A stretch of 44,736 nt of DNA from a bacterium. GTDB taxonomy: Bacteria > Bacillota > Clostridia > Lachnospirales > Lachnospiraceae. The translations under genes and the position numbers were made by a program. Numbering within the stretch: position 1 is the first letter of the stretch; the number at the start of each line of letters is the position of its first letter. The DNA lies in contig JAMPGX010000002.1 in NCBI GenBank assembly GCA_023663725.1, positions 262,224-306,959 on the forward strand. Reading direction: 5' to 3'. This document shows positions 1 to 44,736 of the stretch, in pieces. Below the pieces are notes generated by a model. It was not told the origin of the DNA, did no database searches, and was given only the letters and a program-made list of their open reading frames with translations.

Positions 1-37
1 AAAAACGGGGTGTGGAGATATTTAGGAGGATAGAAGT

Positions 38-190
38 ATTCATGCGTTTGTCGTGTTCCGCTTCATGCCGATATTGACGCAGGAGGAGATTGGTGATACA
101 ATCGAATACAGTGTTCACGGGGATGCTCCGCCGCCTGCTGTGGGGCGTTTCAGTCGTTTTTCAAATGAGGGAAGCATAAAATGTCAGTGA
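38..190 (+). CDS. possible small protein upstream of proB, start uncertain
   Basis: A reading frame without stops encodes about 50 residues of protein-like composition (core FVVFRFMPILTQEEIGDTIE, then a PPP-containing tail) and ends in TGA at 188-190, overlapping the proB start by 10 bases, the overlap expected of a translationally coupled operon gene. There is no ATG in this frame at the right place. A good Shine-Dalgarno AGGAGG (24-29) lies 8 bases before an ATT codon at 38 and before an out-of-frame ATG at 42; a GTG at 53 is in frame. The gene could use a rare start, carry a frameshift, or be the damaged end of a longer gene. I do not recognise the family. Confidence 0.3.
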   Translation: MHAFVVFRFMPILTQEEIGDTIEYSVHGDAPPPAVGRFSRFSNEGSIKCQ

Positions 191-1086
191 TACAGGAAGA
201 TCAGATAATAACGAATCAAACAGTTGGCCGGAAGAGTCTGCGGGACAGACAGAGAATTGTGGTGAAGATTGGCTCCTCCTCCCTACAGCACGAACAGACG
301 GGGGAGTTGGATTATGTACGGCTGGAAAAACTGGTGAGAGAGCTGTGTGATATCCGCAATCAGGGCAAGGATGTGATTCTGGTGACTTCAGGCGCCATCT
401 CTGCAGGTAAAAAGGCGGTGGGTATCAAAAATATCACCGGAGAAAACGAGATGCAGCAGATGGCGGTCAAACAAGCCTGCGCTGCCGTGGGGCAGGCCCG
501 ACTGATGATGATCTATCAAAAGCTTTTTGCAGAGTACAATCAAGTCGCCGCTCAGATTCTAATGACCAAGAACACAATCGTGGACGACTTAAACCGCTTT
601 AACGCTCATAATACCTTCTCTCAGCTACTGCAGATGGGGGTCATCCCCATTGTCAACGAGAATGACACCGTGGCCACCTATGAGATCGAGATCGGCGACA
701 ATGACACCCTCTCGGCCATTGTAGCAACCCTGGTGGACGCTGATCTGTTGATCCTGCTCTCTGATATAGACGGACTGTACACGGACGATCCCCGGCGTAA
801 TCCCCAGGCGGCATTCATTTCTCAGGTGGAGGAGTTGACGGAGGAGCTGTTGGCCATGGGGAAAGGCAGCACTGGCAGCAATGTGGGTACCGGTGGTATG
901 AACACCAAGCTACAGGCTGCTCGTATTGCTACCAGCTCCGGTGTAGATATGGTGATTGCCAACAGCCAGGATATCGGAGTACTACACCGGATATTAGACG
1001 GCAGAGAGGTGGGTACCCTGTTTGTGGCTCATGCAGATGAACATTTTGACCTGCCGGAATTCGTGAGTCATCTACACAGGCAATAG
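181..1086 (+). CDS. proB: glutamate 5-kinase (ProB)
   Basis: Phosphorylates glutamate to gamma-glutamyl phosphate, the first step of proline synthesis in the cytoplasm; ProA, encoded 0.9 kb downstream, uses the product. The amino-acid kinase fold begins at about residue 26 with RIVVKIGSSSL; later come the LVTSGAISAG, NENDTVA, DNDTLSAIVA and LLILLSDIDGLYTDDP motifs and the glycine-rich GTGGMNTKLQAA. At 301 residues it lacks the C-terminal PUA domain found in the roughly 370-residue enzymes, which is normal for many Firmicutes. The N-terminus is some 20 residues longer than usual. The start is ATG 181 with a modest GAGGGA upstream; no better ATG precedes the kinase core. Confidence 0.95.
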   Translation: MSVIQEDQIITNQTVGRKSLRDRQRIVVKIGSSSLQHEQTGELDYVRLEKLVRELCDIRNQGKDVILVTSGAISAGKKAVGIKNITGENEMQQMAVKQACAAVGQARLMMIYQKLFAEYNQVAAQILMTKNTIVDDLNRFNAHNTFSQLLQMGVIPIVNENDTVATYEIEIGDNDTLSAIVATLVDADLLILLSDIDGLYTDDPRRNPQAAFISQVEELTEELLAMGKGSTGSNVGTGGMNTKLQAARIATSSGVDMVIANSQDIGVLHRILDGREVGTLFVAHADEHFDLPEFVSHLHRQ

Positions 1087-1123
1087 CGGACCTGACGGTA
1101 TATCTGAGCATAAGGAGATTTAC

Positions 1124-1348
1124 ATGGACGAGAGAACTATGGAGCAGAAGATCGCCAGGATCAATGAACTCTATCATAAATCCCAGGCGGAGGGACTGAC
1201 AGCGGAAGAAAAGGCTGAGCAAGCCAATCTCAGACAGGAATATGTGGCCAGTGTGCGGGCCAATCTTCGGGGGCAGCTGGACAGTATCACCATACAGAGG
1301 GAGGACGGTACCCTGGAGAATCTGGGAGAGAAATATGGGCGAAAATAA
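1124..1348 (+). CDS. DUF896 family protein (YnzC-like)
   Basis: A 74-residue protein matching the DUF896 family of small helical-hairpin proteins of Firmicutes: charged N-terminal helix with ARINELYHKSQAEGLTAEE, then LRQEYVASVRANLRGQLDSI and a short tail. Biochemical function is unknown; B. subtilis YnzC is the family prototype. AAGGAG at 1111-1116 lies 7 bases before the ATG. Its 3' end overlaps the start of the formyl-THF cyclo-ligase by 14 bases, so the two are probably co-translated in the proB-proA operon. Confidence 0.85.
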   Translation: MDERTMEQKIARINELYHKSQAEGLTAEEKAEQANLRQEYVASVRANLRGQLDSITIQREDGTLENLGEKYGRK

Positions 1349-1940
1349 GACGGAGGAGAAAAGGCGTATTCGTCGGGAAATGCTGAGTCGCAGGGATGCT
1401 CTCACCGCCCAGCAGCTCAGTCGGGCCACCTGCCTGATCACAGAGCGGCTGTTGGGACATCAGTGGTTTTACCAGGCTCAGAGCCTACTGTGCTATGTCA
1501 GCTATGGCAGCGAGCTTAACACATGGGAGCTGATACAGGAGGCGCTTCGACTGGGCAAGCAGGTATATGTGCCCAGGGTGGAAGTCCGTCCCTATATGAA
1601 CTTTCATAGGATCTATTCGATGCAGGAGCTGCGGCCTGGATTTCATGGCATTATGGAACCTCCTGAGACGGCCTGTATTTATAGAGGGGAACGGGATGAA
1701 CGCACGCTGATGCTGATGCCAGGGGTGGCTTTTGATTCATATGGCGTCCGTCTGGGCTATGGCGGCGGTTATTATGACCGATATCTGGCCGCGCATCCAC
1801 AGTTCCAGTCCCGAGGCGATAGCCGAAGCTTAGGGTGCGATGCATATACCATTGCCATAGGCCACTGTTGCCAGCTGACGGATGAGGCGTTGCCTGTGGA
1901 GGATACAGACTATAAACCCTGTCAGGTAATACTGGTATAA
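1335..1940 (+). CDS. 5-formyltetrahydrofolate cyclo-ligase family protein
   Basis: Predicted to convert 5-formyl-THF to 5,10-methenyl-THF with ATP, salvaging a storage/inhibitory folate. The 201-residue product has the family features in order: basic N-terminal helix EEKRRIRREMLSRRDAL, the SYGSELNT strand region, GIMEPPE, and the C-terminal signature MPGVAFDSYGVRLGYGGGYYDRYL followed by AIGHCCQL and DYKP. I place the start at ATG 1335, inside the end of the DUF896 gene, because the frame upstream of it (from 1242) is merely the other frame of that gene. A GGGAGAG sequence precedes the start. Confidence 0.9.
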   Translation: MGENKTEEKRRIRREMLSRRDALTAQQLSRATCLITERLLGHQWFYQAQSLLCYVSYGSELNTWELIQEALRLGKQVYVPRVEVRPYMNFHRIYSMQELRPGFHGIMEPPETACIYRGERDERTLMLMPGVAFDSYGVRLGYGGGYYDRYLAAHPQFQSRGDSRSLGCDAYTIAIGHCCQLTDEALPVEDTDYKPCQVILV

Positions 1941-2015
1941 ATGGCCTGATGAAGGCATGCCCTGAAGGTGGCATACCGATCAGCGCGATTATCTCACAGA
2001 AAAAAGAGGTGCAGG

Positions 2016-3260
2016 ATGGAATTAATGGAGATGGGTAAGAGGGCGGTTGAAGCGAAGTATCAGCTTCAGCAGCTACATAGGGATGAGAAGGATCAGGCCT
2101 TGGAACATGCGGCACAGGCGTTAAAAGAGCACGCGGATGAGCTTCTCGAGGCCAATGCGAGGGATGTGCAGAGGGGCAGGGACAATGGAATGCATCAGGG
2201 CTTGCTTGACCGTCTGCGGCTGGATCAGGGAAGAATAGAGGCCATGGCTGAGGGACTCAGACAGGTGGCTGCTCTGCCGGACCCGGTAGGAGAATGCCTG
2301 GAGAGCTTTGAACGTCCTAATGGTCTGCATATCGAGAAACGCCGCGTCCCTCTGGGCGTCATCGGCATTATCTACGAGTCCAGGCCCAATGTGACGGCGG
2401 ATGCTTTCGCTCTGTGCTTCAAGGCGGGCAACGCCGTGATTCTGAAGGGGGGAAGTGACGCCCTCGTCTCCAATATCGCGATCACCAAAGTACTGCAGAA
2501 CGCGCTGGCAGACTGCGGGATATCTGCTTATGCCCTCCAGCTGATCACAGACACAGACAGGGCTGTCACCGCCTCCTTTATGCGCATGAAGGAATATGTG
2601 GATGTGTTGATTCCCAGAGGAGGGGCAGGTCTGATCCGCACGGTGGTGGAAAACAGCACCATTCCCGTGATAGAGACCGGTACAGGCAATTGCCATATCT
2701 ATGTGGATCAGGATGCTGATCTGGATATGGCGATTCCTATCATCATCAACGCTAAGACCCAGAGGATCGGTGTCTGCAATGCCTGCGAGTCTCTGGTGAT
2801 ACATGAGGGGGTGCGTGAGGCGCTTCTTCCACGGCTGAGGGAAGCGCTTTTGGAGAAAAAGGTAGAGATTCGGGGGGATGAGAGGATATGTGCCATCATT
2901 TCCGAAGCCATTCCCGCTACGGAGGAGGACTATGGGAAGGAGTATCTTGACTATATCCTATCCATGAAGGTAGTGGACTCTCTGGAGGACGCGGTGTGCC
3001 ATATCAATCGTTACAGCACGCATCACTCTGAGAGTATTATCACTGGGAATGCGGAAGCCGCAAAATATTTTCTGGACAGAGTAGATGCCGCCTGTGTCTA
3101 TGTGAATGCCTCCACCCGCTTCACGGATGGTTTCGAGTTTGGTTATGGCGCGGAGATTGGCATCAGCACTCAGAAGCTTCATGCCAGAGGGCCTATGGGA
3201 CTTAAGGAGCTGACCAGCTATAAATATCAAATTACTGGTAATGGTCAGATCAGAAAATAA
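2016..3260 (+). CDS. proA: gamma-glutamyl phosphate reductase (ProA)
   Basis: NADPH-dependent reduction of gamma-glutamyl phosphate to glutamate semialdehyde, step two of proline synthesis. The aldehyde-dehydrogenase fold is clear: [35 protein letters not shown], the catalytic cysteine in [11 protein letters not shown], and the C-terminal [28 protein letters not shown] signature. From ATG 2016 the length is 414 residues, the usual size; AGAGGT lies 5 bases before it. The frame is open 16 codons further upstream, but that extension is not ProA-like. proC is not in the window. Confidence 0.95.
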
Positions 3261-3320
3261 ATTTCGCACGAATTTTTCTTTATCGTGCAGATATTTGTCT
3301 GGCAAATGACAGTCCTGTTG

Positions 3321-3329
3321 TGGTATGAT
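3321..3329 (+). promoter_or_regulatory. extended -10 promoter for the flotillin gene
   Basis: TGGTATGAT provides a TGn extended -10 with a 5/6 TATGAT hexamer 70 bases before the flotillin ATG; no good -35 lies 17 bases upstream. A 6-bp stem (GCACGA at 3266-3271 with TCGTGC at 3283-3288) between the proA stop and this site could end the proA transcript, although no T-run follows it. Confidence 0.45.
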
Positions 3330-3398
3330 CAATACATAAACAACACAACAAGAGAACCTCTACGGTGCGGAGCCGTGGAAAGATGAAAGGAGAGAGTT

Positions 3399-4871
3399 AT
3401 GCCTATTAATTTAAGTGTACTGATTCCCATCATTGTAATTGCATTGCTGATCGTGATTGTCTTTCTGACAGGCTATGTCAAAGCCTCACCGGACACGGCG
3501 CTGATTATTTCCGGTATGCGCAGGAAGCCCAAGGTGCTGATCGGTAAGGCAGGTGTGAAGATTCCCTTTCTGGAGAGAAAGGATGAGCTGAACCTGCAGC
3601 TGATTCCCATTGATGTAAAGACGTCCACGGCAGTTCCCACAGCGGACTATATCAATATTCGGGTAGACGCCACAGTCAATGTGAAGATCAGCGACAATGA
3701 AGACCGTCTGAAGCTGGCCGCCCAGAACTTCCTGAACAAGAAACCGGACTATATCGGCGGTGTGGCGAGAGAGGTGCTGGAGGGCAATGTCCGTGAGATC
3801 GTCGGCAAGATGGCTCTGGAGGAGATGGTCAGCGACCGCCAGAAATTCGCGGTGCTGGTCAAGGAGAACGCCGAACCCGACCTGGCTGCCATGGGTCTGG
3901 ACATCATCAGCTTCAATGTACAGAACTTTGTGGACAACAACAGCGTGATCGAGAATCTGGGTGTGGATAATATAGTCAAGATACAGAAGAATGCCGCCAT
4001 CTCCAGAGCAGAGAGCGAGAAGGAGATCGCCAAAGCCCAGGCCAACGCCAAGAGAGAGGCCAATGAAGCGGAGGTCAACGCGGAATCGGAGATCGCCATC
4101 AAGCAGAATGAGCTGGCGATCAAGAAGGCCGAGCTGAAAAAGGAATCCGACGTCAAGAAGGCGGAGGCGGACGCCGCCTACAAGATTCAGGAGGAGGAAC
4201 AGCGTAAGACGGTGGAGATCACCACAGCCAACGCCAATATCGCCAAGCAGGAGAAGGAGATTCTGCTGAAGCAGAAGGAGGTGGAAGTGACTGAGCAGAC
4301 ATTGGAGGCTCAGGTTAAGAAAAAGGCGGAGGCGGATAAGTTCGCCAAACAGCAACAGGCAGATGCTCAGCTCTATGAACGGCAGAGAGAGGCCGAGGCT
4401 CGCAAGTTCGAAACGGAGAAGGAGGCCGAGGCTATGAAGGCTCAGGCCGAAGCCCAGAAATATAAGATGGAGCAGGAGGCCGAGGGTATCCGCACCAAGG
4501 GTCTGGCTGAAGCGGAAGCCATTCGCGCGAAATCTGTGGCGGAGGCCGAGGGTATCGAGAAGAAGGCGGAGGCCATGGCCAAGATGGGTGAGGCAGCTGT
4601 GTTAGAGATGTACTTCAAGGCTCTGCCAGAAGTTGTGAGGAATGCCGCCGCTCCGTTGGAGAAGGTCGAGAAGATTACAATGTACGGCGACGGCAACAAC
4701 GCCAAGCTGACCAGAGATATCATCAATACCGTAAACCAGATTACAGATGGTCTGAAGGACTCCACAGGTGTGGATCTGACAGCTGTACTGTCAGGCTTCC
4801 TGGCGGGCAAGGTGGCCAGCGATAAGAATCCTGTACAGGTAAACCTGGTGACAGGGGAAGATAAGAAATAG
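3399..4871 (+). CDS. floT: flotillin-family SPFH membrane protein (FloT-like)
   Basis: A scaffold protein of functional membrane microdomains. Residues 8-28 form a hydrophobic membrane hairpin/anchor (IPIIVIALLIVIVFLTGYV); the SPFH/PHB domain follows (KASPDTALIISGMRRKPKVLIGKAGVKIPFLE to about residue 190), then a long Ala/Glu/Lys-rich coiled coil (about 200-400) full of flotillin-type AEAE/EAE repeats, and a C-terminal part with AAVLEMYFKALPEVVRNAAAPLEKVEKIT. At 490 residues it matches the long FloT (YuaG) class rather than the short FloA class. AAAGGAGAG precedes the ATG. It appears to be transcribed alone or with pepT. Confidence 0.9.
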   Translation: MPINLSVLIPIIVIALLIVIVFLTGYVKASPDTALIISGMRRKPKVLIGKAGVKIPFLERKDELNLQLIPIDVKTSTAVPTADYINIRVDATVNVKISDNEDRLKLAAQNFLNKKPDYIGGVAREVLEGNVREIVGKMALEEMVSDRQKFAVLVKENAEPDLAAMGLDIISFNVQNFVDNNSVIENLGVDNIVKIQKNAAISRAESEKEIAKAQANAKREANEAEVNAESEIAIKQNELAIKKAELKKESDVKKAEADAAYKIQEEEQRKTVEITTANANIAKQEKEILLKQKEVEVTEQTLEAQVKKKAEADKFAKQQQADAQLYERQREAEARKFETEKEAEAMKAQAEAQKYKMEQEAEGIRTKGLAEAEAIRAKSVAEAEGIEKKAEAMAKMGEAAVLEMYFKALPEVVRNAAAPLEKVEKITMYGDGNNAKLTRDIINTVNQITDGLKDSTGVDLTAVLSGFLAGKVASDKNPVQVNLVTGEDKK

Positions 4872-4890
4872 GAGTTCTGAGTTTAGAACA

Positions 4891-4918
4891 GGGCGCTGGC
4901 CTGACAGGGGCGGCGCCC
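4891..4918 (+). terminator. hairpin after the flotillin gene
   Basis: GGGCGC (4891-4896) can pair with GCGCCC (4913-4918) across a 16-base loop, 20 bases after the flotillin stop. The downstream bases TTGTG are a poor U-tract, so termination is only possible. Confidence 0.35.
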
Positions 4919-4925
4919 TTGTGCA

Positions 4926-5040
4926 ATAACGGACGAGATTACCTTTGGGCCGGAGAAGATTATCGTTGTCAACGGGGTACAGTACGAAGTCTATGGAGAA
5001 TCGTTAGCGGGGCAGTTTAAAGAATTGATGAAAGCAAGGA
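4926..5040 (+). pseudogene. protein-like remnant between flotillin and pepT
   Basis: Between the flotillin stop and pepT one frame reads ITDEITFGPEKIIVVNGVQY followed by [18 protein letters not shown], which looks like genuine coding sequence. It has no ATG, GTG or TTG start after the upstream stop (TGA 4902) and no stop before it runs into the pepT coding region. It is therefore either the decayed end of a small gene or a protein with an unusual AUA/AUU start. I do not recognise the family. Confidence 0.25.
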
Positions 5041-5049
5041 GGTATTGCC

Positions 5050-6276
5050 ATGAAAAGTGTAACAGACCGTTTTTTGCAATATGTGCAGATCGATACCTGT
5101 TCAGACGAGGAGAGCGGCACTCATCCCAGCACGGTGAAACAGCATGATCTGGCTGAACTGCTGGCCCGTGAGCTGGAGGAGATGGGAGCGACGGAGATCA
5201 CCTATGACAGAGAGCATTGTTATGTGTATGCCACCGTCCCTGCCAGCGCAGGGTATGAGAACCGTCCCGTGTTGGGCTTTATCGCCCATATGGACACCTC
5301 TCCGGCTATGAGTGGCACGGGTGTAAAGCCTCGCATTGTCAGGGATTATGATGGGCGGGACATCGTGTTAAACAGCGAGCTGGGAATTGTGCTGCGGACG
5401 GTGGATTTCCCAGAGATATGCGACTATCAGGGGCAGGACCTCATTGTGACGGACGGCACCACCCTGCTGGGGGCGGATGACAAGGCTGGCGTGGCGGAGA
5501 TCATGGTCATGGCGGAATATTTTCTGACCCATCCTGACGAGCCCCACGGCAAGATACGCATCGGTTTTACACCCGACGAGGAGATCGGGGAGGGGCCGGA
5601 ATTCTTTGATGTGGCGTTGTTTGGAGCGCAGGTCGCTTACACGGTGGACGGAGGGCCGCTGGGAGAACTGGAGTATGAGAACTTCAATGCCGCCGGAGCA
5701 AAGCTGTTTGTGCATGGCTGCAGTGTGCATCCCGGAACAGCCAAGGGCAAAATGAAGAACGCGATCCTGATCGCTCAGGAATTCCAGAGTATGCTGCCTG
5801 TCTTTGACAACCCCATGTATACGGAGCGGTATGAGGGCTTTTATCATCTGGACAGTATTCAGGGCAATGTGGAGACGGTGCGTGCTGACTATATCATACG
5901 CGATCACGACAGGACACGGTTTGAGGAAAAGAAAAACTATTTCCTGGCCGCCGTGCAGCTTCTCAACAGAAAGTACGGCGAGGGTACGGTCACAGTGGAC
6001 ATGAAGGACTCCTATTACAATATGCGGGAGATCATGGAAGAGCATATGGACCTGATCGACAGGGCGGTGGAAGCCATGGAGGAGCAGGGGATTACACCGA
6101 TCATTACGCCGATACGGGGCGGTACAGACGGAGCCAGACTGTCATTCATGGGATTGCCCTGTCCCAATATCTGTACTGGCGGTGAGAATTGCCATGGCAA
6201 ATATGAGTATATCAGCATACAGTCCATGGAGCAGGTAGCAAAACTGCTGACAGGACTGGTTAAGAAGTTTATATAG
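5050..6276 (+). CDS. pepT: peptidase T (tripeptide aminopeptidase)
   Basis: A cytoplasmic M20-family zinc aminopeptidase that removes the N-terminal residue of tripeptides. At 408 residues it is full length. Motifs: first metal histidine at H80 in [10 protein letters not shown], bridging aspartate in [13 protein letters not shown], catalytic glutamates in [15 protein letters not shown], the dimerisation-domain histidine in [12 protein letters not shown], and [21 protein letters not shown] with a late [10 protein letters not shown] histidine. AAGGAGG at 5036-5042 lies 7 bases before ATG 5050. Confidence 0.96.
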
Positions 6277-6447
6277 GCTTCAAAATATAGTGACTGTATT
6301 GGTCAATAAGAATGACTAAAATAGTCAATAAGGGATGTGCCAGAAAAAGGGGCTGCATATAGTTATTCTGTGTTCTTCTTTCGTATGAAGTGAAGAAAAT
6401 AAAACAAACGAGTACCCCTGACAGGTAAGAGAGAAAGGCAAGGGAAA
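6277..6447. other. intergenic region with a 9-bp direct repeat
   Basis: GTCAATAAG occurs twice (6302-6310 and 6324-6332), 22 bp apart, and GACT/AGTC forms a small inverted repeat between them. This spacing of two helical turns could suit a regulator-binding site before miaB, but no convincing -35/-10 pair is visible. Confidence 0.25.
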
Positions 6448-7944
6448 ATGTGCAAGGAAGCTTCGCAGCATAGGGAAATTGATTTAGATCAGATAGATAT
6501 TCATGCAGAGCCGCCGACAGAGGAACCGGCAAGGCAGTACTACTTTATGGCAAGGTGTCGGGAGTGGGTGCGGGAGTTTAAGCAAAAAAACGGACGCGGC
6601 CCGACTTGCTGCGTAACTACTTTCGGGTGTCAGATGAACGCCAGAGACTCGGAGAAGCTGGCGGGTATCCTGTGTCTGGTGGGGTATGAGATCGTGGAGG
6701 ACGAGCGGGCGGATCTCGTCATTTTTAACACCTGTACGGTTCGGGACAATGCCAACCAGCGGGTCTATGGTCGTCTGGGAGAGCTGAAAAATTATAAGAA
6801 GCACAATCCGGCCATGAAGATCGCACTCTGCGGCTGTATGATGCAGGAGCCGGCAGTGATCGAGAAGCTGCGGACCAGCTATCGCTTTGTGGATCTGGTC
6901 TTTGGAACGCACAATATTTTCAAGTTTGCGGAGCTGCTCTACAGGGTGTTCGAGGAGTCAGGTATGGTCGTTGATATATGGGAGGATACGGATAAGATCG
7001 TGGAGAATCTCCCAGTGGAGCGGAAATACCCTTTCAAGTCCGGCGTCAACATTATGTTTGGCTGCAACAATTTCTGTAGCTATTGCATTGTCCCCTATGT
7101 GCGGGGAAGGGAGCGCAGTCGGGAGCCGGAGGATATTCTGCGGGAGATAAGGAGGCTGGTCGCCGAGGGCGTAGTGGAGGTCATGTTGCTGGGGCAGAAT
7201 GTAAACTCCTATGGAAAGAATCTCAAAAATCCCATGACCTTCGCGCAGCTTTTGCGGGAGGTCGAGCAGATAGAAGGTCTGGAGCGAATTCGCTTTATGA
7301 CCTCCCATCCCAAGGATTTGTCGGAGGAACTGATACAGGTGATGAAGGAATCGAAAAAGATTTGTCGCCATCTGCATCTGCCGCTTCAATCCGGCTCCAC
7401 TCGAATCCTGCAGCAGATGAACCGCCGGTATACCAAGGAGCAATATCTTGCCCTGGCACAGAGGCTTCGCAGAGAGATACCGGATATCGCCATCACCACA
7501 GATATCATCGTCGGATTTCCGGGGGAGACAGCGGAGGATGTGGAGGAGACGATAGATGTGATCCGCAGGGTAAAATATGACAATGCCTTTACCTTCATCT
7601 ACTCCAAGCGCACCGGAACTCCCGCTGCGGCCATGGAAAATCAGGTGCCGCCGGAACAGGTCAGGGAGGGATTTGACCGTGTGCTCAGGGTGGTGCAGGA
7701 TACCGCCAGAGAGCAGGTCGCCAGATACCAGGGGCAGATAGCGGAGGTGCTGGTGGAGGAGGTCAATGATCATGATGAAAGCCTGCTGACAGGTCGTATG
7801 TCCAACAACACACTGGTGCATTTCCCAGGTACACCAGAGCTGATCGGCCAGCTTGTGAAGGTTTCATTGGATGAATGTCAGGGATTTTATTATCTGGGAC
7901 ATGTTCTGGAATATAGTTATTTTGAGGGAGGAATACAGGAATAA
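6448..7944 (+). CDS. miaB: tRNA-2-methylthio-N6-dimethylallyladenosine synthase (MiaB)
   Basis: Radical-SAM methylthiotransferase that adds the 2-methylthio group to i6A37 of tRNAs; the i6A substrate is made by MiaA, encoded at 28935. Three N-terminal cysteines that hold the second 4Fe-4S cluster are in TFGCQMNA, FNTCTVRDNA and LCGCMMQEP; the radical-SAM CxxxCxxC is in MFGCNNFCSYCIVPYVRG. LPLQSGSTRILQQMNRRYT and TTDIIVGFPGET are further family motifs, and the last 70 residues form a TRAM domain. At 498 residues it is long because of an N-terminal extension of about 50 residues before the methylthiotransferase domain, seen in many clostridial MiaB proteins. The RBS is weak. Confidence 0.95.
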   Translation: MCKEASQHREIDLDQIDIHAEPPTEEPARQYYFMARCREWVREFKQKNGRGPTCCVTTFGCQMNARDSEKLAGILCLVGYEIVEDERADLVIFNTCTVRDNANQRVYGRLGELKNYKKHNPAMKIALCGCMMQEPAVIEKLRTSYRFVDLVFGTHNIFKFAELLYRVFEESGMVVDIWEDTDKIVENLPVERKYPFKSGVNIMFGCNNFCSYCIVPYVRGRERSREPEDILREIRRLVAEGVVEVMLLGQNVNSYGKNLKNPMTFAQLLREVEQIEGLERIRFMTSHPKDLSEELIQVMKESKKICRHLHLPLQSGSTRILQQMNRRYTKEQYLALAQRLRREIPDIAITTDIIVGFPGETAEDVEETIDVIRRVKYDNAFTFIYSKRTGTPAAAMENQVPPEQVREGFDRVLRVVQDTAREQVARYQGQIAEVLVEEVNDHDESLLTGRMSNNTLVHFPGTPELIGQLVKVSLDECQGFYYLGHVLEYSYFEGGIQE

Positions 7945-9612
7945 ATGGACAAGTTAAAACCAAAGCTTTTTTCCGTAATGAAGACTTACACCAGAGAGCA
8001 GTTTATCAAGGATGTGGTGGCCGGTATCATCGTGGCCATCATCGCGCTGCCCCTGTCGATTGCCCTGGCGCTGGCCTCCGGTGTCACGCCGGAAAAGGGT
8101 ATCTATACCGCTATAACGGCGGGATTCGTGATCTCCTTTTTGGGTGGCAGTCGGGTGCAGATCGCGGGACCGACGGCGGCCTTTGCCACGATTGTGGCGG
8201 GTATTGTGGCGAAGAACGGCATGGACGGGCTGATCATGGCCACAGTTATGGCGGGAATCATCCTGATCCTGATGGGGGTGCTGCGGCTGGGCAACCTGAT
8301 CAAGTTCATCCCCTACACCATCACCACCGGCTTTACGGCGGGTATCGCCGTGACGATCTTCGTGGGACAGATCAAAGACTTTCTGGGACTTATCGTGGTC
8401 TCGGAGGAGCCCCTGATCGAGACCATGGAAAAGCTGGAGGCTGTGTTTCGCTTTATCGGCACGATCAACTGGGAGGCAGTTATTGTGGGCGTGGTGTGTA
8501 TGGCGATACTCATCGGTTGGCCCTATCTGCCGGGAATCTGCAAGAGGATTCCGCCCTCTCTGATCGCGGTACTGGTAAGCATCGCGATGGTAAAGGGTAT
8601 CGGCATGAAAGTCTTCACGATCGGAGATCTGTATGAGATTTCCAACAAGCTGCCCACAGTCTCCCTGCCGGCCTTTGATTTTAAGACTGTGCAAAACGTG
8701 CTGCCGGACGCCTTTACCATCGCGATTCTGGCGGCGATAGAATCCCTGCTGTCCTGTGTGGTATCAGACAGTATGATTGGCAGCAAGCACCGCTCCAACA
8801 TGGAGCTGATTGCCCAGGGAGCGGGCAATATCACCTCCGCCCTCTTTGGAGGTATACCGGCTACCGGAGCCATCGCCCGCACTGCCGCCAATGTGAAAAA
8901 CGGTGGACGTACTCCCGTCGCTGGCATGGTGCACGCGGTGACGCTGCTGCTGATCCTGGTGGTGCTGATGCCCTATGCGGCGCTGATTCCCATGCCTGCC
9001 ATCGCCGCCATCCTGTTTATGGTGGCCTACAATATGTCCGAGTGGCGCAAATTCCTCCATCTGTGCAAGACCGCTCCCAAGAGTGATATCATCGTGCTGG
9101 TGCTGACCTTTGTGCTGACCGTGGTGTTCGATCTGGTAGTGGCTATCGGAGTCGGGATCGTGCTGGCCGCGATCCTGTTTATGAAGCGGATGAGCGAGGT
9201 GACGGAGGTAGAGGGATGGACTTACATAGACGAGGATGTGGAGCACGATAAAGACAGCATCGAGCTGCGTCATGTTCCCGATCACACCCTGGTATATGAG
9301 ATGAGCGGACCGTTGTTCTTTGGCGCGGCGGATAAAATCCTTGCTATCCATACGGACAATACCATCGCCGCTCTGATCCTGCGGATGCGAAGCGTCAGCG
9401 CCATAGACGCCACCGCCATGCACAATCTGGAGACTTTGGCGAACACATGTGAAAAGATGGGGATTCAACTGATTCTGTCTCATGTGAACGAACAGCCCAT
9501 GCGGGTTATGCAAAAGGCCCATTTTGTAGAGAAGGTGGGAGAGAAATATTTCTGTAGACACATCGACGATGCGCTGGCTCTGGCGGAGACGCTGACAGGC
9601 GAAAAACAATAA
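7945..9612 (+). CDS. SulP-family anion transporter with STAS domain
   Basis: An integral membrane transporter of the SLC26/SulP family (sulfate, bicarbonate or other anions; the substrate cannot be read from sequence). Residues 20-420 contain many hydrophobic helices with family motifs ALPLSIALALASGVTPEKG, GGSRVQIAGPTAAFA and GNITSALFGGIPATGAIART. The C-terminal 120 residues are a cytoplasmic STAS domain (YEMSGPLFFGAADKI, LRMRSVSAIDATAMHNLE). Its ATG follows the miaB stop with no gap and uses GAGGGAGG within the end of miaB, implying translational coupling. Confidence 0.92.
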   Translation: MDKLKPKLFSVMKTYTREQFIKDVVAGIIVAIIALPLSIALALASGVTPEKGIYTAITAGFVISFLGGSRVQIAGPTAAFATIVAGIVAKNGMDGLIMATVMAGIILILMGVLRLGNLIKFIPYTITTGFTAGIAVTIFVGQIKDFLGLIVVSEEPLIETMEKLEAVFRFIGTINWEAVIVGVVCMAILIGWPYLPGICKRIPPSLIAVLVSIAMVKGIGMKVFTIGDLYEISNKLPTVSLPAFDFKTVQNVLPDAFTIAILAAIESLLSCVVSDSMIGSKHRSNMELIAQGAGNITSALFGGIPATGAIARTAANVKNGGRTPVAGMVHAVTLLLILVVLMPYAALIPMPAIAAILFMVAYNMSEWRKFLHLCKTAPKSDIIVLVLTFVLTVVFDLVVAIGVGIVLAAILFMKRMSEVTEVEGWTYIDEDVEHDKDSIELRHVPDHTLVYEMSGPLFFGAADKILAIHTDNTIAALILRMRSVSAIDATAMHNLETLANTCEKMGIQLILSHVNEQPMRVMQKAHFVEKVGEKYFCRHIDDALALAETLTGEKQ

Positions 9613-9642
9613 AAAGCTATTGTGATCAAGGAGGAGAAAGAG

Positions 9643-10806
9643 ATGTTTCTGATTAAGAATGGGATGATTCATGACGGTATCCATGAGGAGGCATATCAGG
9701 CCGATATTCTGGTGGAGGAAGGCAGGATTAAGGCGATTGGAAAAGACCTGGACGCTCCAGAAGGGACCCATACAGTGGAGGCAGAGGGATTGTCCGTGTA
9801 TCCCGGATTTGTGGAGGCTCATGGACATATCGGTCTGGACGGATATGGCATCGGGTACGAGGGAATGGACTATAATGAGCTGAATGATATTATCAGTCCT
9901 CAGATGAGAGGCATTGACGGGGTCAAGGCCATGGACCCTGCACTCCCTAAAGCGGCCGCCGCCGGAGTTACCTGCGTCTGCGTGGGACCGGGGAGCGCCA
10001 ATGTGCTGGGAGGCACCTTTACCACGATCAAGACCGTCGGAAAACGGGTGGATGATATGGTGGTGCGGGATGGCGTAGCCATGAAATGTGCCTTCGGGGA
10101 GAATCCCAAGAGGGTGTATCGGGATAAGAAGGACTCCAGCCGCATGACGACAGCGGCTCTGATGCGGGAGACTCTGTTCAAGGCCAGGGAGTATATGGAG
10201 AAGAAGGAGGCAGCCGGTGAGGATATCTCCAAGAGACCTGCTTTTGACATCAAGCTGGAGGCGCTTCTGCCAGTGCTGAGAAAGGAGATTCCACTCAAGG
10301 CCCACGCCCATGCCACAGAGGATATTTTTACCGCTCTGCGCATCGCAAAAGAATTTGACGTGAGGATCACTTTGGAGCATGTGACCGAGGGACATCTGAT
10401 TGTAGAGGAGCTGGCGAAGGAAAATGTACCTTTGGCGGTAGGCCCCACCCTTACCAGCGCATCCAAGTTCGAACTGCGCAACAAGAGCTGGACTACGCCG
10501 GGCGTGTTGGCGGCGGCTGGCTGTCAGGTGTCCATTATCACAGACTCGCCGGTGATTCCCCAGGAGTATCTGCCGCTATGCGCCGGGTTAGCGGTTCAGG
10601 CGGGCATGAATCCCTTTGCAGCGTTGCAGGCAATCACGATCAATCCGGCGAAGCATGCGGGAATCGCAGATCGGGTAGGCTCTCTGGAGGTGGGGAAGGA
10701 CGCGGATATCGTGATCACCGACGGATGCCCCTTCGAGGTCAGCACAGAAGTAAAATATGTGTTTATCGACGGAAAAGCAGTAGAGAGAGGAATTCATGAG
10801 TACTGA
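9643..10806 (+). CDS. metal-dependent amidohydrolase family protein
   Basis: A cytoplasmic hydrolase of the amidohydrolase superfamily (imidazolonepropionase/dihydroorotase-like set); substrate unknown. A beta-sandwich N-terminus (FLIKNGMIHDG) leads to the HxH metal motif in GFVEAHGHIGLDG, a second histidine cluster in LKAHAHATEDI, a further one in TLEHVTEGH and the aspartate in IITDSPVIP. The C-terminal INPAKHAGIADRVGSLEVGKDADIVI segment is characteristic. I place the start at ATG 9643 (387 residues) because AAGGAGGAG at 9628-9636 is correctly spaced for it; a GTG 21 bases upstream precedes that RBS. Confidence 0.85.
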   Translation: MFLIKNGMIHDGIHEEAYQADILVEEGRIKAIGKDLDAPEGTHTVEAEGLSVYPGFVEAHGHIGLDGYGIGYEGMDYNELNDIISPQMRGIDGVKAMDPALPKAAAAGVTCVCVGPGSANVLGGTFTTIKTVGKRVDDMVVRDGVAMKCAFGENPKRVYRDKKDSSRMTTAALMRETLFKAREYMEKKEAAGEDISKRPAFDIKLEALLPVLRKEIPLKAHAHATEDIFTALRIAKEFDVRITLEHVTEGHLIVEELAKENVPLAVGPTLTSASKFELRNKSWTTPGVLAAAGCQVSIITDSPVIPQEYLPLCAGLAVQAGMNPFAALQAITINPAKHAGIADRVGSLEVGKDADIVITDGCPFEVSTEVKYVFIDGKAVERGIHEY

Positions 10807-12025
10807 GGAACAGATATATCGGAAATTTGCCAGGGGGCTGGAGGAGTGGAGCAGGACAGACAAGGCGCCGGAGGCGGGGAATCAGGATATCCGATATTAT
10901 CTGGAGCTGCAGCGGGAGCGTCTGCGAAGCCGGAACCTGAAGATGGAGTATCAGCTTAGCCTGCGGGGAGAGCATCTGGATCATATACACAGCGCTACAT
11001 ACCGGGATCAGGTCTATACCAATGTTATGACCAGCTCCAGTTACCTGCAGAAAACTACTTTTACCCGAGACGGAAAAGTACTGTATGAGAAAGAAGAACC
11101 GCAGAGACTTTTTCAGACGATAACGGATATGGAACAGCAGAGACTGGAGGAGACCTACTGTTGTCCCAACTGCGGCGCAGCAAGCCCTATCGGGGCGCTC
11201 TTAGAGGGGTGTCCCTATTGTCATACCCGATTTTTGATGTCAGATCTGTTTCCCAAGGTGACAAGCTTCTGCTTCGTACATGATTTTTCTATGAACAATA
11301 AGGAGTTTAAGGCGAAGACCTTAAAATGGGTGCTGGGAGGAATCCTTTTTGTCTTTTTGCTGTCGCTTCCTATATCAGTTTTGAATATGGGGCTTGCGGC
11401 GTTGCCACTGTGTCTGGTGATCAGCATTCCCGTGGGCGCGTTTTTTGGATATCTTTGGATGTGCTTTTCCATGATGTTCCACCTGGTGGGAGCCGCGGCG
11501 AAGGAGGCCGTCAGACTGCCCAATGTGGCGGGGACCAAAGAGAAGATTGAGAGGCTGGTAAAATCCTTTGACCCGTCTTTTACCTTTGAATATTTCAGCG
11601 GACGGATTGTCAATCTGTTGAAGATTATGATCTATGCCGAGGATGCATCCAATGTGCCAGTCTATGACGGACAGGGGGAGCTCCCCGACTTTTCTGATAT
11701 CGTAGAATCTGTTTACGGGGGCAGCATGGGACTGAACCGAGGATGGGTGCGAGACGGGTACTGCTATCTCGATCTGGATGTATATATGTCCGACATATAT
11801 GACAGAAAGAGGATTGAGCGCAAAAACGATATGTTCCGCATCCTGGTATGCAAAAGTATCAGGAAGCAGGCCGATTTGGGCTTTTCTATCAAGAAAGTGC
11901 AGTGCGCGGGCTGCGGCGGAAGCTTCGACGCCACGAGACAACGCATCTGTCCTTACTGTGGAAACGCCTATCATCTGAGTGAGGACGACTGGGTGGTGCT
12001 GTCAGTGAAGAAAACCTTATTTTAA
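10796..12025 (+). CDS. zinc-ribbon membrane protein with Tim44-like C-terminal domain
   Basis: A 409-residue protein of unknown function. Order of parts: polar N-terminal region with a Q/E/R-rich helix; a first CxxC..CxxC zinc ribbon (CPNCGAASPIG to GCPYCHTRF, about residues 122-143); two or three hydrophobic helices (about 177-235: WVLGGILFVFLLSLPISVL and following); a soluble domain beginning FDPSFTFEYFSGRIVNLLKI that resembles Tim44-like proteins of Clostridia; and a second zinc ribbon CAGCGGSFDATRQRICPYCG near the C-terminus. It overlaps the end of the amidohydrolase gene by 11 bases, so the two are coupled. The Tim44 relationship is from memory of related proteins and is tentative. Confidence 0.65.
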   Translation: MSTEEQIYRKFARGLEEWSRTDKAPEAGNQDIRYYLELQRERLRSRNLKMEYQLSLRGEHLDHIHSATYRDQVYTNVMTSSSYLQKTTFTRDGKVLYEKEEPQRLFQTITDMEQQRLEETYCCPNCGAASPIGALLEGCPYCHTRFLMSDLFPKVTSFCFVHDFSMNNKEFKAKTLKWVLGGILFVFLLSLPISVLNMGLAALPLCLVISIPVGAFFGYLWMCFSMMFHLVGAAAKEAVRLPNVAGTKEKIERLVKSFDPSFTFEYFSGRIVNLLKIMIYAEDASNVPVYDGQGELPDFSDIVESVYGGSMGLNRGWVRDGYCYLDLDVYMSDIYDRKRIERKNDMFRILVCKSIRKQADLGFSIKKVQCAGCGGSFDATRQRICPYCGNAYHLSEDDWVVLSVKKTLF

Positions 12026-12066
12026 ATAGAGTAAATAGATAATGCTTAAAAATTGGGATCGGTATC

Positions 12067-12106
12067 AAGCCATTTGCCAGGACAGAATTGTCCTGGCGGA
12101 TGGCTT
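12067..12106 (+). terminator. strong hairpin closing the housekeeping block
   Basis: AAGCCAT (12067-12073) and GCCAGGACA (12076-12084) pair with TGTCCTGGC (12089-12097) and ATGGCTT (12100-12106) around a GAAT loop, giving 16 bp of stem with a 2x2 internal loop. It sits about 40 bases after the zinc-ribbon protein stop. The following TTATTATAG is only a weak U-tract. Confidence 0.65.
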
Positions 12107-12195
12107 ATTATAGTGCGGAAAAATGGGAAAAATAGTAGTGAATCAAATTTTGCAGATATTATCGGTGTCACGATAGGCACTTGCAAAACCCTTTA

Positions 12196-12224
12196 TTGCC
12201 AGTACCGAATTGTGTATATTGTAT
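12196..12224 (+). promoter_or_regulatory. possible promoter of the recombinase gene
   Basis: TTGCCA (12196-12201), 17-base spacer, TTGTAT (12219-12224). Both hexamers are only partial matches to the sigma-A consensus; the surrounding DNA is AT-rich. If used, the transcript would have a leader of nearly 200 bases containing the long hairpin. Confidence 0.3.
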
Positions 12225-12253
12225 ATTCCATAAGCAATGCCCTTTCGAACCGT

Positions 12254-12302
12254 CGGTACTTAGCGAGGTCTGCCGAATTCATTCGGCACGAGCTTAGTAC
12301 CG
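12254..12302 (+). promoter_or_regulatory. long imperfect stem-loop in the recombinase leader
   Basis: CGGTACT (12254-12260) pairs with AGTACCG (12296-12302), AGC with GCT just inside, and TGCCGAAT (12271-12278) with ATTCGGCA (12281-12288) at the tip. A further AGTACCG lies upstream at 12201-12207, and ACCG (12299-12302) can instead pair with CGGT (12306-12309), so alternative folds exist. No U-tract follows. A regulatory leader role is an inference. Confidence 0.45.
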
Positions 12303-12427
12303 CTACGGTGAGAACGGAGCGAGAGCGTGCTTGCGTTGGAATGTACAATGTGCACAATGACACTCGCATAGTAATTGTTTTTTGCAAACGCATAACTGTC
12401 ACGAAAAAGAAAGGAGAGTAATGGAAC

Positions 12428-13288
12428 ATGGCTTATGAGCGAAAAATCACAGAGGAGGCAAAACAAAAATTCCTGGAAAGTCTGTGGGAGGATGAGAAGA
12501 GTAAGGCGACGATCGACAAATACAGGAGGGACCTGGGGAAGCTGGAGGACTATCTGCAGGGCGCAGAGCTGGACAAGGAACGGCTCATTGCCTATAAGCA
12601 ATATCTGCTGGACAGCGGATTGTACAAGACCGCCAGCATCAACAGCTTTCTGACGGTGGCCAATCATTTTTGTCAGGTTATGGGATGGTGTGACCTGCGG
12701 GTAAAGACCCTGAAGCAGCAGAGGGAAATCTTTCGTCCGGAGGAACAGCATTTGAGCCGGCAAGACTATAAAATACTGGTTCAGACTGCGGAGCGGAGCG
12801 GGAATCACAGACTGTCCCTGATCATTCAAACTATCGGTGGAACCGGAATCCGCATCAGCGAATTGCAGTATATCAATGTGGCGGCGGTAAAGAGCGGCAG
12901 GGCCTATATACGGTGTAAGGGGAAGAGCAGAAGTATCCTGTTGCCCCACAGCTTGCTACAGCTGCTCAGAGTATATGTACGGAAGAACAGGATCACAGAG
13001 GGTCCTATATTTTGCAGTAAAAATGGGAATCCGCTGGATCGGAGCAATATCTGGCAGGAGATGAAACTTCTGTGCGCCAAGACACAGATCGATGCGCGCA
13101 AGGTATTTCCCCATAATTTCCGGCATCTGTTTGCGGTATGCTTTTATCAGCTGGAGAAGGATATTGTGAAGTTGGCGGATATTCTGGGACACAGCAGTGT
13201 AGACACCACCCGCATATATATGAGAACACCGGCGAGAGAACATCAAAGGCTTCTGAATCAGATGCGGATGATTGTATGTACCACATAA
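12428..13288 (+). CDS. tyrosine recombinase (phage-integrase family), probable invertase of the adjacent switch
   Basis: A 286-residue site-specific recombinase. Residues 5-95 are the SAM-like N-terminal core-binding domain (KFLESLWEDEKSKATIDKYRR); the catalytic domain holds Arg142 (GGTGIRISELQ), His229 and Arg232 (HNFRHLFA), His255 (LGHSSVDTTR) and the nucleophile Tyr264 (RIYMR), so the active site is intact. The start is ATG 12428, 9 bases after AAGGAGAG. The final codons ACC ACA TAA lie inside the left inverted repeat of the neighbouring invertible segment, so inversion leaves the protein unchanged. Position and intact active site suggest it inverts that segment, as Mpi/Ssr2-like recombinases do at Bacteroides polysaccharide promoters. 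Confidence 0.9.
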   Translation: MAYERKITEEAKQKFLESLWEDEKSKATIDKYRRDLGKLEDYLQGAELDKERLIAYKQYLLDSGLYKTASINSFLTVANHFCQVMGWCDLRVKTLKQQREIFRPEEQHLSRQDYKILVQTAERSGNHRLSLIIQTIGGTGIRISELQYINVAAVKSGRAYIRCKGKSRSILLPHSLLQLLRVYVRKNRITEGPIFCSKNGNPLDRSNIWQEMKLLCAKTQIDARKVFPHNFRHLFAVCFYQLEKDIVKLADILGHSSVDTTRIYMRTPAREHQRLLNQMRMIVCTT

Positions 13289-13303
13289 TATGAATTATGT
13301 GGT
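13280..13303 (+). repeat. left inverted repeat of the invertible segment
   Basis: Ten-base arms ACCACATAAT and ATTATGTGGT flank the centre ATGA. The arms are palindromic to each other, as expected for binding of two recombinase protomers; only the 4-base centre gives the site a direction. The repeat begins within the last codons of the recombinase gene and includes its stop codon. Confidence 0.9.
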
Positions 13304-13326
13304 AAACATCTTACATAACACTCATT

Positions 13327-13355
13327 AAAATATCACATTTTATAGTTTCTTGCAA
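13327..13355 (-). promoter_or_regulatory. leftward promoter-like sequence inside the invertible segment
   Basis: On the minus strand TTGCAA (13350-13355), 17-base spacer, TATTTT (13327-13332). In the present orientation it would fire antisense into the recombinase gene; after inversion it would face the antiterminator gene with its -10 mapping to about 13480-13485. Confidence 0.35.
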
Positions 13356-13441
13356 GAGTTTTTTGCCGATCTGCTTACCCCGTCGACGAATATGGGAGCG
13401 CAAGTGTCTTCGGACATGGAAAAACGACATGGCGCGACGAT

Positions 13442-13472
13442 TCGACACATCACTTTATTCCCTCAATATAAT
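13442..13472 (+). promoter_or_regulatory. promoter in the invertible segment facing the antiterminator gene
   Basis: TCGACA (13442-13447, 5/6 to the -35 consensus) and a perfect TATAAT (13467-13472) separated by 19 bases, in AT-rich DNA. Predicted transcription starts near 13479, about 30 bases before the right inverted repeat. In this orientation the antiterminator and polysaccharide operon should be ON. Confidence 0.65.
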
Positions 13473-13508
13473 AAATACATCCGCGAACTGCTCTGCACTC
13501 TGTCAGAT

Positions 13509-13532
13509 ACCACATAATTCATATTATGTGGT
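13509..13532 (+). repeat. right inverted repeat of the invertible segment
   Basis: ACCACATAAT, centre TCAT, ATTATGTGGT: the exact reverse complement of the left repeat. In RNA it would fold into a 10-bp hairpin with a UCAU loop ending 2 bases before the GGGAGG ribosome binding site (13535-13540) of the antiterminator gene. Confidence 0.9.
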
Positions 13533-13546
13533 GCGGGAGGAAGGCA

Positions 13547-14110
13547 ATGTGGTATGTTTTGCAGGTAAAAACGGGAAGTGAAGCCCATATGAAGGATATT
13601 TTGGAGCGATTCCTTCCTGATGGGCTGGTTTCCGATGTCTTTTATCCGCTATATGAGGACAGCTATAAGCAGGGCGGAGTGCGAAGCGTTGTGACAAGGC
13701 TTCTTTTCCCAGGATATCTGTTTCTGGATACGCAGCGAATCGACGAGGTGGAAAAGTATCTGGAGAGGATAACGGAGCAGCACAGTCTGTTGCCATCCTC
13801 AGGGAAGTTATCCTCAGGGAGTGCATCCCTAGGGAATGGCTTCCCTGGCAAGGTCTGCACTGCCGTCAGCAGCAAGGAGCAGGAATTCCTGACATCGCAC
13901 ACGGATCACCGGCATGTGATGACCATGAGTCTTGGGTATATGACCGGCCGAGAGGTGGTGATAACCGAGGGGGCCTTTGCCGGCTATTGCGGGGAACTGG
14001 AATACGTAGATCGCCATAACCGGTACGGGGTGATGAGAGTCAGGCTGGGAGAGCGGGATGTGAATATCCGTTTTGGTCTGGAGATTGTCCGAAAAGAGCG
14101 CGCAATGTGA
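13547..14110 (+). CDS. loaP: NusG-paralogue transcription antiterminator (LoaP/UpxY type)
   Basis: A specialised NusG paralogue expected to ride on RNA polymerase and suppress termination in the long polysaccharide operon it heads. The NGN domain starts at residue 1 (MWYVLQVKTGSEAHMKDILE) and includes DVFYPLYEDSYKQGG and LLFPGYLFLDT; a KOW domain is at the C-terminus (REVVITEGAFAGYCGELEYV to IRFGLEIVRK). The linker carries a 15-bp repeat array. Start ATG 13547 is 6 bases after GGGAGG; the frame is open upstream, but that part lies across the inverted repeat. Firmicutes homologues are called LoaP and Bacteroides ones UpxY; the gene name is by family and position. Expression should depend on the inverton. 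Confidence 0.85.
   Translation: MWYVLQVKTGSEAHMKDILERFLPDGLVSDVFYPLYEDSYKQGGVRSVVTRLLFPGYLFLDTQRIDEVEKYLERITEQHSLLPSSGKLSSGSASLGNGFPGKVCTAVSSKEQEFLTSHTDHRHVMTMSLGYMTGREVVITEGAFAGYCGELEYVDRHNRYGVMRVRLGERDVNIRFGLEIVRKERAM
13795..13839 (+). repeat. 15-bp in-frame tandem repeat, three units
   Basis: Units ATCCTCAGGGAAGTT, ATCCTCAGGGAGTGC and ATCCCTAGGGAATGG lie head to tail, with a more diverged fourth unit after them. They encode SSGKL-SSGSA-SLGNG between the NGN and KOW domains of the antiterminator. Confidence 0.7.
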
Positions 14111-14156
14111 GGCGCTGCGGAAGGTGACAGACCGGAGAAGGGAGTGAGTTGTTAAG

Positions 14157-14972
14157 ATGTCTGATATACCAAGCGACAGGAAGCCTCAAGTGCAGATAAT
14201 AGTCGCCACCCATAAGCAATACCGGATGCCGGAGGACGAAATGTATCTCCCGCTCCAGGTGGGAGCAGAGGGGAAAGCGGACTTGGGCTATGCCAGGGAT
14301 AACATCGGAGAAAATATTTCCGAACTCAATTATTCGTTCTGTGAGCTGACAGGGCTCTACTGGGCGTGGAAGAATCTTGACGCCGATTATATCGGTCTGG
14401 CGCACTACCGCAGGCATTTTGGAGTCAGGAGGAGGGAGCCGTTCTCTGGGATTCTGACCTATTGTCAGCTATTGCCGATGCTGGGGAGGTATTCCGTGTT
14501 TGTCCCCCGCAGAAGACGTTACTACATTGAGAATCTCTATACCCACTATCAGCACACACATTATGGGGAGCATCTCGATAGAGCCAGAGAGATCCTTGCT
14601 TCAAGACATCCCGATTATCTGGAAAGCTTTGACAGGGTGCTCCGGCATACCTACGGCTTCATGTTCAATATGACGATCATGAAAAAGGAGCTTCTGGACG
14701 CGTACTGCCAATGGCTCTTTGATATTCTGTTTGAACTGGACAGACTGGTTGACAGCACCGGTTATTCCGCCTATCAGAAGCGGTTTCATGGGCGGGTCAG
14801 CGAGATTCTTTTGAATGTGTGGCTGGATCATCAGGTACAGTGCGGAAGCTTGAAGGACAGGGAGATCAGAGAGCTCCCCTGTCAAAATATGGAGAAGGTC
14901 AACTGGCTGATCAAGGGAAACGCGTTTTTGCGGGCGAAGCTCTTTGGCGTGAAATATGAGGGGAGTTTCTAG
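14157..14972 (+). CDS. DUF4422 capsular polysaccharide glycosyltransferase-like protein
   Basis: A 271-residue cytoplasmic protein of the DUF4422 family found in capsule and exopolysaccharide loci. Diagnostic parts: IIVATHKQYRMPEDEMYLPL with QVGAEGK, the GENISELNYSFCELTGLYWAWKN motif, DYIGLAHYRRHFG, and later FMFNMTIMKKELLDAYC and a RVSEILLNVWLDHQ helix. It probably transfers a sugar during repeat-unit assembly; donor and acceptor are unknown. It is the first polysaccharide gene after the antiterminator, 46 bases downstream, with GGGAGTGAG upstream of the ATG. Confidence 0.8.
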   Translation: MSDIPSDRKPQVQIIVATHKQYRMPEDEMYLPLQVGAEGKADLGYARDNIGENISELNYSFCELTGLYWAWKNLDADYIGLAHYRRHFGVRRREPFSGILTYCQLLPMLGRYSVFVPRRRRYYIENLYTHYQHTHYGEHLDRAREILASRHPDYLESFDRVLRHTYGFMFNMTIMKKELLDAYCQWLFDILFELDRLVDSTGYSAYQKRFHGRVSEILLNVWLDHQVQCGSLKDREIRELPCQNMEKVNWLIKGNAFLRAKLFGVKYEGSF

Positions 14973-14983
14973 GGAGACTGGAC

Positions 14984-16189
14984 ATGAGAATTGGTAAAAA
15001 TCAATTGATCGCGTTATCCTTATTTGTGTTTATTATCTCTGCCCCGTTCGGAAACAAGATCGCAGGTAGATTTGCGGTGTCGAACGTTGGGCAAATTATC
15101 AGCTTTCTGGTGATTCTCCCTGTGATTGCAACGAGAATCAATAAGGACTATGTCAGGAGGAATCTGATCCTTATAGCGCTGATGTTTGTCGCTGCCGCGA
15201 TATCCTCCATCAAATATGGTATTTCCATGCATATTGGGCATCTGTGCTATTTTACACTGATTACGCTGTATATCAGTTTTCTGTTCAAAGAAGTGAGAGG
15301 CAGTCAGATCATTATCCAAACCGTTAAAAAGTGCTATTTGCTGAGTATTTACTGTTTCTTTCTGCCTTTCCTAGTCATGTGTTATCAGCGTGTCATACTA
15401 AAGGGTGGAGGATATGACTCTTATATGTTCGACGATAAGTCTCATACAGCAATATTCTTTTCCTTTTACGCCTTTTTGTCGCTGATTCTCATAAAGGGAA
15501 GAATGAAATATTTTATGTCCGTACTATATTTTTTACTCGCACTGACGACAACCTCCCGATTAAGCGTAATTTTTATCCCTTTTTATATATTTGCGCTGTA
15601 TGTTGCCAGCGCGTCGGATTCAAAAAGAATTGCGAAAAAAATACTTTCTATTGTGCTGGTCGTCGTATTTGTAGTGCTGGGCATATACTTTATCTTCCAA
15701 AATGGAAAGTATTTTTCTGTTTTGGGAAGAATAGGCACGTCGGGAGGCTCAACCAGATCGCACTTGGTTTTGATCGTCTACTCACTGAAAATAAAGTGCG
15801 CAGATATTGTCAACTTTCTCATGGGAACGGGGCCGGGAAGCTTTTCCAATATACTGGTAGCATCAGGGATGGATCTGTCTGCGATTAGGGTGGACAAGGG
15901 CTCGTACAGAGCGATTCTGAGGGGTGTTTTGCCGGTGCATTCCACGCACGCGGAAATATTTATGGATTTTTCAATTTACACATTTGTTCTTTATGTGAGG
16001 AATCTATGGGCAATATGGAAAGGATTATATCAGGGAAAACAGATCGTACTCATGCTCTTTTACATACCGTTTCTGGGGGCGGAAATATTCTATACGACCT
16101 TTCATGAAAATGCTTTTTTTGTAATTTTGCTTTTTTGTTATCTTTTGGCAAATGCAGATAAAGTGGAGAACAAACAGCAAAAACGGTAA
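14984..16189 (+). CDS. O-antigen ligase/polymerase-like membrane protein (Wzy-like)
   Basis: A 401-residue protein made almost entirely of hydrophobic helices (about ten), with a large polar loop at roughly residues 265-320 that includes RSHLVLIVYSLK, GTGPGSFSNI and LPVHSTHAEIFMDFSIYTF. This layout, and the HSTHAE motif in the loop, fit repeat-unit polymerases (Wzy) and O-antigen ligases. Sequence conservation in this class is low, so the call rests on topology and operon context. Base composition is more AT-rich than the housekeeping genes. Confidence 0.7.
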   Translation: MRIGKNQLIALSLFVFIISAPFGNKIAGRFAVSNVGQIISFLVILPVIATRINKDYVRRNLILIALMFVAAAISSIKYGISMHIGHLCYFTLITLYISFLFKEVRGSQIIIQTVKKCYLLSIYCFFLPFLVMCYQRVILKGGGYDSYMFDDKSHTAIFFSFYAFLSLILIKGRMKYFMSVLYFLLALTTTSRLSVIFIPFYIFALYVASASDSKRIAKKILSIVLVVVFVVLGIYFIFQNGKYFSVLGRIGTSGGSTRSHLVLIVYSLKIKCADIVNFLMGTGPGSFSNILVASGMDLSAIRVDKGSYRAILRGVLPVHSTHAEIFMDFSIYTFVLYVRNLWAIWKGLYQGKQIVLMLFYIPFLGAEIFYTTFHENAFFVILLFCYLLANADKVENKQQKR

Positions 16190-16203
16190 GGAGTGACACT
16201 GTC

Positions 16204-17229
16204 ATGGCGCAAAATCTACGGCAAGGGGGAAAATATGGAGCAAAAATTTCTGTGATTGTCCCCGTATATAATGTGGAGAGGGAATTGCCTCGCTGCATGG
16301 AGAGTTTACTCAAGCAGACTTATGAAAATCTGGAAATCGTTCTGGTAGACGACGGCTCGACGGACAACAGCGGGATTCTGTGTGACAGCTATTGCAGCAG
16401 AGATCGGCGCTGCGCCGTGTATCATACGGAAAATAGTGGTGTGTCAGCCGCAAGAAATCTGGGGATGGAGAAAGCAAATGGAGAATATTTCGCCTTTGTC
16501 GATGCGGATGACTACGTTGACAGCGACTATATCGAGTATTTATATCGACTGATTGAAACCAGCGGACTTCGTATGTCTATCTGTCAGCATCGGGTGCAAT
16601 TTGAAAATGGAAATATACGGGAATACGGTAGGGAGGGAAAAGAAATATTAAGCGGTAAGGTCTGTGTTGAGCGAATGCTTTATCATGACATTATCGACAC
16701 CTCCGCATGGGGTAAACTATATGCGCGCCATTTGTTTGAGACCGTACAATATCCGACAGGTATGTTATATGAGGATATAGGAACCACTTACAAATTGCTG
16801 ATGCAATGTGACCGGATTGCAGTGGGGTATCAATCCAAGTATACCTATATTCGCAGAAGAAATTCTATCGTAAACAGTTCCTTTCATCTCAAAAAATTGG
16901 ATTTGTTGGAGATGACTGACAGGATGGGAGTGGATGTGGTGAAGCGCTATCCCGATCTGGAAGCAGCAGTATTGAGAAGGAGGGTCTATGCGAGAATATC
17001 TACATTAAATCAGATGATAGGGGTGAAGGGCGTGGAGAAAAAGAGGAGAGAGCTTCTGGCCTTTCTAAAGAGAGAGGGAAGCTCTGTATTGCGCAATGCC
17101 AGCGCGCCTAAGCGTGACAAGAGCGCGTTGCTCTTAATCAAGCTCAGTTATCCCTTGTACTGTGCAGTCTGGTTGTGCTACCAGTGGTATTTGTGGAAAG
17201 GAAGTAGGAACGAATATGGCTGTCAATAA
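16204..17229 (+). CDS. family 2 glycosyltransferase
   Basis: Nucleotide-sugar-dependent inverting transferase (GT-A fold), cytoplasmic face of the membrane. KISVIVPVYNVERELPRCMESLL is the classic N-terminal nucleotide-binding start, followed by LEIVLVDDGSTDNSG, NSGVSAARNLGMEKANGEY and the metal-binding FVDADDYVDSDYIEYLY. The C-terminal third is basic and amphipathic, possibly membrane-associated. AAGGAG lies 10 bases before ATG 16204. It overlaps the flippase gene by 14 bases. Confidence 0.9.
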   Translation: MAQNLRQGGKYGAKISVIVPVYNVERELPRCMESLLKQTYENLEIVLVDDGSTDNSGILCDSYCSRDRRCAVYHTENSGVSAARNLGMEKANGEYFAFVDADDYVDSDYIEYLYRLIETSGLRMSICQHRVQFENGNIREYGREGKEILSGKVCVERMLYHDIIDTSAWGKLYARHLFETVQYPTGMLYEDIGTTYKLLMQCDRIAVGYQSKYTYIRRRNSIVNSSFHLKKLDLLEMTDRMGVDVVKRYPDLEAAVLRRRVYARISTLNQMIGVKGVEKKRRELLAFLKREGSSVLRNASAPKRDKSALLLIKLSYPLYCAVWLCYQWYLWKGSRNEYGCQ

Positions 17230-18505
17230 TCGCTGGAGAGCTGCCGGAGCTGGCTCCTTATTCCGTTATGGCACAAAGGAAAGACAATTGGCCAGGAATA
17301 CAGGTAGTTTACTACTCTTTCATATTGCCAAAATTGTTTTTCCTCTCGCTGTTTTACCCTATCTGACCAGAACCTTGTCTACGCAGGTCTATGGCACGGT
17401 GGCATATGTGCGAACAGTGATGATCTATATGCAACTCATTGTCGATTTTGGTTTTGCGCTGTCTGCCACAAAGGATATTGTGAAGACACAGGATGACAGG
17501 GAAAAGATGTCGGCTGTGATTGGCGATACCTTGCTGGCCAAGATTATTTTGGGTATAGCAGGCGGAATGGTGTTGGGGGTATTGTCCGGCTGCCTGCCCA
17601 TATTAAAAGGCAATCTGTTGTATACATTTTTGTCTTACTTTGTCGTAGTAGAGTCTGTTTTCCTGATGGATTTTGTGTTTCGCGGGTTGGAAATCATGCA
17701 TGTGATAACCGTCCGTTTTGTGGCTATGAAGGTATTTTCTACGGGATTGACCTTCGTCTTTGTAAGAGATGACACAGATATATTGTGGATTCCTCTGTTG
17801 GACATTGTCAGCTCCATACTTGCCATAGCGCTGGTGTTTTATGAACTGAAAAAGCAAAAAATAGGGATTAAGTGCTCAGGAATATCGAAGGCTTTTTCCA
17901 TGATAAAGGAATCCTTTGTGTATTTCCTGTCAAATGTTGCATCCACTTCCTTTAACGCGCTGAGCACGCTGATGATAGGAGCTTATATCAGCGCGACAGA
18001 GGTAGCTTATTGGAGTGTGTGTATGCAGATCATCGGCTCAATTCAGGCGTGTTATTCCCCTATATCCGATGGGATATACCCTGAGATGGTGCGGTCTGCA
18101 AATATAAATATTCTTAAGAAAATATTGAGGCTATGCATTCCCATCGTTTGCCTTGGCTGTATAGCCGCTTACCTTTTTGCTGGGAAAGGGATGTACCTGT
18201 TGGGGGGAGAGAAATATCTTGTGGCAGTCCCCATTTTTCGGATTCTGATTCCGTGTCTCTTTTTTGGATTTCTCTCCATGATGATCGGATGGCCTGTGCT
18301 GGGGGCAATCGGCAAGACGAAGGAAACGACAATCACCACTGTGGCCTCAGTGTGTTCTCATATCCTTATGCTCGTTGTGCTGATTGTTTTGGATCAGTTT
18401 ACATTAGTGAATATCGCGATTGTGAGATGCCTTACCGATATCTTGATGTTTGTTATGCGGTTTCTGTTTTACCAAAAATATAAGTCATTGTTTAACCGGA
18501 TATGA
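17216..18505 (+). CDS. polysaccharide flippase (Wzx-like, MOP superfamily)
   Basis: A 429-residue multi-helix membrane protein predicted to flip lipid-linked repeat units across the membrane for Wzy. The N-terminal LARNTGSLLLFHIAKIVFPLAVLPYLTRTLSTQVYG is typical of Wzx/RfbX proteins, and about 12 hydrophobic segments follow. I use ATG 17216, just inside the 3' end of the preceding glycosyltransferase gene; the frame is open 18 codons earlier but that stretch is the shadow of the upstream gene. GGAAGTAGGAA upstream may serve as RBS. Confidence 0.85.
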   Translation: MAVNNRWRAAGAGSLFRYGTKERQLARNTGSLLLFHIAKIVFPLAVLPYLTRTLSTQVYGTVAYVRTVMIYMQLIVDFGFALSATKDIVKTQDDREKMSAVIGDTLLAKIILGIAGGMVLGVLSGCLPILKGNLLYTFLSYFVVVESVFLMDFVFRGLEIMHVITVRFVAMKVFSTGLTFVFVRDDTDILWIPLLDIVSSILAIALVFYELKKQKIGIKCSGISKAFSMIKESFVYFLSNVASTSFNALSTLMIGAYISATEVAYWSVCMQIIGSIQACYSPISDGIYPEMVRSANINILKKILRLCIPIVCLGCIAAYLFAGKGMYLLGGEKYLVAVPIFRILIPCLFFGFLSMMIGWPVLGAIGKTKETTITTVASVCSHILMLVVLIVLDQFTLVNIAIVRCLTDILMFVMRFLFYQKYKSLFNRI

Positions 18506-18526
18506 CAGGAGAGAAAGGAGTTGTCT

Positions 18527-19630
18527 ATGAGGGCGGCAGTTATCACGCTTCATACGGTGTGTAACTATGGCACACAGCTGCAGGCATATGCCACGCAGGA
18601 GAAGCTGAGAGAGTATTTTGAGGAAGTGGAGTTTATTCCCTTCAAGCGAAGCGATACCTATGGGAAAGGATTACTTGAGACCTTTACGCGGGGGAATCCG
18701 CTAAAGGCACTACCGATTATTCCCACAATGCTGCGCTGGAAGACGGTCTTTGGCCGGTTTCAGAAGCAGCATTTAAGACTTGGCGATACGGAGTATCTGC
18801 GGGAGGAAGATTTTCGCACATTTCAGGATATATATGATGCCTATTTTGTCGGCAGCGATCAGGTGTGGAACTGTGGCTGGAACAGGGGGGTGATACCGCC
18901 GTACTATCTGAGTTTTGCACCGGATAACAAGCCTAAGTATGCCTTTTCCTCCAGCTTTGGGCAAAAACAGGTGGATGCCTGCTATGTCGAACAGTCGAAG
19001 GCACTGATGCAAAGGTTCGACTATATAACGGTCAGAGAACAGAGCGGCGTACAGATTCTGGACAGACAGTACGGTTACACCAGGGCCAAGAGGATTCTGG
19101 ACCCAACCCTGCTCATGGATGGGGATTTCTGGCGACGTCTGGCGCCGAAGAACAGAATCCGCGGCAAATATATTCTGATCTACAATTTGCAGAGAAACAG
19201 AACGCTTGACGCGTATGCTGAGAGAGTATCCAGGGAGACGGGATATTCCCTGTATCGGTTCTGCACACGGTACGATCAGATCGTCAGAAATGGAAAGAGT
19301 CTCTTGATCCCCGATGTATTGTCCTTTATCACGCTGATTGACAACGCCGCCCTGGTGATAACGGATTCTTTTCACGCCACCGCTTTTTGCATGAATCTGC
19401 ATACGGAGCCTCTGTGCATCTACCCCACAGAATATGAGGGGAGAATCGCGGAGTTTCTCGAGCTTGTGGGGGAGGAAGAAAGGCATGTGCGGGATTATGA
19501 GGATATGGGTGTTCTGAATAGGCAAATTGATTTTGAAAAAGTTGACCTCATATTGAAAAGAGAACGAGAAAAAGCAGATGAAGTTTTGAAAACAGAGCTG
19601 GGATTGAAAAAAAGGAGAGAATATGAATAA
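18527..19630 (+). CDS. polysaccharide pyruvyl transferase family protein
   Basis: A 367-residue protein of the CsaB/WcaK family, which adds pyruvate ketals to sugars or, in some members, performs other sugar transfers. Signatures: AVITLHTVCNYGTQLQAYATQ at the N-terminus, DAYFVGSDQVWNCGWN, KYAFSSSFGQ, ITVREQSGVQIL, RILDPTLLMD and the C-terminal ALVITDSFHATAFCMNL. AAGGAG at 18515-18520 is spaced for ATG 18527, not for the in-frame TTG at 18521. It overlaps the next gene by 8 bases. Confidence 0.85.
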   Translation: MRAAVITLHTVCNYGTQLQAYATQEKLREYFEEVEFIPFKRSDTYGKGLLETFTRGNPLKALPIIPTMLRWKTVFGRFQKQHLRLGDTEYLREEDFRTFQDIYDAYFVGSDQVWNCGWNRGVIPPYYLSFAPDNKPKYAFSSSFGQKQVDACYVEQSKALMQRFDYITVREQSGVQILDRQYGYTRAKRILDPTLLMDGDFWRRLAPKNRIRGKYILIYNLQRNRTLDAYAERVSRETGYSLYRFCTRYDQIVRNGKSLLIPDVLSFITLIDNAALVITDSFHATAFCMNLHTEPLCIYPTEYEGRIAEFLELVGEEERHVRDYEDMGVLNRQIDFEKVDLILKREREKADEVLKTELGLKKRREYE

Positions 19631-21761
19631 AAAAGATGTTAAAGAACCGATGATTTCTATTGTTGTGCCTATATATAACGGCGAAAAATACATAAAAGAT
19701 TGCGTTAAAGCGTTGACAGAGCAAACATATTGTAATTTGGAAATTATTCTTGTTAATGACGGTTCAAATGATGGAACGCAAAATATAATTGAGGAATTAG
19801 CTGCCAAGGATAGCCGGATTATCTCGCTTCGACAGACAAATATGGGGGTTGCAGCGGCTAGAAACTATGGAATTAAATCCTCTGGTGGAGATTATATTTC
19901 TTTTGTTGACGCAGATGATTATGTATCTAAAGACTATATTGAATATCTCTATAACCTTATTAAAAAAGCTAATTCAGATATTGCGTTGGTCCCTCAGGCA
20001 AAATCATTTTGTGGTTTTATTTCAACATTGGATACAAATATTAGATGTGATAAGGCAGAACAAATATGGACAGGCGTAGAGGCGGCTCGTCAATTGTTGC
20101 TTTATAACGTTAAAATGTCATGCTGGTGTAAATTGTTTCGCAGAAAGTTTTTAGATGACACACATATTCTATTTAATGAGGCTTTGTTTTGCGGAGAAGG
20201 ATTTAATTTCAATCTGGAATGTTTTTTAAAGGCAGAAAAAGTTGCGGTAGGATTTAAAACAATTTATTTCTATAGAGTTGATAATTTTGAAAGTGCAATG
20301 ACAAAATTTGATATTGAACTAATAAAAAACGGCTTAAATGCAATTCAATGTATTGGAGAAAAAGCAATTAAAAGATATCCTGCACTGAAGAACGCTGTAT
20401 ATTATACAAAATGGCATACTTGCTGTGACTTTTATAACATATTAATTGGATGCAATGAAGGGAAAAATTATAATAGGCAATATCAATATTTAAAGCGAGG
20501 ATGTCAAATATATTCCAAATATGCTTTTCAAAAGAATATTTCCATTAAAAATCAATGCAAGGGAGTATTATATGGAATATCTCCATATCTGGCCGCCAGG
20601 ATAATGAATAAATTCCGATTGAGAAAATATTCGAGGAATGAAAATACGACTGAAAGGTATCGAAAAAGATTCGGGGGGGGGGAGGATATTTTACTGATAT
20701 TGTCAAGCCGAGGTTCTGAACCTGCCTATACGCCATATGATGTGTCAAAGTGGGGGCTAAACGGACTGACAAGAATATCTGTCATTGTCCCTGTTTACAA
20801 TGGAGAAAGATATATTGCGGAATGTATAGAGTCCATTCAAAAACAGGACTATAAGAATTTGGAAATAATCGCGGTAGATGATGGCTCATATGACAGTTCA
20901 CTCCAAATTCTGCAGCAGTATGCATCGAAGGATAACCGTATAAAAGTAATTGCAAAAGAGAATGGTGGGGTGTCATCAGCGAGAAATGCAGGGCTGGACA
21001 TTATGAGCGGTGACTATTTATGTCTGATAGATCAGGATGATTGTATCGCGCCGGATTATGTCAGTTATCTTTTGAGATTGATGATCCAGAATGACACGCA
21101 GATTGCTACCGTTCCACAGGCAAAACGCTTTGTGGGGAAATGGGGAATATCGGTAGAGGATACGGAGGATTATACGGAAGTTCTCAGCGGCAGGGAGGCG
21201 GCCAGGCAGATGCTGTACTATAATTTTATCATTGCGCCCTGGAATAAGATGATAAGTACGGAACTGCTCCGCAATAATAGGCTGCGCTTTGTAGAGGAAA
21301 TATGGGGTGGAGAAGGCTTCCTGTTTTCCGTCGAGTGTTTTCAGAGGGCGGAAAAGGTGGCAGTGGGACACAAAAAGATATATTATTACAGATGTGATAA
21401 CAGGGATTCCGGAATGACAAGATTTAATGAATGGATCTTGTATAGCTCACTCAGGGCGCAACAGCTTATTATGAACCGTATTGCAGATGGGGACAGAGGG
21501 TTGACGGAGGCGTGTGAGTATGCGAATTGGCATACAAATTGCGATATGCTGTCCTACCTGGTGGGGTGTAATGCCGTTAGCTCTCATTATGATACATACA
21601 GGACAATCAGGAAGACTTGCAGGAGAAAAGCCAGATATGCCTTTCGCGCGCCCATTTCCGTAAAGGAAAAATTAAAAGCGGTAACCTATATGCTTTCTCC
21701 CAATCTCGCTGTGGCGATGATCAATAAATGCCGTTTGAGAAAATATTCGCGTATCGACTAA
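19623..21761 (+). CDS. double-domain family 2 glycosyltransferase joined across a poly-G tract
   Basis: A 712-residue reading frame with two complete GT2 modules. Module 1 (about 10-340): ISIVVPIYNGEKYIKDCVKA, VNDGSNDGTQ, FVDADDYVSKDYIEYLY. Module 2 (about 380-712): ISVIVPVYNGERYIAECIES, VDDGSYDSSL, LIDQDDCIAPDYVSYLL. Both end in a similar NK.RLRKYSR tail, so they are paralogues, yet module 1 is markedly AT-rich and module 2 is not. The linker is odd: ten consecutive Gs (20673-20682) are followed by a peptide resembling a short-chain dehydrogenase (SSRGSEPAYTPYDVSKWG). Losing one or two Gs ends translation within about 15 codons. It may be one protein, two genes fused by slippage, or a rearranged junction. 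Confidence 0.75.
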   Translation: MNKKDVKEPMISIVVPIYNGEKYIKDCVKALTEQTYCNLEIILVNDGSNDGTQNIIEELAAKDSRIISLRQTNMGVAAARNYGIKSSGGDYISFVDADDYVSKDYIEYLYNLIKKANSDIALVPQAKSFCGFISTLDTNIRCDKAEQIWTGVEAARQLLLYNVKMSCWCKLFRRKFLDDTHILFNEALFCGEGFNFNLECFLKAEKVAVGFKTIYFYRVDNFESAMTKFDIELIKNGLNAIQCIGEKAIKRYPALKNAVYYTKWHTCCDFYNILIGCNEGKNYNRQYQYLKRGCQIYSKYAFQKNISIKNQCKGVLYGISPYLAARIMNKFRLRKYSRNENTTERYRKRFGGGEDILLILSSRGSEPAYTPYDVSKWGLNGLTRISVIVPVYNGERYIAECIESIQKQDYKNLEIIAVDDGSYDSSLQILQQYASKDNRIKVIAKENGGVSSARNAGLDIMSGDYLCLIDQDDCIAPDYVSYLLRLMIQNDTQIATVPQAKRFVGKWGISVEDTEDYTEVLSGREAARQMLYYNFIIAPWNKMISTELLRNNRLRFVEEIWGGEGFLFSVECFQRAEKVAVGHKKIYYYRCDNRDSGMTRFNEWILYSSLRAQQLIMNRIADGDRGLTEACEYANWHTNCDMLSYLVGCNAVSSHYDTYRTIRKTCRRKARYAFRAPISVKEKLKAVTYMLSPNLAVAMINKCRLRKYSRID
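20673..20682 (+). repeat. homopolymer of ten G residues in a coding region
   Basis: The run lies in the linker of the double-GT2 gene. With nine Gs the frame reads GGGRIFY then TGA; with eight it reads GGGYFTDIVKPRF then TGA. Only the present length (modulo 3) joins the modules. GGGAGG at its end also resembles a Shine-Dalgarno sequence. Confidence 0.9.
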
Positions 21762-21828
21762 GCGTATAGAGCGGAGAATATTAGTTGAGGAGGCATTGAC
21801 AAATGTGCGAACGGATTCAAATTTTGGC

Positions 21829-21856
21829 TTGACAAATATTCACTGTCGTGGATAAT
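21829..21856 (+). promoter_or_regulatory. promoter of Rpn copy A
   Basis: Perfect TTGACA (21829-21834), 16-base spacer, GATAAT (21851-21856). The same hexamers and spacing precede copy B, so the element was duplicated with the gene. Confidence 0.7.
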
Positions 21857-21864
21857 AGAAGGTA

Positions 21865-21925
21865 CAAAAGCAGAGAAAATAGCAGGACTCATTTCAAACG
21901 TGAGTCTCTATTCTCTCTGCTTTTG
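21865..21925 (+). terminator. terminator-like hairpin in the leader of Rpn copy A
   Basis: CAAAAGCAGAGA (21865-21876) pairs with TCTCTGCTTTTG (21914-21925); inside, AATAG pairs with CTATT and GACTCA with TGAGTC. It begins within about 10 bases of the -10 box and is followed by TATTTG. It may attenuate transcription of the gene or end a small RNA of roughly 70 bases. Confidence 0.6.
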
Positions 21926-21970
21926 TATTTGCTGGGAAATCATAGTCTAAAGAAGAGGAGGAACCAATCT

Positions 21971-22957
21971 ATGACACAAGGGAACGGAAGCCGCACGGCG
22001 GTTTCCAACCGAGAGACGAAAAACAGTGCCTTTATCACCTACTTCAGCGAGCCGGAGAACGCCTCGCAGCTCTATGCCGCGCTGGGGGATGGGGAGGTGT
22101 CCCCTGAGGATATCACCTATGTCACGCTGGAGGGCGTACTGTTTATCGCCAGAAAGAACGATCTGGCCTTCACAGTGAAGAACCGCATACTGGTGATCAG
22201 CGAGCACCAGTCTACGATCAACGAGAACATGCCCCTGCGGGACCTGCTCTATCTGGGACGCACCCTCGAAAAGCTCCTGGATGAAAGGTCTATCTACAAG
22301 CGCACTCTGCTGAAAATCCCCACCCCGCAGTTCTTTGTCTTCTACAACGGGAACGACCCGTACCCTGCGGAGAAAATCCTGCGACTTTCCGACGCATATC
22401 TTGAAAAGACAGAGCAACCTATGTTAGAATTGACAGTGAAAGTGATCAATATCAATTTTTCATCAGAACCCAAATTTCTGCAGGAGTGCCGGCCGATGTA
22501 TGAGTATTCCTGGTTCATCCAGAGAATCAAGGACTATCAGACGCAGGGGTGGTGCAGGGACGCGGCGGTCACCCAGGCGGTGAAGGACTGTCTGGAGGAG
22601 GGAATTCTGGTGGAATTTATGAAGAAGCATGGCTCGGAGGTGGTGAATATGCTGTACACACAGTGGAACTGGGATGATGCGATGGCGGTTGAGCGAGAGG
22701 AGGCATACGCGGAGGGACTGACCCAGGGTATCAGTCAGGGCATTGCCCAAGGCGAAAGCCTTGGTGAAAGAAAGGGCGATCTCATGCGCTATCATCAGAA
22801 TATTCTTGATCTACTGGAGGAGTTGGGCGAGGTCCCTGAGGATATCCGCGCTTGCATCCAGGCGCAGGAGAATCCCGATATCCTCCGCATCTGGCACAAG
22901 GCGGCGGCCCATGCACAGAGCTTGGCGGATTTCCGAAAAACGCTTCAGCAGGTTTAG
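21971..22957 (+). CDS. Rpn/PD-(D/E)XK nuclease family protein, copy A
   Basis: A 328-residue member of the Rpn (YhgA-like) recombination-promoting nuclease family, often annotated as 'PD-(D/E)XK nuclease family transposase'. The nuclease core has Asp64 (ARKNDLAF) and the E-x-Q form of the catalytic motif at Glu78-Gln80 (ISEHQSTINENMPLR), followed by a LLYLGRTLEKL helix. The C-terminal half includes the family's Q/G repeats (QGISQGIAQGESLG). GAGGAGG precedes ATG 21971. An internal ATG at 22649 has a GGAGGTG 5 bases upstream and would give a 102-residue C-terminal product. Family members promote recombination; some act in phage defence. Confidence 0.85.
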   Translation: MTQGNGSRTAVSNRETKNSAFITYFSEPENASQLYAALGDGEVSPEDITYVTLEGVLFIARKNDLAFTVKNRILVISEHQSTINENMPLRDLLYLGRTLEKLLDERSIYKRTLLKIPTPQFFVFYNGNDPYPAEKILRLSDAYLEKTEQPMLELTVKVININFSSEPKFLQECRPMYEYSWFIQRIKDYQTQGWCRDAAVTQAVKDCLEEGILVEFMKKHGSEVVNMLYTQWNWDDAMAVEREEAYAEGLTQGISQGIAQGESLGERKGDLMRYHQNILDLLEELGEVPEDIRACIQAQENPDILRIWHKAAAHAQSLADFRKTLQQV

Positions 22958-22963
22958 AGTTTC

Positions 22964-22991
22964 TTGACAAATATTTCTTTTTGTGGATAAT
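22964..22991 (+). promoter_or_regulatory. promoter of Rpn copy B
   Basis: TTGACA (22964-22969), 16-base spacer, GATAAT (22986-22991), starting 6 bases after the stop codon of copy A. Confidence 0.7.
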
Positions 22992-23005
22992 TGAAGGTAC
23001 AACAG

Positions 23006-23064
23006 CAGAGAGAATAGCAGGACTCATTTCAAGCGTGAGTCCCCTATTCGCTCTGTTTTTTTTT
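23006..23064 (+). terminator. terminator-like hairpin in the leader of Rpn copy B
   Basis: CAGAG, GAATAG and GGACTCA pair with TGAGTCC, CTATTC and CTCTG around a nine-base loop, followed at once by nine Ts (23056-23064). It is a textbook intrinsic terminator placed between promoter and gene. It may also end read-through from copy A. Confidence 0.7.
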
Positions 23065-23114
23065 GTATGTATTGGATGGAAAAATAAAGGATGGAAAAGA
23101 GGAGGAACCAATCT

Positions 23115-24122
23115 ATGACACAAGAGAACGGAAGCCGCACGGCGGTTTCCAACCGAGAGACGAAAAACAGCGCTTTTATCACCTATTTCAGCGAGCCGGA
23201 GAATGCCTCGCAGCTCTATGCCGCGCTGGGGGACGGGGAGGTGTCCCCAGAGGATATCACCTATGTCACGCTGGAGGGCGTATTGTTTATCGCCAGAAAG
23301 AATGATCTGGCCTTTACGGTAAAAAACCGCATACTGGTGATCAGCGAGCACCAGTCCACCATCAACGAGAACATGCCCCTGCGGGACCTGCTCTATCTGG
23401 GACGCACCCTCGAAAAGCTCCTGGATGAAAGGTCTATCTACAAGCGCACTCTGCTGAAAATCCCCACCCCGCAGTTCTTTGTCTTCTACAACGGGAACGA
23501 CCCGTACCCTGCGGAGAAAATCCTGCGACTTTCCGACGCATATCTTGAAAAAACGGGGCAACCTATGTTAGAATTGACAGTGAAAGTAATCAACATCAAT
23601 CTTTCATCAGGGCACAAATTCCTGCAGGAGTGCCGTCCGATGTATGAGTATTCCTGGTTCATCCAGAGAATCAAGGACTATCAGGCGGAGGGGTGGTCGA
23701 GGGACGCGGCGGTCACCCAGGCGGTGCAGGACTGTCTGGAGGAGGGAGTCCTGGTGGAATTCATGAAGAAGCATGGTTCGGAGGTGGTGAATATGCTGTA
23801 CACACAGTGGAACTGGGACGATGCGATGGCGGTGGAGCGAGAGGAGGCATATGCGGAGGGACTGACGCAGGGTATTAGTCAGGGCATTAGCCAGGGAATA
23901 AGTCAGGGCATTGCCCAAGGTGAAAGTCTTGGTAGGAGAAAAGGCGATCTCATGCGCTATCATCAGAATATTCTTGATCTACTGGAGGAGTTGGGCCAAG
24001 TTCCTGAGGATATCATCGCCTGCATCCAGGCGCAGGAGAATCCAGATATCCTCCACATCTGGCACAAGGCGGCAGCCCACGCACAGAGCCTGGCGGAGTT
24101 CCGAAAAAAGCTTCAGGAGTGA
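23115..24122 (+). CDS. Rpn/PD-(D/E)XK nuclease family protein, copy B
   Basis: A 335-residue near-twin of copy A with the same catalytic residues (Asp64, Glu78, Gln80). It has two extra QGIS units in the C-terminal repeat (GISQGISQGISQGIAQ) and a different last few residues. The start is ATG 23115, matching copy A; an in-frame ATG at 23091 precedes the AGGAGG and is unlikely. The internal RBS/ATG is conserved (GGAGGTG at 23780-23786, ATG 23793) and would yield 109 residues. Confidence 0.85.
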   Translation: MTQENGSRTAVSNRETKNSAFITYFSEPENASQLYAALGDGEVSPEDITYVTLEGVLFIARKNDLAFTVKNRILVISEHQSTINENMPLRDLLYLGRTLEKLLDERSIYKRTLLKIPTPQFFVFYNGNDPYPAEKILRLSDAYLEKTGQPMLELTVKVININLSSGHKFLQECRPMYEYSWFIQRIKDYQAEGWSRDAAVTQAVQDCLEEGVLVEFMKKHGSEVVNMLYTQWNWDDAMAVEREEAYAEGLTQGISQGISQGISQGIAQGESLGRRKGDLMRYHQNILDLLEELGQVPEDIIACIQAQENPDILHIWHKAAAHAQSLAEFRKKLQE

Positions 24123-24189
24123 TACAGGATTCCACAACAAATGGTGTTTGACAATTTACAAAAACAAGATTTTGTGTTAACATGAAAGG

Positions 24190-24217
24190 CGGATACATCT
24201 CCGGATGTGTCCGTTTT
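24190..24217 (+). terminator. intrinsic terminator before mutS
   Basis: CGGATACATC (24190-24199) pairs with GATGTGTCCG (24204-24213, one G-U pair) around a four-base loop, followed by TTTTGT. It separates the Rpn pair from mutS. A TTGACA at 24148-24153 upstream lacks a convincing -10. Confidence 0.65.
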
Positions 24218-24293
24218 GTAGTATCGAAAATTGTGCCTGACAAGCACGGCGGGGAACCAAAGAGGGCTGTCTGACAGCAGAAGAGAGGGAAAC

Positions 24294-26969
24294 GTGAGCG
24301 AGGAAGTAAAAGTAGAAGACTTGACACCCATGATGCAGAAATACCTGGAGACAAAACAGGAATATCCCGACTGTATCCTGTTTTACCGTCTGGGTGATTT
24401 TTATGAGATGTTTTTTGAGGATGCGCTGACCGCGTCAAGGGAGCTGGAGATCACGCTGACAGGAAAGAGCTGCGGTCTGGAGGAGCGTGCCCCGATGTGC
24501 GGCGTGCCTTATCATGCGGTGGAGAGCTATCTGAGCAAGCTGGTGGCCAAGGGCTATAAGGTGGCTATCTGTGAGCAGGTGGAGGACCCGAAACAGGCCA
24601 AGGGGCTGGTCAAGCGCGAGGTGGTGCGGATCGTCACCCCTGGCACCAACCTGAACACACAATTTTTGGAGGAGGGAAAGAACAATTATCTGATGTGCGT
24701 TACCTTTACTCCCACAAAAATCGGTCTGGCGGCAGCCGATGTGACCACCGGCGATTTCTATATGACGGAGGTGGAAGACCTGCGGCGGCTTATGGACGAG
24801 TTGATGAAGTATGAACCCTCGGAGATTATCTGTAATGACGCATTTCTGGTCAGCGGCATGGACATTGCGGACCTGCGGGGGCGGCTGCATATCACAGTCA
24901 GCGCCGCGGACAGCCATTATTTTGACGACCAGACCTGTGAGCAGAGCATTTTGCGGCATTTCAAGACAAAGAGCCTGATCGGTCTGGGACTGGAGGATTT
25001 CCCTATTGGCACCATTGCCGCCGGAGCGCTGCTGCATTATCTGTATGATACCCAGAAGACGGAGCTTGGCCATATCGCCCATATTCACTCCTATCTCACA
25101 GGCAAATATATGCTGCTGGACTCCTCCACGCGGAGGAATCTGGAGCTGGCGGAAACGCTGCGGGAAAAACAGAAGCGAGGCTCTCTTCTCTGGGTGCTGG
25201 ACAAGACCAGGACGGCCATGGGCGCCCGCACGCTGCGCAGCTATCTGGAACAACCCCTGATTGAGAAGGCGGAGATGGAGAAAAGACTGGACGCCATCGA
25301 GGAGTTGAATCGGGATTCCGTGTCCAGAGACGAGTTGCGGGAATATTTGAGTCCGATATACGATCTGGAACGTCTGCTGGGAAAGGTGACCTACAAGACG
25401 GCCAATCCCCGCGATCTGCTCGCCTTCCGCAGCTCTCTGGAGATGCTTCCTCCGATCAAAAAGGTGTTGGCGGGGTTTGAGGGGGAGCTGCTGGCGAAGC
25501 TTGCGGCAGATATGGACAGCTTGGAGGATCTGTATGCGCTGATTGATCAGGCGATAGAGGAGGAACCGCCCATTACCATTCGTGAGGGGGGCATCATCAA
25601 GGACGGCTTTGACGAGGATATCGATCGTCTGCGGAGTGCAAAGAGAGACGGCAAGCAATGGCTGGCCCAGCTGGAGGAGCAGGACCGAGAGCGCACCGGC
25701 ATCAGGAATTTGAAGATCAAATACAACAAGGTGTTTGGCTACTATTTTGAGGTGACCAACTCCTTTAAGGATATGGTGCCGGAGGACTATGTGCGCAAGC
25801 AGACTCTGGCCAATGCGGAGCGGTACACGACCCCCAGGTTGAAGGAGCTGGAGGACACGATACTGAACGCGGAGGATAAGCTTTCCGCGCTGGAATATGA
25901 TGTATTCTGCAGGATCAGGGATACCGTTGCCGGAGAGATCGAGAGAATTCAGCGAACAGCCAAGGCGGTGGCGGGGCTGGATGTGTATGCCTCCCTGTCC
26001 TATGTGGCGGAGCGAAACCGCTATGTGCGTCCGACCTTGAACGAGAAGGGCGTGATTGATATTCGGGAGGGGCGGCATCCTGTGGTGGAGCAGATGATCG
26101 ATCATGAGATGTTTATCGCCAACGACACGCTGCTGGACAATGCCAGTCACTGCATCTCCGTGATCACCGGACCGAATATGGCGGGTAAATCCACCTATAT
26201 GCGCCAGACGGCGCTGATTGTGCTGATGGCCCAGATGGGCTGCTTTGTGCCCGCGAAGAGCGCGAATATCGGGATAGTGGATCGGATATTCACCCGTGTG
26301 GGGGCGTCGGACGATCTGGCCAGCGGACAGTCCACCTTCATGGTGGAGATGAATGAGGTGGCCAATATCCTCCGAAACGCCACGGCGAACAGCCTCCTGA
26401 TTCTGGACGAGATCGGCAGAGGAACCTCCACCTTTGACGGGCTGAGTATCGCCTGGGCTGTCATAGAGCATATCAGCAACAAAAAGCTGCTGGGAGCCAA
26501 GACCTTATTTGCCACCCACTACCATGAGCTGACAGAGCTGGAGGGCAAGATCAGCAATGTGAACAACTACTGCATAGCGGTCAAGGAGTGTGGGGATGAT
26601 ATCGTGTTTCTGCGCAAGATCATCAAGGGGGGCGCCGACCGCAGCTACGGCATTCAGGTGGCTAAGCTGGCGGGAGTGCCCGATATGGTGATCGACCGCG
26701 CCAAGGAGATCGCGGAGCAGCTCTCTGACAACGATATCACGGAGAAGGTGCAGAGCATCACTGTGGAGCGCAAAGAGGGAAAGTCCCGGAAACTCCCCAA
26801 GTATGATGAGGTGGATATGGCTCAGATGTCTCTCTTTGACACGGTGTCCGACGAGGATGTATTAAAAGAACTGACGGAGATAGACATCACGGTGCTGACG
26901 CCGCTGGATGCCATGAATACGCTGTACCGGCTGCAGAATAAGTTAAAAAACCGCTTTAAAGGCTTTTGA
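24294..26969 (+). CDS. mutS: DNA mismatch repair protein MutS
   Basis: Recognises mismatches and recruits MutL. The mismatch-binding Phe-x-Glu is in LFYRLGDFYEMFFEDA near residue 35; the ATPase has Walker A ITGPNMAGKSTYMRQ, Walker B LLILDEIGRGTSTFDG, and the ATHYHELTELE switch. About 891 residues from GTG 24294, which follows AGAGAGGGA and leaves the short N-terminal segment before TPMMQKYL seen in other MutS proteins. An in-frame GTG further upstream (24231) overlaps the terminator region and is unlikely. mutL and miaA follow in the usual order. Confidence 0.96.
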   Translation: MSEEVKVEDLTPMMQKYLETKQEYPDCILFYRLGDFYEMFFEDALTASRELEITLTGKSCGLEERAPMCGVPYHAVESYLSKLVAKGYKVAICEQVEDPKQAKGLVKREVVRIVTPGTNLNTQFLEEGKNNYLMCVTFTPTKIGLAAADVTTGDFYMTEVEDLRRLMDELMKYEPSEIICNDAFLVSGMDIADLRGRLHITVSAADSHYFDDQTCEQSILRHFKTKSLIGLGLEDFPIGTIAAGALLHYLYDTQKTELGHIAHIHSYLTGKYMLLDSSTRRNLELAETLREKQKRGSLLWVLDKTRTAMGARTLRSYLEQPLIEKAEMEKRLDAIEELNRDSVSRDELREYLSPIYDLERLLGKVTYKTANPRDLLAFRSSLEMLPPIKKVLAGFEGELLAKLAADMDSLEDLYALIDQAIEEEPPITIREGGIIKDGFDEDIDRLRSAKRDGKQWLAQLEEQDRERTGIRNLKIKYNKVFGYYFEVTNSFKDMVPEDYVRKQTLANAERYTTPRLKELEDTILNAEDKLSALEYDVFCRIRDTVAGEIERIQRTAKAVAGLDVYASLSYVAERNRYVRPTLNEKGVIDIREGRHPVVEQMIDHEMFIANDTLLDNASHCISVITGPNMAGKSTYMRQTALIVLMAQMGCFVPAKSANIGIVDRIFTRVGASDDLASGQSTFMVEMNEVANILRNATANSLLILDEIGRGTSTFDGLSIAWAVIEHISNKKLLGAKTLFATHYHELTELEGKISNVNNYCIAVKECGDDIVFLRKIIKGGADRSYGIQVAKLAGVPDMVIDRAKEIAEQLSDNDITEKVQSITVERKEGKSRKLPKYDEVDMAQMSLFDTVSDEDVLKELTEIDITVLTPLDAMNTLYRLQNKLKNRFKGF

Positions 26970-27004
26970 CCTATAAAATGCAAATGTTTATTGTCGAGCC
27001 AGAC

Positions 27005-27029
27005 GGTAAAGTCGCGAAGGGACTTTACC
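27005..27029 (+). terminator. hairpin between mutS and mutL
   Basis: GGTAAAGTC (27005-27013) and GACTTTACC (27021-27029) form a perfect 9-bp stem with a seven-base loop. Only CTTTAG follows, so it may be an RNA-processing or partial termination site within the operon. Confidence 0.45.
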
Positions 27030-27069
27030 CTTTAGAGCCGTCGCGCAACGACTTAATTAGGAGGAGAAG

Positions 27070-28938
27070 ATGCCTCAGATACATGTATTGGATTCAGAAA
27101 CCATAGACAAAATAGCCGCCGGTGAAGTGGTGGAGCGTCCGGCCAGCGTCGTCAAGGAGCTGGTGGAGAACGCCATTGACGCGGGGGCAGACTCTATCAC
27201 GGTGGAGATCAAGGAGGGGGGAATCAGCTTGATCCGCATCACCGACAACGGTTCGGGGATGCCGGCGGACCAGCTGCGAACCGCTTTCCTGCGGCATGCC
27301 ACCAGCAAGATTGACAGTGCGGACGATCTGACCCACATAGCCAGTCTGGGCTTTCGGGGGGAGGCTTTGTCCAGCATTTCGGCGGTGGCCGTGGTGGAGG
27401 TAATCACCAAGACGGCGAATGCGTTGACGGGAACCCGTATGGTATTGGAGGGGCCTAAGGAGACGGTGTTTGAGGAGGTGGGCGCCCCTTGCGGTACCAC
27501 TTTTCTGATCCGCAATCTCTTTTTCAACACTCCTGTGAGGCGCAAGTTCCTGAAAAGTCCCACCACGGAGGCGGGATATATCATCGACCTGATGGAGCAT
27601 ATGGCGCTGTCCAGACCGGATATTTCCTTTAAATTCATGGTGGGCAGTCAGACCCGCTTCTACACCTCCGGGAACGGGGATCTGAGGGAGGTCATCTATC
27701 GGCTTTATGGGCGGGATATGCTTCAGAATCTGGTGCCCTTCAACCTGGAGACAGACGAACTTATCCTGGACGGCTACCTGGGCACACCGGCTATCGTCCG
27801 CTCCAACCGCAATTTTGAGATCTATTTTCTGAACGGGCGCTATATTCGCAGCGATTTGCTCGGCAGGGCCATCGAGGAGGGGTATCGGGAGTACCTGATG
27901 CAGCACAAATTTCCCCTGTGTGTGCTGCGGATGACGCTGAAGGATATCTCCAAGGTGGATGTGAATGTGCATCCCAGCAAGATGGAGGTGCGCTTTCTGG
28001 ATGGGCCCGCCATATATGACGCTGTGTCCGCGGGTATTCGGGAACAGTTACGAAACAGAGAGATGATTCCCGCCGTAGGGCTCGACGGGAAACAGCCCGC
28101 CAGTTCGGATGTGCAGCACCTGCAGGAAATGTCCCGACAGGGTCAGCAGGGAGGACATAGTGGTAAAAGCGTGGACTGTCCCGGCAGAGGACAGGCTGAC
28201 AGGAGGACGGGATCAAAGCCCCCTGTGGCTCCGGAGCCCTTTGAGGTAAACCGCGCCCAGCAGTACAGGGTGATGGAGGAGAGGCACTATGAGGCGGAGC
28301 GCCGACAGGAGCAGGACTATCGACAGGGAGAGCTGTTTGAGGATAAGGTGCTGACTCCTGAAAAACGGGCATATTTCAAGCTGCTCGGTCAGGTCTTTGA
28401 CACCTACTGGCTGATTGAATATGAGGACAAGCTGCTGATCATTGATCAGCACGCCGCTCATGAAAAGGTGAAATATGAGCGGTTGATGAAGCAGTATCAC
28501 GAGAAAAGCCTGGTGAGTCAGAACCTGATGCCCCCCATTATTGTCAGTCTGTCGGGGCAGGAGGAGACAGCCTATCGGGAGCACGCTTCCGTTCTTGCGG
28601 AGCTTGGATTTGAGGTGGAGTCCTTCGGCGGCAACGAGTATGCCCTGCGCAGTGTCCCTGTAGATCTGTATGGCTGTGGGGAGAAAGAGCTGTTTGTGTC
28701 CGTGCTGGACGATCTTCTGGAGGGCGGTGCCAAGGGGGACCCGACTGCGGTGCGGGAGAAAATCGCCTCCATGTCCTGCAAGGCGGCAGTCAAGGGAAAC
28801 AATCGAATCAGCACCCAGGAGGCCCACAGGCTCATTGATGAGCTGCTGACGCTGGACAATCCCTACAATTGTCCCCACGGACGTCCAACTATCATATCCA
28901 TGAGCAAATATGAAATGGAGAAAAAATTTAAGCGATGA
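27070..28938 (+). CDS. mutL: DNA mismatch repair protein MutL (endonuclease type)
   Basis: Couples MutS to strand incision. The GHKL ATPase occupies the first 330 residues: ELVENAIDAGADS, ITDNGSGMPADQL, SLGFRGEALSSISAV, and the Lys region of the second domain. After a Gln/Gly/Arg-rich linker, the C-terminal domain has the zinc-endonuclease motif DQHAAHEKVKYE together with SCKAAVKGN and CPHGRPT, so this is a nicking MutL of organisms without MutH. 622 residues; AGGAGGAG precedes ATG. The last four bases (ATGA) contain the miaA start. Confidence 0.97.
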   Translation: MPQIHVLDSETIDKIAAGEVVERPASVVKELVENAIDAGADSITVEIKEGGISLIRITDNGSGMPADQLRTAFLRHATSKIDSADDLTHIASLGFRGEALSSISAVAVVEVITKTANALTGTRMVLEGPKETVFEEVGAPCGTTFLIRNLFFNTPVRRKFLKSPTTEAGYIIDLMEHMALSRPDISFKFMVGSQTRFYTSGNGDLREVIYRLYGRDMLQNLVPFNLETDELILDGYLGTPAIVRSNRNFEIYFLNGRYIRSDLLGRAIEEGYREYLMQHKFPLCVLRMTLKDISKVDVNVHPSKMEVRFLDGPAIYDAVSAGIREQLRNREMIPAVGLDGKQPASSDVQHLQEMSRQGQQGGHSGKSVDCPGRGQADRRTGSKPPVAPEPFEVNRAQQYRVMEERHYEAERRQEQDYRQGELFEDKVLTPEKRAYFKLLGQVFDTYWLIEYEDKLLIIDQHAAHEKVKYERLMKQYHEKSLVSQNLMPPIIVSLSGQEETAYREHASVLAELGFEVESFGGNEYALRSVPVDLYGCGEKELFVSVLDDLLEGGAKGDPTAVREKIASMSCKAAVKGNNRISTQEAHRLIDELLTLDNPYNCPHGRPTIISMSKYEMEKKFKR

Positions 28939-29876
28939 GACCATTGATCGTACTGACAGGCCCGACTGCGGTGGGCAAGACCGCACTGTCCCTGGAACTG
29001 GCCAAAGCGGTGGGCGGCGAGATCCTCTCCGCGGATTCCATGCAGGTCTACCGGGGAGTGGACATAGGCTCCGCCAAAATCCGTCCCTGGGAGACGCAGG
29101 GCATACCGCATCATCTGATCGACGTGCTGGAGCCCTCCCAGGAGTTCAACGTGGTAGTGTTTCAGAACCTCTGCAGGCAGGCGATGGCGGGAATCTATGA
29201 GAGGGGACATATCCCCATTCTAACCGGCGGCACGGGCTTCTATATTCAGGCTGTGTTGCGGGACATTGACTTTACGGAGAATGAGGAGAACGCAGTCTAC
29301 CGCAGGCAGCTCGAGGAGCTTGCCACCAGGGAGGGCTCCCAGACACTGCATGACTTGCTCAGGGCGGTGGACCCCACCTCCGCGGAGATGATTCATGCCC
29401 ACAATATAAAGCGCGTGATACGGGCGCTGGAGTTCTACCATCTCACCGGAGAAAAAATATCCGAGCACAACGCGAGAGAGGCGGAGAGACGATCTCCGTA
29501 CCGTTATTGCTATTTTGTCCTAAATGATGCTCGGGAAAAGCTGTATCAGCGCATAGAGGAGCGGGTGGACGGAATGCTCGAGGCTGGGCTGGAGGAGGAG
29601 GTTCGCCGCCTGATGGAACAGGGCTGCCGGAGGGATATGGTGTCCATGCAGGGCTTGGGCTATAAGGAGATGTTGGACTATCTGGCGGGAGACACCACAC
29701 TGGAGGAGGCAATCCGCCGCATCAAGCAGGGCACCCGACACCTTGCCAAGCGACAGTTGACCTGGTTTCGTCGGGAGAGGGATGTAATCTGGCTGAACAA
29801 GCCGGACTACGGGTATGACGAAGCGGCGATCCTGGCAGCTATGCTGCGGCATCTGCGCGATGCGGGAATTGTGTGA
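28935..29876 (+). CDS. miaA: tRNA dimethylallyltransferase (MiaA)
   Basis: Transfers a dimethylallyl group to A37 of tRNAs reading UNN codons, making the substrate of MiaB (6448-7944). P-loop LTGPTAVGKTALSLELAK at the N-terminus, then SADSMQVYRGVDIGSAK, IPHHLIDVL, LTGGTGFYIQA and the C-terminal RRIKQGTRHLAKRQLTWFRR. 313 residues, full length. Start overlaps the mutL stop (ATGA). Confidence 0.97.
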   Translation: MRPLIVLTGPTAVGKTALSLELAKAVGGEILSADSMQVYRGVDIGSAKIRPWETQGIPHHLIDVLEPSQEFNVVVFQNLCRQAMAGIYERGHIPILTGGTGFYIQAVLRDIDFTENEENAVYRRQLEELATREGSQTLHDLLRAVDPTSAEMIHAHNIKRVIRALEFYHLTGEKISEHNAREAERRSPYRYCYFVLNDAREKLYQRIEERVDGMLEAGLEEEVRRLMEQGCRRDMVSMQGLGYKEMLDYLAGDTTLEEAIRRIKQGTRHLAKRQLTWFRRERDVIWLNKPDYGYDEAAILAAMLRHLRDAGIV

Positions 29877-29897
29877 GAGGAGCTGAAGGTAAATTTT

Positions 29898-31226
29898 ATG
29901 AATATTGGTTATGATATGTATAGCTCTCTGGGAATCTCCCGAGAGGTCTATGAATACGGGGAAGCGGTGACAGGATGCCTGCGGGAGCGCTTTGACAGAA
30001 TCGACGCTGTGGCGGAGTACAATCAGTTGAAGGTACTTAAGGGGATGCAGGAACATCAGGTCAGCGAGGCCTGCCTGCTTGGGACCACGGGCTATGGCTA
30101 CAACGATCTGGGACGGGATACTCTGGAGCGGGTCTATGCTTCTGTCTTTCACACTCAGGACGCTCTGGTGCGTCCCCAGATCACCTGTGGCACGCATGCG
30201 TTGGCGCTGGCGCTGATGAGCAATCTGCGACCGGGGGATGAATTGCTCTCCCCCGTGGGTAAGCCTTATGACACGCTGGAGGAGGTGATTGGCATCCGTC
30301 CCTCGCGGGGGTCTCTGGCCGAGTATGGCGTCACTTATACCCAGGTGGATCTGCTGCCGGACGGCGAATTTGACTATGACAATATCCGCAGGGCTATCAA
30401 TGAGCGCACGCGCCTGGTGACAATCCAGCGGTCCAAGGGATATCAGACCCGCCCCACGCTGTCCGTGTCCAGAATAGGGGAATTGATTGCCTTTGTGAAG
30501 GGAATCAAGCCCGATGTGATCTGCATGGTGGATAACTGTTATGGGGAGTTCGTGGAGACTGTGGAGCCCAGCGACGTCGGGGCGGACATGGTGGTGGGGT
30601 CACTGATCAAGAACCCGGGCGGCGGCCTGGCCCCCATCGGCGGCTATATCGTCGGCAGGGAAGACTGCGTCGAGAATGCGGCATACCGGCTGACATCTCC
30701 GGGTCTTGGCAAGGAGGTCGGGGCCTCCCTGGGAGCGTTGAAGGATTTCTATCAGGGCCTCTTCCTGGCGCCCACGGTGACAGCGGGAGCCCTGAAGGGA
30801 GCCGTCTTTGCCGCCAATGTCTATGAGGGTTTGGGCTACAGCGTGATTCCAGACGGCAGGGAGAGCAGACATGACATCATCCAGGCGGTGACTTTCGGCA
30901 ATCCAGAGAGTGTGATCGCCTTTTGCGAGGGGATTCAGGCGGCGGCTCCGGTGGACAGCCATGTGAGACCTGAGCCATGGGATATGCCCGGCTATGACGC
31001 CCAGGTGATCATGGCGGCGGGAGCCTTTGTCTCCGGCTCCTCCATCGAGCTGTCTGCGGATGGTCCCATCAAGCCCCCCTACGCGGTCTATTTCCAGGGA
31101 GGACTGACCTGGCAGCACGCCAGGTTCGGCATATTGCGAACGCTGCAATCCCTTGTCGATAAAGGAATTGTGAGGACGCAAGATGTCGCCGATGCCAGAA
31201 ATAAGTTGAAAAAATCCTTGTCATAA
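29898..31226 (+). CDS. methionine gamma-lyase family protein (aluminium-resistance/YnbB-like)
   Basis: A PLP-dependent fold-type I enzyme of the family long annotated 'aluminum resistance protein' and placed with cystathionine/methionine gamma-lyases; the reaction in vivo is unknown. The PLP lysine is predicted in VVGSLIKNPGGGLAPIGGYI, after an ICMVDNCYGEFVE strand whose Asp would contact the PLP nitrogen. ACLLGTTGYGYNDLGRDTLE and PQITCGTHALALAL are further family motifs. 442 residues. Its place after miaA recurs in Clostridia and Bacilli. Confidence 0.88.
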   Translation: MNIGYDMYSSLGISREVYEYGEAVTGCLRERFDRIDAVAEYNQLKVLKGMQEHQVSEACLLGTTGYGYNDLGRDTLERVYASVFHTQDALVRPQITCGTHALALALMSNLRPGDELLSPVGKPYDTLEEVIGIRPSRGSLAEYGVTYTQVDLLPDGEFDYDNIRRAINERTRLVTIQRSKGYQTRPTLSVSRIGELIAFVKGIKPDVICMVDNCYGEFVETVEPSDVGADMVVGSLIKNPGGGLAPIGGYIVGREDCVENAAYRLTSPGLGKEVGASLGALKDFYQGLFLAPTVTAGALKGAVFAANVYEGLGYSVIPDGRESRHDIIQAVTFGNPESVIAFCEGIQAAAPVDSHVRPEPWDMPGYDAQVIMAAGAFVSGSSIELSADGPIKPPYAVYFQGGLTWQHARFGILRTLQSLVDKGIVRTQDVADARNKLKKSLS

Positions 31227-31241
31227 ATATCGGATTGGGTG

Positions 31242-31270
31242 TGTACAGAATAACAAAAATATGGTAAGAT
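31242..31270 (+). promoter_or_regulatory. possible promoter of the DUF4321 gene
   Basis: TGTACA (31242-31247), 17-base spacer, TAAGAT (31265-31270); each hexamer matches 4/6. It lies in a short AT-rich gap after the methionine gamma-lyase-family gene. Confidence 0.35.
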
Positions 31271-31322
31271 AAGTAAAGTGCTCCGCACACAGAGCATTAC
31301 AAAAGAAAGTAGGGGGAATACG

Positions 31323-31562
31323 TTGAAGAGAGTCAATTGGGTGTTTATTGTGTTGGTTTTGATAGGCTTTGTGATCGGCCGTTTTATCGGAACCTATTTC
31401 AGTGGAAGCTTTCTGAATTATGGACAGACCTTTGGCCTGAGCAGTCCCATTGTGCTGGATCTTGGTTTCATCATCCTGACCTTTGGCCTGCAGATTCAGA
31501 TCACCATTGCCAGCGTCATCGGCGTAGCGATTGCGCTGATCGTATACCGTTTTATCAGGTAG
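31323..31562 (+). CDS. DUF4321 small membrane protein
   Basis: A 79-residue protein with two hydrophobic helices (WVFIVLVLIGFVIGRFIGTYF and LGFIILTFGLQIQITIASVIGVAIALIVY) separated by a short polar loop with GQTFGLSSPIVLDLG. It matches DUF4321 proteins of Clostridia, which are commonly next to radC/mreB. I use TTG 31323, which has AGGGGGA 5 bases upstream; an earlier GTG (31278) would add a polar extension before that RBS. Function unknown. Confidence 0.8.
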   Translation: MKRVNWVFIVLVLIGFVIGRFIGTYFSGSFLNYGQTFGLSSPIVLDLGFIILTFGLQIQITIASVIGVAIALIVYRFIR

Positions 31563-31604
31563 TCCTGTGACAACCGCACATGGGAGAGGGCGGATAGGAG
31601 GACT

Positions 31605-32297
31605 ATGGATCTACTGAAAAAAGTAAAGCAGGGAAATCTGCCTTACGAAAGATTTCTTCGATTTGGGCCGGAGAACCTGACGGAGAGTGAATTGCTCGCC
31701 ATCATCCTGCGGACAGGCACCAGAGATAAGAGCGCTCTGGAATTGGCGGAGGAAGTGCTGGCGCTGGCGGACCCGTCCAGGGAGGGTTTGCTGGGTCTGT
31801 ATGATATTTCGCTGGAACGCCTGCAGGAGTTAAAAGGCATCGGCGAGGTCAAGGCTGTGAAGCTCAAGTGCATCACGGAGCTGTCGCGGCGTATTGCCTC
31901 CGCCAAGGCGAGAGAGCAGATCTGCATGCAGAAGCCGGAGACCGTAGCGGCATACTATATGGAACAGCTGCGGCATCGCAGAACGGAATGCGTAGTGCTG
32001 GCATCGGTGGATGCCAAAGGACATCTGCTCGGAGATGCCGTTATGACTAATGGCAGTGCTACCATGTCTCTGATTTCCCCCAGGGAGATCTTTATGGAAG
32101 CGCTCAAGCGCCAGGCTGTCAGCATCATCCTGATTCACAATCATCCGAGCGGTGATCCGACGCCCAGCAGGACAGACGCGGAGTTGACCGGCCAGATCGT
32201 TGCAATGGGGCAGATGTTGGGCATTCCGCTGCTGGATCATATTATTATCGGAGATAACCGGTATATGAGTTTTCGGGAAAAAGAGCTAATACAGTAA
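31605..32297 (+). CDS. radC: RadC/JAB-domain protein
   Basis: A 230-residue RadC-family protein. The N-terminal half has a helix-hairpin-helix (LQELKGIGEVKAVKLKC) and the C-terminal half a JAMM/MPN metal site, HNHPSGDPTPSRTD. The historical 'DNA repair' name is not well supported functionally. TAGGAGG precedes ATG 31605. It heads the mre-min cluster, as in many Firmicutes. Confidence 0.93.
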   Translation: MDLLKKVKQGNLPYERFLRFGPENLTESELLAIILRTGTRDKSALELAEEVLALADPSREGLLGLYDISLERLQELKGIGEVKAVKLKCITELSRRIASAKAREQICMQKPETVAAYYMEQLRHRRTECVVLASVDAKGHLLGDAVMTNGSATMSLISPREIFMEALKRQAVSIILIHNHPSGDPTPSRTDAELTGQIVAMGQMLGIPLLDHIIIGDNRYMSFREKELIQ

Positions 32298-32402
32298 AAC
32301 ACGACCATACTCTCGGCAGAAAGCGGCCGGATGGCCATCCGCACGTAGCATCGGGACGACCGCCGTAGACAGAGGAACTTGAAAAGGAAAGGGGCCAGCA
32401 TC

Positions 32403-33413
32403 ATGGCAAATAACGCGTACGGTATCGACCTTGGTACCAACAACATTAAAATCTACAGCAAAAACGATGACAAGATCATGGTTGAAAAAAATATGATTGC
32501 CATTGAAAATAAAAACGTACTTTTTGCCTATGGAGATTCCGCTTTTGAAATGTATGAGAAAGCGCCTGCAAATATTCATATTTCTTATCCGCTGTCCAAT
32601 GGAGTTATTGCGGATATTAAAAATATGGAGACGTTGATTCGTTATTTTATCAGCGACATCCAGAGAGGAAAGAGTCTGCCTGCGGATTATTTCATTGCCG
32701 TTCCCACGGATGTAACAGAGGTAGAAAAGAGGGCTTTCTATGATCTGGTCAGAGATGCCAATATGAAAGCCCGCAAGATTATGGTGGTGGAGAAAGCCGT
32801 GGCGGACGGTCTGGGAATGGATATTGACGTGAAGAACTCTCAGGGTGTTATCGTTGTAAACGTAGGCTTTGAAACTACGGAGATCTCCATCTTATCGTTG
32901 GGCGGCATTGTCCTCAGCAGATTGATCAAGGTGGGCGGCATCAAGTTTGACGAAGCGATTCGGGCTGCGGTCCGCAGGGAATTCAGCCTGATTATCGGCG
33001 GCAAGACAGCGGAATCGGTGAAGATTTCCCTGTCTCAGCTGGAGGCGGACAAGCAGGGGGCCGTGGTCTATGGGCGGGACATTGTGACTGGTCTTCCCGT
33101 GGAGCGCGAAATCCCCACCAAGCTGGTAGTAGACTGTCTGGAGGAACATTTTAACACAATTGTAGACAATGTGAAGGTGATATTGGAGAGAACCCCTCCT
33201 GAGTTAGCGGCGGATATCTACCGTCACGGCATCTATCTTACCGGTGGAGCATCCCAGACCAGCCATCTGGCTGAAAGGATGAATCAGGGAACGGGACTGA
33301 GGGTAAATGTCTCCGAGAATCCGATGACCAGCGTAGCGGTGGGCTTATCTAAGATCATTAAAGAAGACAACTATAAAACCGTAGCGTATGCGATTGAAGG
33401 GATGAGTAAATGA
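32403..33413 (+). CDS. mreB: rod shape-determining protein MreB/Mbl
   Basis: Bacterial actin that organises lateral wall synthesis. 336 residues with actin-fold motifs: GIDLGTNNIKIY (phosphate 1), VVNVGFETTEISIL (phosphate 2), YLTGGASQTSHLAERM (adenosine) and the VEKAVADGLGMDI connect region. ATG 32403 follows AAAGGGG; an in-frame TTG 24 bases upstream is less likely. It overlaps mreC by 4 bases (ATGA). Confidence 0.93.
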   Translation: MANNAYGIDLGTNNIKIYSKNDDKIMVEKNMIAIENKNVLFAYGDSAFEMYEKAPANIHISYPLSNGVIADIKNMETLIRYFISDIQRGKSLPADYFIAVPTDVTEVEKRAFYDLVRDANMKARKIMVVEKAVADGLGMDIDVKNSQGVIVVNVGFETTEISILSLGGIVLSRLIKVGGIKFDEAIRAAVRREFSLIIGGKTAESVKISLSQLEADKQGAVVYGRDIVTGLPVEREIPTKLVVDCLEEHFNTIVDNVKVILERTPPELAADIYRHGIYLTGGASQTSHLAERMNQGTGLRVNVSENPMTSVAVGLSKIIKEDNYKTVAYAIEGMSK

Positions 33414-34288
33414 GCCCGATCATTAAGAAAAAAGGGGAGAAATTTACAATACCCAGTAAATATCTCCTTTTTGCTTTAACCTGTCTGTGTACTGTGCTGA
33501 TGGCATTGACCTTCAGCACGGATGTTTTTAACCGACCGCTAAATACGGCTGTCGGTTATGTGGTGGTACCCTTTCAACAGGGAATCAGCAAGATGGGCAG
33601 TTGGCTTTCCAACCGCAAGGACGAGCTGGTACAGATTCGCCAGCTTTTGGAAGAAAATGTTAAATTACAGCAGCAGTTGGATGAAGTAATAGTGGAAAAC
33701 ACTCAACTTCAGCAGGATAAATCCGAGTTGAGTCGGCTGAGGGAATTGTATCAATTGGATGATCAATATGATGAGTATCGAAAAGTGGGGGCCCGTATCA
33801 TTGCTCGCGACAGTGGAAACTGGTATTCCTCCTTTATCATCGACAAGGGGGCGGACGATGGCTTGCAGATCGATATGAATGTGATTGCCAGCGGCGGTTT
33901 GGTGGGCCGTATCAGTGAAGTCGGTCCGAGCTGGGCCAGAGTGACCTCCATCATATCTGATAATTCCAATGTGTCCGCCAAGACGCTGAGCTCCTCCGAC
34001 ACAATGACAGTAGCCGGAGATTTGAAAACCATGCAGGATGGCGTGATTCGTTTCAGCCAATTAATCGACAGCCAGGATGGGGTGGCTGTGGGAGACAAGG
34101 TGGTCACTTCTCATATCAGCGATAAATATCTGCCCAATATTTTGATTGGCACGATACATACGATCAACAGAGATTCCAACAATCTGACGAAGTCAGGATA
34201 TGTGACACCCGCGGTTGATTTTGAACATCTGGAGGAGATACTGGTGATTATGGATATGAAGTGGCAGATGGGAGATGAAGATGCTTAG
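33410..34288 (+). CDS. mreC: rod shape-determining protein MreC
   Basis: A membrane-anchored extracytoplasmic scaffold of the elongasome. A single N-terminal transmembrane helix (residues 17-35, YLLFALTCLCTVLMALTFS) is followed by a coiled coil (about 60-110: QIRQLLEENVKLQQQLDEVI) and the beta-barrel domain with ARIIARDSGNWYSSFIIDKG and the VGRISEVGPSWARVTSIISD motif. 292 residues. Confidence 0.95.
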   Translation: MSPIIKKKGEKFTIPSKYLLFALTCLCTVLMALTFSTDVFNRPLNTAVGYVVVPFQQGISKMGSWLSNRKDELVQIRQLLEENVKLQQQLDEVIVENTQLQQDKSELSRLRELYQLDDQYDEYRKVGARIIARDSGNWYSSFIIDKGADDGLQIDMNVIASGGLVGRISEVGPSWARVTSIISDNSNVSAKTLSSSDTMTVAGDLKTMQDGVIRFSQLIDSQDGVAVGDKVVTSHISDKYLPNILIGTIHTINRDSNNLTKSGYVTPAVDFEHLEEILVIMDMKWQMGDEDA

Positions 34289-34799
34289 AAAAATAACCGT
34301 AGCCTTCCTGATTCTCGTATGCTTTCTCCTGCAGACGACGCTGTTCCAAAGCCTGACATTTGCGGGGATTGCTCCCAATCTGTTGATTGTGTTGACATCG
34401 GCTTTCGGATTTATGCGCGGGGAGAAGGAGGGGTTGCTGATCGGCTTTTTTTCAGGATTGCTCTGCGATATTTTCTTTGCGGATATCCTTGGTTTTTATG
34501 CGCTGGTATATATGTATATTGGCTTTTTGAATGGGAAATTCTGTAAGATTTTTTACCCTGAGGATATTAAGCTCCCGCTGGCTCTGATCACGATCAGCGA
34601 TCTGTCTTTTGGCGTCATCTGTTATGTGCTTATGTTTCTGCTTCGTGGCAAGTTGGATTTTTTGTTTTATCTGCGGTCAGTGATTCTGCCGGAGGCGATC
34701 TATACAATAGTCGTAACCTGTATCCTCTATCCGTTGGCCCTGTATGTTAACAACCGGTTGGAGGCATTTGAGAGAAAGAGAGCGAAGAAATTTGTTTGA
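34281..34799 (+). CDS. mreD: rod shape-determining protein MreD
   Basis: About 172 residues, five or six hydrophobic helices, with the typical LFQSLTFAGIAPNLLIVLTS and GLLIGFFSGLLCDIF motifs. GGGAG (34270-34274) is correctly spaced for ATG 34281; the in-frame ATG 34275 abuts it. Overlaps mreC by 8 bases and the PBP2 gene by 8 bases, implying tight coupling. Confidence 0.93.
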   Translation: MLRKITVAFLILVCFLLQTTLFQSLTFAGIAPNLLIVLTSAFGFMRGEKEGLLIGFFSGLLCDIFFADILGFYALVYMYIGFLNGKFCKIFYPEDIKLPLALITISDLSFGVICYVLMFLLRGKLDFLFYLRSVILPEAIYTIVVTCILYPLALYVNNRLEAFERKRAKKFV

Positions 34800-37665
34800 T
34801 AAGCTGAAGGAAAATATCATCATCTTTTTCACCAGCAGGCTGACGCTTATGACATTCGGCTTTATTTTGCTGGGAGGAATACTGATCTATCGCTGTTTTG
34901 TCCTGCAGATTGTGCACGGTCAGGAGTATCTTGATGACTTCATGCTCAAGACGGAGAAGACAAGGGACATCGCCAGCTCAAGGGGGAGCATCAGAGATTG
35001 CAACGGCAATGTCCTGGCCTACGACGAGCTGGCCTATTCCGTGAAAATAGAGGATGTATACGAAAAGAGCTCCAACAAGAACAAGGAGCTCAATACCACG
35101 ATCTACAGACTGATACAGATGATTGAAAAAAATGGCGATCACATCATCACCGATTTCAATATTGTGCTGGACGAGCAGGGCAATTATACATACAATGTGT
35201 CAGGAACCAGACTACTGCGTTTTCTGGCGGATGTTTACGGACATACGTTGATCGATGATCTGAAGGAGGAGGAGAGGACTGCTACCCCTCAGGAGGTTCT
35301 GAATTATCTGGGCAAAAGATTTGCTATTGGCAGGTATGCCGTGGAGGGGGATAGCAAGAGCGAATTTCTGGTGGGGGAGGGCTATACGCCGGAGGAATTC
35401 CTGAAGATGATGAATATACGGTACGCCATGAATCTCACCAGCTTCCGCAAATACATCGGCACCACAGTGGCCAAGGATATCAATGAGAGAACGGTTGCCG
35501 TCATCATGGAGAACAATTATCAGCTGGACGGTGTATCCATCGTTGAGGACACGGTGCGCAGATACAATAACAGTGAGTATTTTGCTCATATTCTGGGCTA
35601 CACGGGTAAGATCGACTCAGATGAGCTGACTGACCTCAACGCGCAGGATATGGAAAACGGCGGCACCGGTGAGCGCTACAACAGCAATGATGTGGTAGGC
35701 AAGAGCGGCATTGAGAAATCAATGGAAGCTGTGCTTCAGGGCACAAAGGGCTCTGAGACGGTGTGCGTGGACAATATGGGAAAGGTGATCAGTATTCTGG
35801 AGCGCCAGGAGGCGCAGGCGGGCAACGACGTGTATCTGACGATTGACAGCGACGTACAGATTGCTTTTTATCAGATACTGGAACAGCATATTGCAGGTAT
35901 CATTGCCGATAAGATAATCAATGCGAAGGAAGCGCCTGCAACGACGAGTGGAGATATCAAGATTCCTATCTATGATGTATATTTTGCGACAATCAATAAC
36001 AATGTCATAGATATTACCCGTTTTACGGAGGACATCTCGGGGGAGACAGAGCGCACCGTTCACGACAGATATCTGGAATACAGAGATAAGGTATATGCGC
36101 GTCTACGGGAGGAGTTACAGGAGAAAAAGACTCCCTACAATAAGCTGACACTGGAATATCAGGTCTATCAGCTCTACATCGTCAACAATGTCCTGAGAGG
36201 GAGTATTCTCGACACGGAACTGATCGATGCAAAGGATCCCGTACAGGTGGCCTGGTCTGAGGACGAAGTGATCAGCCTGAATGAATATCTGACGCACTGC
36301 ATCTCTGAGAACTGGATAGATGTGGACAAGCTGAAGATGGATCAGCAATATGCGGATTCCTCAGAGATATATGACAAAATCTGTGACTATATTTTTGACG
36401 CGCTCGATCGGAGTCTGGAATTCCAGAAGCGCATCTATCGGTTCATGATCAAGAACGACGTGATCAGTGGGAAACAGATCTGCAAGATCCTCTGTGAGCA
36501 GGGAGCTATCGAGATTCCGCAGGAGGATGTGGACAAGCTGTACGACGGTTCACTGTCCGCCTATCAGTTTATGATGAACCGGATCACTCATCTGGATATC
36601 ACGCCGGCTCAACTGGCGATGGACCCCTGCAATGGCTCTGTCGTCATGACCAATGTGCGCACGGGAGACGTACTGGCCCTGGTGTCCTATCCTGGCTACG
36701 ACAACAACAAGATGGCCAATTCTGTGGATCCGCAGTACTATAACAAGCTATTGATGGACAAGACCAGTCCGATGCTGAACTATGCCACCCAGTATGCGGC
36801 GGCGCCCGGCTCCACATTTAAGATGGTATCCTCCACGGCGGCGCTCCTGGAGGGAGAGATCACGCTCAGCAGCAAGATCAACTGTACCGGAGCTTACACC
36901 CAGGTGACACCGTCTCCCAGGTGCTGGAGGCACAGCGGGCATGGCTCTTTGAATCTGACTGCGGCGATTCAGAATTCCTGCAACTTCTTTTTCTACGATA
37001 TGGGCTATCGTTTTGCTACTGGGAGCGGCAGCTATAATGCACAGGAGGGTCTGGATATATTGGCCAAATATGCCGAGCTGTACGGCCTGACAGAAAAATC
37101 CGGTGTGGAGATTGAAGAATCCCAGCCCTCTGTCTCCGATGAGCTTCCCATACCATCAGCTATCGGACAGGGTACCAACAGCTTCACTGCCGTGGGACTG
37201 ACCCGCTATGTGGCGACTGTGGCAAATGGGGGGGATTGTTACAATTTGACTCTGCTTGATCATGTACAGGACAAGGAGGGCGAGATACTGATGGAGCAGA
37301 TTCCGGTACTCCGCAATACGGTGGATATGCCGGTAGAATACTGGAATGCCATTCGTCTGGGACTTCGCAGGGTGATTGAGGGCAAGAGCTATTTCAACGG
37401 CCTTGCCGTACAGGTGGCCGGCAAGACCGGTACGGCACAGCAGATATCCTCACGTCCCAATCATGCGCTTTTTGTTGGATACGCGCCCTACGACAGTCCG
37501 GAGATCGCCATCACGGTGAGGATTCCCTTTGGCTATTCCTCCGACTATGCGGCTCAGACGACCAAGGATCTGATTTCGTATTATTATGGGCTGGAGCCTG
37601 TGGAGGATATTATCGACGGCATGGCCAGCACACCGGATGCGGGTGTGACAATCAATGAAATTTAG
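34792..37665 (+). CDS. mrdA: penicillin-binding protein 2 (class B transpeptidase), unusually long
   Basis: Peptidoglycan transpeptidase of the elongasome, partner of RodA and MreBCD. One N-terminal transmembrane helix (MTFGFILLGGILIYRCFVLQIV) and dimerisation domain with SSRGSIRDCNGNVLAYDE. Catalytic motifs: Ser674-x-x-Lys (PGSTFKMVSS), Ser729-Cys-Asn (QNSCNFFFYD) and Lys878-Thr-Gly (VAGKTGTAQQ). Between LTIDSDVQIAFYQILEQHI and CNGSVVMTNVRTGDVLALVS, where E. coli PBP2 has only a few residues, there is an insert of about 230 mostly helical residues, giving 957 residues in all. I use TTG 34792; ATG 34744 is in frame but deep in mreD and lacks an RBS. Confidence 0.93.
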   Translation: MFDKLKENIIIFFTSRLTLMTFGFILLGGILIYRCFVLQIVHGQEYLDDFMLKTEKTRDIASSRGSIRDCNGNVLAYDELAYSVKIEDVYEKSSNKNKELNTTIYRLIQMIEKNGDHIITDFNIVLDEQGNYTYNVSGTRLLRFLADVYGHTLIDDLKEEERTATPQEVLNYLGKRFAIGRYAVEGDSKSEFLVGEGYTPEEFLKMMNIRYAMNLTSFRKYIGTTVAKDINERTVAVIMENNYQLDGVSIVEDTVRRYNNSEYFAHILGYTGKIDSDELTDLNAQDMENGGTGERYNSNDVVGKSGIEKSMEAVLQGTKGSETVCVDNMGKVISILERQEAQAGNDVYLTIDSDVQIAFYQILEQHIAGIIADKIINAKEAPATTSGDIKIPIYDVYFATINNNVIDITRFTEDISGETERTVHDRYLEYRDKVYARLREELQEKKTPYNKLTLEYQVYQLYIVNNVLRGSILDTELIDAKDPVQVAWSEDEVISLNEYLTHCISENWIDVDKLKMDQQYADSSEIYDKICDYIFDALDRSLEFQKRIYRFMIKNDVISGKQICKILCEQGAIEIPQEDVDKLYDGSLSAYQFMMNRITHLDITPAQLAMDPCNGSVVMTNVRTGDVLALVSYPGYDNNKMANSVDPQYYNKLLMDKTSPMLNYATQYAAAPGSTFKMVSSTAALLEGEITLSSKINCTGAYTQVTPSPRCWRHSGHGSLNLTAAIQNSCNFFFYDMGYRFATGSGSYNAQEGLDILAKYAELYGLTEKSGVEIEESQPSVSDELPIPSAIGQGTNSFTAVGLTRYVATVANGGDCYNLTLLDHVQDKEGEILMEQIPVLRNTVDMPVEYWNAIRLGLRRVIEGKSYFNGLAVQVAGKTGTAQQISSRPNHALFVGYAPYDSPEIAITVRIPFGYSSDYAAQTTKDLISYYYGLEPVEDIIDGMASTPDAGVTINEI

Positions 37666-37685
37666 TTGGTTAAGGAGAGATGACA

Positions 37686-38357
37686 GTGAAAGATGCAGTG
37701 ATGATCAAAAGTTATCAAAACGGTATCAATCTGATTCTGCGGGAGGATGTCTCCTTTGAGGAGCTCCTTCAGGAGCTGTCCGCCAAATTTCAGAGCTCCC
37801 GCGGCTTTTTTGGTAACGCTGATGTAGCGCTTTCCTATGAGGGACGCAAGCTTGAGCAGGGACAGGAGATTGCCCTGGTGGAGGCCATCCGCCAGTCCAG
37901 CGATCTGAATCTGGTCTGTATTGTAGGAAAAGACGAGGAGACTAACCGACGCTATATCAAGGCAATTCAGAAGGTGCAGAAGAAGCTGCCTCTTGGAAGC
38001 GAAGGACAGCTCCATAAGGGATCTCTGAAAAACAGCGAGGTTCTGGAGACGGAGAGCAGCATTATCATACTGGGCGATGTGTATCCTGGCAGCGCGGTGA
38101 TCTCTCCCAAAAATATTATCATTTTGGGAGGACTGTATGGGGAAGCCTATGCGGGGACAGACGGCAGCGAAGGAATCTATGTGGCAGCGCTTGAAATGGA
38201 GCCGGAAAGATTAAAAATCGGCGATTTCAAATATAAGGGTAACGACAAACAGACAAAGTGGGGGATACGCGCTAAGGTACAGCCGAAAATTGCATATGTG
38301 AAAAACGATAAGATAGTCATGGAACCGCTTACCAAGGAGATACTGGACACCTTTTAG
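37686..38357 (+). CDS. minC: septum site-determining protein MinC
   Basis: FtsZ-assembly inhibitor that, with MinD, blocks polar division. The N-terminal domain (residues 1-105) is followed by the right-handed beta-helix C-terminal domain with VLETESSIIILGDVYPGSAVISPKNIIILGGLYGEAYAG and RLKIGDFKYKG. AAGGAG (37672-37677) is 8 bases before GTG 37686, but only 2 before the in-frame ATG 37680; either is possible. Confidence 0.92.
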   Translation: MKDAVMIKSYQNGINLILREDVSFEELLQELSAKFQSSRGFFGNADVALSYEGRKLEQGQEIALVEAIRQSSDLNLVCIVGKDEETNRRYIKAIQKVQKKLPLGSEGQLHKGSLKNSEVLETESSIIILGDVYPGSAVISPKNIIILGGLYGEAYAGTDGSEGIYVAALEMEPERLKIGDFKYKGNDKQTKWGIRAKVQPKIAYVKNDKIVMEPLTKEILDTF

Positions 38358-38432
38358 GCATATTTCATGTCTTAATGAAATGGGTTCGGGCGACGATTAT
38401 GAGTGCCGAAGCTACGGCAGAATGGAGGAAGT

Positions 38433-39224
38433 ATGAGCGAAGTAATTGTCGTCACATCAGGTAAAGGCGGTGTGGGTAAGACCACCACATCTGCAAACGT
38501 TGGAACCGGTCTGGCCAAAGCGGGAAAGAAAGTATGCCTCATTGATACCGATATCGGCCTGCGCAATCTGGACGTGGTTATGGGCCTTGAGAACCGAATC
38601 GTGTACAATCTGGTGGATGTGGTGGAGGGGAGTTGCCGTGTGAAGCAGGCTTTAATCCGGGATAAGCGCAATCCGGGACTGTATCTGATGCCGTCCGCCC
38701 AGACCAGGGATAAGAGCGCCGTCACGCCTGGCCAGATGATCAAGGTGATTGACCATCTAAAGGAGCAGTTTGACTATATTATCCTGGACTGTCCGGCTGG
38801 TATCGAGCAGGGCTTCCAGAATGCCATCGCCGGAGCAGACCGTGCGCTTGTGGTAACCACCCCCGAAGTGTCCGCTATTCGGGATGCAGATCGAATCATC
38901 GGACTGCTGGAGGCCAACGGCTTTCAGAAGATGGATCTGATTATCAATCGGTTGCGCATGGACATGGTGCGAAAGGGCGATATGATGTCCGCTGCGGATG
39001 TAGTGGATATACTGGCCGTACCGCTGATCGGCATTGTCCCCGATGACGAGAACGTAGTCATCAGCACTAATCAGGGAGAACCGCTGGTTGGCACCAGCAC
39101 TCCGGCGGGAATGGCATATCATAACGTATGCCAGCGTGTGCTTGGCAGGGAGGTTCCCTTTCTAAATATGGAAAAAAGCATATCCTTCTGGACGCGGGTG
39201 AGTGGAATTTTCCATAAGGTATGA
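38433..39224 (+). CDS. minD: septum site-determining ATPase MinD
   Basis: Membrane-cycling ATPase of the Min system. Deviant Walker A VVTSGKGGVGKTTTSANVG at the N-terminus, DIGLRNLDVVMGLENR, Walker B-like YIILDCPAGIEQGF, and a C-terminal amphipathic membrane helix (SISFWTRVSGIFHKV). 263 residues; GGAGGA precedes ATG 38433. The frame is open ten codons upstream without an RBS. Confidence 0.96.
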   Translation: MSEVIVVTSGKGGVGKTTTSANVGTGLAKAGKKVCLIDTDIGLRNLDVVMGLENRIVYNLVDVVEGSCRVKQALIRDKRNPGLYLMPSAQTRDKSAVTPGQMIKVIDHLKEQFDYIILDCPAGIEQGFQNAIAGADRALVVTTPEVSAIRDADRIIGLLEANGFQKMDLIINRLRMDMVRKGDMMSAADVVDILAVPLIGIVPDDENVVISTNQGEPLVGTSTPAGMAYHNVCQRVLGREVPFLNMEKSISFWTRVSGIFHKV

Positions 39225-39242
39225 GAGGGGGCGGGCTAAATC

Positions 39243-39512
39243 TTGAGACATTTTTTTGGAAAAAAGAGCTCTCGCGAGGTTGCCCGGGACAGACTGAGAA
39301 TTCTGTTGATTTCCGACAGAGTTAACTGTTCTCCGGAGATGATGGAGCTCATCAAGACGGATATTGCCAAGGTGATATCCAAATACATGAAGATTGATAC
39401 GGCTAATATGGATATTCAGATCAGCAAGATGGGTATTCAGGGTAAGAAGGGTATGCGCAATCCGGTGCTGAGTGCCAGCATTCCCATTCTGGATCTGAAT
39501 AAGCAGACATAG
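39243..39512 (+). CDS. minE: cell division topological specificity factor MinE
   Basis: Stimulates MinD ATPase and drives Min oscillation. 89 residues: N-terminal membrane-targeting segment (LRHFFGKKSS), MinD-binding segment AARDRLRILLISDRVN-like (here VARDRLRILLISDRVNCSP), and the dimerisation domain IDTANMDIQIS. Start codon is TTG. Presence of MinE rather than only DivIVA is common in Clostridia. Confidence 0.92.
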   Translation: MRHFFGKKSSREVARDRLRILLISDRVNCSPEMMELIKTDIAKVISKYMKIDTANMDIQISKMGIQGKKGMRNPVLSASIPILDLNKQT

Positions 39513-39568
39513 CCGGACTGGATTATACCCGGAGGCGGGTACAGGGAAGTATTTTACATGAGGATTGA

Positions 39569-40693
39569 ATGCAAATGTTTAATAAAGGTTATCGAATCAG
39601 GAATTACGACTTTAAATTAATTCTGCTGATTCTGGCGCTTTCCACCGTCGGTGTTTTCGCGGTGGGAAGCGCACAGCAGTCGGTGCAGCAGAAACAGCTG
39701 ATAGGGGTAATTGCCGGAACCTTTCTGATGGTGGTGATCTCCCTGTTGGATTACACAGTTTTACTGAAGCTGTACTGGCTGATGTACCTTGGGAATTTAG
39801 TACTGCTTTTACTGGTGCGTTATTTTGGAGAAGAGACAAAAGGCGCGCAGCGCTGGTTTCAGATACCTGGAGGGTTTCGTTTTCAACCGTCAGAAACAGC
39901 AAAAATTTTGTTGATTTTATTCTTCGCACAGTTTATTATGAAACATATAGAGAAGTTTAATACCTTTCGGATTATTGCTCTGTGCGTCGCGCTGATTGCC
40001 GCCCCCTGGTATCTGATCTACGAGCAGCCTGATCTGTCTACCAGCATTGTGATGATCGCCTTATTCTGTATTATCATGTTTGCGGGCGGGCTGAATTTTA
40101 AGGTGATCTTTGCTGTATTGGCCGTAGCCATACCAGCGCTTGCGCTTTTTGTGGCACTGGCTATACAGCCGGACAGCATAGTGAGCGAGGCGCTGACAGG
40201 TAACCAACGCCAGCGTATTCTGGCATTCATTTATCCTGAGCAGTATGAGACCACCACTGCCTATCAACAGCTGAACTCTGTGATGGCTATTGGCTCTGGC
40301 ATGTTGGATGGCAAAGGATATATGAACAACGAGATCACTTCCGTGAAAAACGGCAATTTTATCTCAGAGGCCCAGACCGACTTCATCTTTGCTGTGATTG
40401 GCGAGGAGTTCGGCTTTAAGGGGAGTCTTGTCGTGATAATGCTGGAGATGCTGATTACGCTGGAATGTATCCATGTGGCACGCAGAGCCAGGGATCCGGC
40501 GGGAAGAATCATTGCTGCCAGCATGGGAGGTTTGGTGGGGGTCCAGGCATTTATCAATATCGGAGTGGCAACTTTCATACTGCCCACAACCGGTTTGACT
40601 CTGCCCTTTGTGAGTTATGGCTTGACTTCTCTGATGAGTTTATTTATTGGAATGGGATTTGTGCTAAATGTACGCTTACAGGCCACAAGATGA
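39569..40693 (+). CDS. rodA: SEDS-family peptidoglycan glycosyltransferase RodA/FtsW
   Basis: Polymerises lipid II during elongation with PBP2. 374 residues, about ten hydrophobic helices. Family motifs: [34 protein letters not shown] (catalytic Asp region), [19 protein letters not shown] and the C-terminal [20 protein letters not shown]. Position beside mre, mrdA and min favours RodA over FtsW. ATG 39569 and ATG 39575 are both possible. Confidence 0.92.
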
Positions 40694-40718
40694 AAGCTTT
40701 AGAGAGAGGGGTATTGGC

Positions 40719-41114
40719 ATGAATATTGCACTCATTGCACACGACGCGAAGAAAAAATTGATGCAGAATTTTTGCATCGCATATCGAGGGATACTGAATA
40801 AAAATGATCTGTATGCCACCGGCACCACCGGCAGGCTGATTGAAGAGGTGACGAACCTGAACATACATAAGTTCCTTGCCGGTCACCTGGGGGGAGAGCA
40901 GCAGATAGGCGCACAGATCGAGCACAATCAGATGGATCTGGTGATTTTTCTGCGGGATCCGCTGACTCCGAAATCCCATGAGCCAGATGTGAACAATGTG
41001 GTAAAGCTGTGTGATATGCACAATATACCGCTGGCAACCAATCTGGCGACGGCGGAGCTGTTGATAAAGTCCTTAGACAGAGGAGATCTTGAGTGGCGTG
41101 AAATGTACAAGTAA
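40719..41114 (+). CDS. mgsA: methylglyoxal synthase
   Basis: Converts dihydroxyacetone phosphate to methylglyoxal, a bypass that frees phosphate. 131 residues: [17 protein letters not shown] with the substrate-binding His, [42 protein letters not shown] with the catalytic Asp region, and [22 protein letters not shown] precedes ATG 40719. Its 3' end overlaps the next gene by 26 bases. Placement after rodA recurs in Clostridia. Confidence 0.94.
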
Positions 41115-42090
41115 TGGCAGGATTAAAATAGTTGTTACACTTCTTGTCTCAGTGATGGTTCTGGGCTGTATCGGCTGTGGAAAAAGCACCTGGGACATGC
41201 CCTATGACCCGGACGCTGTTGTCAGCGGATTCAATGTGATCAGCAGACAGAACAGTAAGGCTGCGCATACTTTTGCCGAGAATCTGTGTGTGGTGACAGA
41301 GAATGTCACAAATGATGAGACCGTGGATATGACCAAGGCTGAAGCGGCAATTCTGTTTGGGTTGAATGACAATGAGGTGCTCTATGCCAAGAATGCCCAT
41401 GAGAAGCTACATCCGGCCAGTCTGACCAAGGTGATGACAGCGCTGGTGGCATTGAAATATGGCAGTATTGACCAGGTCCTGACGGCTTCCAATGCAGTAA
41501 CTATCACAGAGACTGGAGCTACTCTGTGCGGCCTGAAGCCAGGAGATAACATGACGCTGAATCAGGCGTTGTATGTACTGCTCCTGCAGAGCGCCAATGA
41601 TGCCGCTATGCTGATCGCGGATAACATAGGCGGCAGTGTGGATAGATTTGTCGAGCTGATGAATCAGGAAGCTCTTGAGCTTGGCGCTACCAACACACAT
41701 TTTATGAATCCGCACGGACTGACGCAGGAGGAGCATTACACGACGGCATATGATCTCTACCTGATCTTCAACGAGGCGCTAAAATACGAGAAATTCAACG
41801 AAATTATACAGACGAACAGTTATGAGGCCACCTACAGTGACTCTGCGGGAGCCGTCAAGACCCTCAGCGTCCAGACCTCCAATCTGTTTTTGCGTGGGAA
41901 CTATAAGGCTCCTGACAATATCACTGTGATCGGCGGCAAGACAGGTACCACCAACGCCGCCAAGAGCTGCCTGATGGTGCTTTCCAGGGATGCAGGAGGT
42001 TCTCCGTATATTTCTGTTATTCTGAAAGCGGAGACACGAGATACGGTCTATGAAGAAATGATAGATTTATTGGGCGAAATACAGAATTAA
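41089..42090 (+). CDS. serine-type D-Ala-D-Ala carboxypeptidase lipoprotein
   Basis: An extracytoplasmic PBP5-family (S11) enzyme that trims stem-peptide D-alanine. The N-terminus is a lipoprotein-like signal ([20 protein letters not shown]). Catalytic motifs: [14 protein letters not shown] (SxxK), [13 protein letters not shown] (SxN) and [14 protein letters not shown] (KTG). 333 residues from TTG 41089, which follows GAGGAG by only 3 bases; GTG 41098 is an alternative. The beta-lactamase-like C-terminal extra domain of longer PBP5 proteins is absent. Confidence 0.9.
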
Positions 42091-42093
42091 AGG

Positions 42094-42122
42094 TTGTTTT
42101 TTAGCCTGAGATAAATTATAAT
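42094..42122 (+). promoter_or_regulatory. promoter of the small P-loop gene
   Basis: TTGTTT (42094-42099), 17-base spacer, perfect TATAAT (42117-42122), starting 3 bases after the carboxypeptidase stop. The gene ATG follows 39 bases later. Confidence 0.65.
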
Positions 42123-42160
42123 AATTGTAGTTCTAAAAATTTACTTTAGGAGGGTTACCA

Positions 42161-42580
42161 ATGGTTCAGCTGATTGTAGGCAATAAGGGTAAGGGAAAGA
42201 CAAAGCACTTGTTAGATAAGGTAAACAGCGAAGTGAAAAACATTACGGGAAATATTGTTTACCTGGATAAAAGCACCAAGCATATGTATGAGCTTAATAA
42301 TAAGGTCCGATTGATTGATGTATCTCAGTTTATGATTGAGAATTACAGCGAGTTCATAGGTTTTGTCAGCGGGATCATCTCGCAGGATCATGATTTGCAG
42401 CAGATGTATTTCGACAGCTTTCTTAAGATTTCCTGCCTTGAGGACAGTGACATCACAGATGTGATAGTCAAGCTGAATAAAATCAGTGATTCCACAGGCG
42501 TAGACTTTATTCTGAGCGTATCCAGAGATGAGAGCGGGCTGCCTGAAGCGGTTAAAAAGAATATTCTTATCTCCCTGTAA
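42161..42580 (+). CDS. small P-loop NTP-binding protein, function unknown
   Basis: A 139-residue protein with an N-terminal Walker A (VGNKGKGKTKHLL) and a strand resembling Walker B late in the sequence (VDFILSVSRDE). Similar proteins in Lachnospiraceae have been named 'twitching motility protein PilT', but this is too short to be PilT. AGGAGG lies 7 bases before the ATG. It is bracketed by its own promoter and terminator, so it is probably a single-gene transcript. Confidence 0.65.
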   Translation: MVQLIVGNKGKGKTKHLLDKVNSEVKNITGNIVYLDKSTKHMYELNNKVRLIDVSQFMIENYSEFIGFVSGIISQDHDLQQMYFDSFLKISCLEDSDITDVIVKLNKISDSTGVDFILSVSRDESGLPEAVKKNILISL

Positions 42581-42614
42581 GCGGGAATGATCAGCAACAG
42601 ACAATGAATGGACG

Positions 42615-42644
42615 AAAGCCTCGGATAGAAACTGAGGCTTTTTT
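42615..42644 (+). terminator. intrinsic terminator after the P-loop gene
   Basis: AAAGCCTC (42615-42622) pairs with GAGGCTTT (42634-42641) around an 11-base loop, and the run of six Ts (42639-42644) overlaps the 3' arm. It lies 20 bases before the HlyD-like start, so that gene either reads through it or has a promoter overlapping it. Confidence 0.8.
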
Positions 42645-42663
42645 CTAAAGGATATGTCAATGT

Positions 42664-44085
42664 ATGGAGGGACAGGTGGCACAGAGGCAGCAACCGGCTA
42701 ATAATAAGATCAGAAAGTATCGAAAGCCCTTGAATCTGAATATCGGCATGATCATTTTTGTGGCCATATTAATTTATGTGGTGTACTGCATCATTGCTTC
42801 CCTGAATGTCGAGCACATTTCCCCTTACGAGGTCAAAGAGGGTTCGCTTGCCATGAATTATACCTATCGTGGCATAGCTATTCGTCAGGAAAATATTGTC
42901 ATTGCCGACAAAGCGGGTTATATCAATTATTATGCCCGCGAGGGAGAGCGGGTAGCCTGCGGGGATTTGGTCTATACCGTAGACGAAACTGGACGGCTCA
43001 ATGACTATCTTCAAAGCGCGGATATGGGCGACAACACGCTCAGCGAACGGGAGCTTGCCGAGCTGAAGAGTGAAGTGATTAACTTCATTCATGGCTTCAG
43101 AGCCACTGATTTTGACAATACCTATAATTTTAAGTATAATTTAAAGGGCACGGTTATGAAGCTGGCCAATGTCGGTTTAATGCAGAGTATCCACAATCTC
43201 AACAGCAGCAACGAGCTGACGGATATGGTAGAATTCTGTCGCAGCAGCAATTCCGGCATTGTGACCTATTGGACGGACGGCTATGAGGAGTTGACTCCTG
43301 AGTTGGTCACCGCCGAGATGTTCGACGATAGGGATTATGCCCCGAAACAGCTTCTCGGAGTGGAACTGATCACGCAGGGAGACGCCGTGTACAAGCTCTC
43401 CACAAATGAAAATTGGTCTCTGGTGATTCCTGTGGAGGAAGAAATGGGTGTCATGCTACAGGAAAAGGGGACTGTCAAGATCCGTTTTCTCAAAAATCAG
43501 TATGAGTCCTGGGCTACCGTCAGACTCATTCGGGGCGGCGATGCAAAGCCCTATGTTCAACTTGATTTTAACAATTCAATGGTGACCTTTGCCACGGACC
43601 GATTTGTGGATATTGAAATAATTTTGAACGATGAGGTGGGCTTGAAGATTCCCAATTCCTCCATCGTCCAGAAAGATTTTTACCTTGTGCCCAGCGCTTA
43701 CATGACTAAAGGTGCAGACGGAGCGGACGGCGTGATTCTGGAACGCTACAATGAGGAGGGCAATATCTACAGCGAATTTCTGAAGACCTCTATATACAAT
43801 TATGATGAGGAGAATAAGGAGTATTATCTGGACAGCGCGGCTCTGGCCATTGGTTCCAATATCATTATGCCGGACAGTCAGGAAAAATACACAATCAGCC
43901 GCAGAGCCACCCTGACGGGAGTCTATAATATGAATAAAGGCTATGCGGATTTCCGGCAGATCAACATCCTTTATCAGAATGAGGAGTATGCGATAGTTAA
44001 GTCCAATACTCGATATGGGTTGAATGTATATGATTACATCGTGCTCAATGCCGCTGCCGTGGACGATGCGCAGTTCATATATTGA
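42664..44085 (+). CDS. HlyD-like membrane-fusion/adaptor protein of the division cluster
   Basis: A 473-residue protein with one N-terminal transmembrane helix (residues 28-47, GMIIFVAILIYVVYCIIASL) and an extracytoplasmic part with a biotinyl-lipoyl-like segment (ADKAGYINYYAREGERVACGDLVYTVDETG) and beta-barrel-like strands. Homologues are annotated 'HlyD family efflux transporter periplasmic adaptor'; here no transporter gene is adjacent, and the neighbour is yggS, as in the ylm division cluster of Clostridia. A role in envelope or division is inferred from position only. Confidence 0.7.
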   Translation: MEGQVAQRQQPANNKIRKYRKPLNLNIGMIIFVAILIYVVYCIIASLNVEHISPYEVKEGSLAMNYTYRGIAIRQENIVIADKAGYINYYAREGERVACGDLVYTVDETGRLNDYLQSADMGDNTLSERELAELKSEVINFIHGFRATDFDNTYNFKYNLKGTVMKLANVGLMQSIHNLNSSNELTDMVEFCRSSNSGIVTYWTDGYEELTPELVTAEMFDDRDYAPKQLLGVELITQGDAVYKLSTNENWSLVIPVEEEMGVMLQEKGTVKIRFLKNQYESWATVRLIRGGDAKPYVQLDFNNSMVTFATDRFVDIEIILNDEVGLKIPNSSIVQKDFYLVPSAYMTKGADGADGVILERYNEEGNIYSEFLKTSIYNYDEENKEYYLDSAALAIGSNIIMPDSQEKYTISRRATLTGVYNMNKGYADFRQINILYQNEEYAIVKSNTRYGLNVYDYIVLNAAAVDDAQFIY

Positions 44086-44147
44086 TCCACCTTCGCATAA
44101 TTGACACAATAGCACTTATATAGCGCTGCAGTGTTCGGGAGACGATT

Positions 44148-44702
44148 ATGATTCTTGAGAATTTGACACAGACAAGACAGAATATTGAGAGGGCATGCCA
44201 GCGTGTCGGGCGCGACATAGAGGAGGTAGAGCTCATAGCAGTCAGCAAGACCAAGCCTCTGGAGATGCTACAGGAGGCTTATGACGCCGGTATTCGGGAC
44301 TTTGGGGAGAACAAGGTTCAGGAGTTGGTGGATAAATATGAGCGGCTTCCCCGAGATATCCGCTGGCATATGATTGGTCATCTCCAGCGCAACAAAGTGA
44401 AATATCTGGTAGGTAGAGTGTATCTGATCCACAGCGTTGATTCCCTGCGTCTCGCGCAGGAGATTCAGAAGGAGGCGGAGAAGAAGCGCACAGAAGTTAA
44501 TATTCTGGTTGAAGTCAATGTGGCCGGAGAGGAGAGCAAATATGGCAGCACCGTGGCAGAAACGCTACAATTGATTCAGCAGATCGCTCTTTTGCCGTCC
44601 ATACATATCAAAGGACTCATGACAGTGGCTCCTTTTGTGGATAATCCGGAAGAAAATCGCAGAATTTTTGCATGCCTAAGGCCACGACAAACGCATGAGT
44701 AA
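44148..44702 (+). CDS. YggS/PLPBP-family PLP-binding protein, C-terminally truncated
   Basis: PLP homeostasis protein (YlmE/YggS). The PLP lysine is in LIAVSKTKPLEML, and FGENKVQELVDKYE, WHMIGHLQRNKVKYL, HSVDSLRLA and IHIKGLMTVAPFVDNPEENRRIF follow normally. At about residue 175 the family pattern breaks off (ACLRPRQTHE, stop), whereas relatives continue for about 45-50 residues including the SMGMS phosphate-binding motif and MVRVGTGIFG. The enzyme would lack part of its PLP phosphate site, so it is probably inactive or disrupted by inserted DNA. Confidence 0.8.
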   Translation: MILENLTQTRQNIERACQRVGRDIEEVELIAVSKTKPLEMLQEAYDAGIRDFGENKVQELVDKYERLPRDIRWHMIGHLQRNKVKYLVGRVYLIHSVDSLRLAQEIQKEAEKKRTEVNILVEVNVAGEESKYGSTVAETLQLIQQIALLPSIHIKGLMTVAPFVDNPEENRRIFACLRPRQTHE

Positions 44703-44707
44703 ATAAA

Positions 44708-44736
44708 TTGTGAACTATCTCTCTTTCTGTTACAAT
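44708..44736 (+). promoter_or_regulatory. promoter-like sequence at the window edge
   Basis: TTGTGA (44708-44713), 17-base spacer, TACAAT (44731-44736), beginning 5 bases after the premature yggS stop and pointing out of the window. It would suit the first gene of an inserted element. Confidence 0.4.

Follow-up and report, generated by a model that had tools for sequence, protein, structure and literature searches.

A putative phase switch with an adjoining tyrosine recombinase precedes a proposed surface-glycan operon led by a LoaP-like gene in a Lachnospiraceae genome

The locus described here, part of a stretch of 44,736 nucleotides from a Lachnospiraceae genome (hereafter the window), is probably a self-contained phase switch, in which a recombinase flips a segment carrying one promoter, the segment having been assembled in its OFF orientation and a LoaP-led operon being turned ON after the flip. 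Under this proposal, the recombinase would work on two palindromic sites, identical and inverted relative to each other, and reverse the 203 bp between them. The segment would hold one main promoter which, as assembled, would point to the recombinase and leave the operon OFF; after a flip it would point right, and transcripts would begin some 40 nt short of the right site's outer end and pass through a LoaP-like gene into the glycan genes. Judging from its family, the LoaP-like protein would then aid RNA polymerase along the operon, and the polymer would be made by only part of the population. A sequence-only reading of this DNA had already suggested that a recombinase operates an invertible promoter ahead of a glycan operon led by an antiterminator; that core is strengthened by the conservation of the cassette in a family of relatives and by inversions among them, whereas the promoter that it named and the ON state that it implied are not retained.

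The tyrosine recombinase gene (12428..13288, plus strand, 286 aa) is intact, as had been claimed: its frame contains no internal stop, its product matches Pfam Phage_integrase (6.3e-23), and residues 13-276 align with XerD (1a0p), including the TGIRISE, PHNFRH, and LGHSSVDTTRIY stretches, which we take to hold the catalytic residues. None of its 10 NCBIfam matches reaches the cut-off of its own model. The stop codon falls within the left recombination site (13280..13304, plus strand), which reads ACCACATAAT-ATGA-ATTATGTGGT plus one base and whose reverse complement forms the right site (13508..13532, minus strand). The exact inverted repeats reported earlier as 24 bp long and 205 bp apart are thus real, with a full length of 25 nt, 100% complementarity, and a gap of 203 nt that corresponds to the segment proposed to invert (13305..13507, no strand, 203 bp). 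Each repeat is itself a palindrome, whose 10-bp arms flank an asymmetric 4-nt core, ATGA in the left site and TCAT in the right one. Half-sites around an asymmetric core fit a tyrosine recombinase, and inversion is the outcome expected from cores in reversed orientation. Allowing up to 3 mismatches, the site matches two places only within the window and none in 100 shuffles. The ribosome-binding site that the earlier reading had placed just past the right repeat is present as well, a GGAGG beginning a few bases beyond it ahead of the ATG at 13547.

The same genome (3.63 Mb, 49 contigs) encodes a second recombinase, 61% identical to that of the window, on contig C46. Its site pair, ACAACATAAT-TTGC-ATTATGTTGT, has 27-nt arms separated by 151 nt, and the recombinase stop codon likewise lies within the left arm. 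This sister cassette precedes a larger polysaccharide operon than that of the window, ordered CpsB, Wzz, AAA kinase, sortase, LytR-CpsA-Psr, sugar transferase, and then LoaP. The C46 LoaP is 51% identical to the window protein, scores 129.4 bits with NF033641, over the cut-off of 125, and has a Pfam KOW hit; lying ~7.5 kb from the switch, it indicates that LoaP need not be the first gene of such an operon.

Beyond this genome, the recombinase belongs to a widespread cassette family. With the window protein as query, 26 of 101 genus genomes match at E 1e-30, 8 of 138 at 1e-75, and, on the scale of the taxonomic family, 41 of 397 genomes at 1e-75, its own genome counted. We assembled a set of loci from 100 fetched stretches, the window, C46, and L014, and looked for inverted pairs scoring at least 14 in the 900 nt after the recombinase stop, using the 93 loci with more than 400 nt after it (94 before the duplicate L201 was dropped). 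A single scan of genome contigs yielded one locus. Such a pair is found in 82 of the 93 loci, within 200 nt of the stop in 79, and in 5 of 625 random 960-nt stretches of the same loci (a narrower control that restricts the position of the first arm gave 1/368, a figure not like for like with the former). The loci without a pair are L096, L099, L101, L102, L108, L145, L150, L165, L180, L185, and L187. The gap between arms ranges from 127 to 469 nt, with a median of 245 (80 loci), and the left arm takes in the recombinase stop codon at 22 loci, a count that leaves out L156, where that arm finishes before the stop. The usual site is ACnACATAAT-N4-ATTATGTnGT, a minority having AAAAT or other half-sites. 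The core is asymmetric in 50 of the 51 loci whose site fits a 4-nt core, a figure that covers these 51 only since the palindrome finder chose spacings of 3, 6, 7, or 8 in 31 of 82 loci, with some centers plainly wrong. The compact layout that had been singled out as a module worth describing is the usual form of this recombinase family.

What lies behind these switches is diverse. In 70 of the 79 loci, the first downstream open reading frame, chosen mechanically, runs on the same strand, although this choice is wrong for C46, where an antisense frame was taken instead of CpsB. A Pfam search of 59 first genes (58 from the 70 plus CpsB of C46, the other 12 being omitted mostly for length) returned varied families, among them integrase-type domains, signal peptidase, lysozyme, amidase, BTAD, CpsB, SpaA, and kinases. 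In six loci (L084, L085, L088, L091, L094, and L095), a second tyrosine recombinase gene directly follows the switch, whose segment is thereby flanked by a recombinase on each side.

Comparisons between genomes indicate that cassettes of this family flip. In two genomes, the loci L075 and L200 are collinear at 98.7% over the 2,861 nt before the switch and at 99.4% over the 5,083 nt after it, while their 258-bp segments match at 99.6% on opposite strands, with one mismatch; by its promoter, L075 would be ON and L200 OFF. Two further pairs, L080/L199 and L092/L095, have segments reversed at 88% and 83%, with flanks at 81-89%. The comparison for flipped assemblies that had been put forward as a check finds reversed segments in three pairs of relatives. 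The window locus itself has no second copy among the 138 genus genomes at E 1e-75, and its own segment would probably invert too.

Which way the promoter faces was assessed by scanning 84 segments, that is 82 of this recombinase family together with L226 and L229, two segments of another site type in which the promoter faces downstream, with a generic matrix whose weights approximate Bacillus sigma-A preferences. The best leftward hit falls 40-75 nt from the arm end in 59 of the 84 segments, where 11.9 are expected, and the best rightward hit does so in 21. With a pooled 95% cut, 44 of the 82 family segments have a promoter facing the recombinase, 7 one facing downstream, 3 both, and 28 neither; the window (10.4) and C46 (8.9) score below the cut of 10.8 and are counted among these 28. 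Judged against its own shuffles, the leftward site of the window, TTGCAA-N17-TGATATTTT, reaches P 0.018 in the generic scan, and that of C46 P 0.159. A family matrix built from 46 non-redundant relatives, the window and C46 excluded, scores them at 9.5 (P 0.016) and 15.0 (P 0.002), respectively, values to be read with a partial circularity in mind since its training sites were chosen with the generic matrix. The two segments moreover share a 46-nt block of 76% identity that spans the proposed switch promoter, a TTGCAA-N17-TATTTT with TG before the -10 (13327..13355, minus strand). A simple promoter scan of the switch had given two rightward sites, from 13303 and 13500, and zero leftward ones. 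Because the family-matching promoter faces the recombinase, the assembled state of the window is most likely OFF, contrary to the ON state implied earlier, and C46 also appears, most likely, to have been assembled OFF. Among the 58 segments with a well-placed promoter, terminators lie opposite the promoter in 14 and along it in 7, against 0.2 in shuffles. Neither the window segment nor that of C46 has one, so that, with the switch OFF, transcription of the recombinase could run on into the operon.

The choice of promoter decides between this reading and the one first advanced, in which TCGACA-N19-TATAAT (13442..13472, plus strand) drives the operon as assembled, so that the window would show the ON state and a flip would turn it off. 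The two hexamers exist, at 13442-13447 and 13467-13472 with a 19-nt spacer, agree with the consensus at 11 of 12 bases, and are 60 nt away from the arm end, inside the 40-75 nt range; a 5-bp UUCG hairpin at 13404-13417 also occurs on the rightward strand as assembled and not after the flip, which mildly speaks for that orientation and which we otherwise attribute to chance. However, the site does not rise above shuffled sequence (generic P 0.112), and its spacer is foreign to the family, N17 being found in 53 of the 59 well-placed leftward hits and N19 in none. The family matrix gives it 0.5 even if shortened to N17, the best rightward score in the window being -2.5 (P 0.752), and the C46 cassette has nothing alike, its rightward strand offering no site above shuffle (P 0.537, generic). 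We therefore rejected it as the switch promoter and judge it a chance match, which makes an operon assembled ON unlikely.

Were both candidates active, they would form back-to-back promoters, each orientation offering another one, and a flip would alter the strength or timing of expression rather than switch it on or off. Both do lie at a fitting distance from their arms (60 nt for the rightward, 47 nt for the leftward), and 3 of the 84 segments exceed the cut on both strands; but the rightward candidate is not above shuffles and 51 of the 82 family segments exceed the cut in one direction only (44 leftward, 7 rightward), so that we regard such a two-promoter arrangement as very unlikely. Finally, the switch could have decayed and lost its flipping. 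Decay of this kind seems to happen, to judge from L145 (805-2470, minus strand). Its recombinase, at 54% nearer to that of the window than any other found beyond this genome, precedes a single palindromic site and then LoaP, and its genome yielded no second match to that site; L145 may be what is left of such a switch, locked in place. For the window, though, a recombinase frame that is open and aligned with XerD through the conserved stretches, together with sites that show zero mismatches in 25 nt, makes decay the most improbable of the explanations considered.

The gene past the right site (13547..14110, plus strand) encodes a NusG paralogue of 187 aa (Pfam NusG 1.9e-07), which we name LoaP-like since its NF033641 score of 105.4 bits is under the LoaP cut-off of 125; with the UpxY model NF033644 it obtains 41.5 bits, the cut-off of 100 not being reached. 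Pfam finds no KOW domain in it, although its C-terminal part, which follows an insert, aligns with the corresponding part of the KOW-bearing C46 LoaP. Six open reading frames follow on the same strand, up to 21761: a DUF4422 protein, glycosyltransferase-like by context (14157..14972); a hydrophobic protein that might be a polymerase (14984..16189); a family 2 glycosyltransferase (16204..17229); a flippase-type Polysacc_synt protein, the real start of which is probably within the listed frame (17162..18505); a polysaccharide pyruvyl transferase (18521..19630); and a protein with two family 2 glycosyltransferase domains (19623..21761), the last gene of the proposed operon. Of the six surface-glycan genes described earlier, Pfam assigns glycan-type families to five, DUF4422 included, and returns no hit for 14984-16189. 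Unlike in the sister operon, Pfam detects neither an initiating sugar transferase nor a chain-length protein in that of the window. A promoter-like site at 21829, beyond the last gene, suggests that the operon ends there. Just downstream, two nearly identical open reading frames lie in tandem (21848-22957 and 23091-24122), the first without a Pfam or NCBIfam hit.

In Bacillus velezensis, LoaP is a NusG paralogue that promotes the transcription of long operons and needs a UNCG leader hairpin, no switch being described for it in the available part of that source (PMC12691694). The flipped, ON leader of the window differs in having no UNCG hairpin. The search for one extended from the window and its flipped segment to C46 and to the 600-700 nt flanking each of 30 LoaP genes; besides the hairpin of the window as assembled, it returned one in C46 and hits at 3 of the 30 LoaP loci. 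No consistent element emerges, and this feature may not define LoaP here. In the ON leader, the right site would form a 10-bp hairpin immediately ahead of the ribosome-binding site (-12.7 kcal/mol, z -3.6). The earlier suggestion that one flip sets both initiation and processivity accordingly splits in two: the invertible promoter would account for the former, and the LoaP-like protein may, by analogy with its family, gate the latter.

The pairing of LoaP with a switch recurs, yet it is uncommon. A profile built from 30 LoaP loci and the genome's own two LoaPs finds LoaP in 3 of the 103 recombinase loci (the window, C46, and L145). From the other side, a LoaP above the NF033641 cut-off occurs in 46 of the 397 genomes of the taxonomic family, and 20 such loci were read with 12 kb upstream. 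Among them, L241 and L252, from one genus, have a recombinase of this family and a site pair ~7 kb ahead of LoaP, and the promoter points to the recombinase. A triple LoaP array at L250 (11526-13546, the same place as L226) follows a site pair of a different type, the promoter pointing to LoaP, and a double array at L229, a stretch with short flanks, lies behind inverted repeats of that same type (AGATTA...TAATCT); the stretches around these two arrays contain no recombinase of the present family.

Bacteroides capsule loci combine invertible promoters with UpxY antiterminators. They thus resemble the window in placing an invertible promoter before a polysaccharide operon led by a NusG paralogue (PMC11892184), and differ from it in phylum, in promoter type, and in the antiterminator, the window protein scoring 41.5 bits for UpxY and 105.4 for LoaP. 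The same work profiled recombinase-linked invertons in Clostridia and, in its accessible part, names antiterminator genes only for Bacteroidota groups. Its inverton group 139 and invertase group 35 likewise place a tyrosine-type recombinase near short invertible segments in Clostridia, the group 139 inverton of Clostridium sp. D5 having 26-nt arms and a 205-nt gap by the printed coordinates and shifting orientation over passages; host class, enzyme type, and geometry are what suggests their identity with the family described here (PMC11892184). In Clostridioides difficile, a tyrosine recombinase also acts on short invertible segments before surface genes, although RecV serves more than one switch (Cdi1 and Cdi4), whereas the recombinase of the window adjoins its own (PMC5903667, as far as its accessible part goes). 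In Eggerthella lenta, DNA inversion is likewise tied to capsule expression and LoaP; according to the portion available of a preprint (PMC13174815), however, these inversions span megabases, use 16-bp repeats with no recombinase next to the breakpoints, and move capsule clusters relative to loaP, in contrast to the small invertible promoter of the window. The type of switch is thus already known in Clostridia, and the LoaP-led operon behind it is the unusual part. Among the papers listed by searches of an open-licence library, judged mostly by titles and abstract openings, we recognized none on LoaP behind a small invertible promoter.

From a broader perspective, the locus ties a widespread, little-described family of flip cassettes to surface polysaccharides via an antiterminator. 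It also yields a rule, based on the site and on the position and facing of the promoter, for proposing, with no more than an assembly, which of many such switches are ON and which are OFF. The scan suggests that most copies were assembled OFF; if that holds, laboratory culture may miss the polymers under their control. A more ambitious scheme, which we advance tentatively and hold to be possible rather than probable, is that one flip sets both transcription start and processivity through the LoaP-like first gene, that in the OFF state the promoter, running antisense into the recombinase gene, would tune the rate of its own flipping. If so, the locus would be a Clostridia counterpart of the Bacteroides UpxY loci, and single cells, having two such cassettes that differ in their sites, could combine two polymers independently of each other.

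Apart from the switch itself, both recombinases are preceded by a repeat of ~200 nt that is predicted to fold strongly (z -6.1; 12193-12395 in the window; 17982-18208, minus strand, in L013). We rejected it as a structured leader of the switch module since it is dispersed, this genome having at least 58 matches, with 40 of 112 candidates scored. Matches also occur in 24 of 61 genomes of the genus, often paired in inverted orientation at a distance of a few hundred bp, and the repeat reaches no Rfam family at the gathering score. Of its 53 predicted base pairs, 18 are changed on both sides across 20 of the 31 copies extracted, and it may represent a structured element of REP- or MITE-like type that has so far gone undescribed.
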